64,000 nt of DNA from Herbaspirillum rubrisubalbicans (GTDB taxonomy: Bacteria > Pseudomonadota > Gammaproteobacteria > Burkholderiales > Burkholderiaceae_D), in the NCBI RefSeq assembly GCF_003719195.1, contig NZ_CP024996.1:4588001-4652000 (forward strand), read 5' to 3'. The position numbers were made by a program, and so were the translations under genes. Below the pieces are notes generated by a model, which saw only the letters and a list, made by a program, of their open reading frames with translations, did not search any database and was not told the origin of the DNA. The first letter of the stretch is position 1; each line of letters opens with the position of its first letter. Below are positions 1 to 64,000 of the stretch, in pieces.

Positions 1-711
1 CACAACTGGCCCGGCATCCCGGCCGGCCATTTTGGCGTCACGCCTGGAGCGCAGATGGCCTCCAGCAACGAGTTCCACGTCACCGTCAAGGGCCGTGGCT
101 CGCACGCGGCGCAACCGCACAAGGCGGCCGATCCGGTGATGACGGCGGTGCACATCGCCCAGGCCTGGCAGAGCATCGTGGCGCGCAACATCAATCCCAA
201 CGATCCGGCCGTGGTCTCCATCACCCAGATCCACACCGGCAGCGCCACCAACGTCATCCCCGACGAAGCCATGATGGTGGGCACCGTGCGCACCTTCAGC
301 CTGCCGGTGCTGGATCTGATCGAGCGCCGCATGAAGGAAATCGCCGAGCACACCGCTGCGGCCTTCGATGCCACGGTGGACTTCCGGTTCAACCGCAACT
401 ATCCGCCGCTGATCAATCACGCCAAGGAAACCGCCTTCGCCGTGGAAGTACTGACCGAACAGTTCGGCGCCGATCGTGTCGATGCCCACACCGAGCCGAC
501 CATGGGCGCCGAGGATTTCGCCTTCATGCTGCAGCACAAGCCAGGCTGCTACGTGTTCCTGGGCAATGGCGACGGCGGCCATCGCGATCAGGGTCATGGA
601 CTGGGACCGTGCAACCTGCACAACCCCAGCTATGACTTCAACGATGACCTGCTGCCCATCGGCGCCACCTACTGGGTGCGGCTGGCGGAAAAATTCCTGC
701 AGGCGAAGTAA
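1..711 (+). CDS. M20-family amidohydrolase / hippurate hydrolase-like peptidase (C-terminal part)
   Basis: The reading frame is open from the first base, so the gene starts outside the window; about 236 C-terminal residues are present. The visible part begins in the HNWPGIPAG segment, runs through the lid/dimerisation domain (GRGSHAAQPHKAADPV, a zinc-peptidase signature near window codons 31-46), and reaches GAEDFAFML and the late His-rich stretch DLHNP-like (CNLHNPSYDFND) near the end. These are typical of M20D amidohydrolases that cleave N-acyl amino acids such as hippurate or N-acetyl amino acids in the cytoplasm. The first metal-binding motif lies upstream and cannot be checked. The substrate cannot be told from sequence. 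Confidence 0.9.
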   Translation, partial: HNWPGIPAGHFGVTPGAQMASSNEFHVTVKGRGSHAAQPHKAADPVMTAVHIAQAWQSIVARNINPNDPAVVSITQIHTGSATNVIPDEAMMVGTVRTFSLPVLDLIERRMKEIAEHTAAAFDATVDFRFNRNYPPLINHAKETAFAVEVLTEQFGADRVDAHTEPTMGAEDFAFMLQHKPGCYVFLGNGDGGHRDQGHGLGPCNLHNPSYDFNDDLLPIGATYWVRLAEKFLQAK

Positions 712-815
712 GGCGGGCTGCGACGGCATTGGCGAGCGGCGGCATTTCAGGCATGATCCGCACACCATCCGCCCGCCAAGAGGCGCCACCATGCATTACG
801 ATAAAAGGGAGATAC

Positions 816-1166
816 ATGCACACCCTCGCCACCATCCTGGTCCTGCTCGTCGCCCTGGAACATGTCTGGATCCTGATCCTGGAAATGTTCCTGTGGACCA
901 AACCGCTGGGCTTGAAGACCTTCCGCCAGTCGCGCGAGGCCGCCGAAGCCACCCGCGTGCTGGCCGCCAACCAGGGGCTCTACAACGGCTTCCTGGCTGC
1001 CGGCCTGTTCTGGAGCCTGGCCACCGGGGACCGTTCGGTGCAGTTGTTCTTCGTGGCTTGCGTGCTGGTGGCCGGCATCTACGGCGGGCTCACCGCCAAG
1101 CGTTCCATCCTCTACATCCAGGGCCTGCCCGCCTTGCTGGCGCTGCTGGCCTTGCTGGCCAGTTGA
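816..1166 (+). CDS. DUF1304 family small membrane protein
   Basis: A protein of 116 residues, strongly hydrophobic, with about four predicted membrane segments: residues 2-22, about 48-65, 70-88 and 95-116. The N-terminal helix carries the EHVWILILEMFLW stretch and the middle the NQGLYNGFLA motif, both characteristic of the DUF1304 family of inner-membrane proteins of unknown function. I chose ATG 816 because a purine-rich AAAAGGGAGA precedes it and the hydrophobic helix begins at once; an in-frame start at 729 would add a non-hydrophobic tail. The next gene follows 7 bases after the stop, so the two are probably co-transcribed. Confidence 0.75.
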   Translation: MHTLATILVLLVALEHVWILILEMFLWTKPLGLKTFRQSREAAEATRVLAANQGLYNGFLAAGLFWSLATGDRSVQLFFVACVLVAGIYGGLTAKRSILYIQGLPALLALLALLAS

Positions 1167-1173
1167 GCGCACC

Positions 1174-1695
1174 ATGCCTCGCCTGCTGATCCTGTTACTC
1201 CTGATGGCGCTGAGGGCGCAAGAAGCCAGTGCGCAGGACCAGGAGGCCGAATGGTGGAGCTACCAGACCCAGCGCAACAACCATGCCTATGCCGTCAAGC
1301 TGGACATGGCCTTGCGCCGGACCTTCCCGCTGGCCGGCTTTCCTTACGTGGTGGTGACCCGGGTCGCCTATACGCCCGACACACCGGAAGGCTTGCCGCC
1401 CCTGCCCGAGCAGGATAGGCTGGAAGCCTTGTCGGAACAGGTGGCCGCAGCCATCGGCAAGAAGACCCGCAGCCTTTTTGTCGGCACCGCCTTCAGCCTG
1501 GGCCAGCAGCAATCCTGGTTCTACGTGACCGATCCCAATGGACTGGAACCGGTGGTGGCCGATATCCACGCGCGCTTTTGCCAGGCTTGCAAGACCAGCA
1601 CCGTGACCCTGAGCGACCCGACCTGGGCGCTGTATCGCGATCAACTACTGCCGGATGGGGAGACCCGACAACGCTACGGGCTGCGCAGTTACTGA
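1174..1695 (+). CDS. Exported DUF695-like protein
   Basis: 173 residues beginning with a hydrophobic signal peptide (residues 1-20, ending ASA-Q), so probably periplasmic. The mature part has the layout I associate with DUF695: an N-terminal strand WWSYQTQRNN, a central GLPPLPEQDRLEALSEQ segment, a FVGTAFSLGQQQSWFYV strand pair and an aromatic C-terminus. The family assignment is from memory of motif spacing, and the function is unknown. Two Cys (CQAC, near residue 134) could form a disulfide. It follows the DUF1304 gene with a 7-base gap. Confidence 0.6.
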   Translation: MPRLLILLLLMALRAQEASAQDQEAEWWSYQTQRNNHAYAVKLDMALRRTFPLAGFPYVVVTRVAYTPDTPEGLPPLPEQDRLEALSEQVAAAIGKKTRSLFVGTAFSLGQQQSWFYVTDPNGLEPVVADIHARFCQACKTSTVTLSDPTWALYRDQLLPDGETRQRYGLRSY

Positions 1696-1849
1696 AATCT
1701 CAGCGGAAAAATAAAGTTTCGCCGCAGAGCGCCGATAACAAGTTTCCTATCGGCATCAATATTGACAAGCATTCATCGCCATCGACCCAGCCAGCCCAAC
1801 TGCTGGCTGCCGCCACGACATCATCGGACCAGGTCCAGAAGGAAGCCGC

Positions 1850-2569
1850 ATGAAACAGATCAAACTCCTCCTCAAGGATGAGGTCTACGACTCGCTGGAA
1901 CGCGATTACCAGAACTTCGTGCGGCTCTCGACCAAGATCGACTCGGGCTTCGTGAAGCCTTCCTTCGATAGCTATCTGCTGGCCAAGCTTTCGGAAAATA
2001 CCAATTTCCTGACCGAAGAAGCGGTCCAGCACCTGATGCTCTCGGGCCAGTATGCCTGGGCCAGACGGGCGATGGACAAGGAATTCCCGGATGTGGTGCA
2101 GATCCTCATCGAGCAGGCCGCCAATTATGGATTCTGGATCGCGGTGCGCCACGACTGGAGCACCGACGATCTGATCGCCGCCTCCAAGGCCTGGGCCACG
2201 GCCATCATCAAGCAGGCCAAGGGCGATGAAAGCCAGATCGACATGCTGGCCACGCAGATCAAGGCCTCGGCCACCAATATCTCGGTAGTGCAGGAACGCT
2301 TGAAGACGCCGGCGGCGATGCTGGCCGCGGCCATGGTACAGGAGCTGCGCGAGACCCATATCGCCATCGAACATGCCTCCGGCATGGTGGCGCGTGAAAA
2401 GCTGGGGGCCATGCGTACCCTCTTGAAGCTGGGACGGGCCTTCGGCAATGTTTCCGAAAAGGCCGAAAAAGACATGATGGACAAGCTCAAGCGCGAAAAA
2501 CCCTGGCTCTTCGAAGACGGCCCCAAGGGCTTCTGGGGCCATGTCGCCGCGTGGTGGCGCGGGGTCTGA
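1850..2569 (+). CDS. Hypothetical protein of 239 residues, no recognised family
   Basis: A cytoplasmic, largely helical protein. There is no signal peptide or membrane helix; it is rich in Lys, Glu and Ala, with a long amphipathic stretch from about residue 100 to 215 that looks like a coiled coil. A Trp-rich tail (WLFEDG...WGHVAAWWRGV) closes it. The start at 1850 has a good AGAAGGAAG ribosome site 4-10 bases upstream and the product begins MKQIKLLLKDEVYDSLERDY. The 155-base upstream gap holds an imperfect hairpin (arms 1731-1737 and 1748-1754). I do not recognise the protein, and its neighbours on either side are unrelated, so nothing is inferred about its role. Confidence 0.7.
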   Translation: MKQIKLLLKDEVYDSLERDYQNFVRLSTKIDSGFVKPSFDSYLLAKLSENTNFLTEEAVQHLMLSGQYAWARRAMDKEFPDVVQILIEQAANYGFWIAVRHDWSTDDLIAASKAWATAIIKQAKGDESQIDMLATQIKASATNISVVQERLKTPAAMLAAAMVQELRETHIAIEHASGMVAREKLGAMRTLLKLGRAFGNVSEKAEKDMMDKLKREKPWLFEDGPKGFWGHVAAWWRGV

Positions 2570-2578
2570 ACTTAATCT

Positions 2579-2612
2579 TCTGATATCAGAGCTCTGAACT
2601 CTGAACTCTGAT
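2579..2612. repeat. Palindrome plus short 7-bp tandem repeat
   Basis: The 13-base string TCTGATATCAGAG (2579-2591) is followed by two exact copies of CTCTGAA and one variant (2592-2612). It sits 10 bases after the stop of the 239-residue protein and before the convergent DUF3047 gene. The same 13 bases recur at 16311-16323, again followed by a 7-bp tandem array. Confidence 0.7.
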
Positions 2613-2627
2613 GTCTAAGACCCAGGA

Positions 2628-3524
2628 TCAAGGCTGCGACTGCGCCACTGCTTCCGCCTCGCGCATGAGGCGGATGTCGCCATACCAAGCCTCCATCTTC
2701 TGACCGGTATTGTCGGTATCGGTCAACACCCCTACCCCAATCAGGCGGCCCGGCTTTTCGCCGAAGATGCGTTCGTAATCCTCGGCGACATTGCGCTGGT
2801 ACGAGCGCCATTGCCCCTCGTGCGTGGCCCCGCTTTCGGCCACCAGCATCTGGATGCGACCGGTGCGGCCATTGGCGATGACGCTGCCCACCGGCGCCTG
2901 GCCATCCCAGACATACATCAGCGTGGCATAGGGCAATTCATGCCCGGTCAACAGCTTGGCGGTGTCAAACAGGATGCTGTCCATCAGCGAGAGCCTGTTA
3001 TGGTCGCCATCGAAGGCCAACACGATGCGCACCGGGGAATCATCAGTTTCCCGATGTGTGAGATCGGCGGTGGGAATCAGACCCGCCGCCTTCCAGCTCC
3101 AGGACAGCCACGGCTTCTTGTTGATGTCGATATCCACCACGTGCCGCAACCCCGAGGAGGCGCGGTCGGCATAGGCGTGCAGGACGCTGCGGCCATGGTC
3201 ATCGACCAGCTTGTATTCGGTGGGAATCTTCTTGCGGGTGATGACCAGCGGCTCCCAGCCCTGCGGCAGCCCCTGCGGAGGATTGGTCGAAAACAGCGCC
3301 AACGCCTGGTCCAGCCGGGCCTGCTTGGCGGCGGCATCGACCGGTGCGGCCTTCTGGGCGGCACAACCGGCCAGCAGCATGGCGGCTCCCAGCCCGGCCG
3401 AGGCCAACATGCTGCGCGCAAAGGACGACGGGCGGCGGGTCAAACAGGCCAAAGAAGTCAAACGGATCAAACAGGCAAGCACAGCAGCAAGGCGCGCGCC
3501 AACGCGCGTGTGAGGCACATTCAT
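2628..3524 (-). CDS. DUF3047 family lipoprotein
   Basis: The C-terminal two thirds match the DUF3047 pattern: WLSWSWKAAGLIPTADLTHRETDDSPVRIVLAFDGD, an LMYVWDG strand, and a late R-x-I-G-V-G-V-L-T-DTDNTG segment. The family is a beta-sandwich exported protein of unknown function. A lipobox-like LLAGC precedes a mature chain beginning CAAQ, so outer- or inner-membrane lipid anchoring is likely. I placed the start at the Met giving MNVPHTRVG; neither this start nor the one 21 codons further upstream (3587) has a strong ribosome site. A start at Met 3410, directly before the hydrophobic core, would lack positive charges and is less likely. Confidence 0.75.
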   Translation of the reverse strand: MNVPHTRVGARLAAVLACLIRLTSLACLTRRPSSFARSMLASAGLGAAMLLAGCAAQKAAPVDAAAKQARLDQALALFSTNPPQGLPQGWEPLVITRKKIPTEYKLVDDHGRSVLHAYADRASSGLRHVVDIDINKKPWLSWSWKAAGLIPTADLTHRETDDSPVRIVLAFDGDHNRLSLMDSILFDTAKLLTGHELPYATLMYVWDGQAPVGSVIANGRTGRIQMLVAESGATHEGQWRSYQRNVAEDYERIFGEKPGRLIGVGVLTDTDNTGQKMEAWYGDIRLMREAEAVAQSQP

Positions 3525-3708
3525 GAGGGCCAACCGGAGAAATGGAATCAACTGCGGGAATCGTGTACAGACATCGAGTGCGGCCACCCCGACCGCCCCC
3601 GAAGGTTAACAGGAAAACCCGCCAGCACCCTATCCGGGAAAACCCTAGAATGAAAAAAAATTCAGGAATACAACGCCGGCACCGCGCTCATGCCCGCCAC
3701 AGCGGGCC

Positions 3709-4683
3709 TCAGTTCTGCTGCCGCAGAATTTGTATGAACATCTTGGCCAAGGACGACAAGGTGCTGTTCTTGCGGGTGACGATGCCGTAGTGCTCGATGC
3801 GGGTCTTCAGGTTGACCGGCAGGATGCCCAGCATCTGGCGCGCGGCAAAGAAGTGGGCGATGTCCAGCGGCATCACCGCCACCATGTTGGACTGCGCCAG
3901 CAGGGTGATGGTGACGAAGGGCGAGGCGGTCTCGATGACGTTGCCCGGCACCTTCCCCCCCTCCAGCTTGAACTCGTGCTCGATCCAGATGCGCATGGGC
4001 ATGTTGCTGGAATAGAGAATCCAGGAAGCGCCGGCCAGCTCCTGCAATCGCACCTTCTGGGCGGTGGCCAGCGGATGGTCGATGCCGCTGACGATGCACA
4101 TGGGCTCGCCGCGCAACATTTCGTAATGGTAGAGGTTGGGTTGGGAACTGACCGAGGAGCGCCCGATCATCAGGTCGATGCGGCCCTGGTCCAGCAGCAG
4201 CAACTGGCGCGCACTGGTGTCTTCGCTGATCTCGATGGAGACCTCCGGCTGGATCTCGCGCAGGCGCGACAGCGCGCGCGTGACGAAGGGCGCGGCGCCC
4301 ATGATGGTGCCGATGGACAGGCGCCCGCCGCGGCCGCTGATCATGTTCTGCAATTCTTCGCGCAGGTTGGCCACGTCGCTCTGGATCAGGCGCGCATAGC
4401 GGATCACGCAGCGCCCCAGCTCGGTGGCCTCGATGCCGCGCGGGGAGCGGTCGAACAGGGTCACGCCCAGCGCATCTTCCATTTCATGCAAGGCCTTGGT
4501 GGCGGCCGGCTGGGTCATGTGCATGACCTCGGCTGCCTTGTGCAGCGAACCCTGTTCGTCGAGCGCCGTCAGCAGGGCGACCTGGCGAAAGCGCAGGCGG
4601 CTGACGATGGAGCCGACCGAGGGCAGCGCACCACCCTCTTCCTGCAGTCGGTTATCACCCGATGAATTAAGCTCATTAGACAT
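3709..4683 (-). CDS. LysR-type transcriptional regulator
   Basis: 324 residues with an N-terminal winged helix-turn-helix (about residues 30-90: FRQVALLTALDEQGSLHKAAEVMHMTQPAATKALHEME) and a type-2 periplasmic-binding effector domain (about residues 115-320). It is divergent from the FAH-family gene at 4796, with 112 bases between, the usual arrangement for a LysR regulator controlling the neighbouring catabolic genes. The shared region holds an inverted repeat (4731-4759). The best guess is an aldonate- or keto-acid-responsive regulator of the 4.8-12.5 kb cluster; the effector is unknown. A hairpin (3692-3707) follows the stop but lacks a T-run. Confidence 0.9.
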   Translation of the reverse strand: MSNELNSSGDNRLQEEGGALPSVGSIVSRLRFRQVALLTALDEQGSLHKAAEVMHMTQPAATKALHEMEDALGVTLFDRSPRGIEATELGRCVIRYARLIQSDVANLREELQNMISGRGGRLSIGTIMGAAPFVTRALSRLREIQPEVSIEISEDTSARQLLLLDQGRIDLMIGRSSVSSQPNLYHYEMLRGEPMCIVSGIDHPLATAQKVRLQELAGASWILYSSNMPMRIWIEHEFKLEGGKVPGNVIETASPFVTITLLAQSNMVAVMPLDIAHFFAARQMLGILPVNLKTRIEHYGIVTRKNSTLSSLAKMFIQILRQQN

Positions 4684-4730
4684 CCCTGTACCAGCCTCTT
4701 ATAGTCGTCCCGGAAAAACCACCATGCTAG

Positions 4731-4759
4731 CGCATCTGCCCTTGGCGCAAGGCGATGCG
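4731..4759. promoter_or_regulatory. Candidate LysR-type operator between divergent genes
   Basis: Nested inverted repeat in the lysR/FAH intergenic region: outer arms CGCATC (4731-4736) and GATGCG (4754-4759), inner arms CCTTG (4740-4744) and CAAGG (4748-4752) around GCG. It lies 37-65 bases upstream of the GTG start at 4796, a sensible place for an activator site. Its use as an operator is inferred. Confidence 0.4.
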
Positions 4760-4795
4760 TGAAAAAAACTCAGGACATGGAGATCAGGAGACCCG

Positions 4796-5791
4796 GTGAG
4801 GCTGATTCAATATCGTGACCGCCAGGGCGAGCGCCGTGTGGGCATCGTCCATGGCAGCAACATCCAGGCGCTGGGGGAAGTCGCCACCATGCGCGAGCTG
4901 GCGCAGTTGGCGCTGCAGCGCGGCACCGGCCTGGAACGCCTGGCGCAACTACTCAATACCGACCAGTGCGAAGACTATGCCGCCATCCTGGCCGAGGCGC
5001 GCATCCTGGCGCCGCTGGATCATCCCGACCCGGCTCACTGCAAGGTCTCCGGCGCCGGCACCACGCACCTGGGCAGCGCCACCACGCGCGACAAGATGCA
5101 TCGCCGGGTCCAAGGCGATGAGCTCGACAAGACCGATACCCAGTTGATGATCGAATGGGGCATTGCCGGTGGCCGTCCGGCGCCCGGTACAGTGGGAGTG
5201 CAGCCGGAATGGTTCTACAAGGGCGATGGCAGCAGCATCGTCGCCCCCGGCCAGCCCCTGCCACGTCCCGACTTCGCGTTGGATGGCGGCGAGGAGCCGG
5301 AGATCGTCGGCCTGTACCTGATCGATGAAGACGGCTGTCCACGCCGGCTCGGTTTTGCCATCGGCAATGAATTCTCCGACCACGTCATGGAGCGCCGCAA
5401 TTACCTCTACCAGGGCCATTCCAAGCTGCGTCACTGCTCGTTCGGACCGGAGCTGCTGGTGGGCCTGCCCCCGGCGCATCTGGTGGGCATGACGCGCATT
5501 CGCCGCAATGGCCGGGTGATCTGGGAACAGGAATTCCTGACCGGCCCCGACAACATGTGCCACGCCATCGAAAACCTGGAATACCACTACTTCAAGTATG
5601 CCCACCTGCTGCATCCGGGCGATGTCCACGTGCATTACATGGGCGCGGCCAATCTGTCCTTTGCCTACAGCGTGCGCACCCAGGATGGCGACAGCATCGA
5701 GATCAGCATTGCCGAGTTCGGCGCACCGCTGGTCAATGGCATCGCGCATGTGCAGTCGCACTTCAGGCCGGGAGGCGTCAAACAGTTATAG
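4796..5791 (+). CDS. Fumarylacetoacetate hydrolase-family enzyme, AraD1/GguC-like
   Basis: 331 residues starting at GTG 4796 behind an AGGAG site. The C-terminal two thirds have the FAH fold signature: SGAGTTHLGSATTRDKM near residues 83-100, DGGEEPEIVGLYLI with the metal-binding acidic pair near residue 160, and GNEFSDHVMERRNYLYQGHSKLRHCSFGPELL near 190-220. In my recollection this length and N-terminus match the AraD1/GguC subgroup seen in sugar-acid clusters. Likely reaction: cleavage of a 2,4-diketo-3-deoxy acid, or dehydration of a 2-keto-3-deoxy acid. Context (UxaA dehydratase, second FAH enzyme, SDR) supports sugar-acid breakdown. It is the first gene downstream of the divergent regulator. 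Confidence 0.8.
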   Translation: MRLIQYRDRQGERRVGIVHGSNIQALGEVATMRELAQLALQRGTGLERLAQLLNTDQCEDYAAILAEARILAPLDHPDPAHCKVSGAGTTHLGSATTRDKMHRRVQGDELDKTDTQLMIEWGIAGGRPAPGTVGVQPEWFYKGDGSSIVAPGQPLPRPDFALDGGEEPEIVGLYLIDEDGCPRRLGFAIGNEFSDHVMERRNYLYQGHSKLRHCSFGPELLVGLPPAHLVGMTRIRRNGRVIWEQEFLTGPDNMCHAIENLEYHYFKYAHLLHPGDVHVHYMGAANLSFAYSVRTQDGDSIEISIAEFGAPLVNGIAHVQSHFRPGGVKQL

Positions 5792-5796
5792 CCAAC

Positions 5797-5831
5797 GATA
5801 GCCGATAGCCGATAGCCGATAGCCGATAGCC
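5797..5831. repeat. Five exact copies of a 7-bp tandem repeat
   Basis: GATAGCC repeated five times without error (5797-5803, 5804-5810, 5811-5817, 5818-5824, 5825-5831), starting 5 bases after the stop of the FAH gene. Copy number at such a perfect short repeat can vary between strains by slippage. Confidence 0.95.
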
Positions 5832-5911
5832 GCGCCAAGCGGCGCATGACCCTCGAAGTGGCGGCAACACAAAAGACCGCCCCCAGGATAACGATAAAGG
5901 AGACCACCCTC

Positions 5912-5956
5912 ATGCTGATCTATTGCCTTCCCTCTGGATTGCCGGAGCGCCGATGA
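5912..5956 (+). CDS. Possible 14-residue leader peptide translationally coupled to the ABC permease
   Basis: An ATG at 5912 lies 9 bases after a near-perfect AAAGGAG site (5896-5902). The frame runs MLIYCLPSGLPERR and stops at TGA 5954-5956, overlapping the permease ATG (5953-5955) as ATGA. The permease start has only a weaker GGAG site of its own inside this small ORF. Translation of the leader would deliver ribosomes to the permease start. Expression is not proven. Confidence 0.4.
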   Translation: MLIYCLPSGLPERR

Positions 5957-6636
5957 ACTACACCTTCGATTTCATGAGCGTGTTCGCGCAGTGGGATCGC
6001 CTGCTGCTGGGCGCCTGGCTGACCATCCAGCTCTCGGCCTTGTCCATCGTGCTGGGCTTCGTGCTGGGCACGCTGTGCGCGATGGCCGGAAAAAGCCATC
6101 TGGCGGTGCTGCGCGGCCTGGTGAAGGCTTATGTCGAGATCATCCGCAACACGCCCTTGCTGGTGCAGGTGTTCCTGGTGTTCTTCGGCCTGGCCAGCAT
6201 AGGATGGAAGCTTTCTGCAGAGACTGCGGCCGTCATCGCCCTCACCCTCAACGTCGGCGCCTACACCACCGAGATCATGCGCGCCGGCATCAACTCCATC
6301 CATCCGGGCCAGATCGAGGCGGCCGAATGCCTGGGCATGTCGCGCCTGCATGTCTACTGGCATGTGGTGTTGCTGCCGGCGGTGGAGCGCGTCTATCCCT
6401 CGCTGACCAGCCAGTTCATCCTGCTCATGCTGGCCTCCAGCATCACCTCGCAGATTTCCGCAGAAGAGCTGACCGCCACGGCCAACCTGGTGCAGTCGGA
6501 AACCTTCCGCAGCTTCGAGGTGTATGCCGTCATCGCGGTGGCGTACCTGGTGCTGTCCTTCCTGTTTCGTGGCGCGTTCTGGCTCATCAGCCAGATGGCC
6601 TTCGTGCGCAAGCGCAAGCTGGGCACCAACCTGTAA
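5953..6636 (+). CDS. ABC transporter permease, polar amino acid type (HisM/GlnP family)
   Basis: 227 residues with about five membrane helices and the His/Glu/Gln/Arg/opine permease signature. The EAA loop reads EAAECLGMSRLHVYWHVVLLPAVERVYPSL near residues 118-147, the site that docks the ATPase. The N-terminal part carries EIIRNTPLLVQVFLVFFGL, typical of the family. It pairs with the permease at 6646 to form a heterodimer in the inner membrane. Start ATG 5953 was chosen over an upstream TTG. The transporter sits inside a sugar-acid catabolic cluster, so the cargo may not be an amino acid. Confidence 0.9.
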   Translation: MNYTFDFMSVFAQWDRLLLGAWLTIQLSALSIVLGFVLGTLCAMAGKSHLAVLRGLVKAYVEIIRNTPLLVQVFLVFFGLASIGWKLSAETAAVIALTLNVGAYTTEIMRAGINSIHPGQIEAAECLGMSRLHVYWHVVLLPAVERVYPSLTSQFILLMLASSITSQISAEELTATANLVQSETFRSFEVYAVIAVAYLVLSFLFRGAFWLISQMAFVRKRKLGTNL

Positions 6637-6645
6637 GGAGCCGCC

Positions 6646-7296
6646 ATGAATGCATTCAGTTTCCTGCACGTGGAGTACCTGCTGCAAGCGGCCGTCTGGA
6701 CCGTGGTGCTGTCGCTGGTAGCGTTCGTCTTCGGGGGTCTGGCCGGCTTCGTCATTGCGCTGTGGCGGGTCTCGCCCCATGCCAGCCTGCGCACCATCGC
6801 CAGCCTCTACATCCAGGTGGTGCAAGGCATCCCGCTGCTGGTGATCCTGTTCGTGGCTTACTTCGGACTGGCCATCGCCGGGCTGAAATTGACGCCACTG
6901 GTGGCCGCCGGCATTTCCTTTGCGATCTACTGCGCAGCCTTCCTCGGCGAGATCTGGCGTGGCTGCATCCAGGCGGTGCCCAAGACGCAATGGGAAGCCT
7001 CGGAATGCCTGGGCTTGAATCGCTTCGAACAACTGAGCAAGGTGATCCTGCCGCAAGCCGTCAAGATCGCCACGCCGCCCACGGTCGGCTTCATGGTGCA
7101 GATCGTCAAGAACACTTCGCTGGCCTCGGTGATCGGTTTCGTCGATCTCGCGCGCGCCGGCCAGATCATCAACAACTCGACCTTCCAGCCGTTCACCGTG
7201 TTCGGCTGCGTCGCCCTCATCTATTTTTGCCTGTGCTTCCCGCTGTCGGCGCTGTCCAAGCACTTTGAAAGGAAATTGAATGTCAGCCATCGTTAA
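6646..7296 (+). CDS. ABC transporter permease, second subunit (HisQ/GlnP family)
   Basis: 216 residues, about five membrane helices, with IQVVQGIPLLVILFVAYFGL near residue 52 and the EAA loop WEASECLGLNRFEQLSKVILPQAVKIATPP near residues 115-145. It starts 9 bases after the preceding stop behind AAGGAG and its last 17 bases overlap the ATPase gene, so it is tightly coupled in an operon. It is the partner of the 5953 permease. Confidence 0.9.
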   Translation: MNAFSFLHVEYLLQAAVWTVVLSLVAFVFGGLAGFVIALWRVSPHASLRTIASLYIQVVQGIPLLVILFVAYFGLAIAGLKLTPLVAAGISFAIYCAAFLGEIWRGCIQAVPKTQWEASECLGLNRFEQLSKVILPQAVKIATPPTVGFMVQIVKNTSLASVIGFVDLARAGQIINNSTFQPFTVFGCVALIYFCLCFPLSALSKHFERKLNVSHR

Positions 7297-8014
7297 GATC
7301 AAGGATCTGCACAAGAGCTTCGGCAGCAACAAGGTCTTGAATGGAGTGTCGCTGGAAGTGCAACAGGGGCAGATGGTGGCCATCATCGGCAAGAGCGGCT
7401 CGGGCAAGAGCACGCTGCTGCGTTGCCTAAACGGTCTAGAGACAGTCGATGCCGGCGACATCCATGTATGCGGACATGATATTCATCATCCAGACAAGCT
7501 CAATCTGCGCGAATTGCGCAAGCAGGTCGGCATCGTCTTCCAGAGCTACAACCTGTTCCCGCACCTGACGGTGGAGCGCAACATCACGCTGGCGCTGACC
7601 ACCATCAAGAAAATGTCCACCGACGAAGCCAAGCAGATCGCCCACAAGGTGCTGCAACTAGTCGGACTGGAAAACAAGAAGGAAGCCTATCCCGAGCAGC
7701 TCTCGGGCGGCCAGGCGCAACGCGTGGCGATTGCCCGCTCGCTGGCGATGGCGCCAGAGCTGATGCTGTTCGATGAAGTGACCTCGGCACTGGACCCGGA
7801 GTTGACCGCCGAAGTATTGAAAGTCATGGAAGACCTGGCGCGCGGCGGCATGACCATGGTGCTGGTCACCCACGAGATGGCCTTTGCCCGCAAGCTGGCC
7901 GATGTGCTGGTGTTCATGCACCAGGGCCAGGTGTGGGAAATGGGACCGCCGGACGAACTCTTCAGCAACCCCAGGACAGCCGAATTGCAGAAGTTCGTCG
8001 CCAGCGACCTCTGA
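7280..8014 (+). CDS. ABC transporter ATPase, polar amino acid type (GlnQ/HisP family)
   Basis: 244 residues with all the motor motifs: Walker A GKSGSGKS (about 36-43), Q-loop FQSYNLFPH (about 87), signature LSGGQAQR (about 142), Walker B LMLFDEVTSALDPE (about 161-174) and the switch His in VTHEM (about 199). This is a complete nucleotide-binding subunit that would drive the two permeases before it. Family resemblance is to GlnQ-type ATPases. The gene overlaps the upstream permease by 17 bases. Confidence 0.93.
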   Translation: MSAIVKIKDLHKSFGSNKVLNGVSLEVQQGQMVAIIGKSGSGKSTLLRCLNGLETVDAGDIHVCGHDIHHPDKLNLRELRKQVGIVFQSYNLFPHLTVERNITLALTTIKKMSTDEAKQIAHKVLQLVGLENKKEAYPEQLSGGQAQRVAIARSLAMAPELMLFDEVTSALDPELTAEVLKVMEDLARGGMTMVLVTHEMAFARKLADVLVFMHQGQVWEMGPPDELFSNPRTAELQKFVASDL

Positions 8015-8072
8015 ATTGCGCTTGTATGGATTTTATTTTCAGCAGCACCCTACAACTACACAGGAGACCCCA

Positions 8073-8879
8073 ATGAACCATCTGCTCAGCTTCATCAGAA
8101 AAGCCGCCGCCGTCGCACTCGGCCTGGCTTGTTTGGCACAGGCCGCACAAGCCGATGCCCTGGCCGACATCAAGGCGCGCAAGAAGGTCCTGGTCGCCAT
8201 CGACCTGGGCGCGCCGCCCTTCGGCATGACCAATGCCAAGCTGGAGCCGCAGGGCTCGGATGTGGAGACCGCGCGCCTGCTGGCCAAGGACCTGGGCGTG
8301 GAACTGGAGATCGTGCAGGTGACCGGACCCAACCGCATTCCCTTCCTGATGACCGGCAAGGCCGACATGGTGATCTCTTCCTTCTCCATCACGCCGGAAC
8401 GCCAGAAGGTGGTGGCCTTTACCCAGCCCTATGGCGCTTCGCAATTCGTGGTGGCCGCGCCCAAGACTGAAAACATCAAGAGCATCAATGACCTGGTCGG
8501 CAAGCGCGTGGCGGTGGTGCGCGGCAATATGCAGGATTCGCTGCTCACGCCCATCGCTCCCAAGGGGACCAACATCGTGCGCTTCGATGACGATGCCACG
8601 GTGACGGCGGCCATCCTGTCGGGCCAGGTCGATGCCCTGTGCACGCCCAATTCGCTGGCCTCGGCCATTGCCAAGCAGAATCCGTCCAAGAACCTGGAAA
8701 CCAAGTTCGCCATCAAGGACATTCCCTACGCCATCGGCTTGCGCAAGGGCGAGCCGGCGCTGGAAAAGTGGCTCAACGAATGGATCACCGCCAACCTGAA
8801 GAATGGCAAGCTGCCCGCCATCTATCAGCAATGGGTGGGCAGCCCCATGCCTGACCTGGCACAGTTCGCCGCCAAGTAA
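8073..8879 (+). CDS. Periplasmic substrate-binding protein, family 3
   Basis: 268 residues with a signal peptide (residues 1-26, ending AQA) and a type-2 periplasmic-binding fold: VLVAIDLGAPPFGM at the start of the mature protein, SFSITPERQKVVAFTQPYG near residues 105-123, and LVGKRVAVVRGNMQDS near 142-157. These are hallmarks of family-3 amino-acid-binding proteins. Start ATG 8073 has an AGGAG site. It completes the transporter begun at 5953. The ligand is unknown; the genes around it argue for a sugar acid. Confidence 0.9.
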   Translation: MNHLLSFIRKAAAVALGLACLAQAAQADALADIKARKKVLVAIDLGAPPFGMTNAKLEPQGSDVETARLLAKDLGVELEIVQVTGPNRIPFLMTGKADMVISSFSITPERQKVVAFTQPYGASQFVVAAPKTENIKSINDLVGKRVAVVRGNMQDSLLTPIAPKGTNIVRFDDDATVTAAILSGQVDALCTPNSLASAIAKQNPSKNLETKFAIKDIPYAIGLRKGEPALEKWLNEWITANLKNGKLPAIYQQWVGSPMPDLAQFAAK

Positions 8880-8885
8880 TTTCCT

Positions 8886-8917
8886 GCATGTCGCATCGCT
8901 TATCGGATGCGACATGC
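8886..8917 (+). promoter_or_regulatory. Strong intergenic hairpin after the binding-protein gene
   Basis: Perfect 12-bp inverted repeat (8886-8897 and 8906-8917) with an 8-base loop, 7 bases after the stop. There is no T-run, so it does not look like an intrinsic terminator. It may stabilise the 3' end of the transporter transcript and so set the ratio between transporter and downstream enzymes. Confidence 0.6.
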
Positions 8918-8970
8918 GCCCGCCGCGTTTGCGGCCAGCCCGCAGCATCCACGTTCTCACCGAGATCAAC

Positions 8971-10506
8971 ATGAAAGCTACCTCTCCCGTCATCCGACTC
9001 AATCCCGTCGATGATGTCGTCATTGCCCGCCAGCAGCTCATCTCCGGCACCGTGCTGCAGGAAGAAGGCGGCCTCAAGGTCATGGGCCTGATCCCTGCCG
9101 GCCACAAGATGGCCACCCGCGCCATTGCCGTGGGTGAAGCGGTCAAGCGCTACGGCCAGATCATCGGCACGGCCAGCCAGGACATTGCGCCCGGCCAGCA
9201 CGTGCATACGCACAACCTGGCCATGGCCGAGTTCTCGCGCGAACACCATTTCGGCGCGGACGTGAAGCCGGTCGATTTCGTGGCCGAGCCGGCCACCTTC
9301 ATGGGCATCGTGCGTCCCGATGGTCGCGTGGCCACGCGCAACTACATCGGCGTGCTGACCTCGGTGAACTGCTCGGCCACGGCCGCACGCGCCATTGCCG
9401 ATTACTTCCGGCGCGACATCCACCCGGAAGTGCTGGCCGCCTATCCCAACATCGATGGCGTGGTAGCGCTCACGCACGGCCAGGGTTGCGCCACCGATTC
9501 GCAGGGCGAGCCCTTGCAGATCCTGCGCCGTACCCTGGCCGGCTATGCCACCCATCCCAACTTCGCCGCGGTGCTGGTGGTGGGCCTGGGCTGCGAGACC
9601 AATCAGATCTCTGGACTGATGGAAAGCCACAATCTGAAGGAAGGCGAATACTTCCATACCTTCACCATCCAGGGCACCGGCGGCACCGCCAAGACGGTGG
9701 CGTTGGGCATCGAGAAGATCAAGAAGATGCTGCCCAAGGCCAATGACATCCAGCGCCAACCGGTGTCGGCCAAACACCTGACGCTGGGCCTGCAATGCGG
9801 TGGCTCCGATGGCTATTCGGGCATCACCGCCAATCCGGCGCTGGGTGCAGCGGTCGATTTGCTGGTGCGCCATGGCGGCACGGCGATCCTGTCCGAGACG
9901 CCGGAAATCTATGGCGCAGAACACCTGCTCACGCGTCGCGCCGTCTCGCCCGAAGTGGGCCAGAAGCTGCTGGCGCGCATCGCCTGGTGGGAAGGATATT
10001 GCGCCAAGAACGATGCCGAGATGAACAACAACCCCTCGGCCGGCAACAAGGCCGGGGGGCTGACCACCATCCTGGAAAAGTCGCTGGGCGCGGTCGCCAA
10101 GGGCGGCACTACCAACCTGGTGGATGTGTACCAATATGCCGAGACCGTCACTGCCCGTGGCTTCGTCTTCATGGATACGCCGGGCTACGATCCCATCTCG
10201 GCTACCGGCCAGGTGGCGGGAGGGGCGAACGTGATCTGCTTTACCACCGGCCGGGGTTCGGCCTATGGCTGCGCCCCGGCGCCCTCGCTGAAACTGGCCA
10301 CCAATACGGCGCTGTGGCAACGCCAGGAAGAAGACATGGACATCAACTGCGGCGAGATTGCCGATGGTGACGTCACGCCGCAGGAAATCGGCGAGCGCTT
10401 CTTCCAGATGATCCTCGATACCGCCTCGGGCAAGAAGACCAAGAGCGAATTGCATGGCTATGGCCAGGATGAATTCGTGCCCTGGCATATCGGCGTCTAT
10501 ACCTGA
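8971..10506 (+). CDS. UxaA-family sugar-acid dehydratase
   Basis: 511 residues in the altronate/galactarate dehydratase family. The N-terminal SAF-type domain (about residues 1-95) contains IAPGQHVHTHNLAM; the catalytic part has RPDGRVATRNYIGVLTSVNCSAT (about 113-135), THGQGCATDS (about 169), GLGCETNQI (about 202), a Cys-containing LQCGGSDGYSGITANPALG (about 273) and PAPSLKLATNT near the end. The family removes water from aldonates or aldarates to give 2-keto-3-deoxy acids, using Fe(II) or a similar metal. I recall that a Herbaspirillum D-arabinonate dehydratase belongs to this family. Substrate is unproven here. Confidence 0.85.
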   Translation: MKATSPVIRLNPVDDVVIARQQLISGTVLQEEGGLKVMGLIPAGHKMATRAIAVGEAVKRYGQIIGTASQDIAPGQHVHTHNLAMAEFSREHHFGADVKPVDFVAEPATFMGIVRPDGRVATRNYIGVLTSVNCSATAARAIADYFRRDIHPEVLAAYPNIDGVVALTHGQGCATDSQGEPLQILRRTLAGYATHPNFAAVLVVGLGCETNQISGLMESHNLKEGEYFHTFTIQGTGGTAKTVALGIEKIKKMLPKANDIQRQPVSAKHLTLGLQCGGSDGYSGITANPALGAAVDLLVRHGGTAILSETPEIYGAEHLLTRRAVSPEVGQKLLARIAWWEGYCAKNDAEMNNNPSAGNKAGGLTTILEKSLGAVAKGGTTNLVDVYQYAETVTARGFVFMDTPGYDPISATGQVAGGANVICFTTGRGSAYGCAPAPSLKLATNTALWQRQEEDMDINCGEIADGDVTPQEIGERFFQMILDTASGKKTKSELHGYGQDEFVPWHIGVYT

Positions 10507-10597
10507 TGCTGATGATGCAGGACATGACATTGTGGCGGTGCCCGCTTCCCATGTAGTCCGGGACCGTCTTCACTGATATTGATAAGGAATGATGAAC

Positions 10598-11773
10598 ATG
10601 GCACATACTTTTTCACCCCAGGCGCACCTGCCTGAAGACCACGCCCAGGCCACGCTGATCGGCCGCGTCTGGCAACCGGAGGTGGGTCCGGTAGTCGTCA
10701 AGATCGACGCCGATGGCGCCTATGACTTGACCCTCATCGCCGCCACCTCCAGCCAGTTGCTGGAGCTTGACGATCCTGCTGCCGCCGTGCGCGCAGCCAG
10801 CAACATGACGCGCATCGCCACGCTGCAGGAGCTGCTGGACAATGCCGACGCCGCGCAGCGCGACACCTCGCGCCCCTGGCTGCTGGCGCCCATCGACCTG
10901 CAGGCGGTCAAGGCCAGCGGCGTGACCTTCGTAGCCAGCATGTTGGAACGTGTGATCGAAGAACAGGCCCGCGGCGACGCCGGCAAGGCCGAATCGGTAC
11001 GACGCGCCATCAGCGCTGTGATCGGCGAGAACCTCTCCAGCGTGGTGCCGGGTTCGCCCGAGGCGGCGCGCTTGAAGGAAGTGCTGCTGGAACAGGGGGT
11101 GTGGTCGCAATACCTGGAAGTGGGCATCGGGCCCGATGCAGAAATCTTCACCAAGGCCCAGCCAATGTCCTCTGTAGGGCTGGGCGATGAGGTAGGAATT
11201 CACCCCAAGTCCGCCTGGAACAATCCCGAGCCGGAAATCGTGCTGGCCATCAATAGCCGTGGCAAGGTGGTCGGTGCCACTCTGGGCAACGACGTCAACC
11301 TGCGCGACTTCGAGGGCCGCAGCGCCCTGCTGCTGGGCAAGGCCAAGGACAACAATGCCTCCTGCGCAGTGGGGCCTTTCATTCGTCTGTTCGACGCAAA
11401 CTTTTCAATTGACGACGTGCGCCGCGCCGAACTTACAATGCGAGTCGATGGTACGGAAGGTTTCACGCTCAAGGGCAGCAGTTCGATGTCCATGATCAGT
11501 CGTGATCCGCTGCAACTGGTGGAACACGCGATCGGTCCCAATCACCAGTACCCGGATGGCCTGGTGCTGTTCCTGGGGACCATGTTCGCACCGACCCAGG
11601 ACCGTTTCGGTCCCGGCCAGGGCTTTACCCACCAGGTGGCCGACCTCGTCACCATCTCCACTCCCAAGCTGGGCGCGCTGGTGAATACTGTCAACTTCAG
11701 CGATCAAACGGCACCGTGGACCTTCGGGCTGACGGCGCTGTTCAAGAACCTGGCCAACCGCAAACTCATTTAA
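10598..11773 (+). CDS. Fumarylacetoacetate hydrolase-family enzyme, XylX-like 2-keto-3-deoxypentonate dehydratase candidate
   Basis: 391 residues, longer than the FAH enzyme at 4796 and from another branch. The catalytic half contains GIGPDAEIFTKAQPMSSVGLGDEVG (about 182-206), the metal-binding NNPEPEIVLAIN (about 212-223), GNDVNLRDFEGRSALLLGKAKDN (about 234-257) and a late FLGTMFAPTQDR. Length and arrangement resemble Caulobacter XylX, which dehydrates 2-keto-3-deoxy-D-xylonate to alpha-ketoglutarate semialdehyde. Three ATGs are in frame (10589, 10592, 10598); AAGGA at 10584-10588 is best spaced for 10598. It lies between the UxaA dehydratase and the SDR. Confidence 0.78.
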   Translation: MAHTFSPQAHLPEDHAQATLIGRVWQPEVGPVVVKIDADGAYDLTLIAATSSQLLELDDPAAAVRAASNMTRIATLQELLDNADAAQRDTSRPWLLAPIDLQAVKASGVTFVASMLERVIEEQARGDAGKAESVRRAISAVIGENLSSVVPGSPEAARLKEVLLEQGVWSQYLEVGIGPDAEIFTKAQPMSSVGLGDEVGIHPKSAWNNPEPEIVLAINSRGKVVGATLGNDVNLRDFEGRSALLLGKAKDNNASCAVGPFIRLFDANFSIDDVRRAELTMRVDGTEGFTLKGSSSMSMISRDPLQLVEHAIGPNHQYPDGLVLFLGTMFAPTQDRFGPGQGFTHQVADLVTISTPKLGALVNTVNFSDQTAPWTFGLTALFKNLANRKLI

Positions 11774-11787
11774 TCAAAGGAATCAGC

Positions 11788-12552
11788 ATGTCCGCATCCA
11801 CTGGCCGCCTCGCCGGCAAGACCGTCCTCATCACCGCTGCTGCCCAGGGCATCGGCCGCGCCGCCACCGAACTGTTCGCCCGCGAAGGCGCGCGCGTGAT
11901 CGCCACCGACATCAGCCGCCCCCACCTGGATGCCTTGGCCGGTCTGGCCGGGGTCGAGACCCGCATCCTGGACGTGACCGACGATGCCGCCATCAAGGCG
12001 CTGGTGGCCGAGATCGGCACGGTCGACGTCCTGTTCAACTGTGCCGGCTACGTGGCAGCCGGCAATATTCTGGAATGCGATGACAAGGCCTGGGACTTTT
12101 CCTTCAACCTCAATGCCAAGGCCATGTTCCACACCATCCGCGCGGTGCTGCCGGGCATGTTGGCCAAGAAGGCCGGCTCCATCGTCAACATCGCCTCGGC
12201 TGCATCGAGCGTGAAGGGAGTGGCCAATCGCTTCGCCTATGGCGCCTCCAAGGCCGCCGTGGTGGGGCTGACCAAATCGGTGGCGGCGGACTTCGTGGCG
12301 CAGGGCATCCGCTGCAACGCCATCTGCCCGGGCACCATCGAATCGCCCTCGCTGAACCAGCGCATCGCCACCCAGGCCAAGGAAACCGGCAAGAGCGAGG
12401 ATGAAGTACGCGCCGCCTTCGTGGCGCGCCAACCCATGGGCCGCATCGGCAAGGCCGAAGAAGTGGCGGCGCTGGCGCTGTACCTGGCCTCGGATGAGTC
12501 CAATTTCACCACCGGTTCGGTTCATATGATCGATGGGGGATGGTCCAACTGA
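11788..12552 (+). CDS. Short-chain dehydrogenase, 2-keto-3-deoxy-sugar-acid 4-dehydrogenase-like
   Basis: 254 residues of the classical SDR family: nucleotide-binding TAAAQGIGRAATELF (about 16-30), acidic DIS after the second strand favouring NAD, NCAGYVAAG (about 84), the Ser in IVNIASAASS and the catalytic Tyr-Lys pair in YGASKAAV (about 151-158). The C-terminal VHMIDGGWSN is typical. ATG 11788 follows an AAAGGAA site, 14 bases after the FAH stop. Next to two FAH enzymes, oxidation of a 2-keto-3-deoxy acid to a 2,4-diketo acid, then hydrolysis to pyruvate plus a two- or three-carbon acid, fits well. A terminator follows. Confidence 0.85.
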   Translation: MSASTGRLAGKTVLITAAAQGIGRAATELFAREGARVIATDISRPHLDALAGLAGVETRILDVTDDAAIKALVAEIGTVDVLFNCAGYVAAGNILECDDKAWDFSFNLNAKAMFHTIRAVLPGMLAKKAGSIVNIASAASSVKGVANRFAYGASKAAVVGLTKSVAADFVAQGIRCNAICPGTIESPSLNQRIATQAKETGKSEDEVRAAFVARQPMGRIGKAEEVAALALYLASDESNFTTGSVHMIDGGWSN

Positions 12553-12583
12553 TGAGGTGTGGGCACTGACTTTCTCGGCAGGG

Positions 12584-12619
12584 AAACGGCATGTACGCCA
12601 GCTCGTACATGCCGTTTTT
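12584..12619 (+). terminator. Intrinsic terminator of the sugar-acid operon
   Basis: A 14-bp perfect stem (12584-12597 and 12604-12617) with a 6-base loop runs into TTTTTCTTTTT. It is placed 32 bases after the SDR stop, marking the end of the operon that starts near 4796. Confidence 0.92.
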
Positions 12620-12687
12620 CTTTTTGCTGATCGTGTTGGCGGGGGCTGGTGTGGATCAGGTTTATCAATCGACATCATGAAGGCATA

Positions 12688-13647
12688 ATGGGCGCTTCCT
12701 CGTTCATGCTGACAGGCAAGCCCATGTCCCTGGCCTCCGCGTCCTCCCCGTCCCTTTCTGCGGACACCATCACCGCCATCTCCCCCGAACCGATGCTGCT
12801 GGGCGAGTCGCCCCTGTGGCACGCCGAGGAAGGGGCACTGTACTGGATCGACATTCCCGGCAAGGCGGTCCACAAGCTGGTGCTGGAGACGCAGCAGCAC
12901 CAGCGCTGGGACATGCCGGAAGAACCCGGCAGCATCGTCAAGCACGCGCAAGGCGGCCTGGTGGTGGCCTTGCGCACGGGGATGTTCCATCTCAATACCG
13001 GCAATGGCGCCTTGTCGGCGCTGCTGGCAGCGCCCTACGATACCAGCCGCATCCGCTTCAACGATGGCCGCTGCGATGCCTCCGGGCGCTTCTGGTGCGG
13101 CACCATCTACGAGCCGCGAGACCGCGAGGGTGGCACGCTGTATTGCTTCGAACGCAATGCGCTGCGCGATGCCCATCATGCGGTGACCACCTCCAATGGC
13201 TTGGCCTTCAGTGTGGACCAGCGGCTGATGTATCACGCCAATACGCCGGCACACCGCATCAACGTCTATGACTACGACCTGGCTACCGGCCAGACCAGCA
13301 ACTGCCGCCTGCTGCGCCAGTTCGACAGCGACAAGAGTGCGCCCGACTATGGTGGTCGCCCGGATGGGGCGGCGGTCGATAGCGAAGGCGCCTATTGGTG
13401 TGCGATGTTCGAGGGTGGGCGGGTGTTGCGCTTGTCGCCGGCCGGCGAGATCCTGCAGGAGATCCGCTTGCCGGCGCGTTGCCCGACCATGGTGGCCTTT
13501 GGCGGCACCGATCTGCGCACGCTGTTCATCACCACCGGACGCAATGGCCGCAGCCAGGCCGAGCTGGCGCAATATCCCTTCTCCGGCCATGTGCTGGCAA
13601 TACGGGTTGCGGTAGCGGGACGGCTGGAATACAGCTATCGCCCATGA
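12688..13647 (+). CDS. SMP-30/gluconolactonase family lactonase
   Basis: 319 residues of the six-bladed propeller SMP-30 family, which opens sugar lactones using a divalent metal. Visible markers are GESPLWHAEEGALYWIDI (about 40-57, metal Glu), RFNDGRCDASGRFWCGT (about 127-143), TSNGLAFSVD (about 170, metal Asn) and GGRPDGAAVDSEGAYWCAMFEGG (about 224-246, catalytic Asp). The enzyme would feed the upstream dehydratase by hydrolysing an aldonolactone. It lies beyond a terminator, so it needs its own promoter. Start 12688 has GAAGG four bases upstream; Met 12724 is an alternative. Confidence 0.85.
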   Translation: MGASSFMLTGKPMSLASASSPSLSADTITAISPEPMLLGESPLWHAEEGALYWIDIPGKAVHKLVLETQQHQRWDMPEEPGSIVKHAQGGLVVALRTGMFHLNTGNGALSALLAAPYDTSRIRFNDGRCDASGRFWCGTIYEPRDREGGTLYCFERNALRDAHHAVTTSNGLAFSVDQRLMYHANTPAHRINVYDYDLATGQTSNCRLLRQFDSDKSAPDYGGRPDGAAVDSEGAYWCAMFEGGRVLRLSPAGEILQEIRLPARCPTMVAFGGTDLRTLFITTGRNGRSQAELAQYPFSGHVLAIRVAVAGRLEYSYRP

Positions 13648-13805
13648 GCGTGGCGGCGGCCTGTGGTATGCAAGCGGCACAATCAGACACGCGAGTATGC
13701 TTTTGTGATGATTATGAGAGAATATCGCGTTATCGCGGACGCTTTGCGCCGCGTCCCGTACAAGCAAAGATCCTTCAATACACTTTACGCGCTGAAAGAT
13801 AATCC

Positions 13806-14366
13806 ATGACTAAAATGAAGAGCCTGGTTGCCAAGATCGCTTTTGCTGGCGTCGCCGCCTTTGCCATCCAGTCCCCCAGCTACGCCTTCGGCCTCGACGG
13901 TATGTCGCTGGAATACGGTACCGGCAACAGCACTCAGCTGGCCCGTCTGGGTGCCCAGTTCAACTGGGGTCCGAACTGGAATTTCTGGCAATCCAACGGC
14001 ACCCACATCGGTGGCTACTGGGATCTGTCGCTGGCCAACTGGCGCATGAACCACTACAACAAGACCAATGACAGCGCCAACCTGGTCGATCTGGGCCTGA
14101 CCCCGGTGCTGCGTTTCCAGCGTGACGATGGCAAGGGCTTCTATGGCGAAGCCGGCATCGGCGTGCATCTGTTCTCCAAGCTGTACCGCAACAACGACAA
14201 GGTCTTGTCCACCGCCTTCCAGTTCGGTGACCATGTCGGCGCCGGCTATGTGTTCAGCAATGGCCTGGACCTGGGCATCCGCCTGCAACACTTCTCCAAC
14301 GGCGGTATCAAGGAGCCCAACGGCGGCGTGAACTTTGCCGTGGCGCGTGTGGCCTATAAGTTCTAA
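13806..14366 (+). CDS. pagL: Lipid A 3-O-deacylase PagL
   Basis: 186 residues with a signal peptide (about 1-27, ending SYA) and an outer-membrane barrel of aromatic-capped strands ending in VARVAYKF, the C-terminal Phe typical of outer-membrane proteins. The active-site triplet region QHFSNGGIKEPNGGVN (about residues 161-176) carries the His-x-Ser and nearby Glu used by PagL, which removes the 3-O acyl chain from lipid A. The leader region has a GGACGC/GCGTCC hairpin (13737-13756) and an AT-rich stretch before the start. A pagP homologue lies at 46.6 kb. Confidence 0.85.
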   Translation: MTKMKSLVAKIAFAGVAAFAIQSPSYAFGLDGMSLEYGTGNSTQLARLGAQFNWGPNWNFWQSNGTHIGGYWDLSLANWRMNHYNKTNDSANLVDLGLTPVLRFQRDDGKGFYGEAGIGVHLFSKLYRNNDKVLSTAFQFGDHVGAGYVFSNGLDLGIRLQHFSNGGIKEPNGGVNFAVARVAYKF

Positions 14367-14420
14367 GTTCTAGATGTTGGCAGGAGGATGGAGAACCATC
14401 TTCCTGGCTTAAAAAGGAAG

Positions 14421-14453
14421 AAGCCGGCTTTGCCGGCTCAGGTTGATGACGAA
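14421..14453 (+). repeat. Left terminal inverted repeat of the IS
   Basis: Begins AAGCCGGCTTTGCCGGCTCA and continues with a TTGATGAC block. It matches the reverse complement of 15990-16022 except for the TTT/AAA hairpin centre and two G/A differences. Confidence 0.75.
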
Positions 14454-14480
14454 CCCCGTGTTTTCGAACACGGGGTTTTG
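14451..14480 (+). terminator. Inward-facing terminator at the left IS end
   Basis: A stem of ACCCCGTGTT with its complement around a TTCG tetraloop, then TTTTGTTTTT. It would stop transcripts arriving from pagL before they run antisense into the transposase. Confidence 0.85.
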
Positions 14481-14484
14481 TTTT

Positions 14485-15951
14485 TCAGGCGCAGGTAATT
14501 TGCAGATGGTCGATGGCGCAGAAGCCAAGCAAGGCGCGCATTTTTCGCTGTAGCCACTTTTGTACGCTGGCAGAGGCGCTCAAACCGTGTAAAAGCGCGC
14601 GCAAGCGCGCCACCAACAGGGCAATCTTCTTCATGTTCTGGGCCGCCGCCGCCAACAAGCACTGCTCGGCGACCTTGCGCAATCCCCGCATACGGGCATA
14701 ACGATGTCCGTGCAATTGCTTGGCGTCGGCGAAGCTGCGTTCTACCGTTTCCTTGCGTCGGGCATAGATGCGCTTGCCCCATTCGGTACGACGCCGATCA
14801 TCCACCTTCTCCTTGGAACGCTCCCACACATGGCGCGTCACCACCTTGACCGCATTGGCGCTATTGGTGCATTGCTCGCGTACCTTGCAGCCTCGGCATT
14901 GCTCAGGGTTGGATTTGTATTCCCGATACCCCAGTCGATTGGTCGTGCTGTAGCGCAAGGGTTGACCCTGCGGGCAGATGTATTCGTCACGGTAGGCATC
15001 GTACTCATACGCCCGTTTAAAGAATGTCCCCGGCTTGTGGTTGGGTGTGCGGTAGCCCATCACGCCGCTGATCTCGCGATTCTCCAGTCCCTGGCAGACG
15101 GCCGGTGTGAAGTAGCCCGCATCCAGGCCAACGGCCTGTACATCAAATCCGAACGTCTGGCGCTGACGATCCAGGCGTGCCAGATAAGGCTGACTGTCAT
15201 GGACTGAGGCGGGCGTGACATGGGTATCGGTAATGATGGAATGCTTGGCATCGACGGTGCGGTGATCCAGGTAGAAGAAGCCCTTGGGCTTGTCGTCGCG
15301 CACCATGTAGCCGCTCTCGGGATCGGTGCGACTGACCTTGATCTCTTTGGTGGGCGGCTCATCATCGTCGTCACGCTTGAGCGGTTTCTTGCCATGCTCG
15401 GCACGGTCGATATCCACAGCGGCATCCAGTTCGGCCAGATAGGCCGAGGGGGTCTGGGTAACTTGAACGTAGTCGAACTTGTTCTTGTTGGCGTTGGCCT
15501 TGAGGTGGGTGCTGTCGCTGTAGAGCACACGGCCATCGACCATGCCGCGTCCAATGGCCTGGCGCACGATCTCGTCGAAGATCTCTTGATAGACGGTGGT
15601 ATCAATGAAGCGGCGGCGCCGGTTCTGGGAGAAGGTGGATGAGTCCGGTACCTTGTCGGTCAGACGGAATCCGGCAAACCAGCGATAGGCCACATTGACC
15701 TGGACCTCGCGGATGAGCTGGCGCTCGCTGCGGATACCGAAGAGGTAACCGATGAACAAGAGCTTGAAGAGTACCACCGGGTCCAGTGCCGGGCGGCCAT
15801 TGTCGGCGCAATACAGATGCGCCACCTTCTCTCGGATGAACTCGAAATCCACCGCCGCGTCGATCTTGCGCAGCAGGTGGTCCTTGGGCACGAGCATCTC
15901 GATGGTCACCATCTCTAACTCGTGCTGGGCGGCTGTCGGTTTTTTGAGCAT
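14485..15951 (-). CDS. IS1182-family transposase
   Basis: 488 residues, full length for the family. The N-terminal DUF772-like domain (about 20-110: GRPALDPVVLFKLLFIGYLFGIRSERQLIREV) is followed by a DDE nuclease of the IS5/IS1182 superfamily: first Asp in VLYSDSTHLKANANKNK (about 146), second in AVGLDAGYFTPAVC (about 273) and the Glu in RRKETVERSFADAKQLHGHRYAR (about 419). A Cys-rich zinc-ribbon-like insert (YICPQGQPL... CRGCKVREQC) lies near 335-370. No frameshift or stop is seen, so it is probably functional. Confidence 0.93.
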   Translation of the reverse strand: MLKKPTAAQHELEMVTIEMLVPKDHLLRKIDAAVDFEFIREKVAHLYCADNGRPALDPVVLFKLLFIGYLFGIRSERQLIREVQVNVAYRWFAGFRLTDKVPDSSTFSQNRRRRFIDTTVYQEIFDEIVRQAIGRGMVDGRVLYSDSTHLKANANKNKFDYVQVTQTPSAYLAELDAAVDIDRAEHGKKPLKRDDDDEPPTKEIKVSRTDPESGYMVRDDKPKGFFYLDHRTVDAKHSIITDTHVTPASVHDSQPYLARLDRQRQTFGFDVQAVGLDAGYFTPAVCQGLENREISGVMGYRTPNHKPGTFFKRAYEYDAYRDEYICPQGQPLRYSTTNRLGYREYKSNPEQCRGCKVREQCTNSANAVKVVTRHVWERSKEKVDDRRRTEWGKRIYARRKETVERSFADAKQLHGHRYARMRGLRKVAEQCLLAAAAQNMKKIALLVARLRALLHGLSASASVQKWLQRKMRALLGFCAIDHLQITCA

Positions 15952-15965
15952 GACCGATTAAACAA

Positions 15966-15993
15966 CAAAGCCTTGGCTTTCGCCAAGGCTTTG
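15966..15993 (-). terminator. Inward-facing terminator at the right IS end
   Basis: An AAAGCCTTGG stem with its complement around CTTTCG. Read on the minus strand it ends in TTTGTTGTTT just before the transposase start, so it would shield the gene from transcripts entering from the rRNA side. It lies just inside the right terminal repeat. Confidence 0.7.
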
Positions 15994-16022
15994 TCATCAA
16001 TCTGAGCCGGCTTTGCCGGCTT
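15990..16022 (-). repeat. Right terminal inverted repeat of the IS
   Basis: Mirror of the left repeat. On the plus strand the GCCGGCTTTGCCGGC hairpin is directly followed by TTTTTT, giving an outward terminator at the edge of the element. Confidence 0.75.
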
Positions 16023-16108
16023 TTTTATTGTCTGTTAGTTTTGTCGGACTGAGTTGCTTTGGATAGTACGAGGGGGTGGGCTGGAGGGAGGGGTTTAGAT
16101 TTTTCGCC

Positions 16109-16287
16109 TGTGCATAAATTAACTGCGATGCCGGGCGTTGCCTTGGGCTGTGTATAAATCTAAGTACTGGCTTTCAAACATGCCCTTGACATGCGGCTTT
16201 CGAGGGGATTCACGCTCTAAAAACTAAGTACCTTGTGCATAAGGTCAGTTCATTGAGCGCGATGCTGGTTGGGCGAGCTGTGTATAA
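16109..16287 (+). other. Cluster of four DnaA-box matches in a non-coding region
   Basis: TTATNCACA, the DnaA-box consensus, occurs four times in the same orientation (seen on this strand as TGTGNATAA): 16109-16117, 16149-16157, 16234-16242 and 16279-16287. The N alternates C, T, C, T. Boxes 1-2 and 3-4 look like two diverged copies of one module, each with GCGATGC between its boxes (16125-16131, 16259-16265), and CTAAGTAC occurs between the modules twice (after box 2 and before box 3). The whole 16023-16473 stretch has no convincing gene. A DnaA-titrating or reactivating site is possible; nothing shows an origin. Confidence 0.6.
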
Positions 16288-16309
16288 CACCAAGATCGAT
16301 ACTCCCCAC

Positions 16310-16367
16310 CTCTGATATCAGAGCACAGAGGTCAGAGGTCAGAGGTCAGAGGTCAGAGATCATAGGT
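16310..16367. repeat. Palindrome CTCTGATATCAGAG followed by a 7-bp tandem array
   Basis: After the 14-base palindrome (16310-16323) come four exact copies of CAGAGGT (16326-16353) and two variants (16354-16367). The palindrome core is shared with 2579-2591. Confidence 0.9.
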
Positions 16368-16473
16368 CAGCGCCCTGATGTCTGCGCAGAAGTGGGCCGA
16401 CCCGTGCAGATATGTGCCCAAGCACAGTCAGATTCACAATACAAAGCGATCAACATAAAGCGATCGCGCAAAA

Positions 16474-16509
16474 GCAAAAACCCTCGTTACTTTCGTAACG
16501 AGGGTTCTG
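16474..16509 (-). terminator. Terminator of the rRNA operon
   Basis: Perfect 12-bp stem AACCCTCGTTAC with its complement around a GAAA loop. On the minus strand it is followed by TTTGCTTTT. It lies 12 bases beyond the 5S end. Confidence 0.9.
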
Positions 16510-16520
16510 CGGAGTAACAA

Positions 16521-16635
16521 GCCTGACGATGACCTACTTTCACACTGGTTGCAGCACTATCATCGGCGCGAAGTCGTTTCACGGTCCTGTTCGGGATGGG
16601 AAGGGGTGGTACCAACTTGCTATAGTCATCAGGCA
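16521..16635 (-). rRNA. rrf: 5S ribosomal RNA
   Basis: On the minus strand it starts TGCCTGATGACTATAGCAAG and includes the conserved CCCATCCCGAACAGG loop; the two ends pair (TGCCTGA/ TCAGGCT-type helix). Last gene of the operon. End coordinates are estimated from the helix and may be off by a few bases. Confidence 0.93.
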
Positions 16636-16770
16636 TAACTTGTAAAGCCAGTTGCTCTCGATGGAGCAGCAACTAACCCAAACTGGAAGAAGTATTTAGA
16701 TTCTAGGGTGTGATGCACTAGGGCAAACACAATATATGCTCAACTTGTCTATAACAGAGCTAATGTTATA

Positions 16771-19642
<2,872 letters not shown>

Positions 19643-19834
19643 TATAACGTTAGCCTCTTTTGCAAGAGCGTTATAAAAAGCGTTGAGTTTTAGCGTTTGC
19701 CGTATTCCAAAGTAAGTCTTCTAATTGCTAAGATCACTTCGTAATACTTTGATTGATACAATCACACCCATTTTTACTTTCGCAAGAACCGTAGTCCTGG
19801 CGATCGTTTAAATGAATCTTTACTTCTTCCAGAT

Positions 19835-19846
19835 TGTTAAAGAACA
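19835..19846 (-). promoter_or_regulatory. boxA antitermination element in the 16S-23S spacer
   Basis: On the minus strand this reads TGTTCTTTAACA, matching the boxA consensus bound by NusB/NusE. It lies between tRNA-Ala and 23S, where rRNA spacers normally carry a second boxA. Confidence 0.75.
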
Positions 19847-19928
19847 AAAACAGCCATTGATCGTAAAAGATCAAACCTAAATCACTACGTCTTGCGTTTT
19901 GTGACGCTGACTTAGGTTTGACATTTCT

Positions 19929-20004
19929 TGGTGGAGGTTGACGGGATCGAACCGACGACCCCCTGCTTGCAAAGCAGGTGCTCTCCCAGCTGAGCTAAAC
20001 CCCC
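19929..20004 (-). tRNA. tRNA-Ala (anticodon TGC)
   Basis: 76 bases with encoded CCA. The acceptor GGGGGTT pairs with AACCTCC, the anticodon loop reads CTTTGCAAG and the T-loop GGTTCGATCC. Lies in the rRNA spacer, 7 bases downstream of tRNA-Ile. Confidence 0.98.
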
Positions 20005-20011
20005 GAAACCT

Positions 20012-20088
20012 TGGTGGGTCTGGTTGGGCTCGAACCAACGACCCCCGCGTTATCAACACGGTGCTCTAACCAGCTGAGCTACAGACCC
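20012..20088 (-). tRNA. tRNA-Ile (anticodon GAT)
   Basis: 77 bases with encoded CCA. Starts GGGTCTGTAGCTCAGCTGG; anticodon loop TTGATAA; T-loop GGTTCGAGCC. Standard member of the 16S-23S spacer. Confidence 0.98.
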
Positions 20089-20165
20089 GCTTGGATCAGT
20101 ATCAGTAGCCAGTCAGTGACCTTGTGTCACAGACCGCGCTTCACCAAATAACTGTTCTTTGAATT

Positions 20166-20190
20166 ACAGCCGATAAGTGTGGACGCTTAA
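20166..20190 (-). other. 16S processing stem, 3' arm
   Basis: Pairs with 21886-21910 over 25 bases with three G-U wobbles, enclosing the 16S precursor. Confidence 0.8.
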
Positions 20191-20204
20191 CTTCGTGCGC
20201 ACTC

Positions 20205-21740
<1,536 letters not shown>

Positions 21741-21885
21741 AATCTCTGTTTTGTGCCATTTCTGGCTACCCCGAAGGGCATCGCTCTCTCAAAATACTGA
21801 CAGGTAATTTCTTGCGATCTTACCTATATTTCTTGTGAGCATTTAATGTTTAAAGTTTCCAGAACCGAAGTTCTGTCGCACTTCA

Positions 21886-21910
21886 TTAAACGCCCACGCT
21901 TATCGGCTGT
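21886..21910 (-). other. 16S processing stem, 5' arm
   Basis: Complement, with three wobbles, of 20166-20190. Confidence 0.8.
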
Positions 21911-22000
21911 TAATTTTTAAAGATCTTGTCTGCCGCAAACGCGCTTGGCGCTGCTTGCATCGCTGCGAATCGTTTTGTTCGTCAGCAGCAGAGAAACGAG

Positions 22001-22029
22001 ATTATGTAGCAGTTTGTTTATCGCGTCAA
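22001..22029 (-). promoter_or_regulatory. rRNA promoter P2
   Basis: On the minus strand: -35 TTGACG, 17-base spacer, -10 CATAAT, with an A/T-rich stretch upstream (about 22030-22060) that could serve as an UP element. Confidence 0.65.
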
Positions 22030-22194
22030 CTACTTTTTTGCGATTCGTTTTAAATTTTTTCGTCTCGCTTAACTGATCGCTTCGACTACTTCCATTTAAA
22101 ACGCCCTACAAACCACTTCACACCTCTTTGCTTCGCCCACCTCCGTCGCTCTGTCTTTCAACTTCGCTTCGTGTGTCGCGTCAGCAGGGGGCGA

Positions 22195-22223
22195 ACTATA
22201 GCAACCCTCCCCACACCGCGCAA
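22195..22223 (-). promoter_or_regulatory. rRNA promoter P1 with GC-rich discriminator
   Basis: On the minus strand: -35 TTGCGC, 17-base spacer, -10 TATAGT, then TCGCCCCC, the GC-rich discriminator expected of promoters under ppGpp control. AT-rich sequence at 22224-22255 fits an UP element. Confidence 0.75.
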
Positions 22224-22346
22224 GCCCTTTTTCAAAAATAATTGAAAATAATTTAGCCGCACCACTCCCAGGTCTGCCCAGATCCGTCTCAACCCCTCTA
22301 CTGGCCTGGGTTTTCACGGATATGAAGAAATCGTAAATCATTCAGA

Positions 22347-22380
22347 AAAAAGGGCCGCCCTGGCGGGCGACCCTTTTTTT
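22347..22380 (-). terminator. Terminator after the enoyl-CoA hydratase gene
   Basis: AAAAAAGGG-type arms around CGCCAGGGCG with T-runs on both strands; on the minus strand it lies 19 bases after the hydratase stop and also separates that gene from the rRNA promoters. Confidence 0.88.
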
Positions 22381-22398
22381 ACATCGGCGAAAATGTGA

Positions 22399-23175
22399 TC
22401 AAGCGTTCTTGAATACCGCTGGCCGCTTTTCCAGGAAGGCCTTCATGCCCTCCTTCTGATCTTCGGTCGCAAAGCAGCTATAGAACAGCGCCCGCTCATA
22501 CTTGATCCCCTCCGTGAGCGTGCTCTCATAGGCGCGGTTGACCGAGTCCTTGACCATCATGGCCACCTGACGCGGCATCTCGGTAATGGTGACGGCGGCG
22601 GCCATCGCCTCTTCCATCAACTTGTCAGCCGGCACGACGCGCGACACCAACCCCGCTCGTTCGGCCTCCTGCGCATCCATCATGCGTGCCGTCAACGCCA
22701 GATCCATCGCCTTGGCCTTGGACACCGCGCGCGGCAGGCGCTGCGTGCCGCCGGCACCGGGGATGATGCCCAGCTTGATCTCGGGCTGACCAAATTTAGC
22801 ATTGTCGGCAGCGATGATGAAGTCGCACATCATGGCCAGCTCACAGCCGCCGCCCAGCGCATATCCCGCCACCGCCGCGATGACCGGCTTGCGGATGCGA
22901 CGCAGGGTTTCCCAGTTGCGGGTGATGAATTCACCATTGAAGACATCCATATAGTCATAGCCCGCCATCACGCTGATATCGGCACCGGCGGCAAAGGCCT
23001 TCTCGCTGCCGGTGACGATGATGCAGCCGATCTCATCCTGGGCATCGAAGGCCAGCAGGGCCTGGCCCAGCTCGATCATCAAGGCGTCGTTGAGGGCATT
23101 GAGCGCCTTGGGACGGTTCAGGCGGATCAGGCCGACCTTGTCGTGGGTCTCGACCAGGATGTTTTCATAACTCAT
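22399..23175 (-). CDS. Enoyl-CoA hydratase (crotonase family)
   Basis: 258 residues, normal for the family. The oxyanion-hole segments are [12 protein letters not shown] (about 59-70) and [18 protein letters not shown] (about 100-117); the catalytic Glu pair is expected at CELAMM (about 112) and [19 protein letters not shown] (about 132-150). It hydrates trans-2-enoyl-CoA in fatty-acid or phenylacetate breakdown. The C-terminal [12 protein letters not shown] is typical of FadB1x/PaaF-type hydratases. It stands alone between terminators, so the pathway is not fixed by context. Confidence 0.93.
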
Positions 23176-23387
23176 GTGGGTCTCCTTCTTCTAAGATGGG
23201 ATCGGTAGCAAGCCGGCACGGCGAACCGCAAGAATAAGCCAAAAATAATGCGCCAGTCCGACCTGGCGCAATGACTGCCAATAATTTCATGCAGGCAAGG
23301 CAGCACAGGACTATATTGGAGTCATCTTTGCAAGCCCACGCCTGAAGCATTACTCAATGACTGAACGACTTATATAAGGAGGCCATG

Positions 23388-23825
23388 ATGTTCAAGACCA
23401 TACTCGTTCCCACCGACGGCTCCGAACGCTCGGACAAGGCTATCGCCACCGCCGTGGATTACGCCAAGAACAGCGGCGCCCGCCTGATCGGCATCACGGT
23501 CGCCGAGCCCTACCCCTTCTCGCCGCTGGCCGAAAGCTCCATGGCCATCGACCCGGCGCTCTATGAAGAAAACGTCAAGACCCTGGCCAACCAGTACATC
23601 AAGAAGATCACCGACGCCGCAGCGGCCGCTGGCGTGCCCTGCCAGGCCGAGGTGGTGATGTCCTTCAACCCGGATGAAGAAATCATCAAGGCCGCGCAAT
23701 TCCATAGCTGCGACGCCATCTTCATGGCGTCCCACGGCCGCAGCGGCCTCTCGCGCATCTTCCTGGGCAGCAAGACACAGAAGGTGCTGACCCATTCCAC
23801 CATCCCGGTGCTGGTGCTGCGCTAA
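23388..23825 (+). CDS. Universal stress protein, UspA family
   Basis: 145 residues. The opening FKTILVPTDGSERSDKAI and the closing SHGRSGLSRIFLGSKTQKVLTHSTIPVLVL give the ATP-binding G-x2-G-x9-G-(S/T) motif of the nucleotide-binding Usp type. Two adjacent ATGs are available; AAGGAGG at 23376-23382 is better spaced for the second (23388), so I used that. A single-gene unit ended by the terminator at 23845. Such proteins are usually induced by starvation or hypoxia; no clear FNR-type site was found upstream. Confidence 0.92.
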   Translation: MFKTILVPTDGSERSDKAIATAVDYAKNSGARLIGITVAEPYPFSPLAESSMAIDPALYEENVKTLANQYIKKITDAAAAAGVPCQAEVVMSFNPDEEIIKAAQFHSCDAIFMASHGRSGLSRIFLGSKTQKVLTHSTIPVLVLR

Positions 23826-23844
23826 GCAGTCAGACGCCCATTGC

Positions 23845-23881
23845 AAAAAAAGCCTGGCCCTTCATGGGACCAGGCTTTTTT
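23845..23881. terminator. Bidirectional terminator between usp and mltA
   Basis: AAAAAAGCCTGG and its complement with TTTTTT on both strands, between two convergent genes that end at 23825 and 23906. Confidence 0.93.
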
Positions 23882-23905
23882 ATTGCCACCAGGAATCTAG
23901 CGCGA

Positions 23906-25123
23906 TCAATTCCCGCCCGGCGGCGTCATCCCCTTGGGCAGCAGCACCCACATCATGCCGCGCTGCTTCATCGACCCGGCGCGGTCCTCGGCCTCATCGC
24001 CAAAGCCCCAGAAGTAGTCGGCCCGCACCACGCCACGGATGGCACCGCCGGTATCCTGGGCCACCACCAGGCGCTGCAACGGCCGCTCGCTATTGGGCAT
24101 GGTGGTCGACAGGAACACCGGCGCCCCCAGCGGCACATGCTGCGGATCGATGGCAATGGAGCGCTGCGGCGTCAGCGGAATGCCCTGGGCGCCCTTGGGT
24201 CCCTTGGAAGGATCGAGCAGCTTCTCTTCCTTGAAGAAGACATAGCTGGGATTGGCATTGAGCAACTCTTCCTTGCGCGCCGGATTGGCTTGGACCCAGG
24301 CCTTGATGTTCTGGGCCGAGGCCTGGGACAGCTCCATCTCGCCCTTGTCCACCAGATAGCGCCCGATAGACTTGTAGGGCCGGCCATTCTGGTCGGCATA
24401 GGCCAGGCGGATGGTCTCGCGCGACTCCGGCAGGTAGACCCGACCAGAACCCTGCACCTGCAGGAAGAAAGCCTCCACCGGATCATCCACCCAGACGATC
24501 TCCTTGCCGGCCAAGATATTGCCCTGCATCAACTCGGCCCGGGTCGGATACGGCACCACCTTGCGTCCCACCAGCTTGCCGCGCAGGCGCAGGTTCTTCA
24601 GTTCCGGGTAGGCACTGGCCAGGTCGATGGTCAGCAAGTCCTCCGGCGCCTGGTACAGCGGCGTCTGGTACGGCCCGCCGCGCCGACGCGAGCCGCGCAG
24701 CAGGGGCTCGTAGTAACCGGTCACCAACCCGGTATCGGTACCATCCGGGTTGAACAACTGGTAAGGCGTGAAATAGGTCTCGAAATACTGGCGCAGGAAA
24801 CCGAGGTCATTGGCATTGACCTGCTGGGCCGCACTACAGGCGGCGCGCCACTCGGGCTTGCGGATCATCACCGAGCAGGACGATTGCACGGCCGGCCAGG
24901 CTTCGCGCAGGTCATCATTGGTCCAGCCGGGAAGTTGGGAGAAGGTGGTCGCGCGCATGGCCGGCCCCGGCTGCACCACTGGTCGGGGTCCAGGCTGGCC
25001 GGGTGCAGGCGTGGTCAACGGGGTGGTCTGGCAGGCTGCCAGCAGGACGGCGACCGAGACCGCCAATACAGGTACACTTAGGCGACGCAGCGCCGCACGC
25101 TTGATAAAACGATTCAATGACAT
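23906..25123 (-). CDS. mltA: Membrane-bound lytic murein transglycosylase A
   Basis: 405 residues. The N-terminus is a lipoprotein signal with lipobox LLAAC (Cys about residue 31). The MltA domain follows: GLVTGYYEPLLRGSRRR (about 158-174), YPTRAELMQG (about 213), VDDPVEAFFLQVQGSGRV (about 234-251), then the 3D domain with SIAIDPQHVPLGAPVFLST (about 325-343) and VAQDTGGAIRGVVRADYFWGFG carrying the catalytic Asp (about 358-380). It cleaves peptidoglycan, forming 1,6-anhydro ends, at the outer membrane. ATG 25123 was chosen so the signal starts MSLNRFIKR; ATG 25138 would overlap the small divergent gene. Confidence 0.92.
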   Translation of the reverse strand: MSLNRFIKRAALRRLSVPVLAVSVAVLLAACQTTPLTTPAPGQPGPRPVVQPGPAMRATTFSQLPGWTNDDLREAWPAVQSSCSVMIRKPEWRAACSAAQQVNANDLGFLRQYFETYFTPYQLFNPDGTDTGLVTGYYEPLLRGSRRRGGPYQTPLYQAPEDLLTIDLASAYPELKNLRLRGKLVGRKVVPYPTRAELMQGNILAGKEIVWVDDPVEAFFLQVQGSGRVYLPESRETIRLAYADQNGRPYKSIGRYLVDKGEMELSQASAQNIKAWVQANPARKEELLNANPSYVFFKEEKLLDPSKGPKGAQGIPLTPQRSIAIDPQHVPLGAPVFLSTTMPNSERPLQRLVVAQDTGGAIRGVVRADYFWGFGDEAEDRAGSMKQRGMMWVLLPKGMTPPGGN

Positions 25124-25136
25124 CGGAGACAGATTC

Positions 25137-25301
25137 ATGTTGTGGTTGATCCTGGAGGCTTGCGCCGCCTTCTTCGTGCTGGTCTTCATCGTCTGGTGGA
25201 CCATGTTCTCGGGCCGCAAGGAAAACAATGGCAGACCGGTCCACAAGCAATCGAAAGCGCAGCAGCCGGCGCAAGACAAGACAGACAGCGCACCGCGCTG
25301 A
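25137..25301 (+). CDS. Small single-span membrane protein (54 residues)
   Basis: ATG 25137 has a GGAGA site (25125-25129) at good spacing. The product begins MLWLILEACAAFFVLVFIVWW, one hydrophobic helix, followed by a short charged Lys/Gln-rich cytoplasmic tail ending in DSAPR. It is divergent from mltA with their starts only 14 bases apart, so the two share regulatory DNA. I know no family. The clean ribosome site, the helix and the divergent position support it as a real gene. Confidence 0.55.
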   Translation: MLWLILEACAAFFVLVFIVWWTMFSGRKENNGRPVHKQSKAQQPAQDKTDSAPR

Positions 25302-25333
25302 AAAATCCGTCCCTGCCTTCCTGGAAGAAAAAT

Positions 25334-25708
25334 TCAGTGTAGCGTGCGCGGCAGCGAGAGCACGAACTCGGCAATGCGCACGTCGAACTGCTCGCCATCC
25401 TCGGCAACGCAGAAATATTCACCATGCATACTTCCCTGGGGGGTCCTCAAGGCGGTGCCGCTGGTGTATTCGAACTGCTCGCCCGGCTGCAGGAAGGGTT
25501 GATGCCCCACCACGCCCAGCCCGCGCACCTCTTCGACGTGGTTGTTGGCATCGGTGATGACCCAGTGGCGCGAGATCAACTGGGCCGGCACGGTTCCCGA
25601 ATTGACGATGGTGATCGCATAGGCGAACACGTAGTGCGAACGCGATGGATCGGATTGTTCCTCCAGGTACTGGGTCTTGACCGTCACCGTGAACTCATAC
25701 GCTGCCAT
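25334..25708 (-). CDS. apaG: ApaG protein
   Basis: 124 residues, the usual ApaG length. A single fibronectin-III-like beta-sandwich with hallmark strings [26 protein letters not shown] (about 13-38), [25 protein letters not shown] (about 47-71) and [18 protein letters not shown] (about 83-100). In enterobacteria apaG is linked to apaH and to Co2+/Mg2+ phenotypes; the biochemical role is unsettled. Start was placed at MAAYEFTV. The gene is convergent with the 54-residue membrane protein. Confidence 0.92.
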
Positions 25709-25953
25709 GGGATTTCCTGTGTTGTGAATGTGGCGGGCCGCCTGAGCCTCGAAAGTCGATGCGCTGCGGCCATCCCGGATTGCACACGAATTCAGCACGC
25801 AGCGCAAGCCGATGCGTGTCGTGGGGCAAGTGCGGCCGGCGTGGCCGCCGTGTGCCCCCCTGGCAGGCTAGCCAGCAAGGTAGAATAGTGGTTTTGCCGC
25901 TCTCGCGCCTGCCCGGCGGCCAATGTCGATTCAGCCATCCTTTCTTTACAGCC

Positions 25954-26619
25954 ATGCCGACCTACCGTATCGCCCCCAGCATCCTGTCCGCCGATTTCGC
26001 CCGCCTGGGTGAAGAAGTGCGCAATGTCGTCGCCGCCGGCGCCGACTTCATCCACTTCGACGTGATGGACAACCACTACGTCCCCAACCTGACCATCGGC
26101 CCGCTGGTGTGCGAAGCCATCCGCCCGCATGTGCAGGTGCCCATCGACGTGCACCTGATGGTCAAGCCCGTGGATCGCATCATCCCCGACTTCGCCAAGG
26201 CCGGCGCCAACCTGATCACCTTCCACCCGGAAGCCTCGGAACACATCGACCGCTCGCTGCAACTGATCCGCGACAATGGCTGCAAGGCTGGCCTGGTGTT
26301 CAACCCCGGCACGCCCCTGCACTACCTGGATCACGTGATGGACAAGCTGGACATGGTTCTGATCATGTCGGTCAACCCTGGTTTCGGCGGCCAATCCTTC
26401 ATCCCGGAAGCCCTGAAGAAGATCGCCGAAGTCCGCCGTCGCATCGATGCATCTGGCCGCGACATCCTGCTGGAAGTCGATGGCGGCATCAAGGTCGAGA
26501 ACATCGCCGCCGCCGCCCGTGCCGGTGCCGACACCTTCGTGGCCGGTTCGGCCATCTTCGGCAAGCCGGACTACAAGGCCGTCATCGACGCCATGCGCGC
26601 CGAACTGGCGCAAGTCTGA
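25954..26619 (+). CDS. rpe: Ribulose-phosphate 3-epimerase
   Basis: 221 residues forming a TIM barrel. Metal and active-site motifs are present: [14 protein letters not shown] (about 8-21), [17 protein letters not shown] (about 35-51, His and Asp ligands), VHLMVKP (about 67), [17 protein letters not shown] (about 141-157) and [11 protein letters not shown] (about 174). It interconverts ribulose-5-phosphate and xylulose-5-phosphate in the pentose-phosphate pathway. It heads the rpe-gph-trpEGDC run; gph follows after 48 bases. Confidence 0.97.
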
Positions 26620-26667
26620 TCCCACTCCCCTGCGCCAGACGCACCAACAACGAGGTTTCCAGGGCAT

Positions 26668-27348
26668 ATGAAGAATCTGACCAATATCAAGGCTGCCATC
26701 ATCGATCTGGACGGCACCATGCTGGATACGGCGGCCGACTTCCATGTGGCGGTCAACCGGATGCGTGAAGAATTGGGACTGACGCCCCTGTCCCAGGAAA
26801 CCATCGTCAACTTCGTCGGCAAGGGCACCGAGAACCTGATCCGCCGCGTGCTGGCCGTGGACTATGCAGAGGACGAGGCGGCGCAATACTTCCAGCAGGC
26901 GCTGGAGAGTTACACCGAGCATTACCTGGCCATCAACGGCGACTATTCCTCGCTCTACCCGGGCGTGCTCGAAGGTCTGCAAGCCCTGCGCGGCAAGGGC
27001 CTGCGCCTGGCCTGCGTGACCAACAAGCCGCTGGCCTTTGCGCAGCCGCTGCTGCAGAAGAAGGGCCTGCGCGACTTCTTCGAGATCGTCTATGGCGGCG
27101 ATTCCTTCCCCAAGAAGAAGCCCGATCCCATGCCGCTGCTGCAGGTATGCCAGGATTTCGGCCTGGAACCGGCGCAGGTGGTGGCCATCGGCGACTCCAG
27201 CAACGACGCCCAGGCCGCCCGTGCGGCGGGATGCCGTGTCCTGAATGTTCCGTATGGATACAACCACGGTGAATCTATACACAATGTCGATTCGGATGGT
27301 ATAGTTTCGACGCTTGTAGAAGCAGCGCAGCAAATCTCGGTGGACTGA
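26668..27348 (+). CDS. gph: Phosphoglycolate phosphatase
   Basis: 226 residues of the HAD superfamily. Motif I is IIDLDGTMLDTA (nucleophile Asp about 13), motif II VTNKPLAFA, motif III Lys in FPKKKPDPMP, motif IV GDSSNDAQAARAAG (about 172). The helical cap lies near residues 20-85. It dephosphorylates 2-phosphoglycolate, often from DNA repair or oxygenase activity. It sits between rpe and trpE, the conserved proteobacterial order, and the trp leader begins 54 bases after its stop. A CTGACA-CCC-TGTCAG palindrome (27345-27359) overlaps its stop. Confidence 0.95.
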   Translation: MKNLTNIKAAIIDLDGTMLDTAADFHVAVNRMREELGLTPLSQETIVNFVGKGTENLIRRVLAVDYAEDEAAQYFQQALESYTEHYLAINGDYSSLYPGVLEGLQALRGKGLRLACVTNKPLAFAQPLLQKKGLRDFFEIVYGGDSFPKKKPDPMPLLQVCQDFGLEPAQVVAIGDSSNDAQAARAAGCRVLNVPYGYNHGESIHNVDSDGIVSTLVEAAQQISVD

Positions 27349-27402
27349 CACCCTGTCAGGCTACCGGTCGATAGACCAAAGATCCAACCGCGACCCACAT
27401 CA

Positions 27403-27489
27403 ATGTTTCGTAACAACAAACGAACCGCTCAACCGACAGCCGCCCCTGAGGCCTGGCTGTGGCGACGCTGGCAATTCCAGGCGCAGTAA
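27403..27489 (+). CDS. trpL: trp operon leader peptide
   Basis: A 28-codon ORF ahead of trpE. Trp codons stand at positions 18, 20 and 23 (AWLWRRWQF), an enrichment that is hard to explain by chance. It ends at TAA 27487-27489, inside a set of competing hairpins (next entry). Low charged tRNA-Trp would stall ribosomes at these codons and favour the antiterminator. No strong ribosome site is visible just upstream, which is the weakest point. Confidence 0.8.
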   Translation: MFRNNKRTAQPTAAPEAWLWRRWQFQAQ

Positions 27490-27534
27490 ATGACGCCTGG
27501 ACCTGGCCGCACCTGCGTGCCGGGTCGTTTGTTG
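27451..27534 (+). promoter_or_regulatory. Tryptophan attenuator
   Basis: Four segments can pair in exclusive ways. Segment 1, GCCTGG over the first Trp codon (27451-27456), pairs with segment 2, CCAGGC (27477-27482). Segment 2, CCAGGCG (27477-27483), pairs with segment 3, CGCCTGG (27494-27500). The terminator is GACCTGGC (27500-27507) with GCCGGGTC (27519-27526), plus an inner CGC/GCG stem, followed by GTTTGTTG. The terminator shares base 27500 with segment 3. This is the layout of a ribosome-mediated attenuator. Confidence 0.75.
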
Positions 27535-27699
27535 TGGTACCGCATCCTCCGCATTTCCCGTAATCCATTAACGACACCGCTGACGAGAGTCCGCACCTGT
27601 CTGCTGCATCCGCGTGCATCGCGTCCATGGCTTCATGGCGTGTGCACATCGGTCTGCGGCCAGGCCCGCGTACCCTACAATAGCGGTCTGGAGTGAAAC

Positions 27700-29196
27700 A
27701 TGACCGAACTCGAATTCAAATCGCTGGCCACCGAAGGCTATAACCGCATCCCTCTGATCGCCGAAGCCTTCGCCGACCTGGAAACCCCGCTCACGCTCTA
27801 TCTCAAGCTGGCCCAGAGCCACAACACCGGCAAGAACACCTTCCTGCTGGAGTCGGTGGTGGGGGGCGAGCGCTTCGGCCGCTATTCCTTCATTGGCCTG
27901 CCCGCCTCCACCAAGATCCGCTGCAGCGGCAAGCAGATCGAAGTACTGAAGAATGACGTGGTCATCGAAACCGCCGAAGGCAATGCACTGGAATTCATCG
28001 CCGAGTACCAATCCCGCTTCAAGGTCGCCATCCGCCCCGGAATGCCGCGCTTCTGCGGCGGCCTGGCCGGCTACTTCGGTTACGACGCCGTGCGCTACAT
28101 CGAAAAACGCCTGGAAGACAGCGCCCCCAAGGATACGCTGGGTCTGCCCGACATCCAGCTGCTGCTGACCGAAGAACTGGCCGTCATCGACAACCTCTCC
28201 GGCAAGCTCTACCTGATCGTCTATGCCGACCCCAGCCAGCCGGAAGCCTTCTCCCGTGGCCGCCAGCGACTGCGCGACCTGCGCGCCATGCTGCGCCGCC
28301 CGGCCGATGCGCCCGTCACCACCGGTTCGGTACGTACCGAGACCGTCCGCGAATTCCCCAAGGATGAATATCTCAAGGCCGTGGCCCGCGCCAAGGAATA
28401 CGTGATGGCCGGCGACCTGATGCAGGTGCAGATCGGCCAGCGCATCAAGAAATCCTATGTGGATTCGCCGCTGATGCTGTACCGCGCGCTGCGTTCGCTG
28501 AACCCCTCGCCCTACATGTACTTCTACAACTTCGGCGATATGCAGATCGTCGGCGCCTCACCGGAAATCCTGGTGCGCAACGAATCCATCGGCGACGATC
28601 AGAAGAAGATCACCATCCGCCCGCTGGCCGGCACCCGTCCGCGCGGCTCCACCATCGAGCGCGATGAACAGCTGGCGCGCGAACTGCTGGCCGATCCCAA
28701 GGAAATCGCCGAACACGTGATGTTGATCGACCTGGCCCGCAACGACATCGGCCGCATCGCCACCACCGGCAGCGTCAAGGTCACCGACCAGATGGTGATC
28801 GAAAAATATTCCCACGTGCAGCACATCGTCTCCAACGTCGAAGGCATCCTCAAGCCCGGCATGTCCAACCTGGATGTGCTCAAGGCCACCTTCCCCGCAG
28901 GCACGCTCTCGGGCGCGCCCAAGGTGCGGGCGATGGAAATCATCGATGAACTGGAACCGACCAAGCGCGGCATCTATGGCGGCGCCTGTGGCTATCTCTC
29001 CTTCGGTGGCGAGATGGATGTGGCCATTGCCATCCGTACCGGCGTCATCAAGGATGGCACCCTGTACGTGCAAGCTGCGGCCGGCATCGTGGCCGACTCG
29101 GTGCCGGAAATGGAATGGGAAGAAACCGAAAACAAGGCGCGTGCCGTACTGCGCGCTGCTGAACAAGTGCAAGATGGCCTGGACGGAGAAATCTAA
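27700..29196 (+). CDS. trpE: Anthranilate synthase component I
   Basis: 498 residues of the chorismate-binding family. Near the N-terminus [18 protein letters not shown] carries the Trp-feedback LLES motif (about 48-65). Catalytic motifs: [47 protein letters not shown] (about 306-352), [11 protein letters not shown] (about 373), [24 protein letters not shown] (about 395-418) and a [12 protein letters not shown] loop. Converts chorismate and ammonia from TrpG to anthranilate. It is regulated by Trp through LLES and by the upstream attenuator; it abuts trpG with no gap. Confidence 0.98.
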
Positions 29197-29772
29197 ATGC
29201 TGCTGATGATCGACAACTACGACTCCTTCACCTACAACCTGGTGCAATACTTCGGCGAGCTGGGCGAAGAGGTGCTGACCATCCGCAATGACGAGATCAC
29301 GCTGGATGACATCAGGAAACTGAACCCCGAGCGCATCTGCCTCTCCCCCGGCCCCTGCAGCCCCAAGGAAGCCGGCATCTGCGTGGACCTGCTCAAGGAA
29401 TTTTCCGGCAAGCTGCCCATCCTCGGTGTCTGCCTGGGCCACCAGGCCATCGGCGAAGCCTTCGGCGGCAACATCATCCGCGCCAAGCAGGTCATGCATG
29501 GCAAGACCTCCAAGATCGCCCACACCGGCGTGGGTGTCTTCAAGGACCTGCCCTCGCCCTACACCGTGATTCGCTACCACTCGCTGGCCATCGACCGCGC
29601 CACCCTGCCGGACTGCCTGGAAGTGACGGCCTGGACCGATGACGGTGAAATCATGGGCGTGCGCCACAAGCAGTTCGACCTGCAAGGCGTGCAGTTCCAC
29701 CCCGAGTCCATCCTCTCCGAGCACGGCCACGCCCTGCTCAAGAACTTCCTGACCGGTAGCGCCCACGGCTGA
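29197..29772 (+). CDS. trpG: Anthranilate synthase component II (glutamine amidotransferase)
   Basis: 191 residues of the class-I amidotransferase fold: [20 protein letters not shown] opening, oxyanion loop [12 protein letters not shown] (about 49-60), nucleophile Cys in [17 protein letters not shown] (about 79), and the His-Glu pair in [14 protein letters not shown] (about 168-181). It supplies ammonia to TrpE. Its ATG follows the trpE stop directly (TAAATG), so the two are translationally coupled. In many bacteria this subunit also serves p-aminobenzoate synthase; no pabB is in the window. Confidence 0.97.
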
Positions 29773-29799
29773 GGCCATCACAACAAGACGAGACACGAC

Positions 29800-30837
29800 A
29801 TGTCCATCACTCCGCAAGAAGCGCTGCTGCGCTGTATCGAACATCGCGAAATCTTCCACGATGAAATGCTCACGCTGTTCCGCCAGATCATGAGCGGCGA
29901 GATGTCGCCGGTGATGATCGCCGCCCTCACCATGGGCCTGCGTGTGAAAAAGGAAAGCATCGGCGAGATCGCCGCCGCCGCCCAGGTCATGCGCGAATTC
30001 GCGACCAAGGTGCCGATGGCCGACACCAGCGGCCTGCTCGACATCGTCGGTACCGGCGGCGATGGCGCGCATACCTTCAACATCTCCACCGCCTCCATGT
30101 TCGTGGCGGCCGCGGCCGGTGCGCGTGTGGCCAAGCATGGCGGGCGCAGCGTGTCGTCCTCCTCCGGCAGCGCCGATGTGCTCGAAGCCCTGGGTGCGGA
30201 CATCAACCTGCAACCCGAGCAAGTGGCGCAATCGATCGCCCAGACCGGCATCGGTTTCATGTTCGCCCCCAACCATCACGCCGCCATGAAGCACGCCGCG
30301 CCGGTGCGCAAGGAACTGGGCGTGCGCACCATCTTCAACATCCTCGGTCCCCTGACCAATCCCGCTGGCGCCCCCAATATCCTCATGGGCGTGTTCCACC
30401 CCGATCTGGTCGGCATCCAGGTGCGCGTGCTGCAACGCCTGGGCGCGCAGCACGCCATCGTGGTCTGGGGCCGCGACAACCTGGATGAAGTCACGCTGGG
30501 CGGCGCCACCATGGTGGGCGAGCTCATCCATGGCGAGATCCGCGAATACGAGATCCACCCGGAAGACTTCGGCCTGTCCATGTTTGCCAGCCGCAACCTG
30601 CAGGTCTCCAACGCCGCCGAATCGAAGGAAAAGATTTTCGAGGCATTGCGCGGGGAACCCGGCCCGGTGCACGACATCGTAGTCATCAATGCCGCTACCG
30701 CCCTGTATGCGGCAGGTGTGGCCCCCTCCATTGCCGAGGGGATCGCCACCGCGCGCGCCACCATCGCCTCGGGCGCGGCCCGTGCCAAGCTGGAGCAGTT
30801 CGTGCAGGTCACGCGCCAGCTCGGCGGCAAACACTGA
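29800..30837 (+). CDS. trpD: Anthranilate phosphoribosyltransferase
   Basis: 345 residues. The phosphoribosyl-diphosphate site is [17 protein letters not shown] (about 81-97), then [21 protein letters not shown] (about 109-129), [37 protein letters not shown] (about 152-188) and the metal site [10 protein letters not shown] (about 227). Joins anthranilate to PRPP. Its start is 27 bases after trpG and an AACAAGACGAGACACGAC stretch precedes it. The C-terminal part is complete. Confidence 0.97.
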
Positions 30838-30854
30838 AACCGACAAGGAGCAAC

Positions 30855-31655
30855 ATGTCTGACATCCTCAACAAGATCCTGGCCGTCAAGGCCGAGGAAA
30901 TCCGTATTGCGCAAAAGCAGCGCGACCTGGCCAGCCTGCGCCGCGATGTGGAATCCGACAGCGAATTGCGCTCGGAACTGCGCAACTTCGAACAAGGCCT
31001 GCGCAACAAGATCGCCGCGGGCCAGGCCGGCGTGATCGCCGAAGTCAAGAAGGCCTCGCCCTCCAAGGGTGTGATCCGCCCCGACTTCAAGCCGGCCGAG
31101 ATTGCAGTGAGCTATGCCGAACATGGCGCGGCCTGCCTGTCTGTACTGACAGATGAACAATTCTTCCAAGGCTCGCCGGAATACCTCAAACAGGCGCGCG
31201 CCGCCTGCGCCCTGCCGGCGCTGCGCAAGGATTTCATGATGGATCATTACCAGATCTACCAGGCCCGCTCCTGGGGTGCGGACGCCATCCTGCTGATCGT
31301 GGCCGCACTGGACCATGGCCTGATGGCCGATCTGGAAGCCTGCGCCCACGAACTGGGCATGAGCGTGCTGGTGGAAGTGCACGACAGCGCCGAACTGGAT
31401 GCGGCCCTGAAGTTGAAGACCCGTCTGTTGGGCATCAACAACCGCAACCTGCGCACCTTCGAAACCACGCTGGACACCACCCTGAACCTGCTGCCGCGCA
31501 TCCCGCCGGAAAAACTGGTGGTGACCGAATCGGCCATCGCCACGCCCGACGACGTCAAGCGGATGCGCGATGCCGATGTGCACGCCTTCCTGGTCGGCGA
31601 AGCCTTCATGCGCGCGCCCGAGCCGGGTGTGGAGCTGGCGCGCCTGTTCGCCTGA
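30855..31655 (+). CDS. trpC: Indole-3-glycerol phosphate synthase
   Basis: 266 residues, monofunctional type without a TrpF fusion. TIM-barrel motifs: [19 protein letters not shown] (about 59-77, catalytic Glu and Lys), [17 protein letters not shown] (about 95), [27 protein letters not shown] (about 121-147), [23 protein letters not shown] and [12 protein letters not shown] (about 218-229). Ring-closes CdRP to indoleglycerol phosphate. Preceded by AAGGAG. Last gene of this trp unit; trpF, trpB and trpA are not nearby, as expected when the pathway is split. Confidence 0.97.
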
Positions 31656-31672
31656 TCTTCCCGCACGTCAAC

Positions 31673-31709
31673 AAACCTCGCCCGGTCTGCGCCGGTGCGA
31701 GGTTTTTTT
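31673..31709 (+). terminator. Terminator of the trp operon
   Basis: AACCTCGC arms with an inner CCGGT/GCCGG stem, then TTTTTTT; 18 bases after the trpC stop and facing the convergent MFS gene. Confidence 0.93.
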
Positions 31710-31724
31710 ATGCTGACCCGGCGC

Positions 31725-33218
31725 TTAACGCTTGCCCTGCACGGCCCGCATCCCGCCCCCGATATTGCTGCCGGCATCCGGTGCCAGGCCGCGATAACCG
31801 AGCACCGACATGAGCGTGACCACACCAGCCATGGCAAAGGCCCACTGGAAATCACCCAACGTGAAATGCGCGCCGCTTGCATCGACCGCACCGACCACAT
31901 CGACCATATCGCCGCGCAACCAGGCGGCAATGCGCAAGGCCAGCGCACCGAAGGCGATGCCCATGCCGATGGTCATCTGCTGAGCCACGCTCCAGAGCGT
32001 GCTGGCAGAAGACTTGCGGGCATCACTGATATCCGCATAGGCCAGCGTGGCCAAGGTAGAAAACTGCATCGAACGCGACAAGCCGTAGCAGAAGATCACC
32101 CCCAGGATCACCGGCAGCGGCGTACCTGGCCTCAGCAGACCGCAGACGATGATGAGACAACCGGCAATGGCAGCATTGTTGAGCGCCACGCTGCGAAAAC
32201 CGAAACGTTGCAAGATGCGCGTGGTAAACGCCTTCATGCCCAGATTGCCGAGAGCGGTAGCCAGCAGCAGCAAGCCCGACTGGAAGGCGGTCAAGCCAAA
32301 GCCGATCTGGAACATCAGCGGCATCAGGTAAGGCACCGCATCCACGCCGATGCGGGTAAGCGAACCGGTGAAGACGGTGACCGAATAGGTGGGAATGCGC
32401 AAGTTGGAAAAATCCAGCAGCGGATGCTCGATGCGCCGCATGTGCCACCACGCGCACCAGCCCAGCACGATGCCCAGGACCACGAAGCCGAGCGCCACCT
32501 TGACGTTGGATTCCATGTGGCTGGCGATCTCGGTGCCATACAGCAGCGAAGTCAGCGCCGAGCCCGAGAGCAGGAAGCCGATCACATCCAGCGGCCGCTT
32601 GCCCTGCCCGTGCTCATTACGCACCACCAGCATCACCGCACCGAAGGCAGCAATACCGAACGGTACGTTCATCAGGAAGATCCAGTGCCACGAGGCATAG
32701 GTGGTGATGAAGCCACCGATGGAAGGCCCCACCACGGGTGCGGCAATGGCCGGCCAGGTGATGGTGGCGATGGCTTTCATCAGCCTTTCCTTGCTGGTAC
32801 TGCGGACCACGATCATGCGCCCGACCGGCACCATCATGGCCCCGCCCAGACCTTGCAGCACACGCGCCGCGGTGAACTCCCAGACGTTCTGCGACAAGCC
32901 GCACAGGATGGAAGCGAAAGTAAAGATGGCAATGGCCAGGCCGAACACGGTGCGCGAACCGAAGCGGTCAGCCACCCAGCCGCTGATGGGAATGAACACC
33001 GCCAGCGTGAGCATGTAGGCGGTCATGCCCAGGCTCAATTCGTTGGGGCCGACCCCGAAGGTCTTGGCCATTTCCGGCAAGGCGGTGGCAATGATGGTGG
33101 TATCGAGATACTCCATGAAGAAGGTCGCCGCCACGATGTAGGGCAACATGCGCACGCGTGCGTCGGACAAGCTGTTATCGTTGGTTCCCACGTTCTCTGC
33201 CTCTGCTTTTCTGGTCAC
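31725..33218 (-). CDS. DHA2-family MFS drug exporter
   Basis: About 497 residues with some 14 membrane helices. Family motifs: DTTIIATALPEMAKTFG (about 39-55, motif D1), GWVADRFGSRTVFG (about 80-93, motif A), RVLQGLGGAMMVPVGR (about 118-133, motif B) and PAIAAPVVGPSIGGFI (about 155-170, motif C of antiporters). It should export drugs or metabolites by proton antiport. The frame starts at GTG 33218, without a clear ribosome site; GTG 33188 with AGAGG nearby is an alternative. No membrane-fusion partner lies beside it. Confidence 0.88.
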   Translation of the reverse strand: MTRKAEAENVGTNDNSLSDARVRMLPYIVAATFFMEYLDTTIIATALPEMAKTFGVGPNELSLGMTAYMLTLAVFIPISGWVADRFGSRTVFGLAIAIFTFASILCGLSQNVWEFTAARVLQGLGGAMMVPVGRMIVVRSTSKERLMKAIATITWPAIAAPVVGPSIGGFITTYASWHWIFLMNVPFGIAAFGAVMLVVRNEHGQGKRPLDVIGFLLSGSALTSLLYGTEIASHMESNVKVALGFVVLGIVLGWCAWWHMRRIEHPLLDFSNLRIPTYSVTVFTGSLTRIGVDAVPYLMPLMFQIGFGLTAFQSGLLLLATALGNLGMKAFTTRILQRFGFRSVALNNAAIAGCLIIVCGLLRPGTPLPVILGVIFCYGLSRSMQFSTLATLAYADISDARKSSASTLWSVAQQMTIGMGIAFGALALRIAAWLRGDMVDVVGAVDASGAHFTLGDFQWAFAMAGVVTLMSVLGYRGLAPDAGSNIGGGMRAVQGKR

Positions 33219-33225
33219 ACATGCG

Positions 33226-33250
33226 AAACGCCGGCATCTGCCGGCGCTTT
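33226..33250 (-). terminator. Hairpin after ubiB
   Basis: CGCCGGC/GCCGGCG arms with an AGAT loop (33229-33246), followed on the minus strand by TTT. Probably ends the ubiJ-ubiB transcript before the MFS gene. Confidence 0.6.
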
Positions 33251-33279
33251 TCCTGGAGAAATTATTTATACCATTTATA

Positions 33280-34854
33280 TCAATAGAATCTCAGCAAGTG
33301 CATCAACAACTGCACCACGATGATGCCGCCGATCAACCCACCACCGAAATAGACGATCACGCCCAAGAGCATATTGGTGCGGCGCTGCTCGGCCAGGAGC
33401 TTGCGGATCAGTTCGGTATTCTGCGGCTGGCCTTCGCCTTCGGTATAGCGCGTCAGCGCCTGGTGCGCCAGGCGCGGCAGCTCCGGCAGCAGGCGGCTGT
33501 AGCGCGGCACTTCCACCTTCAGTTGCTCGATGAAACCACGCCAGCCGATCTGTTCGCTCATCCAGCGCTCCAGATAGGGCTTAGCGGTCTTCCACAGATC
33601 CAGATCGGGATCGAGCTGGCGGCCCAGGCCTTCGACGTTGAGCAGGGTCTTTTGCAACAGCACCAGTTGCGGCTGCACTTCGACATTGAAGCGACGCGAA
33701 GTCTGGAACAGGCGCAGCAGCACCTGGCCGAAGGAAATATCCTTCAACGGACGGTCAAAGATCGGTTCGCAGCAGGCCCGCACCGCCGCTTCCAGTTCAT
33801 CGACGCGGGTATCCTTGGGCGCCCAGCCGGATTCGATGTGGGCCTCGGCCACGCGCTTGTAGTCGCGGCGGAAGAAGGCCAGGAAATTCTGCGACAGGTA
33901 ATCCTTGTCGAAGTCGTTGAGGGTGCCGACAATGCCGAAGTCCAGCGCGATGTAGCGGCCAAAGCTCTCCGGCGCCACCGACACCAGGATATTGCCGGGG
34001 TGCATATCGGCATGGAAGAAGCCGTCGCGAAATACCTGGGTGAAGAAAATTTCCACCCCATCGCGCGACAGCTTGGACAGATCGACTCCTTCGGCGCGCA
34101 GGCGCTCGGTCTGCGAGATGGGGATGCCGTACATCCGCTCCATCACGATCACCGAAGGTGAACAATAATCCCAATACATCTCCGGCACCATCAACAGCGT
34201 CGACTCGGCAAAGTTGCGCCGCAGCTGGCTGGCGTTGGCGGCTTCACGCATCAAGTCCAGCTCATCGTGCAGGTACTTGTCGAACTCGCCCACCACTTCC
34301 TTGGCCTTCAGGCGGCGGCCATCTGCCCACAGGCGCTCCAACCAATCGGCGGCCACGTGCATCAGGCCGATATCGTGATCGATGATGTCGCGCATTCCGG
34401 GGCGCAGCACCTTGACGGCGACCTGCTTGCCATCCTTGAGCGTGGCGAAGTGGACCTGGGCAATCGAGGCCGAAGCCACTGGCGTGCGTTCGAAGCTGGC
34501 GAAGAGCTGATCCGGGTGCGCACCCAGCGATTTCTCGATCTGTTTGATCGCCAGTTCCGAACTGAAGGGCGGCACGCGATCCTGCAGCAAGGTGAGTTCG
34601 TTGGCGATGTCAGGCGGCATCAGGTCGCGCCGGGTCGAGAGCACCTGGCCGAACTTGATGAAGATGGGACCGAGGTCTTCCAGCGCACGCCGCAAACGCT
34701 CACCGCGTGGCGCCGACAGGTCGCGCCAGAAGAAGACGCGATTGATGATGCGGGCGATGCGCGGCGGCGCGAATTCGGCGGCGATGATTTCATCCAGGCC
34801 ATAGAGAATGGCCACACGGATGATCTTGAATAGACGCATGGAACGCAGCAGCAT
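33280..34854 (-). CDS. ubiB: Ubiquinone biosynthesis regulatory protein kinase UbiB
   Basis: 524 residues of the ABC1/ADCK atypical kinase family. The KxGQ signature lies in [22 protein letters not shown] (about 62-83), the Ala-rich nucleotide loop in [29 protein letters not shown] (about 124-152), the catalytic Asp in [13 protein letters not shown] (about 285) and the metal Asp in ALDFGIVG (about 307). Two membrane helices near the C-terminus (about 493-520) anchor it to the inner membrane. Required for ubiquinone synthesis. The start overlaps the ubiJ stop by one base (TAATG), so the two genes are translationally coupled. Confidence 0.96.
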
Positions 34855-35462
34855 TAACGACGCTCCAGTTTCTCGATGCGCTTGGACAGGCGCTCCAGGT
34901 CATCGCGCAGGCGCACGACGTCGGCAGAAAAATCCTGCAACTGGCGGGGGCGGATCAGCATCGGTTGTTCTTCCAGGAAATACTCGGCCAGGTTTTCGCT
35001 CAGCTTGCGGCCGGTATTGCGGGCCGCATCGAACAGCTCGCGCGCACCGGCGACGATGCGGATGGCAGCGACGTCGCCCACCACGCGGGACAGGTCATCC
35101 TCGGCATCCCAGCGCAGCTTCTGGCTCAATTGCGAAATGGCATTGGCGAAATCGGCATCGCCCTCCAGCTTGACGTAGGACACCGCGCGCTCGCGGTTGG
35201 CAGCGATCAGCGGCAGATCGGAGAGCTTCAGACGGATGGTGACGTTGGCCGGCGCATCAGCTGGCACCTCCTGCAGGTAGCCGTCACCGCTGACTTTCAG
35301 GCGCAGTGGCATGACACCGGTATCGATGCAGGCGACCTTGCCGGCATGGGCCATGAGCGTGCTGCGCGCCCATGGCTCCTGCGCCAGCAGATGGTTGATG
35401 ACCGCAGCAGCAGGTTTCATCGGATCGAGGGCAAGGGTGGTGGGATCAGGCAGCACGGACAT
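34854..35462 (-). CDS. ubiJ: Ubiquinone biosynthesis accessory factor UbiJ
   Basis: 202 residues with an SCP2-like sterol/lipid-carrier domain in the first two thirds ([22 protein letters not shown] strand near 70-90, then [38 protein letters not shown]) and a coiled-coil tail ending [12 protein letters not shown]. In E. coli UbiJ organises the soluble ubiquinone-synthesis metabolon with UbiK. Placement directly before ubiB and near ubiE supports the name. Length and architecture are normal. Confidence 0.9.
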
Positions 35463-35544
35463 GGATTCCAGAATCGGGTTGGGCCAGAGATACAGAGATC
35501 AATACAGCCACGGTAATACGGTGAACAATTCACCGCCGCAAAAA

Positions 35545-35575
35545 CAAAACCGCCCGCAAAAGCCGGGCGGTTTCA
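35545..35575 (-). terminator. Terminator after the Tim44-like gene
   Basis: AAACCGCCCG and complement around GCTTTTG, followed on the minus strand by TGTTTTTG; it separates the Tim44-like gene from ubiJ. Confidence 0.88.
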
Positions 35576-35635
35576 AGTGTACCAGCTTGGCGCATGGACA
35601 AGGTTTGCGGGCTGCGTGTTCCTTGATCCAGTACC

Positions 35636-36601
35636 CTAGATCTGCTGGATACCGGCCAGCACCCAGCCGCCACTGCCGTTGAGCGGCTTGGACAGGTTCC
35701 AGATCTCGGCGAAGGGTTCGGCCGAGACATCCGGCGCTTCCTTGATGAGGCCCTGGAAGCGCACGGTCGCCAGGTAATCGAAGGCCATGGTCTCGATGCC
35801 CAGCAGTTCAGCATCGAGCTGCACCACATCGGTGGCATTGGGCGCGGCACCGCGCTCGGTCAACTGCATCCGCAGCTCGGCGAACATCTCGGGGGTAGTG
35901 AATTCACGGATGTCGTTGACGTCGGCGCGGTCCCAGGCCGCCTGCAGGCGGATGAAATAAGTCTTGGCATTGCGCACGAAGCCGGCCGTATCGAAGCCCT
36001 CGGGGATGCCCCAGTGCTGGATCTGCGCTGGCTGGGCGCTGGCTGCATAGCCGGCGCCTGGCAACGCGGCGGGCGGCGGGTTGATGTCGCGCAGGCCGGA
36101 ACCGATTTCCGGCGTGGCGCCGGCAGCGCTACCGATGGGGCTCACGCCCGGCATCGGGGTGGCATAGGCCGGGTTGTTGCTCTGCGCTTGTCGGCCGCGG
36201 GCGAACAGGCGCACCAGGAAGATCACCGCCACGCACAGCAGCAGGATGGTCAGCAGCGAACCCAACATGCCGCCCATGGCGCCACCGATACCGAAGTGCG
36301 ACATCAGCGCCCCCAGGCCGAAGCCCAGCAATGCGCCACCCAGCATGTTGCGCCAGGGGCTGGCCGGGCGTGACATGGGAGCGCTTTGCGGCGTGGCAGT
36401 CGGTGCCGAGGGGCGATAGGGCGTGGCCGCAGGCTGGCTGTAGGAGGGCGAGGACGGCGCCGACGGTGCGGCCTGGCGCGAGTAGTTGGACGATTGCTTG
36501 CCGAAGGAACCACCACCGCCCAGGCGCTTGGCCTCGGCGGGAGACATGATGAGTGATAGCGAAGTCATCGCCAGCAGCAGTGCGAGCAGGATTTTTTTCA
36601 T
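35636..36601 (-). CDS. Tim44-like domain protein, secreted or membrane-anchored
   Basis: 321 residues. A signal peptide (1-24, ending AEA) leads into a Gly/Ser/Pro/Gln-rich low-complexity region (about 25-80), a hydrophobic Gly-rich segment with one or two membrane spans (about 85-135, GGALLGFGLGALMSHFG and LLTILLLCVAVIFLVRLF), and a C-terminal Tim44/TIM44-like domain (about 200-321: FVRNAKTYFIRLQAAWDRADVNDIREFTTPEMFAELRMQL). The bacterial members are membrane proteins of unknown role. Start ATG 36601 has AGAGG upstream. It sits between ubiE and ubiJ but a terminator separates it from the latter. Confidence 0.85.
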   Translation of the reverse strand: MKKILLALLLAMTSLSLIMSPAEAKRLGGGGSFGKQSSNYSRQAAPSAPSSPSYSQPAATPYRPSAPTATPQSAPMSRPASPWRNMLGGALLGFGLGALMSHFGIGGAMGGMLGSLLTILLLCVAVIFLVRLFARGRQAQSNNPAYATPMPGVSPIGSAAGATPEIGSGLRDINPPPAALPGAGYAASAQPAQIQHWGIPEGFDTAGFVRNAKTYFIRLQAAWDRADVNDIREFTTPEMFAELRMQLTERGAAPNATDVVQLDAELLGIETMAFDYLATVRFQGLIKEAPDVSAEPFAEIWNLSKPLNGSGGWVLAGIQQI

Positions 36602-36730
36602 GGACTTACCTCTTGTGGATGATGCCGAAACGACGGGACGCCTGGAGGGAAAGCCAGCCCATCGTTTCAGTGCGGCCATTGTGGTCAGGCAGACTTAAGC
36701 CAGCCTTAATGCCGCCACAGCCAGCCTTGT

Positions 36731-37465
36731 TTACATCTTAATGCCGGTATGCAGTGCAGCCACACCGGCGGTCAGGTTGAAATACTGCACGCGCTCCAGG
36801 CCGGCCTGTTCCATCATCTGCTTCAGGGTTTCCTGGTCGGGGTGCATACGGATCGATTCAGCCAGGTAGCGATAGCTGTCGGCGTCATTGGCGACCTTCT
36901 TGCCCAGCCACGGCAGGACCGAGAAGGAATAGACGTCATAGGGTTTCTTGAGTGGCTCCCAGACCTTGGAGAATTCCAGCACCAGCAGCTTGCCGCCCGG
37001 CTTCAGCACGCGGCGCATCTCGGCCAGCGCGGCATCCTTGTGGGTCATGTTGCGCAGGCCGAAGGCCACCGACACGCGGTCGAAGTAATTGTCCGGGAAG
37101 GGCAGCTTCTCGGCATCGCACAGCATGGTGGGGGTAACGATGCCCTTGTTGAGCAGGCGGTCGCGGCCCACGCCCAGCATGGATTCGTTGATGTCGGTGA
37201 GCCAGACTTCGCCGCTGGGGCCCGCCTGCTTGGCGAAGACCTTGGAGAGGTCACCGGTGCCGCCGGCGATATCGAGTACCTTGAAACCCGGACGCACGCC
37301 GGCCTGGGCGATGGTAAAGGCTTTCCAGATGCGATGCAGGCCCGCCGACATGAAGTCGTTCATCACGTCGTACTTGGCGGCGACGGAGTGGAACACTTCC
37401 GCGACCTTGCGGACCTTCTCTTCTTCTTTGACGGTTTCGTAACCGAAATGGGTGGTGTTGGTCAT
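36731..37465 (-). CDS. ubiE: Ubiquinone/menaquinone biosynthesis C-methyltransferase
   Basis: 244 residues. SAM-binding motif I is [18 protein letters not shown] (about 63-80), preceded by the UbiE signature [17 protein letters not shown] (about 32-48), with [23 protein letters not shown] (about 117-139) and [16 protein letters not shown] (about 153). The C-terminus [11 protein letters not shown] is conserved in the family. It methylates demethoxy-quinol in ubiquinone synthesis. Begins the minus-strand ubi group. Confidence 0.97.
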
Positions 37466-37549
37466 GGCTGGGCCTGTAACGATGAAGACGACATTATAAA
37501 AGACGGGCCCGCGCAGGGCTTGCCCTGGATCAGCAGGAGGCGCTAAGCT

Positions 37550-37972
37550 TCAGTGCGAATGACCGCAGCCATGGCCGGCACCCGCCTCGACCTGGTGATC
37601 GCGTCCACTGTCACGCGTGAAACCTGCGGCCTCCAGTTTCTGCAGATAGGCCTCCCACATCGCGGCCTGGTCACGGCCGAGCTGGTAGAGGTAATCCCAG
37701 GTGAAGATGCCGCTGGCGTGACCATCGGAAAACAGTGGCTTCACGCCATAGTTGCCGACCGGTTCGATGCCGTGGATCTCCACCTCGCGCTTGCCGGTCT
37801 GCAGCACTTCCTGGCCCGGTCCATGGCCACGCACTTCAGCCGAGGGCGAATAGACGCGCATCAATTCGAAGGGCAGCGAAAACATCACGCCATCGTCGAA
37901 CTCGACTTCGACCACGCGCGAAAGCTTGCGGACCTTGAAGGACACCGGAATGGGGGAAGACGGGGCGCTCAT
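37550..37972 (-). CDS. DUF971 family protein with His-rich tail
   Basis: 140 residues. The DUF971 (gamma-butyrobetaine hydroxylase N-terminal-like) domain spans about 10-110: RKLSRVVEVEFDDGVMFSLPFELMRVYSPSAEVRGHG and YGVKPLFSDGHASGIFTWDYLYQLG. A C-terminal extension rich in His and Gly (GHGCGHSH) could bind metal. Start MSAPSS has AAGGGAGAG upstream. The HIT gene precedes it and ubiE follows; in other betaproteobacteria, in my recollection, DUF971 also neighbours ubiE. Function unknown. Confidence 0.85.
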   Translation of the reverse strand: MSAPSSPIPVSFKVRKLSRVVEVEFDDGVMFSLPFELMRVYSPSAEVRGHGPGQEVLQTGKREVEIHGIEPVGNYGVKPLFSDGHASGIFTWDYLYQLGRDQAAMWEAYLQKLEAAGFTRDSGRDHQVEAGAGHGCGHSH

Positions 37973-38045
37973 GGGCTCTCCCTTGAAATTCGTATGAGAG
38001 GTCAAACCCGGCCGGAACATCCAGGCCGGGCTTGAGGCTTGCAGA

Positions 38046-38492
38046 TCAGGCCGTCAGACCCGCCGCATCAAGCTGCTGGCGCACTGCTTCGCGCAACTGC
38101 GGCAGCAGTGCACGACGCGCCGCGAGCGTGGCTTCATCGGCCGCACGGCGCGGCTCGGCCCACACCGGGCTGGGGAAATGACGGTCGTCGGTAAAGCGCG
38201 GGATGACATGCCAATGCACATGCGGGGTCATGTTGCCCAGCGTAGCCAGGTTGACCTTCTCGGGCTGCATCACTGCGCGCTGCGCAGCTTCCACCGCCCA
38301 TACCGCATTGGCCAGCAGGGTGCGCTGGGCCGGGGCGAGGTCGGTCATTTCCTTCACGTGCGCACTCCAGATCACGCGGCAGAAGCCCGGATAATCGGGC
38401 TCATCGACCAGCACCACGCGCAATTGTGCATGACGCCACAGCACTTCGCCGCCGTCGCCGGCACACAGTTCACAGACTGGAGTCTGGCTCAT
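38046..38492 (-). CDS. HIT-family nucleotide hydrolase
   Basis: 148 residues with the histidine-triad motif HVHWHVIPRF (about 91-100). The Cys pair CELCAG at the start resembles the zinc site of HIT/GalT-like proteins. It likely hydrolyses a nucleoside phosphoramidate or dinucleoside polyphosphate; the natural substrate is unknown. Preceded by AGGAG and by the large oxidoreductase stop 12 bases before, so it is the second gene of that operon. Confidence 0.9.
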   Translation of the reverse strand: MSQTPVCELCAGDGGEVLWRHAQLRVVLVDEPDYPGFCRVIWSAHVKEMTDLAPAQRTLLANAVWAVEAAQRAVMQPEKVNLATLGNMTPHVHWHVIPRFTDDRHFPSPVWAEPRRAADEATLAARRALLPQLREAVRQQLDAAGLTA

Positions 38493-38504
38493 GGTCAGCT
38501 CCTG

Positions 38505-41500
38505 TTACACCAGGATGCGTTCGATGCCGCCATTGTTGGCGCGCTCGACATATTCCGGCATCCAGTTTTCGCCCAGCAGATGACGCGCCATCTCGACCAC
38601 GATGTAGTCCGCCGTGGTGCCGGCGTCATCGTTGTAGCGCGACAGGCCCTGGAAGCAGGATGGGCAGGACGTCAGGATCTTGACGTCACCGGCAAAGCCA
38701 TCGGCGCGCACCTTGTCGCTGCCCTTCTTCATTTCCTCTTCCTTGCGGAAGCGGACCTGGGTCGAGACATCCGGACGCGACACGCCGAAGGTGCCCGACT
38801 CGCCGCAGCAGCGATCGTTCTTCTCGATCTTCTGTGCATCCACCGTGGTGATGAGCGAGTTGACGGTCTTCAGCGGATCCTGCTGCTTCATCGGGCTGTG
38901 GCAGGGATCGTGGTACATGTAGCGGGTACCGGTCACGCCTTCCAGCTTGACGCCCTTTTCCAGCAGGTATTCGTGGATGTCGATGATGCGGCAGCCAGGG
39001 AAGATCTTCTCGAATTCATAGCCCTGCAACTGGTCGTAGCAGGTACCGCAGGACACCACCACGGTCTTGATGTCGAGGTAGTTCAGCGTATTGGCCATGC
39101 GATGGAACAGCACGCGGTTGTCGGTGATGATCTTCTCACCCTTTTCGAAGTCGCCAGTGCCGCGTTGCGGATAGCCGCAGCACAGGTAGCCCGGCGGCAA
39201 CACGGTCTGCACGCCCACGTTCCACAGCATGGCTTGCGTGGCCAGGCCGACTTGCGAGAACAGGCGCTCCGAACCGCAGCCAGGGAAGTAGAACACCGCT
39301 TCCGTATCGGCCGTGGTGGTCTTGGGATTGCGGATGATGGGGACGATCTTGTCATCCTCGATATCCAGCAAGGCACGCGCGGTCTTCTTGGGCAGGTTGC
39401 CCGGCATCTTCTTGTTGATGAAGTGGATCACCTGCTCCTTCACCGGCGGCTTGCCGACGGTGGCGGGCGGTTTCTGGGTCTGCTTTTTCGCAAACTTCTT
39501 CATCAGGTCGTTGCCCAGGCGCTGCGCCTTGAAGCCCCACTGCGTCATCACCTTGCGGGTGGCGTTGATGGTGGCCGGGTCGGTGGCGTTCAAGAAGAAC
39601 ATGGCGGCATTGGTGCCGGCGTTGAAGGACTTCTTGCCCATCTTGCGCAGCAGGTTGCGCATGTTCATCGAGACATCGCCGAAGTCGATATCGACCGGGC
39701 AAGGCGTGACGCACTTGTGGCACACCGTGCAGTGGTCGGCCACATCCTCGAACTCTTCCCAATGCTTGATGGAGACGCCGCGACGGGTCTGCTCTTCATA
39801 GAGGAAGGCTTCCACCAGCAGCGAGGTCGCCAGGATCTTGTTGCGCGGCGAGTACAGCAGATTGGCACGCGGCACGTGGGTCGAGCAGACCGGCTTGCAC
39901 TTGCCGCAGCGCAGGCAATCCTTGACGCTGCTGGCAATGGCACCGATGTCGCTCTGCTGCATGATCAGCGACTCATGGCCCATCAAACCGAACGACGGCG
40001 TGTAGGCATTGGACAAATCCGCTTCCATGCCGGGCAGGTTCAACAGCTTGCCCTTGTTGAAGCGGCCTTCCGGGTCCACGCGCTTCTTGTATTCGCGGAA
40101 TTCGCCGATCTCGTCTTCGGTCAGGAATTCCAGCTTGGTGATGCCGATACCGTGCTCGCCCGAGATCACGCCATTGAGCGAACGGGCCAGCTTCATGATG
40201 CGGGCCACGGCGACGTGGGCATCCTGCAGCATGTCGTAGTGATCGGAATTGACCGGGATGTTGGTGTGCACGTTGCCGTCACCCGCGTGCATGTGCAGCG
40301 CCACGAAGACGCGGCCGCGCAGCACGCGCTTGTGAATGGCCTGGCATTCTTCCAGGATGGGCTTGAAGGCCGCGCCCGAGAAGATCTGGCGCAGTTGCGC
40401 CCGCACTTCCTGCTTCCAGGAAATGCGCACGGTGCGGTCCTGCACCACGTGGAAAACCTTGGCATCAGGCTGCTCAAAGACCCGCTTGATGAAGGTCTCG
40501 CCCAGCTTTTCCATCCCCAGTGCGATCATCTCGTTACCCGCTTCATTGAGCGGCTTGTCGAGATTGGCCAGCAGATAGGACCAGCGCGCATGGGTCTGCT
40601 CCAGCAGGCTTTCGGCCTGGTGCACGCGGTCTTCCAGCATTTCGGCAGCGGGAATGTCGTCGCCTTCGGCGTCATCGCTCTTGCCCAGCGGCAGGTTGCC
40701 CTTGACGAAGAAGCTGTCCAGTTCGGCCAGCAGTTGCAGCTTGTTCTTGATCGACAGTTCGATGTTGATGCGCTCGATGCCGTCGGTGTATTCGCCCATG
40801 CGGTTCAGCGGGATCACCACGTCTTCGTTGATCTTGAAGGCGTTGGTGTGCTTGGCGATGGCGGCGGTACGCGAACGGTCCAGCCAGAACTTCTTGCGCG
40901 CTTCCGGGCTCACGGCCACGAAGCCTTCGCCCACGCGGTTGTTGGCCATGCGGATCACTTCGGAAGCCGCAGCGGCCACGGCGTTTTCGTCGTCACCGAC
41001 GATGTCGCCGATCAGCACCATCTTGGGCAGCACGCCGCGCTTGGACTTGGTGGCATAGCCGACCGCGCGCAGGTAGCGCTCGTCCAGGTGTTCCAGGCCG
41101 GCCAGGATGGCGCCGCCCTTCTTGGTCTCGGCGTCGAGATAGTCCTTGATCTCGACGATCGAGGGAATCGCATCGCGCGCCTGGCCAAAGAATTCCAGGC
41201 AGACCGTGCGGGTCTGCTTGGGCATCTTGTGCAGGATCCAGCGGGCCGAGGTGATCAGGCCATCGCAGCCTTCCTTCTGCACGCCCGGCAGGCCCGAGAG
41301 GAATTTGTCGGTAACGTCCTTGCCCAGGCCTTCCTTGCGGAATTTCTTGCCGGAGATTTCCAGGATCTCGGTCTTAAAGACTTCGGTCTTCTGGCCCTTC
41401 TCACCGGGGTGCGACCATTCCAGCTTGAAGCGCGCCACTTCCACATCGTGGATCTTGCCCAGGTTGTGATCCAGGCGCGTCACTTCCAGCCAGTCGCCTT

Positions 41501-42506
41501 GCGGATCGACCATGCGCCAGCTGGCCAGATTGTCCAGCGCGGTACCCCACAGCACGGCCTTCTTGCCGCCGGCATTCATGGCGACGTTGCCGCCGATGCA
41601 GGAGGCTTCAGCCGAGGTCGGGTCCACCGCGAAGACGAAGCCGGCCTTTTCGGCGGCATCCGAGACGCGCTTGGTGACCACGCCCGCGCCCGAGTAGATA
41701 GTGGCGTAGGGCTTGTCTACACCAGGCAGCATGGTCATTTCGACCGCGCCCAACTGTTCCAGCTTTTCGGTATTGATGACGGCCGACATCGGCGTCAAGG
41801 GAACGGCGCCGCCGGTATAACCGGTGCCGCCGCCGCGCGGGATGATGGTCAAACCCAGTTCGATACAGGCCTTGACCAGGCCGGCCATTTCGTCCTCGGT
41901 ATCCGGGGTCAGCACCACAAACGGATACTCGACGCGCCAGTCGGTGGCGTCGGTCACGTGGGACACACGCGAGAGACCGTCGAACTTGATGTTGTCGCGG
42001 GCGGTGTAGCGGCCCAGCACCTTGGTGGCGCGGCGGCGCAGATCGTAGGTCTGGCGGAATTCTTCGGCAAAGTCGCCGATGGCCTTCTTGGCCGCCTTCA
42101 GCAAGGCTTCCACGCTGGCGCTGCGGCGCTGGGCGTCGGCGTCACCGGCCTCGGCCGAATCGGTGGCCAGGCGGCGCTTGTCGACTTCGTTGATGCGATG
42201 GTTCAAGGCCTCAATCAGGGCGGCGCGGCGCTTGGGGTTGTCCAGCAGGTCATCCTGCAGGTAGGGATTGCGGCGCACCACCCAGATATCGCCCAAGACT
42301 TCATACAACATGCGCGCCGAACGACCGGTCTGGCGCTTGCCGCGCAGTTCGTCCAGCAGAGACCAGGAGGATTCGCCCAACAACCGGATCACGATCTCGC
42401 GATCGGAGAAGGAAGTGTAGTTGTACGGAATTTCGCGCAAGCGCGGGAGGGCGGCGCCATGCGGCGCGTCTGTGAGCAAGGCCTGGATCTGTGCGGGGGC
42501 GTTCAT
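38505..42506 (-). CDS. Large FAD-linked oxidoreductase with iron-sulfur and CCG domains (DUF3683 type)
   Basis: 1,333 residues in one frame. A DUF3683-type N-terminal part (about 1-190) is followed by a PCMH-type FAD domain with [14 protein letters not shown] near 225 and a large FAD-oxidase C-terminal region with the [12 protein letters not shown] motif near 740. Two 4Fe-4S clusters follow, [12 protein letters not shown] (about 862) and [12 protein letters not shown] (about 925), then two Cys-rich CCG motifs, [10 protein letters not shown] (about 1110) and [10 protein letters not shown] (about 1233). This fuses the GlcD/GlcE-like and GlcF/LutA-like functions of 2-hydroxyacid dehydrogenases. 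The substrate may be D-lactate or a related hydroxyacid; this is an inference. Confidence 0.88.
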
Positions 42507-42640
42507 CGATGTATGAGGTAAATCTGCTGCCGGAGGTGCATTTTAGCCTATTGCCCAAACTCGCGATGGAATGCACGGTTTTTGGGCGACGTTTGCAGGA
42601 ACTAGCGCGGCGATAGGCATCGCCAATTGAATTTATAAAT

Positions 42641-42666
42641 ACAATCAATTTCATATAATTGATTGT
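42641..42666. promoter_or_regulatory. Perfect palindrome upstream of the small-protein operon
   Basis: 10-bp arms ACAATCAATT (42641-42650) and AATTGATTGT (42657-42666) around TCATAT. It overlaps the -35 position of the TATAAT box at 42674, which has no good -35 element of its own, so a regulator is likely to bind here. It also lies 135 bases upstream of the divergent oxidoreductase. Confidence 0.65.
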
Positions 42667-42673
42667 AAAAACC

Positions 42674-42679
42674 TATAAT
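42674..42679 (+). promoter_or_regulatory. -10 box of the small-protein operon
   Basis: TATAAT matches the sigma-70 consensus; no matching -35 is seen at 16-18 bases. A hairpin TCAGGG-ACATG-CCCTGA (42691-42707) lies in the expected leader. Confidence 0.55.
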
Positions 42680-42730
42680 CCATCCAGACATCAGGGACAT
42701 GCCCTGAACCAACGCCGCAAGGAGGATCCC

Positions 42731-42808
42731 ATGTTGCAAGCACTGATGACCGAATTCCTGGAAAACCTGGCCATTACCCTGGCCGACTATGCCCAATGCA
42801 AGGCGTGA
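42731..42808 (+). CDS. Small protein of 25 residues
   Basis: ATG 42731 has a perfect AAGGAGG (42719-42725) five bases upstream. The product (MLQALMTEFLENLAITLADY and five more residues) is amphipathic and acidic with one Cys near the end. It is too short for a family assignment. It precedes a second small gene by 11 bases and both lie between a TATAAT box and a terminator, so I treat it as a real gene despite its size. Confidence 0.55.
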   Translation: MLQALMTEFLENLAITLADYAQCKA

Positions 42809-42819
42809 GGGAGATCAGC

Positions 42820-42957
42820 ATGAATAGCGCAATGATGAACCACTACCCTGGCCTCTTGCTGAAGCTCAAGACCCGCCACCTGGCCGTGCTAGGCGTGACG
42901 GCTACCTTCCTGGCCATCCGGGTGGTCGAGAGCCTGGTGCCGACCTTGGTAGGATAA
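42820..42957 (+). CDS. Small single-span membrane protein of 45 residues
   Basis: ATG 42820 has GAGGGAGATC upstream. The product has a short Lys/Arg/His-containing N-terminal region (MNSAMMNHYPGLLLKLKTRH) and one membrane helix (about residues 21-41, LAVLGVTATFLAIRVVESLV). It is the second gene of the small operon, ended by the terminator at 42985. No family is recognised. A stress-induced small membrane protein or a type I toxin-like peptide would fit, but nothing shows this. Confidence 0.55.
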   Translation: MNSAMMNHYPGLLLKLKTRHLAVLGVTATFLAIRVVESLVPTLVG

Positions 42958-42984
42958 TTCACCCACCCTGCCAGAAACACGACT

Positions 42985-43010
42985 ACGGCGCCCTGCGGCG
43001 CCGTTTTGCT
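42985..43010 (+). terminator. Terminator of the small-protein operon
   Basis: ACGGCGCC and complement around CTGC (42985-43004), followed by TTTGCTTC; 27 bases after the second small ORF. Confidence 0.82.
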
Positions 43011-43027
43011 TCATATCAGGCCGGTTT

Positions 43028-43519
43028 TTACGCCAGCCAGTCGCCCAGCTTGTGCCAGAAGCCATCCGGCACGTTCAACAGCAGCCAGGTCATCAACACA
43101 TAGCGAATGAACTTGCCGATGGCCATATACACCACCGACGGCCAGAACGGCAGGCGCAGCCAGCCGGCCAGGGTGCAGATGGGGTCGCCGATACCGGGCA
43201 GCCAGGCCAGCAGCATGGTCTTGGCGCCGAAGCGCTCCAGCCAGTGGAACCAGCGCGTGGAACGCTCCTTGGCAAAGGCTTGCTTGGCGCCATAACCCAT
43301 CCAATAGTCGACAATACCGCCCAGGGTGTTACCTACGGTAGCCACCAGAATCACCGGCCAGAACATCTCGGGGCTCGCCTTGATGACCGCAAAGACGGCC
43401 GGTTCCGAGCCCAGCGGCAGCAAGGTGGCCGACACGAAACTGATCAGGAACACCGAGGTCAGGCCCACGGTAGGAATGGCGAGGATATTGAGCAGCCAGA
43501 GGACGGCGGATTCGATCAT
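43028..43519 (-). CDS. YqaA/DedA-family membrane protein
   Basis: 163 residues with several membrane segments. Visible are FVSATLLPLGSEPAVFAVI (about 28-46), VATVGNTLGGIVDYWMGYGAKQ (about 59-80, the Gly-rich DedA-type motif), and LAWLPGIGDPICTLAGWLRLPFWPSVVYMAIGKFIRYVLM (about 103-142). The family is thought to include polyprenyl-lipid or flippase-like membrane proteins. ATG 43519 was chosen over an upstream start to give a hydrophobic N-terminus. Convergent with the small-protein operon. Confidence 0.88.
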   Translation of the reverse strand: MIESAVLWLLNILAIPTVGLTSVFLISFVSATLLPLGSEPAVFAVIKASPEMFWPVILVATVGNTLGGIVDYWMGYGAKQAFAKERSTRWFHWLERFGAKTMLLAWLPGIGDPICTLAGWLRLPFWPSVVYMAIGKFIRYVLMTWLLLNVPDGFWHKLGDWLA

Positions 43520-43676
43520 GCAGATGGCAGGTAGGTGGAGAACTGGCCGCGGCCAGGAGGGAAACTTGCCACCCGTCAAGCCCGGTCTGGTGGCGCAGCG
43601 AGCATTCTAGCTGGTGCCGCAGTGCTTGATTTCAAGAATGGAAGAAACATTCATATCGCCCCTGGACAGTGCACGC

Positions 43677-43707
43677 TTGGCGTGGCCTCGCCCGGCTCCC
43701 TTATAAT
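43677..43707 (+). promoter_or_regulatory. Candidate ilvA promoter
   Basis: TTGGCG (43677-43682) and TATAAT (43702-43707) with a 19-base spacer, longer than ideal. About 150 bases upstream of ilvA, in a leader that also holds a 15-codon ORF (43807-43854) whose TGA overlaps the first ilvA ATG. Confidence 0.35.
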
Positions 43708-43853
43708 GTCCAGTTCCCCCTGGCCAGGATCGGTGACCGGCCAGTCTTGCCCAGGAGGAATTTCCAGCGGCTTACCCAGCCTTTATTTCCTTTACCTGAT
43801 TGCGATATGACCGCGCCTGAACCCGCTGCTGCTCGCCTGACTTCACTTCACTG

Positions 43854-45389
43854 ATGACCAACATGAGTAACGATTATCTGAAAAAGATCCTGACCGCCCG
43901 CGTCTACGACGTCGCCCAAGAAACCCCGCTGGAACTGGCGAACACGCTGTCGCAAAGGATTGATAATCGAATTTACTTCAAGCGTGAAGACATGCAGAGC
44001 GTGTTCAGCTTCAAGCTGCGTGGCGCCTACAACAAGATGGCCCACCTGACGCCGGCGCAACTCAAGCGCGGCGTCATCTGCGCTTCCGCCGGCAACCATG
44101 CCCAGGGCGTAGCGCTGTCGGCCGCGCGCCTGGGCTGCCGGGCCGTCATCGTCATGCCCACCACCACCCCGCAGGTGAAGATCGATGCCGTCAAGGCGCG
44201 CGGCGGCGAGGTGGTGCTCTTCGGCGACTCCTTCACGGATGCCTACGAACACGCGCTGACGCTGGAAAAGAAGCAGAAGCTGACCTTCGTGCATCCCTTC
44301 GACGACCCGTATGTGATCGCCGGCCAGGGCACGGTGGGCATGGAAATCCTGCGCCAGCACCCGGACCCGATCCACGCCATCTTCGTGGCCATCGGCGGTG
44401 GCGGCTTGATTGCCGGCGTGGCTTCCTACGTCAAGGCGGTGCGCCCGGACATCAAGGTCATCGGTGTGCAGACCACCGATTCGGACGCCATGGCGCGCAG
44501 CCTCAAGGCGGGCCGCCGCGTGGCGCTGCCGGACGTGGGCCTGTTCTCGGATGGCACGGCCGTCAAGCTGGTGGGTGAAGAAACCTTCCGCATCGCCAAG
44601 GAACTGGTCGATGACATCATCATCGTCGACACCGATGCCGTCTGTACCGCCATCAAGGACATCTTCCAGGACACCCGCAGCATCGTCGAACCCGCCGGTG
44701 CGCTGGCCGTGGCCGGTGCCAAGGCTTACGTGGAGCGTGCCAAGGCTAGCAAGAAGCCGATCAAGGGCGAGTCGCTCATCACCATTGCCTGCGGCGCCAA
44801 CATGAACTTCGACCGCCTGCGCTTCGTGGCCGAGATGGCCGACGCCGGCGAGGCGCGCGAGGCGGTCTTCGCCGTCACCATCCCCGAAGAACGCGGCAGC
44901 TTCCGCCGCTTCTGCGAAACCGTGGGCCCGCGCAACGTCACCGAATTCAACTACCGCATCAGCGATGCCAAGGCGGCGCACGTGTTCGTGGGTATCCAGG
45001 TGTCGGCGGCGGACGAAGCCGGCAAGATCGCGCGCAACTTCGAGAAGGCCGGTTTCGGCGTGCTCGACCTGACCCATGATGAACTGGCCAAGGTCCATAT
45101 CCGTCACCTGGTGGGCGGCAAGAGTGAACTGGCGGGCGATGAGTTGCTCTATCGCTTTGAATTCCCGGAACGTCCGGGCGCGCTGATGAAGTTCCTTTCC
45201 AGCATGAACCCCGGCTGGAACATCAGCCTGTTCCATTACCGCAACCAGGGCGGTGACGTCGGCCGCATCCTGATCGGCTTGCAGGTGCCGAAGAAGGAAA
45301 TGAAGGAATTGCGCGCCTTCCTGGCCCAGCTGGGCTATCGTCACTGGGATGAAACCAAGAACCCGCTCTACAAGCTGTTCTTGGGCTGA
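43854..45389 (+). CDS. ilvA: Threonine ammonia-lyase, biosynthetic
   Basis: 511 residues. PLP is bound through the Lys in [15 protein letters not shown] (about 50-64), with the phosphate-binding [13 protein letters not shown] (about 82-94) and the [10 protein letters not shown] loop (about 183). Two ACT-like regulatory domains follow (about 335-505), with [35 protein letters not shown], so isoleucine feedback is expected. Deaminates Thr to 2-oxobutanoate, the first step to Ile. A second ATG at 43863 (MSNDYLKK) is an equally likely start; neither has a good ribosome site, consistent with coupling to the short upstream ORF. Confidence 0.96.
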
Positions 45390-45475
45390 CACCGAACGCC
45401 GCGCACCACTGCCCCGGTGCGCGGCAGCATCACAGAACCAACAAGTTGAACCCGCAGCACCGCAGGAGTATTCCC

Positions 45476-46351
45476 ATGGACCACATCACCCCGTCCGCAT
45501 CCGGCACCGGTCATTCGCCGGAAAGCTCGCCCCTGGGCAAGAGCTCGCCATATCCGACCCATTACGACCCCAGCCTGCTGTTCCCGATCCCGCGTGCGCC
45601 CAAGCGCGCCGAATTGCAGATCAGCGGCACCCTGCCCTTCTTCGGTGCCGACTTCTGGACCGCCTATGAAATTTCCTGGCTGAACCTGCGCGGCAAACCC
45701 CAGATCGCCATCGCCAGCTTCATGGTGCCGGCCGATTCTCCCAACATCATCGAATCGAAGTCCTTCAAGCTGTATCTGAATTCCTTCAACCAGGAACGCC
45801 TGGAAAGCAGCGCGCAGTTGCTGGACAAGCTGCGCACCGACCTGTCGGCCGCAGCCGGCGCGAATGTCCAGGTGAGCTTGACCGAATCGGCCCAGTTCGG
45901 GCAAGTGCAGTTCGGTGAATTGTCCGGCCTGCTGCTGGACCGGCTGGATGTGGACATCGAACCGGTATCCGGCAACCCGCACCCCGATGGCAGTCAGCTG
46001 CGCGCCAATACCGACGAAGCCACGGTGGAAGAGACGCTGGTGTCGCACCTGCTCAAGTCCAACTGCCCGGTGACCAGCCAGCCCGACTGGGGCAGCGTGC
46101 AGATCCACTACGTGGGCGCGCCCATCGACCAGGAGCGGCTGCTGAAGTACATCATCGGTTTTCGCGAGCACAACGAATTCCACGAGCAATGCGTGGAACG
46201 CATCTTCACCGACATCCTGCGCCACTGCAAACCGCAGAAGCTGGCCGTCTATGCCCGCTACACGCGACGTGGCGGGCTGGACATCAATCCCTGGCGTAGC
46301 AATTTCTCCAGCGCCAAACCGCCTTCGCAATTGCGCAACGCACGCCAGTAA
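45476..46351 (+). CDS. queF: NADPH-dependent 7-cyano-7-deazaguanine reductase QueF
   Basis: 291 residues, the long two-domain (unimodular YqcD-type) form found in proteobacteria. The NADPH motif [16 protein letters not shown] lies near 94-110 and the catalytic Cys in [18 protein letters not shown] (about 199-217) with the following Asp. His and Glu of [13 protein letters not shown] (about 230) also match. It reduces preQ0 to preQ1 on the way to queuosine in tRNA. ATG 45476 has AGGAG at 45464-45468. Confidence 0.96.
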
Positions 46352-46384
46352 GCCGCCCCGGCTGTCAGTAAATTGTGACCAGAT

Positions 46385-46406
46385 CTTGCAGCCAACGCGC
46401 TGCAAG
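46385..46406. other. Hairpin between queF and pagP
   Basis: Perfect 8-bp arms CTTGCAGC and GCTGCAAG around CAACGC, 34 bases after queF, without a T-run. The 284-base gap to the chosen pagP start also holds a TTGACA at about 46423, but no well-spaced -10 was found. Confidence 0.4.
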
Positions 46407-46635
46407 CTGCTTGCCGTCTCGGGTTGACAGCCAGGATGGCGGGCTTTCGGTAACATCTTTCTTTTTCACAACAGCGCAGTAGCAGGATATTTTCATCACC
46501 ATTGCAGTCCATCCCTTCGCGGATGAGCTTGCCTGCCACGCCTCCGTTTTTCTTCAACACCGCATGACCCCGTTCCTGCTTCCCGGCTTAGGCCAGCAAT
46601 GCATGGGACGACTGCTTTTTGCTTCTACAACAACC

Positions 46636-47265
46636 ATGACAACCACCTCCCAGCTTCGGCGCCAGGCCGCTTTTTCTTCCGCTTCCTTTTCCACGCTGAC
46701 CTCCCTGCTGCGCCGCTCGGCCCTGCTCGGGGCGACCGCGCTGGCCCTGGCCCCGGCCGCCCGTGCCGATGACAACCAGTACAGCCTGTGGCAACAGACC
46801 AAGGACCATGCCGCCAATATCTGGAACCAGGGCGATGGTGCCCTCTATCTTTCCGGCGTGGCGCACCACGGCCGCAGCACCTACACCCACGAAAAGCTCA
46901 ACGAACTCAATGAACACGCCTGGGGCCTGGGCTATGGCAAGACCCTGCGCAATGAGCGGGGCGACGATGAGTCACTGTATGGTTTCGTCATCAAGGATTC
47001 GCACCGCCATCCGCAATACATGGCCGGCTATGCCTATGAATGGGTGTTCCCGATCGCCAAGACCGGCCTGGAGCTGGGCCTGGGCGGCACGGCCATGCTC
47101 ATGAGCCGCCAGGATTACTTCCACAGCGTCCCCTTCCCGGTGCCGCTGCCACTGGCCTCCATCGGTACGCAAAAAGCCAAGATCATGTTCGCCTACGTGC
47201 CGCGTTTGTCGTCCAACAAGAACAATGGCGATGTGCTGCTGATCTTCGGTCGTATTGAAATGTAA
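46636..47265 (+). CDS. pagP: Lipid A palmitoyltransferase PagP
   Basis: About 209 residues from this start. A signal peptide ends ARA-DD near residue 44; the mature barrel has PagP landmarks: THEKLNELNEHAWGLGYGKTL (about 75-95, catalytic His region), GFVIKDSHRHPQYMAGY with the Asp-Ser pair (about 107-123), and the closing PVPLPLASIGTQKAKIMFAYVP plus NNGDVLLIFGRIEM. It transfers palmitate from phospholipid to lipid A at the outer membrane. In-frame starts also exist at 46564 and 46603; the long basic leader makes the true start uncertain. Confidence 0.82.
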   Translation: MTTTSQLRRQAAFSSASFSTLTSLLRRSALLGATALALAPAARADDNQYSLWQQTKDHAANIWNQGDGALYLSGVAHHGRSTYTHEKLNELNEHAWGLGYGKTLRNERGDDESLYGFVIKDSHRHPQYMAGYAYEWVFPIAKTGLELGLGGTAMLMSRQDYFHSVPFPVPLPLASIGTQKAKIMFAYVPRLSSNKNNGDVLLIFGRIEM

Positions 47266-47444
47266 AAATGTAATCCCGGCAACAAGTTGCTGTTTATCAT
47301 CGACATCCAGGCCAGAGCCGTCCTCAAATCCCGGCTTTCGGCCTGAATTCACCTCCTGTTCAGCGCTTTCAAAGCGTTCCGCCCTCCCCAAACAAGCCTA
47401 TAATCCTGCTCAAAGCTTCAGCCTGTGGCAATTCCTTGAGCGTC

Positions 47445-47918
47445 ATGACTAATCTCGCAAAAATCCTGTCTCCAGAAAACGTGGTTCTGGATCTGGAAGT
47501 TTCCAGCAAAAAAAGAGCTTTCGAACAAGCCGGCCTGACTTTCGAAAACAATAGCGGCATCGCGCGCTCTACCGTTTCCGAAAACCTGTTTGCCCGGGAG
47601 CGTCTCGGTTCGACCGGACTGGGTCATGGCGTGGCCGTGCCTCATGGTCGCATCAAAGGCCTGAAGTCGCCGCTGGCGCTGTTCATGCGGCTGGCCGCAC
47701 CGATTCCCTTCGAGTCGCCCGATGGCCAACCGGTCAAGCTGCTGGTGTTCCTGCTGATCCCGGACAATGTGACGCAACAGCATCTGGAAATCCTCTCGGA
47801 AATCGCCGAGATGTTTTCCGACGACGCCTTCCGCAACGAACTCGCCATCGAGACCGATCCTGCCGTGGTACACGCCCGCATCGTGACCTGGCAGAGTTCG
47901 ATGGAAAAGACTGGCTGA
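47445..47918 (+). CDS. ptsN: Nitrogen PTS EIIA component PtsN
   Basis: 157 residues of the EIIA-Ntr fold. The phosphorylated His is in GLGHGVAVPHGRIKGLKSPLALFMRL (about 62-86); the acidic EILSEIAEMFSD helix is typical. A regulatory phosphocarrier that links nitrogen and potassium status to gene control. It is followed by hprK and rapZ in the usual order, but the genes normally upstream in betaproteobacteria (rpoN, hpf) are not here: pagP precedes it. Confidence 0.95.
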   Translation: MTNLAKILSPENVVLDLEVSSKKRAFEQAGLTFENNSGIARSTVSENLFARERLGSTGLGHGVAVPHGRIKGLKSPLALFMRLAAPIPFESPDGQPVKLLVFLLIPDNVTQQHLEILSEIAEMFSDDAFRNELAIETDPAVVHARIVTWQSSMEKTG

Positions 47919-47985
47919 GTCCTGATCCCCGAGTCCTTCAGCAGCCGCGCACGCGCTATCCAACCGCCAGCAGAACCGGATCTAC

Positions 47986-48924
47986 ATGCCCACTTATTCC
48001 GCGTTGTCGATACAGCAGCTCTACGAAGAAAACCGTGAATCCCTGCAACTGGGCTGGTTTGCCGGCTTCCCCGGCGGCGAGCGCCTGATCTCCGGCGATG
48101 CCGTCTCGGCCTCCGACCAGGTGGGCCACCTGAACCTGATCCACCCGGGCCGCCTGCAAGTGTTCGGCCATCAGGAAATCGAGTATTACAACCGCCTCTC
48201 CAACACCTCGCGCGCCTACCAGACCGCCGAGCTGGTGGCCGGCGAGCCCCCGGCCTTCATCATCGCCCAGGGCCTGTCCACCCCGCCCGATCTGCTGGCG
48301 GTGTGCGACGAAAAGAATATTCCACTGTTTTCCACACCGCTGCCGGCGGCCCAGGTGATCGACTACCTGCGCGTGTACCTGTCCAAGAAGCTGGCCCAGC
48401 AGATCACCATGCATGGGGTGTTCATGGACGTGCTGGGAGTGGGCGTGCTCATCACCGGCGAATCCGGGCTGGGCAAGAGTGAACTGGGGCTGGAACTGAT
48501 TTCGCGCAGCCACGGCCTGGTGGCCGACGATGCGGTGGAGTTCGCCCGCATCGCCCCCAACATGATCGAAGGCCGCTGCCCGCCACTGCTGCAGAATCTG
48601 CTGGAAGTGCGCGGCCTGGGCCTGCTGGACATCAAGGCCATCTTCGGCGAGACCGCCGTGCGCCGCAAGATGCGTTTGAAGCTCATCGTGCACCTGGTCC
48701 GTCGCAGCACCCTGGAAGAAAACTACGAACGCCTGCCGCTGGATGCGCAGTACGAAGAAGTGCTGGGGCTGCCGATCCGCAAGGTGGTCATTCCTGTTGC
48801 GGCCGGTCGCAACATCGCGGTGCTGCTGGAGGCGGCCGTGCGCAACACCATCCTGCAACTGCGTGGCATCGATACACTCAAGGAATTCATCGAGCGCCAG
48901 CGGCGCGCCATGAACGGCGAATAG
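47986..48924 (+). CDS. hprK: HPr kinase/phosphorylase
   Basis: 312 residues. The N-terminal half (about 1-130) is the MurF-like domain; the C-terminal kinase has the Walker [29 protein letters not shown] (about 155-182), the signature [16 protein letters not shown] (about 206-221) and [26 protein letters not shown]. Phosphorylates HPr on Ser and removes it. No sugar PTS permease is in the window, which fits the regulatory PTS of betaproteobacteria. Confidence 0.96.
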
Positions 48925-49026
48925 CGCCGCCCGGGCGGCTTTCCCGCTTGACGGGAAAACTTTAGGCGACATTTCGGCATACCTGTGACGCCACGCATTG
49001 ACAGACGATGCGTTATGATTGCCAGC

Positions 49027-49890
49027 ATGAGAATCGTTCTGATCACCGGCATTTCCGGCTCCGGCAAATCGGTGGCACTGCATGTGCTGGAAGACGCCGG
49101 CTATTTCTGCGTCGATAATCTCCCGCCTTCCCTGCTCTATGAGCTGGTGCAGACCCGCATCAAGGAAGGCGACCACCGGCTGGCCGTGGCCATCGATGCC
49201 CGCAGCGCCGATTACCTGGAGACGCTACGCGTGGACATCGCGCAATTGCGCACCGATGGACATGACGTCAAGGCCTTCTTCCTGACCGCCTCCAACGACA
49301 CCCTCATCACCCGTTTTTCCGAAACCCGCCGCAGCCATCCGCTGTCGCACCGTCTGCTGCCGGGACGCAATCCGGCCGACCCGCTGACACTGACCGAATG
49401 CATCGCCATCGAGAAGGACATGCTGGGCGACCTGCAGGATATCGGGCTGGTGATGGACACCTCGCAGCTCAGTTCCAACAAGCTGCGCCGCTGGATCAAG
49501 GAACTGGTGGACCTGGAACGTTCGCCGCTGACCCTGCTCATCGAATCCTTCGGCTTCAAGCATGGTTTGCCGCTGGATGCCGACCTGGTATTCGACGTGC
49601 GCATGTTACCCAACCCGCACTACGATGCCGCGCTGCGCCCACTGACCGGACGCGATGCGCCGGTGATCGAATTCCTGGCGGCCTATCCCGAGGTGGCCGA
49701 CATGTTCAACGATATCCGCGGTTTCGTCGAAAAGTGGCTGCCCGCCTTCAAGAACGACAATCGCAGCTACCTGACGGTGGCCATCGGCTGCACCGGTGGC
49801 CAGCATCGCTCGGTCTATCTGGCTGAACAACTGGCCAGTCACTTCCGCGCAACTGAACAGGTAGTGTGCAGGCACCGCCAACTGAACTGA
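49027..49890 (+). CDS. rapZ: RNase adapter protein RapZ
   Basis: 287 residues. Walker [19 protein letters not shown] (about 5-22), [14 protein letters not shown] (about 28), ETRRSHPL (about 99), and the C-terminal RNA-binding half with [24 protein letters not shown] (about 180-203) and [20 protein letters not shown] (about 254-273). In E. coli it guides RNase E to a glucosamine-synthase sRNA. Met 49027 (MRIVLITG) was preferred over 49015. The gene lies close after hprK. Confidence 0.95.
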
Positions 49891-49942
49891 CAGGTGCCGG
49901 GCACTGAACTGTCAGGTGCCCGACATCCAACTGTCAGGTCAT
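49885..49942. repeat. Three degenerate copies with a 22-bp period
   Basis: AACTGACAGGTGCC (49885-49898), AACTGTCAGGTGCC (49907-49920) and AACTGTCAGGTCAT (49929-49942) recur at exact 22-base steps, starting in the rapZ stop region and ending before the mutY stop. A related AACTGAACAGGT is at 49851. Confidence 0.75.
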
Positions 49943-49958
49943 CCAATCAATCATCCGA

Positions 49959-51101
49959 TCAGACCGCAGCCAGCAGATCATCGCTGCGCAAGACCCCCAG
50001 CAAGAGCTTCTTGACCGGCGCCGGCAAGGGCGCGTCGGCCAGCTTGCGCGTTGGATACCATACCAGACCGCGCTCGGCGATGTGCAGGGTGCGGCTTTTC
50101 AGGGCCACCTGGAAGGGTGCGACGTGCAGCTTGAAGTGGGTAAACACATGCGAGAACGGTTGCAGCTTGCGACAGCCTTCCAGCTCGCCATAGGGCGCCA
50201 CCAGGGTCCGCACGGCGCTGTCGAAGCGCACTGCATCGCTCACGCCGATTTCCGGCAAGGACAACAGGCCGCCCCAGATACCGCTATCAGGCCGCTGCTC
50301 CAGCAAGACATCCGCGCCCTGGGTGATGACCAGCATCACCGTTTCCTTCTCCGGTACTGCCTTCTTGGGCTTGCTCACCGGCAGCTCGCCCACGCGATCC
50401 TCGGCCAGCGCCACGCAGCGCCCGGCCAGCGGGCAACGCCCGCAGGAGGGCTTGCCGCGCACGCACAGGGTGGCGCCCAGGTCCATCAAGCCCTGGGTAT
50501 AGGATTCGATATCCTCGTCAGGCAGCAGCGCCACGGCGCGCAGCCATAGCTTGTCCTCGATAGGCTTGGCGCCCGGATAGCCATCGATGCCGAACACCCG
50601 CGCAAAGACGCGCTTGACGTTGCCATCCAGAATGGCGGCACGACGACCATAGGAAAAGGCGGCGATGGCCGCTGCCGTGGAGCGACCGATGCCGGGCAGC
50701 TCGGCCAGCAGCGCCGGATCATCCGGGAAACGCCCGCCATATTGCTCCACCACCCGCTGCGCACACTTGTGCAGGTTGCGGGCGCGAGTGTAATAGCCCA
50801 GTCCGCTCCAGAGCGCCATCACCTCTTCAGAGGGGGCGGCAGCCAGCGCGAAGACATCCGGGCAACGTTCCAGGAAACGCTGGTAGTAGGGAATCACGGC
50901 CGCTACCTGGGTCTGCTGCAACATGATTTCGGAGAGCCAGACGCGATAGGCGTCCCGCGTATTCTGCCAGGGCAGCTGGTGGCGACCATGCTGTTTCTGC
51001 CAGGCGATGACGGCGGCAGCAAAGGAGGGATCTTCATATTGCTCGCCAGTGGCATCGCCCGGGGCCGCCGTCTTGCGGCGCGATTCAACAATGCCCTTCA
51101 T
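49959..51101 (-). CDS. mutY: A/G-specific adenine glycosylase MutY
   Basis: 380 residues. The catalytic helix-hairpin-helix has [34 protein letters not shown] (about 127-161, with the catalytic Asp in DGNV), EIMLQQTQV (about 48), a 4Fe-4S loop C-x6-C-x2-C-x5-C ([17 protein letters not shown], about 209-225) and a NUDIX-like C-terminal domain (about 245-375). It removes A opposite 8-oxoG. Its ATG overlaps the mutM TGA (ATGA), coupling the two repair genes. Confidence 0.96.
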
Positions 51102-51919
51102 TTCTGGCAACTCACGCAATAGAAGGTGGAGCGCTGGCCCTGCTTGATCTGGCGAATCGGCGTGGCACAGATGCGGCAAGGCTCGCCGGTACGGTTATAG
51201 ACAAAGTAATTCTGCTGGAAGTAACCCGACTGCCCATTGACCGCGATGAAGTCGCGCAACGTGCTGCCACCTTGCTCGATGGCCGCCGCCAGGGTTTCGC
51301 GGATGGCCTCGACCAGGCGCTCGTAGCGCGCCAGGCTGATCTTGTAGGCCGGGGTCTTGGGGTTGATGCGGGCCTTGAACAGGCTCTCCGAGGCATAGAT
51401 ATTGCCCACCCCCACTACGATGTCGCCCGCCAGCAGCACCTGCTTGATGGGCGCGCTGCGACCGCGCGTCTGCTGGAACAGCGCGCGTGCGCTGAACTTG
51501 TCTTCCAGCGGCTCCAGGCCCAGGCTGCGCAGCAGCAGGTGTTCCTCGATGTGGCCATCGGCCAGGTCGTGCCAGAGAATGGCGCCAAAGCGGCGCGGGT
51601 CGGTCATGCGCATGACCTGGCCACCGACTTCCAGATCGAAGTGGTCATGCTTTTGCGGCGCGATGCCCGGCGGCAGGATGCGCAGGTGACCCGACATGCC
51701 CAGGTGCACGATGAGCGTGCCATGGTCGAAATGGATAAGCAGGTATTTGCCGCGCCGTCCGGTGCTGCGGATCACGCGACCAGCCAGCAGGGCCTGCAGA
51801 CCGCTCGGGAAAGGCCAGCGCAGGCCGGTATGGCGCATGACCACGCCGCTGACGATCTGGCCCTCCAGGTAGGGGGCGACCCCGCGACGGGTGACTTCGA
51901 CTTCTGGTAATTCTGGCAT
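51098..51919 (-). CDS. mutM: Formamidopyrimidine-DNA glycosylase
   Basis: 273 residues. The product begins [14 protein letters not shown], giving the catalytic N-terminal Pro-2 and Glu-3. The helix-two-turn-helix region is near 130-225 and the zinc finger [24 protein letters not shown] (about 247-270) has four Cys. Excises 8-oxoG and FaPy from DNA and works with MutY downstream. The start is fixed by the processed N-terminus. The TPR gene at 52107 is divergent. Confidence 0.97.
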
Positions 51920-52106
51920 TGGCTTGCGGATAAGGGGCGACGGGCGGGAAGCTGCATATGATAATGCACTTGCCGAAAACAAGACCTGAAGCTGCGCGTG
52001 CAACCTGGGCGCGGAAGCTTGTCAAAGATGGATTACACTGCGCTGTCAGCAAAGCCACGTTTGTTGCGCGTAAAATCGAAACTCTCCGAATCGTCAGGAT
52101 CAAATC

Positions 52107-53909
52107 TTGAAAAAAACCATCGCCCTCCTCACCAGTTCCCTGCTGCTGACGGCCTGCTCGAGCTTCCAGCAGCCCGGCGACAAGGCGAACGCCCAGGCGG
52201 CCCAGGATCAGAAGACCGCCGCCGCCAAGGCGGGCAACCGCAAGAAGGCGCCCAAGGCCAAGGTACAGCCGCAGGAAGATGCGCTACCGGCCGTGGAACT
52301 GACCGAGGACATCCTTTACAAAGTCCTGACGGCTGAAATCGCCTTCCAGCGCGGCCAGTGGCAATCGGCCTATGTGACCATGCTGTCGGCGGCCCAGCAG
52401 ACGCGCGACCCGCGCCTGGCCAAGCGCGCCGCCGAGATGGCCGTGGCTGCACGCCAGGCGGGCGAAGCGCTGGTGGCGGTGCGCCTGTGGACCGAACTGG
52501 CGCCGCATTCGGATGAAGCCCTGCAGAACTACCTGGGCCTGATCATGCTCTCGGACAGCGTCGATGAAATCGAGCCGCTGCTGACCCAGCGCCTGGCCGA
52601 CGCCGCCCCGCAGGCACGCGGCCCCATGATCATGCAAGTCCAGCGCCTGCTGGCGCGCGCCAAGGACAAGAAAGCCAGCTACACCATCCTGCAGAACATC
52701 ACCAAGCCCTATGGCGACCTGCTGGAAACCCACCTGGCGCTCGCGCAAGGCGCCTTTGGCCTGGGCGACGCCGCTACGGCCCAGCGCGAAGCCGCCACCG
52801 CCCTGAAGATCAAGCCGGACTCGGAACTGGCCGTGCTGACCGCCGCCCAGGTGGCCTCCACCAATGCCGACGCCACCAAGCTGGTGACCGACTTCCTGCG
52901 CAAGTACCCGGATTCGCGTGAAGTGCGCGTGGCCTATGCCCGCAGCCTGGTCGAACAGAAGGACTACAAGCAAGCCCGCACGCAGTTCGAGACGCTGTTG
53001 AAGGAAGACGGCGAAGACGCCACCACGCTCTTTGCGCTCGGCGTGCTCTCGGCCCAGACCGACCAGTTGAAGGATGCCGAATACTACCTGCAGCGCTACC
53101 TGCAGGTCCTGTCGGCGCAGCCGGAAGATGACCGAGACCCCAGCCAGGCACTGCTGCTGCTCTCGCGCATTGCCGAAGAGCGGCGCGACCTCGATTCGGC
53201 CCTGCGTTACCTGGACCAGGCCGAACCCGGCAGCGAAGGCTACGTCAACATCCAGGTGCGCCGCGCCCAGTTGCTGGCCCGCAAGAACGACATCGATGCT
53301 GCCCGCAAGGCACTGGAGGATGCGCAAGCCGACTCCAACAACGATGGCGAGCAACTGCAGTTGATGCTGGCCGAGTCCAGCCTGCTGCGCGACGCCAATC
53401 GCAACCAGGAAGCAGCCGACGTGCTCAAGGGCGGCCTGCAGCGCTTCCCCAACAATACCGACCTGCTCTACGACTATTCCATGGTCCTGGAAAAGCTGGG
53501 CAAGTACGACGAGATGGAAAAGGCGCTGCGCCGCGTGATCCAGCTCGCACCCGGCAACCAGCAAGCCTACAACGCTCTGGGCTATTCGCTGGCCGATCGC
53601 AACGTGCGGCTGCCGGAAGCGCTGGAATTGATCCAGAAGGCCGCCGACATGGCCCCTGAAGATCCTTTCATCGCCGACAGCCTGGGCTGGGTGCAGTTCC
53701 GCATGGGCCGCACCGAGCAGGCCGAAGCCCAGCTGCGCCGCGCCTATGGCTTGCGCCCCGACGTCGAGATCGGCGTACACCTGGGTGAAGTGCTGTGGGC
53801 CAACGGCAAGCAGGACGAAGCACGCAAGGTGTGGCGCGAAGTCAGCCTGAAGGAACCCCAGAACGAAGTCCTGAAGAGCACGCTGGCGCGTCTGAATGTG
53901 AAGTTATGA
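52107..53909 (+). CDS. TPR-repeat lipoprotein
   Basis: 600 residues starting at TTG 52107 behind AGGA (52096-52099). A lipoprotein signal with lipobox LLLTACSS (Cys 17) is followed by a Lys/Ala/Gln-rich linker (about 20-60), then at least a dozen TPR-like helical pairs, the last near 495-590 (GYSLADRNVRLPEALELIQKAADMAPEDPFIADSLGWVQFRMGRTEQAEAQLRRAYGL). The protein is probably an outer-membrane-anchored scaffold. It overlaps lolB by four bases, and in betaproteobacteria this TPR-lolB-ispE order is common. No specific partner is known. Confidence 0.88.
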   Translation: MKKTIALLTSSLLLTACSSFQQPGDKANAQAAQDQKTAAAKAGNRKKAPKAKVQPQEDALPAVELTEDILYKVLTAEIAFQRGQWQSAYVTMLSAAQQTRDPRLAKRAAEMAVAARQAGEALVAVRLWTELAPHSDEALQNYLGLIMLSDSVDEIEPLLTQRLADAAPQARGPMIMQVQRLLARAKDKKASYTILQNITKPYGDLLETHLALAQGAFGLGDAATAQREAATALKIKPDSELAVLTAAQVASTNADATKLVTDFLRKYPDSREVRVAYARSLVEQKDYKQARTQFETLLKEDGEDATTLFALGVLSAQTDQLKDAEYYLQRYLQVLSAQPEDDRDPSQALLLLSRIAEERRDLDSALRYLDQAEPGSEGYVNIQVRRAQLLARKNDIDAARKALEDAQADSNNDGEQLQLMLAESSLLRDANRNQEAADVLKGGLQRFPNNTDLLYDYSMVLEKLGKYDEMEKALRRVIQLAPGNQQAYNALGYSLADRNVRLPEALELIQKAADMAPEDPFIADSLGWVQFRMGRTEQAEAQLRRAYGLRPDVEIGVHLGEVLWANGKQDEARKVWREVSLKEPQNEVLKSTLARLNVKL

Positions 53910-54529
53910 GCAAAACATGTGCTTTTGCGAGGGCCACTACCCTCTGCGCAGCCGCTCTGCTGGGCGGCTGCGCGACGGTGTCGCAGGATGCGGTTCCCAC
54001 CGGTACCGCCGCTGCGGCCTACCAGAACAACATCGAGATCGATGGCCGCATCTCGGTCCAGTATGAACAGGATCAGCGCCCGCAATCCCTGCATGGCAGC
54101 TTCTTCTGGAAGCAGACCGCGCAGGAGTTGAACCTGGAAATGTTCTCGCCGCTGGGCCAGACGGTGGCCACCATCAACGTCAAGCCCGGCATCGCCACCC
54201 TGGTGCAGTCGGGCCGCGCACCGCAGGTGGCTGCCGATGTCGATGCCCTGGCTGCGCAATCGCTGGGCTGGCCCTTGCCGGTCTCGGGGATGCGCCAGTG
54301 GCTGCAAGGCAGCGGCGTCGATGCGTCTGGCCGTCCCTTCGTGGCCAAGGCCGGAGAGGATGACACCAGCTACAGCACCCGCGATGGCTGGCGCGTCACC
54401 TATGCCAACTGGGAAACCGATGCCGCCAGCGGCCAGACCCGGCCCAAGCGCATCGACCTGAGCCGCAATACCAGCCAGGCCGGCAAGGTCTCCATCCGCA
54501 TCGCCATCGATGGCTGGAAGCAGCCCTGA
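53906..54529 (+). CDS. lolB: Outer-membrane lipoprotein LolB
   Basis: 207 residues. Signal and lipobox end LLGGC near residue 22. The LolB domain follows with [44 protein letters not shown] (about 47-90) and [14 protein letters not shown] (about 123). LolB takes lipoproteins from LolA and inserts them in the outer membrane. The start overlaps the TPR stop (ATGA). Start and family are consistent with length. Confidence 0.93.
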
Positions 54530-54573
54530 GCCTGTCCATCTCCACCGCCCTATCCCGGATAAACGCACCACGC

Positions 54574-55443
54574 ATGAGCACCACCCTCACCGCCTGCCCG
54601 GCGCCGGCCAAGCTGAACCTGTTCCTGCACGTTACCGGTCGCCGCCCGGATGGCTATCACCTGCTGCAATCGGCCTTCCAACTGATCGACCGCTGCGACA
54701 CGCTGGACTTTTCGCTGCGCGAGGATGGCCGGATCGTGCGCACCAATGAAGTGCCCGGCGTGCCGGCCGAATCGGACCTGGTCATTCGCGCCGCCCACCT
54801 GCTGCGCCAGGCCAGCGGCCAGCCTCACCTGGGCGCTGACATCACTGTGCACAAGGTATTGCCCATGGGTGGCGGTGTTGGTGGCGGCTCTTCCGACGCC
54901 GCCACCACGCTGATGGTCTTGAATCATCTATGGAAATGCGGCTACAATCGCGCCTCGCTGATGAAGATGGGCCTGCAACTGGGGGCCGATGTTCCCTTCT
55001 TCCTGTTCGGCCGCAATGCATTCGCCGAAGGTGTGGGTGAAGAATTGTCGGCACTGCGTACTGCGGATTGCTGGTACGTGGTGATCGAACCGGGTGTATC
55101 TGTTCCGACTTCAATAATTTTTTCATCAAAGTTGTTGACAAGAGATACCAAACCCGTCAGAATAACGGACTTTCCTGATGCGACGAAACAAGTTGCTTCC
55201 AGCTTCGGGAAGAACGATCTGGAAATGGTGGCAACCGCGCATTTCCCCGAAGTTGCAGCAGCAGTCGAATGGCTGGGCAAGTTCGGAAATGCAAGAATGA
55301 CCGGATCTGGCGCCTGTGTGTTTTGTGCATTCGAACACGAACATGAGGCAGACGAAGTGATCAAGCAATTGCCTTCGCGCTGGATCGGCTGGAAAGCCAA
55401 AGCGATGCAGGAACATCCGCTCGCCCATTTAGTGCAGTCGTAA
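54574..55443 (+). CDS. ispE: 4-diphosphocytidyl-2-C-methyl-D-erythritol kinase
   Basis: 289 residues of the GHMP kinase family. Substrate/phosphate motifs are [28 protein letters not shown] (about 9-36), [26 protein letters not shown] (about 91-116, ATP loop) and [17 protein letters not shown] (about 239-255). Catalyses the ATP-dependent step of the MEP isoprenoid pathway. It follows lolB and precedes tRNA-Gln and prs, a conserved order. Confidence 0.97.
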
Positions 55444-55446
55444 AGA

Positions 55447-55467
55447 GAATTGAAAATTGAGAATTAG
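55447..55467. repeat. Three copies of a 7-bp tandem repeat
   Basis: GAATTGA (55447-55453), AAATTGA (55454-55460) and GAATTAG (55461-55467), one or two mismatches per copy, starting three bases after the ispE stop. Confidence 0.6.
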
Positions 55468-55527
55468 TTTGACGAAGACGCAGCGCCTGATGATGAGCGC
55501 GCCGACACGGCAAACAGCAAGTTGCGT

Positions 55528-55604
55528 AGGGGAATCGCCAAGCTGGTTAAGGCACCGGATTTTGATTCCGGCATTCCAAGGTTCGAATCCTTGTTCCCCT
55601 GCCA
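55528..55604 (+). tRNA. tRNA-Gln (anticodon TTG)
   Basis: 77 bases with encoded CCA. Acceptor AGGGGAA pairs with TTCCCCT, the anticodon loop is ATTTTGATT and the T-loop GTTCGAATC. A -35-like TTGACG is at 55469 but its -10 is poor, so the tRNA may be co-transcribed with ispE. Confidence 0.98.
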
Positions 55605-55653
55605 TTTAATTCGGACAGGCCTTTGAATCAGGCCCGGGTCCAGTCAGAAAAAT

Positions 55654-55698
55654 AAGCCGTCAATGTGAGACCGAACAAGTCTAGCATTGTCGGCTTTT
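55654..55698 (+). terminator. Hairpin with T-run between tRNA-Gln and prs
   Basis: AAGCCG-T-CAATG (55654-55665) pairs with CATTG-T-CGGCTT (55685-55696), followed by TTCGACTTTTTA. It could end the tRNA transcript or act in the prs leader. Confidence 0.55.
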
Positions 55699-55733
55699 CG
55701 ACTTTTTAACGATTGCATTCCAGGGATACCCAT

Positions 55734-56684
55734 ATGGCACTTGAGAACCTGATGGTTTTTACGGGCAACGCCAACCCCGAACTGGCGCGCGGCGTCGCTG
55801 AGAAACTCGGTATCCCGCTGGGCAAGGCCAACGTTTCCAAGTTCTCTGACGGCGAAGTCATGGTCGAGATCAATGAAAACGTTCGCGGCAAGGACGTCTT
55901 CGTGCTGCAGTCCACCTGCGCACCGACCAATGACAACCTGATGGAAATCATGATCATGGTCGACGCCCTGAAGCGCGCATCGGCCGGTCGCATCACCGCC
56001 GCCATCCCCTACTATGGTTATGCCCGCCAGGATCGTCGCCCGCGTTCGGCGCGCGTGGCGATCTCGGCCAAGGTGGTGGCCAACATGCTGCAGGAAGCTG
56101 GCGTCGAACGCGTGCTGATCATGGATCTGCACGCCGACCAGATCCAGGGCTTCTTCGATATTCCGGTGGACAACATCTACGCTTCGCCCATCCTCTTGGG
56201 TGATCTGGTCAACAAGAACTACGAAGACCTGCTGGTGGTCTCGCCCGACGTCGGTGGCGTGGTGCGCGCCCGTGCGCTGGCCAAGCGCCTGAACTGCGAC
56301 CTGGCCATCATCGACAAGCGTCGCCCCAAGGCCAACGTCTCCGAAGTGATGAACATCATCGGTGAAGTCGAAGGTCGCAACTGCGTCATCATGGACGACA
56401 TGGTCGACACCGCCGGCACCCTGACCAAGGCCGCCGAAGTGTTGAAGGAACGTGGCGCCAAGAAGGTGGTGGCCTATTGTACGCACCCGGTGCTATCGGG
56501 TCCGGCCATCGACCGCATCGCCAATTCGCCGCTGGATGAACTGGTGGTCACCGACACCATCCCGCTGTCGCCGGCGGCACGCGGCTGCCCCAAGGTGCGT
56601 CAGTTGACCTGCGCCGACCTGCTGGCCGAGACCTTCAAGCGCATCACCAAGGGTGACTCGGTGATGTCGCTGTTTGCTGAATAA
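55734..56684 (+). CDS. prs: Ribose-phosphate pyrophosphokinase
   Basis: 316 residues. ATP and ribose-phosphate sites include [46 protein letters not shown] (about 15-60), [24 protein letters not shown] (about 96-119), [23 protein letters not shown] (about 128-150) and the PRPP loop [25 protein letters not shown] (about 217-241). Makes PRPP, used among others by TrpD. ATG 55734 has AGGGA upstream. Preceded by a hairpin leader. Confidence 0.98.
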
Positions 56685-56696
56685 GATTTGCATTCG

Positions 56697-56730
56697 CCTC
56701 GCTGCAGTGTTCGGCAGCGAGGTTTTTTCG
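56697..56730 (+). terminator. Terminator after prs
   Basis: CCTCGCTGC (56697-56705) and GCAGCGAGG (56714-56722) followed by TTTTTTC, so prs and rplY are separable units. Confidence 0.9.
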
Positions 56731-56820
56731 TATTCCCTGGTCGCGGGGAATATTTACCTCACGGGGCAACCGTCCATGGAATGATTCCACGATGAGCCCC
56801 GCCAACATTGGAGTTATCAA

Positions 56821-57429
56821 ATGAAAGTGATCGCCTTTGCGCGTAATGAACAGGGCACCGGAGCGAGCCGCCGCCTGCGTCGCGCGGGTCAAACCCCCGG
56901 TATCGTCTACGGTGGCACTGCTGCCCCGCTGAACATCGCCGTTGACCACAACGCTCTGTACCACGCTCTGAAGAAGGAAACCTTCCACTCGTCCATCCTG
57001 GACCTGGAAATCGATGGCAAGGTCGAGCAAGTGCTGCTGCGTGACTTCCAAGTCCACGCATACAAGCAACTGGTCCTGCACGTGGACTTCCAGCGCGTGG
57101 ACGCTTCCCAGAAGCTGCACACCAAGGTGCCCCTGCACTTCGTGAACGCTGAAGTCTCGCCGGCCGTCAAGCTGCACGGCGGCATCATCAGCCACGTCGC
57201 TGCTGAACTGGACGTGACCTGCCTGCCCAAGAACCTGCCTGAGTTCATCGAAGTCGACCTGTCCAAGCTGGACGTCGGTCAATCGATCCACCTGGGCGAC
57301 CTGAAGCTGCCCAATGGCGTGACCGCCGTGACCCAGGAAAACCTGACCATCGCCACCGCCACCGTGCCGGCTGGTCAAGTGGCTGCTGAAGGTGAAGCTG
57401 CTGCTGGCGGCGCTGAAGAAGCCAAGTAA
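56821..57429 (+). CDS. rplY: 50S ribosomal protein L25 (long, CTC type)
   Basis: 202 residues, the extended form with a C-terminal TL5/CTC domain. Opening [32 protein letters not shown] carries the L25 5S-rRNA-binding signature; [24 protein letters not shown] and [26 protein letters not shown] are the beta-barrel parts. The tail is Ala/Glu/Gly-rich. Downstream of prs as in many proteobacteria. Ended by the terminator at 57448. Confidence 0.97.
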
Positions 57430-57447
57430 TTCGCTTTTTCCGCTGCA

Positions 57448-57484
57448 AGAAAAAACCCGCCAATGTGAATTGGCGGGTTTTTTT
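57448..57484. terminator. Bidirectional terminator between rplY and the M61 peptidase
   Basis: AAAAACCCGCCAAT and complement around GTGA, T-runs on both strands; between convergent genes ending at 57429 and 57504. Confidence 0.93.
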
Positions 57485-57503
57485 ACGTCTTCTCGCTAGC
57501 CAC

Positions 57504-59318
57504 TCAGGCCTTGCCCTGACCATCCGGTTGCAGCCACGCCAGACGCCGGCGCACCACCGCCACCGGCTTGCCCATGGCGCTGAGGCTGACCTGCGGAGCG
57601 CTATCGGCTTTGAGCCTGACGCTGAATTCCATCAGTTCGTCACGGCGGAAGGCGTGGATGCGCACGGTGTCGTTCAAGCGATAACGCGCCAGCAAACCAT
57701 CCGCCCCCGAAGCCGGCACCCGCAGGCCATCGATGGCCACCAGCTTGTCACCGGCCGACAGTCCCGCCTGCATCGCCGGGCCGCCTTCATACACGGCCGC
57801 CAGCTTGGCATCACCGCCCTCCTTGCCGATGCGCGCACCGAGCCAGGGCTTGGCATCCGCAGGCAGGCAGGCATCGTAGGCGACGCCAAAGGCCGGCAAC
57901 AGGTCTTCCAGCGGCACATCCTCGGTGCCGCGGATATGGCGGTCATAAAAGCGCTTCAGGTCGGCGCCGCTCAACTCTTCCATCACGGCCAGGATCTCGT
58001 CTTCTGCTACGCCCTGCTGCTTGCCGTGGTAGAAGTCGCGTCCATAGCGCGTCCACAAGCCGCGCATCACGTCATCCAGCGAACGACGGCCACGGGTCTG
58101 TTCACGGATGCTCAGGTCCAGCCCCAGCGCCACCAGCGAACCCTTGGTGTAGTAGCTGACGATGGCATTGCTGGCGTTTTCATCCTGGCGGTAATACTTG
58201 ACCCAGGCATCGAAGCTGGACTCGGCCACACTCTGCTTCTTGCGGCCGGTGCCACGCAGCACGCCGGTGATGGTCTTGCCGACCAGTTTCAGATATTGCT
58301 CGGTATCGATCACACCGGTACGCACCAGGAACAGGTCGTCGTAATAGCTGGTGAAACCTTCGAAGAGCCATAGCAGCGAGGTGTAATTTTCCTGGCGCAG
58401 ATCGTAGGGGGCGAACACCGCCGGTTTGATGCGCTTGACGTTCCAAGTGTGGAAATACTCATGGCTGCACAAACCCAGGTAGGTGCGGTAGCCATCGCTC
58501 TGCTCCGGCTTGCCCTTGACCGGCAGGTCGGCGCGCGCGCAGATCAGTGCGGTGGAGGCGCGATGCTCCAGGCCGCCATAGCCATCGCCCACGGCCAGCG
58601 TCATGAAGACGTAGCGGTCCATGGGCGCGCGCTTGCTGCGCGGCTCGAAGAAGGCAATCTGGGCTTCGCAGATCTTCTTGAGGTCATCGCACAGGCGCGC
58701 CAGGTCCAGGTTGGGTACGCGACCGGTGATGACCACGTCATGTGGCACGCCATGGGCCTGAAAGCTGGCCAGGGCGAAGTCGCCAAGCTCTACCGGATGA
58801 TCGATCAATTCATCATAGTTCTGCGCCACGTAGGTGCCGAAGCCATAGCGCTTGGCCTTGAGTTCGGACATCGCGGTGGCCACGCGCCAGCGCTTGAAGT
58901 CCTCGCCTGCGGGGCGGCGGATGTCCACCACGTGCGGGCCATCTTCGAAACCATGGGCGGCCAGGAACACGCTGGTGCCATTGAAGAAGCCATGGGTGCG
59001 ATCCAGGTGCGCGGTGCGTACCGACAGATCCCAGGCATAGACCTGATAGTGCAGCGTCAGTGCGCCCTTGCAGGGAGCGGCTTGCCAGGTGTGCTTGTCG
59101 CGCTTTTTGACGGCCACCTTGCGGCCATTGGACTCGCCGCGCAAGGTCACGATGTTCTTGCCGAATTCGCGGATCATGTAACTGCCCGGGATCCAGGCCG
59201 GCAGCGAGAACACCTGGCCATCGGCGGCCGGGGTATCGACGGTGACCGTGATGTCGTAGAGATGAGAGGCGGGATCGAGGGAAGTGATGCTGTAGCGGAT
59301 TGGGGTGGGGGTGGCCAT
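57504..59318 (-). CDS. M61-family glycyl metallopeptidase with PDZ domain
   Basis: 604 residues. The N-terminal region (about 1-170) has PAWIPGSYMIREFGKN; the gluzincin site is SHEYFHTWNVKRIKP (about 287-301, HExxH) with the downstream Glu in LLWLFEGFTSYYDDLFLVR (about 318). A PDZ domain lies near 505-590 (GDAKLAAVYEGGPAMQAGLSAGDKLVAIDGLRV). These are glycine-preferring aminopeptidases. No signal peptide is evident from MATPTPIRY, so it is probably cytoplasmic. It stands alone, with terminators at both flanks. Confidence 0.92.
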   Translation of the reverse strand: MATPTPIRYSITSLDPASHLYDITVTVDTPAADGQVFSLPAWIPGSYMIREFGKNIVTLRGESNGRKVAVKKRDKHTWQAAPCKGALTLHYQVYAWDLSVRTAHLDRTHGFFNGTSVFLAAHGFEDGPHVVDIRRPAGEDFKRWRVATAMSELKAKRYGFGTYVAQNYDELIDHPVELGDFALASFQAHGVPHDVVITGRVPNLDLARLCDDLKKICEAQIAFFEPRSKRAPMDRYVFMTLAVGDGYGGLEHRASTALICARADLPVKGKPEQSDGYRTYLGLCSHEYFHTWNVKRIKPAVFAPYDLRQENYTSLLWLFEGFTSYYDDLFLVRTGVIDTEQYLKLVGKTITGVLRGTGRKKQSVAESSFDAWVKYYRQDENASNAIVSYYTKGSLVALGLDLSIREQTRGRRSLDDVMRGLWTRYGRDFYHGKQQGVAEDEILAVMEELSGADLKRFYDRHIRGTEDVPLEDLLPAFGVAYDACLPADAKPWLGARIGKEGGDAKLAAVYEGGPAMQAGLSAGDKLVAIDGLRVPASGADGLLARYRLNDTVRIHAFRRDELMEFSVRLKADSAPQVSLSAMGKPVAVVRRRLAWLQPDGQGKA

Positions 59319-59407
59319 TGCGGTGCGAACTCGGGATGGTGCCGGCGTGCGGCGATGGGCCATTTTACACTTGCACCCCGTTGCCATGTCGCGCCTGCGC
59401 GCAGACG

Positions 59408-59442
59408 AAAAAAAGCCCGGACCGACTTGCGTCGACCCGGGT
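59408..59442 (-). terminator. Terminator after gltD
   Basis: On the minus strand CCCGG and GTCGAC-type arms with a GCAA loop end in CTTTTTTT, about 75 bases after the gltD stop. It ends the gltB-gltD transcript. Confidence 0.88.
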
Positions 59443-59517
59443 CCAGAGTCACACGAACTACACTGTCATACGCTTTAAATCATATAAATCATTTACCGCA
59501 GTTCGGCGAGCCGCCTA

Positions 59518-60981
59518 TCAGCGCGGCAGCAGTGAAGAACCCATCAAGAACTCATCCACCGCCCGTGCACACTGGCGACCTTCGCGAATCGCCCACACCA
59601 CCAGCGACTGACCGCGGCGCATGTCGCCGGCGGCGAAGACCTTCTCCACCGAAGTCTTGTAGCAGCCTTCGCCATCGGTGGTGGCCTTGGCATTGCCGCG
59701 GGCATCCTTCTCGACGCCGAAGGCGTCCAGCACCTGCTGCACCGGCGAGACAAAACCCATAGCCAGCAGCACCAGGTCGGCCTTGATCTCGAATTCCGAA
59801 TCCGGCACTTCGACCATCTTGCCGTCCTTGAACTCGACGCGTGCGGCGATCAGCTTCTCGACCTTGCCACCCTTGCCTTCCAGGCGCTTGGTGGTGACCG
59901 CAAAATCGCGCTGGCAACCTTCCTCGTGCGAGGAAGAGGTGCGCAGCTTGATCGGCCAGTAAGGCCAGACCAGCGGCTTGTTTTCCGACTCGGGCGGCTG
60001 CGGCATCAGTTCGAACTGGGTCACCGAAGCAGCACCGTGACGGTTGGAAGTACCCACGCAGTCCGAACCGGTGTCGCCACCGCCGATGACGACCACGTTC
60101 TTGCCGGTGGCCATGATCTGGTTCTTGAGCTTGTCGCCGGCATTGACCTTGTTCTGCAGTGGCAGGAAGTCCATGGCGAAATGCACGCCCTTCAGTTCGC
60201 GGCCCGGTACCGGCAGGTCACGCGGAGACTCGGCGCCACCGGCGATGACCACGGCATCGAATTCCTTCTTCAGTTCTTCAGGCGTGACGGATTCCTTGGA
60301 CCAGTTGTTGACGGTCTCGGGGAAATCCTTGCCGACGAACACACCGGTGCGGAAGGTCACGCCTTCGGCCTTCATCTGTTCCACGCGCAGGTCGATGTGC
60401 GACTTTTCCATCTTGAAGTCAGGGATGCCATAACGCAGCAAGCCGCCGACGCGGTCATTCTTTTCAAACACGGTCACGTCATGACCGGCGCGCGCCAGTT
60501 GCTGGGCAGCGGCCAGGCCGGCAGGACCGGAACCGACCACGGCGACCTTCTTGCCGGTCTTGAGGGCGGCCGGTTGCGGCACCACCCAGCCGTTTTCCCA
60601 GCCCTTGTCGATAATGAAGTGCTCAATCGACTTGATGCCCACGGCGTCGTTGTTGATGCCCAGGGTGCAGGCTGCTTCGCAGGGAGCCGGGCAGATGCGG
60701 CCGGTGAACTCGGGGAAGTTGTTGGTCTGGTGCAGAGTGTCCAGGGCTTCCTTGTAGTTGCCCCGATAGACCAGGTCATTCCAGTCGGGAATGATGTTGT
60801 TGACCGGGCAGCCGTTGTTGCAGAAGGGGATGCCGCAGTCCATGCAACGTGCGCCCTGGATCTTGGCGTCGGCGTCGCTCAAGTGCAGGACGAACTCCTT
60901 GTAATGCTTGGTGCGCGCGGCAGGCGCCTCGCTGGCCTCTTTCAGGCGCTGGTACTCCATGAAACCGGTTGCTTTTCCCAT
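59518..60981 (-). CDS. gltD: Glutamate synthase small subunit
   Basis: 487 residues. N-terminal Cys cluster [22 protein letters not shown] (about 42-63) and [12 protein letters not shown] (about 98) bind 4Fe-4S clusters; two nucleotide-binding folds follow, [29 protein letters not shown] for FAD (about 146-174) and [22 protein letters not shown] for NADPH (about 296-317). It passes electrons from NADPH to GltB. Located 111 bases after gltB on the same strand. Confidence 0.97.
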
Positions 60982-61092
60982 TTTCCTCTCACATTCTCGC
61001 TAAGGATTGCGGCGGGCTGCGCTCTCACTCTGGGTGGCGCCACGCCCGCCGGCGTGCTTGATTGATTAGTCTGATCACTGCCTGCGGATGGA

Positions 61093-64000
61093 TCAGGCGG
61101 CGACCTTTTCCTTCTTCGTTTCGGCAGCGGCGGCCAGTTCGGCCAGCGCACGCTTGTACTCGGTCGGGAACACCTTGACGAACTTGGCGCGCGACGCCGC
61201 CCAGTTATCCAGCAGGTAGCGCGCACGCGTGCTGCCGGTGTACTTGAAGTGGCGTTCAATCAAGCCGCGCAGGATGGCTTCGTCGGTCTGGCGTTCGCCA
61301 CCGCGCAGCAGGCTGTGCCAGATGTTGCGGCCCAGAGTCTGCTCCTGCTCGGTGTCGGACAAGACCTTTTCCAGGCTGACCATGGCGGTATTGCACTTGC
61401 CGGCGAAGTCACCTTCCGGGTCATACACGTAGGCGATACCACCCGACATACCGGCAGCGAAGTTGCGGCCGGTATTGCCCAGCACCACCACGGTGCCACC
61501 GGTCATGTATTCGCAACCGTGGTCGCCGGTACCTTCCACCACCGCGATGGCACCGGAGTTGCGCACCGCGAAGCGCTCGCCGGCCACGCCGTTGATGAAG
61601 GCTTCACCGCTGATGGCACCGTACAGTACGGTATTGCCGGAGATCATGTTGTCCACGGCACGACCACGGAACTCGGTGTTGGGACGCACGATGATGCGGC
61701 CACCCGACAAGCCCTTGCCTACATAGTCGTTGCCTTCGCCGACCAGGTCCAGGGTCACGCCCTTGGCCAGGAAGGCGCCGGCCGACTGGCCTGCGGTACC
61801 TTGCAGCTGGATGTGGATGGTGTCGTCCGGCAGACCTTCGTCGCCGTAACGCTTGGCCACTTCACCGGAGAGCATGGCGCCGACGGTGCGGTTGAGGTTC
61901 TTGATCGGGGAGATGAAGGAAACCTTCTCGCCCTTTTCCAGCGCGATCTTGGCTTGTGCGATCAGCTTGTGGTCCAGTGCCTTGTCCAGGCCGTGGTCTT
62001 GCACGTCGGTGTGGTAGACCGGCAGCTTCGACTCGGGCTGATGGAAGATGCGGCTGAAGTCCAGGCCCTTGGCCTTCCAGTGGGCAATCGCCTTGGAACG
62101 GTCCAGCAGGTCGGCACGACCGATCAGGTCATCGAACTTGCGGATGCCCAGTTGCGCCATGATCTGGCGTGCTTCTTCGGCGATGAAGAAGAAGAAGTTG
62201 ACCACATGTTCCGGCTTGCCGGAGAACTTGGCGCGCAGCACCGGATCTTGCGTAGCCACGCCCACCGGGCAGGTGTTCAGGTGGCACTTGCGCATCATGA
62301 TGCAGCCTTCGACCACCAGCGGTGCGGTGGCGAAACCGAATTCGTCCGCGCCCAGCATGGCGCCGATGACGACGTCGCGGCCGGTCTTCATCTGGCCATC
62401 GGCCTGCACGCGGATGCGGTTGCGCAGGCCGTTCAGGACCAGGGTCTGCTGGGTTTCAGCCAGGCCCAGTTCCCACGGGGAACCAGCGTGCTTGATCGAG
62501 GACAGCGGCGAAGCGCCGGTACCGCCATCGTGACCGGCGATGACCACGTGATCCGACTTGGCCTTGGCTACGCCAGCAGCGACGGTACCCACACCCACTT
62601 CGGAGACCAGCTTGACCGAGATGGACGCGCGCGGGTTGACGTTCTTCAGGTCGTGAATCAGTTGGGCCAGATCCTCGATGGAGTAGATGTCATGGTGCGG
62701 CGGCGGCGAGATCAGGCCCACGCCCGGCACCGACACGCGCAGCTTGGCGATGTATTCCGAGACCTTGTGGCCGGGCAACTGACCACCTTCACCGGGCTTG
62801 GCGCCCTGAGCCATCTTGATCTGGATCTGGTCGGCCGAGATCAGGTATTCGGCGGAGACACCGAAACGACCTGACGCCACCTGCTTGATGCGCGAACGCA
62901 GCGAGTCTCCTTCCAGCAGGGGGATGTCGACTTCGATGTGTTCGCGGCCGATTTCCGAAGCCAGGGTTGCACCTTGCTTGATGGGGATGCCCTTCAACTC
63001 GTTACGATAACGGTTGACGTCTTCACCACCTTCGCCGGTGTTGGACTTGCCGCCGATACGGTTCATGGCGATAGCCAGCGTGGCGTGGGCTTCGGTCGAG
63101 ATCGAGCCCAGCGACATGGCGCCGGTGGCAAAACGCTTGACGATTTCCTTGGCCGGTTCCACTTCATCGATCGAGATCGCCTTGGACGGGTCGATCTTGA
63201 ACTCGAACAGGCCGCGCAGCGTCATGTGGCGCTTGGACTGGTCGTTGATGATCTGGGCGTATTCCTTGTAGGTGTTGTAGCTGTTCGAACGCGTCGAGTG
63301 CTGCAGCTTGGCAATCGCGTCCGGGGTCCACATGTGCTCTTCGCCACGGATACGGAAGGCATATTCGCCACCGGCATCCAGTGCGTTGGCCAGCACCGGG
63401 TCGGCGCTGAAGGCAGCGGTATGCAGGCGCAGCGCTTCTTCGGCCACTTCGAACACGCCGATACCTTCGACGTTGGAGGCGGTACCCTTGAAGTACTTGT
63501 CCACCAGGGCCTTGGACAGGCCGATGGCTTCGAAGATCTGCGCGCCGCAGTAGGACATGTAGGTCGAGATGCCCATCTTGGACATGACCTTCAGCAAGCC
63601 CTTGCCGACTGCCTTCTGGAAGTTGTAGATGGCCTTTTCCGGCGACAGGTCGCCCGGCAGACCCTTGGCCAGGTCGGCCAGGGTGTCCATCGCCAGGTAC
63701 GGGTGGATCGCTTCGGCGCCATAGCCTGCCAGCAGGGCGAAGTGGTGCGTTTCGCGAGCCGAACCGGTTTCCACCACCAGGCCGGTGGAGGTGCGCAGGC
63801 CCTTGCTGACCAGGTGCTGGTGGATGGCCGAAGTGGCCAGCAGTGCCGGGATCGGCAGCTGGTCGGCATCGACCTTGCGGTCCGAGATGATCAGGATGTT
63901 GTGGCCCGACTTGACCGCATCGACGGCCTTGGCGCACAGCGAGGCCAGGCGCGCTTCGATACCTTCCTTGCCCCAGGCGACCGGATAGCAGATGTTCAGT
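61093..64000 (-). CDS. gltB: Glutamate synthase large subunit (C-terminal part, cut by the window edge)
   Basis: The frame is open to base 64,000, so about 968 C-terminal residues of the roughly 1,500 are present. Features: the central-domain stretch with [28 protein letters not shown] at the window edge, FMN-binding TIM barrel with [37 protein letters not shown] and [22 protein letters not shown] (the 3Fe-4S Cys cluster), then the C-terminal beta-helix with repeated G-x-x-G-x-x-x-G turns ([31 protein letters not shown]). Works with GltD to assimilate ammonia. The N-terminal glutaminase domain is outside. Confidence 0.96.

Follow-up and report, generated by a model that had tools for sequence, protein, structure and literature searches.

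How bacteria tie the initiation of replication to growth rate is a long-standing question, and it is raised by a short stretch of non-coding DNA in which DnaA boxes stand in a row behind an rRNA (rrn) operon. What are such boxes for, and do they belong to any of the DnaA-binding loci already known? The window, which is the whole 64-kb stretch of DNA analysed, covers positions 4,588,001-4,652,000 of a single-contig 5,617,593-bp Herbaspirillum genome. Its relevant part reads, in order, as a minus-strand rrn operon, two terminator-like hairpins, a 7-bp repeat tract, four boxes, a convergent terminator, an insertion sequence (IS) and a pagL-like gene. Throughout, an 'exact' box is a match to TTATNCACA and a 'relaxed' box a match to TTNTNCACA, and in rrn flanks both were scanned over the 800 bp that follow the 5S gene. 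The features are as follows, in window coordinates.

20208-21740, minus strand, 16S rRNA gene (RF00177)
19929-20088, minus strand, tRNA-Ala(TGC) and tRNA-Ile(GAT) genes, between 16S and 23S
16770-19641, minus strand, 23S rRNA gene (RF02541)
16521-16633, minus strand, 5S rRNA gene (RF00001)
16477-16508, minus strand, rrn intrinsic terminator, 14-pair stem and T run (consensus scan)
16446-16467, minus strand, second terminator-like hairpin 3' of the rrn operon (consensus match only)
16311-16380, no strand assigned, 7-bp tandem repeat tract (TCAGAGG) between the terminators and the array
16279-16287, minus strand, DnaA box 1, TTATACACA, exact match to TTATNCACA, nearest to the 5S gene
16234-16242, minus strand, DnaA box 2, TTATGCACA, exact match, 45 bp on from box 1
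16149-16157, minus strand, DnaA box 3, TTATACACA, exact match, 130 bp from box 1
16109-16117, minus strand, DnaA box 4, TTATGCACA, exact match, 170 bp from box 1
16004-16022, plus strand, convergent terminator facing the array, CCGGC hairpin and T run (consensus scan)
14485-15951, minus strand, IS transposase gene (DDE; PF13751, PF05598) between pagL and the array
13806-14366, plus strand, pagL-like lipid A deacylase gene (PF09411), convergent with the rrn operon, used as syntenic anchor

The first-pass annotation of this DNA had reported four same-orientation DnaA-box matches at 16109-16287, between an IS and an rRNA operon. Both points are borne out: the four sites are exact and on the minus strand, and the flanks are confirmed as a DDE transposase gene (PF13751/PF05598) on one side and rRNA genes on the other. 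The array contains the only exact matches in the 64-kb window, dinucleotide shuffles of the 64 kb (n=100) yield a mean of 0.65 matches and at least four anywhere in the window in 1/100, and no second 180-bp stretch with four same-strand exact boxes occurs in the whole 5.6-Mb chromosome, which has 80 exact boxes in total. The heptamer GCGATGC, noticed between the boxes, is indeed present in the window but is not conserved across the alignment of orthologous relatives; it therefore looks incidental and was rejected as a part of the motif. The single orientation had been given without its relation to rrn transcription, and that relation is the key property: all four boxes are directed along rrn transcription.

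An alignment of 12 flanks, from congeners and from paralogous loci, shows strong conservation of the terminator at 16477-16508; in several congeners, a hairpin similar to the convergent one separates the array from convergent pagL (alignment, by eye). Homologous pagL reading frames adjoin the orthologous arrays, and the IS is absent between array and pagL in the orthologous aligned flanks (by eye). Other candidate functions were rejected. Promoter regulation of a neighbour is argued against by zero sigma-70 promoter matches in 15950-16640 (this concerns the window's flank only) and by the convergence of the neighbours, found at three rrn loci (pagL, efflux-lipoprotein-like and sensor-like). 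A structured RNA is argued against by the folding of the array RNA, no better than that of shuffles (z -1.07), and by the Rfam search at gathering scores, which returned rRNA and tRNA only in the window. A secondary origin was set aside as unlikely, given the lack of a TAGTAG element, as judged by eye, and the enclosure of the array between terminators; GC content of the flank is 0.50 over 600 bp. Six further sites listed for the chromosome carry short tracts akin to the TCAGAGG repeat.

Are the boxes kept by selection? In an alignment of six orthologous flanks sharing the pagL neighbour, mean identity is 0.94 at the eight fixed box bases, 0.58 at the free fifth base and 0.61 at 263 other positions (spacers). 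The value of 0.94 is conservative, because two orthologues no longer have box 2 and the alignment of one row fails at box 3. The six rows read A, T, T, A, G and G at the fifth base of box 1, with the other eight bases invariant; box 2 is exact in three rows, TTGTCCACA in one and lost in two; box 3 is exact in five rows of six, the sixth being the misaligned one; and at box 4 the eight fixed bases are invariant in all six. This contrast of fixed bases with base 5 and spacers is the pattern predicted by selection for DnaA binding and not by simple shared ancestry, and the sites thus have the properties of a DnaA box, namely TTATNCACA with a free fifth base kept by selection. The DnaA proteins of Herbaspirillum and E. 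coli show no difference across ARPRQ and GGRDHTTVLHA, two stretches that hold box-contacting residues. A search for the boxes in close relatives with the same rRNA flank had been suggested as a check on the original claim; once run, it found them kept in the orthologous flanks, and the claim survives. Over 23 flanks, consecutive relaxed boxes are never closer than 37 and most often 40 apart, with 38/63 distances within 37-47; no phasing to the ~10.5 bp helical repeat is found (R about 0.23), and helical phasing of the boxes was rejected. G follows the box in 75/86 cases, and a lead-in (CTTAG, CTAAG, CCTAA or TTAAT) stands ahead of 27/86 boxes.

Similar arrays follow the terminal rrn operons of one Herbaspirillum clade and form a family to which this one belongs. 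Among the array-clade genomes, five are complete or near-complete (G000, G044, G019 and G024, one contig each, and G008, six contigs). They contain 15 5S genes, three of which have no box and, from their spacing, are internal copies within tandem operons. At least one exact forward box is found in all 12 terminal flanks of these genomes, where box direction relative to rrn transcription is 27 forward to 1 reverse for exact and 43 to 1 for relaxed boxes. With drafts included, 26 clade flanks (one of 204 bp being left out as short) give 62 to 2 exact and 84 to 3 relaxed boxes, against a Markov expectation of 0.24 exact and 1.97 relaxed per strand, and 23/26 have an exact and 24/26 a relaxed forward box; this larger set is not an unbiased sample, because eight of its flanks were found by a search for box pairs (two of G041, three of G045, G010, G012_C90 and G011_C11). 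The G045 contigs start at an rrn terminator, those of G041 end a few tens of bases before one, and G012_C90 and G011_C11 were assigned as rrn flanks via neighbour genes. G013_C388 and G018_C90 have no forward box of either kind, and G010_C8 has relaxed forward boxes only, with no exact one within 800 bp.

Several arrays are present per genome, not a single locus, and the largest comprise seven relaxed boxes. They occur at three or more rrn loci, distinguished by a pagL, an efflux outer-membrane lipoprotein-like or a sensor-like neighbour (the last two named by eye). In the four single-contig array genomes they stand behind rrn operons of the origin-proximal half, and in the genome studied here they lie 0.09, 0.55 and 1.0 Mb from dnaA. 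In the related second rrn flank of this genome (552,232-553,938; L012, L091), box 2 is interrupted by an insertion of ~1.3 kb that is bordered by a 4-bp GCAC repeat. Across 34 genus genomes, 32 same-strand box pairs with a gap of 27-37 bp were found, 27 of them in flanks read as rrn and five outside (in G005, G007, G010 contig 40, G014 and G021), compared with 0 for the reversed control pattern in the same 34 genomes. That most examined rrn operons of one Herbaspirillum branch bear 3' rows of likely DnaA sites, all aligned with rrn transcription, suggests a link of ribosome making to the start of replication.

In the flanks examined beyond this clade the arrangement was not found. No exact box and one forward plus one reverse relaxed box are found in 18 other flanks of the genus (at least 300 bp; two shorter ones left out), one of which, the 363-bp flank of G021, belongs to a genome inside the array branch of the DnaA tree. 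The result is the same (0 exact, 1 + 1 relaxed) in 23 flanks from other genera of the family, four of 27 having been left out as short. Within the genome studied here, no exact box occurs in ~1.5 kb upstream of the three 16S genes. In the DnaA gene tree of 30 genomes, the 11 array genomes are split from the nine array-free ones by a single branch with support 97/96. The remaining 10 genomes are unlabelled; three of these, G003 (flank of 273 bp), G007 and G021 (363 bp, no box), fall on the array side with too little flank sequence to judge. G018 has an array, gave no DnaA hit and is absent from the tree. Such a boundary between presence and absence within one genus, with DnaA otherwise similar, amounts to a natural experiment.

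In a wider search for box pairs, 24/399 genomes of the order were positive, two of them Herbaspirillum, and no rRNA motif was found at the 23 non-Herbaspirillum pair loci (L131-L153, up to 1.5 kb each side). Among 35 stretches in named genomes, four are from Herbaspirillum (two with 23S/16S motifs and two being the G041 contigs), and the remaining 31 show no 23S/16S motif. Four scaffolds assigned to Modestobacter, Solirubrobacter and two Blastococcus (L164, L168, L169 and L173) have box series at the same 68/40-bp spacing; these short scaffolds possibly represent a shared plasmid or contaminant.

Which known arrangement comes closest? In E. coli, the box behind asnC (TTTTCCACA, one mismatch) stands ~20 bases past the asnC end and points along asnC transcription; the ~850 bases scanned there contain two further hits, of which one, within asnC, shares this direction and the other, an exact box beyond mioC, is opposite. 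Schaefer and Messer (1988, 1989) are credited with the observation that RNA polymerase is stopped, in one orientation, by DnaA bound close to the terminator of asnC. Kasho et al. 2024 (PMC10950094) cite these authors for the asnC block. The Herbaspirillum boxes likewise point along upstream transcription, and all four boxes of the window lie downstream of a transcription unit in the active orientation, 'active' being defined from the native asnC arrangement and one cited title. However, the asnC box is found behind a protein gene near oriC, whereas the Herbaspirillum arrays stand behind rRNA operons.

The second parallel is datA, a non-coding DnaA-box cluster directly downstream of a stable-RNA operon, the glyVXY tRNA operon. 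Both of its exact boxes are directed along tRNA transcription and, of its four one-mismatch boxes, one points along glyVXY and three are opposite. The array of the window is similarly a cluster of boxes (four exact) in non-coding DNA away from oriC, ~1.0 Mb from dnaA. According to Kasho et al. 2024 (PMC10950094), read-through from the tRNA operon upstream rises moderately when DnaA box 2 of datA is substituted, the block by this box is dispensable for the cell-cycle oscillation of read-through, and read-through governs IHF binding. In contrast to the several rrn-linked arrays of Herbaspirillum, datA is a single locus with an IHF site needed for function, and it is tRNA-linked, whereas in this Herbaspirillum genome no exact box occurs within 1 kb downstream of the 58 tRNA hits, a set that includes six located in rrn operons. 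The Herbaspirillum arrays also suggest that the position of datA behind a tRNA operon may be no accident of E. coli.

Because the arrays join a stable-RNA operon, terminators and same-direction boxes, the best reading is a polar block with read-through-tied holding of DnaA. It is proposed tentatively, with slightly less than even odds, that the array is a selected, polar set of putative DnaA sites at the rrn 3' end that would block read-through and also hold and release DnaA. DnaA would bind the array and, once bound, would form an orientation-specific block to RNA polymerase passing the rrn terminators, as at the E. coli asnC terminator box. Since polymerase and DnaA would compete, the array would hold or release DnaA according to rrn read-through, as at datA, and ribosome synthesis would thereby be coupled to the DnaA supply of oriC. 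What the sequences establish is how the arrays are built, their polarity, their conservation and their range in the phylogeny; DnaA binding, blocking and an effect on initiation we infer.

Some observations temper this proposal. In the complete genomes, forks (their direction deduced from the distance to dnaA) and rrn transcription are co-directional at all these operons, so that the polarity could relate to forks instead. According to PMC11317965, E. coli DnaA in vivo favours box pairs 2-3 bp apart; the closest relaxed boxes in the arrays are 37 bp apart (more degenerate partners fall outside the scan), and binding could therefore be weak. Moreover, a second block may be redundant because the rrn terminator already looks strong. 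Further points against the proposal are the lack of helical phasing, the three opposing one-mismatch boxes at datA, the dispensability of datA box 2 for the oscillation of read-through, and the three of 26 clade flanks without an exact forward box.

A stronger version, in which the arrays are a dedicated rRNA-replication coupling device, with DnaA controlling rrn read-through and rrn transcription setting how much DnaA is free for oriC, is doubtful but worth stating: if it were true, initiation would follow ribosome synthesis directly. No published link of DnaA boxes to rrn 3' flanks was found in the open-access literature. The placement of DnaA sites behind rrn operons is real, selected and, as far as that literature shows, undescribed; if DnaA sites are kept in one orientation by selection behind the transcription units that respond most to growth, a direct physical tie between growth and initiation becomes testable.

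Could the arrays do no more than bind DnaA close to oriC and buffer it, as a titration sink that doubles early in the cycle with transcription uninvolved? Their position in the origin-proximal half (at the three distances from dnaA given above), the good consensus match of boxes of the TTATRCACAG form, and the location of 62 of the genome's 80 exact boxes in the half surrounding dnaA agree with such a role. A sink, however, needs neither a single orientation nor a post-terminator placement, leaving the 27:1 polarity unexplained, and the arrays make up few of the ~80 exact boxes; we regard this explanation as rather unlikely.

Distinctly less plausible is that DnaA has no part at all, the boxes being sites of a different factor that recognises this 9-mer, or else drifting remnants of tandem repeats that exchange of rrn flanks has spread. 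Such flanks do exchange, since those at 552 kb and 4604 kb in this genome match over two pieces, at 92% and 99%, and the lead-in before 27/86 boxes exceeds a plain DnaA box. Yet the box bases are fixed while the spacers diverge, the relaxed boxes share the orientation, and arrays occur at three or more rrn loci with differing neighbours.

The first-pass annotation had inferred a DnaA-binding locus of the datA or DARS kind near an rRNA operon. The comparison upholds a selected, non-coding box locus and gives the datA/DARS kind little support, given the absent IHF consensus, the several arrays and the polarity. A catalytic site of that type, which would alter the nucleotide state of DnaA and respond to rrn read-through in the way that datA responds to read-through of its tRNA operon, is quite improbable. 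It would fit the E. coli precedent, as datA lies directly behind a stable-RNA operon with two exact boxes in the operon direction. However, the IHF consensus WATCAANNNNTTR is absent from 800 bp of the window's flank by consensus scan (a degenerate site could remain), so that the array shows no match to an IHF site such as those of datA and DARS2; the consensus is absent from 19/21 clade flanks, this one included, and present in 2/21; also, arrays are several per genome. DARS1 and DARS2 resemble the array as non-coding DnaA-box clusters outside oriC. DARS2 differs in being bound by IHF and Fis, and it regenerates ATP-DnaA (PMC10950094).

A separate locus with boxes and IHF sites also argues against the array as a datA/DARS-type site. 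In the hemE-priA intergenic region (L027:1492-2052, genome 5,095,991-5,096,551; orthologues L248-L253), which resembles DARS2 more than the array does, four or five exact boxes, mostly in one orientation, are accompanied by IHF consensus sites (AATCAANNNNTTR), two in six genomes and one in G023. The layout is similar in 7/7 genomes examined, three array-bearing and four array-free; hemE and priA were identified as neighbours in G000, both transcribed from the minus strand. Judged from sequence, this locus is a strong candidate for the datA/DARS counterpart and a better one than the array, which would leave the latter partly asnC- or datA-like and not datA itself. The hemE-priA boxes may control priA. 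In G014, a congener outside the array clade in which no 5S gene was found, contig 44 (L254:2274-2905) has five IHF-like sites alternating with five same-strand DnaA boxes over 630 bp.

Finally, an RNA signal, with DnaA binding UUAUNCACA in the read-through transcript and influencing termination, would be expected to show strict strand polarity and has a precedent in the DnaA-RNA attenuation model proposed for the his operon (PMC10989985), but it is the least credible explanation, as the same report states that a DnaA-RNA interaction was not found in vitro, the array RNA folds no better than shuffles, and the freedom of base 5 is a known DNA specificity.

Two other DnaA-box loci of the chromosome were noticed. 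The probable oriC (L028:2400-3600, genome 5,610.4-5,611.6 kb) consists of two lobes ~7 kb from dnaA, flanking a short ferredoxin-like gene (named by eye); in both lobes a TAGTAGTAG stretch accompanies TTATCCACA boxes that are inverted and separated by 158 bp. It shares DnaA boxes with the array but differs from it by mixed box orientations and by its TAGTAGTAG stretches, absent from the array (by eye). At L030:1129-1149 (genome 1,610,128-1,610,148), TTATCCACA and TTATGCACA form a tandem with 3 bp between them, and the spacing is equal in G044 and G019. The two boxes follow a reading frame that, by eye, looks LysR-like; this pair is of the close type favoured by E. coli DnaA.
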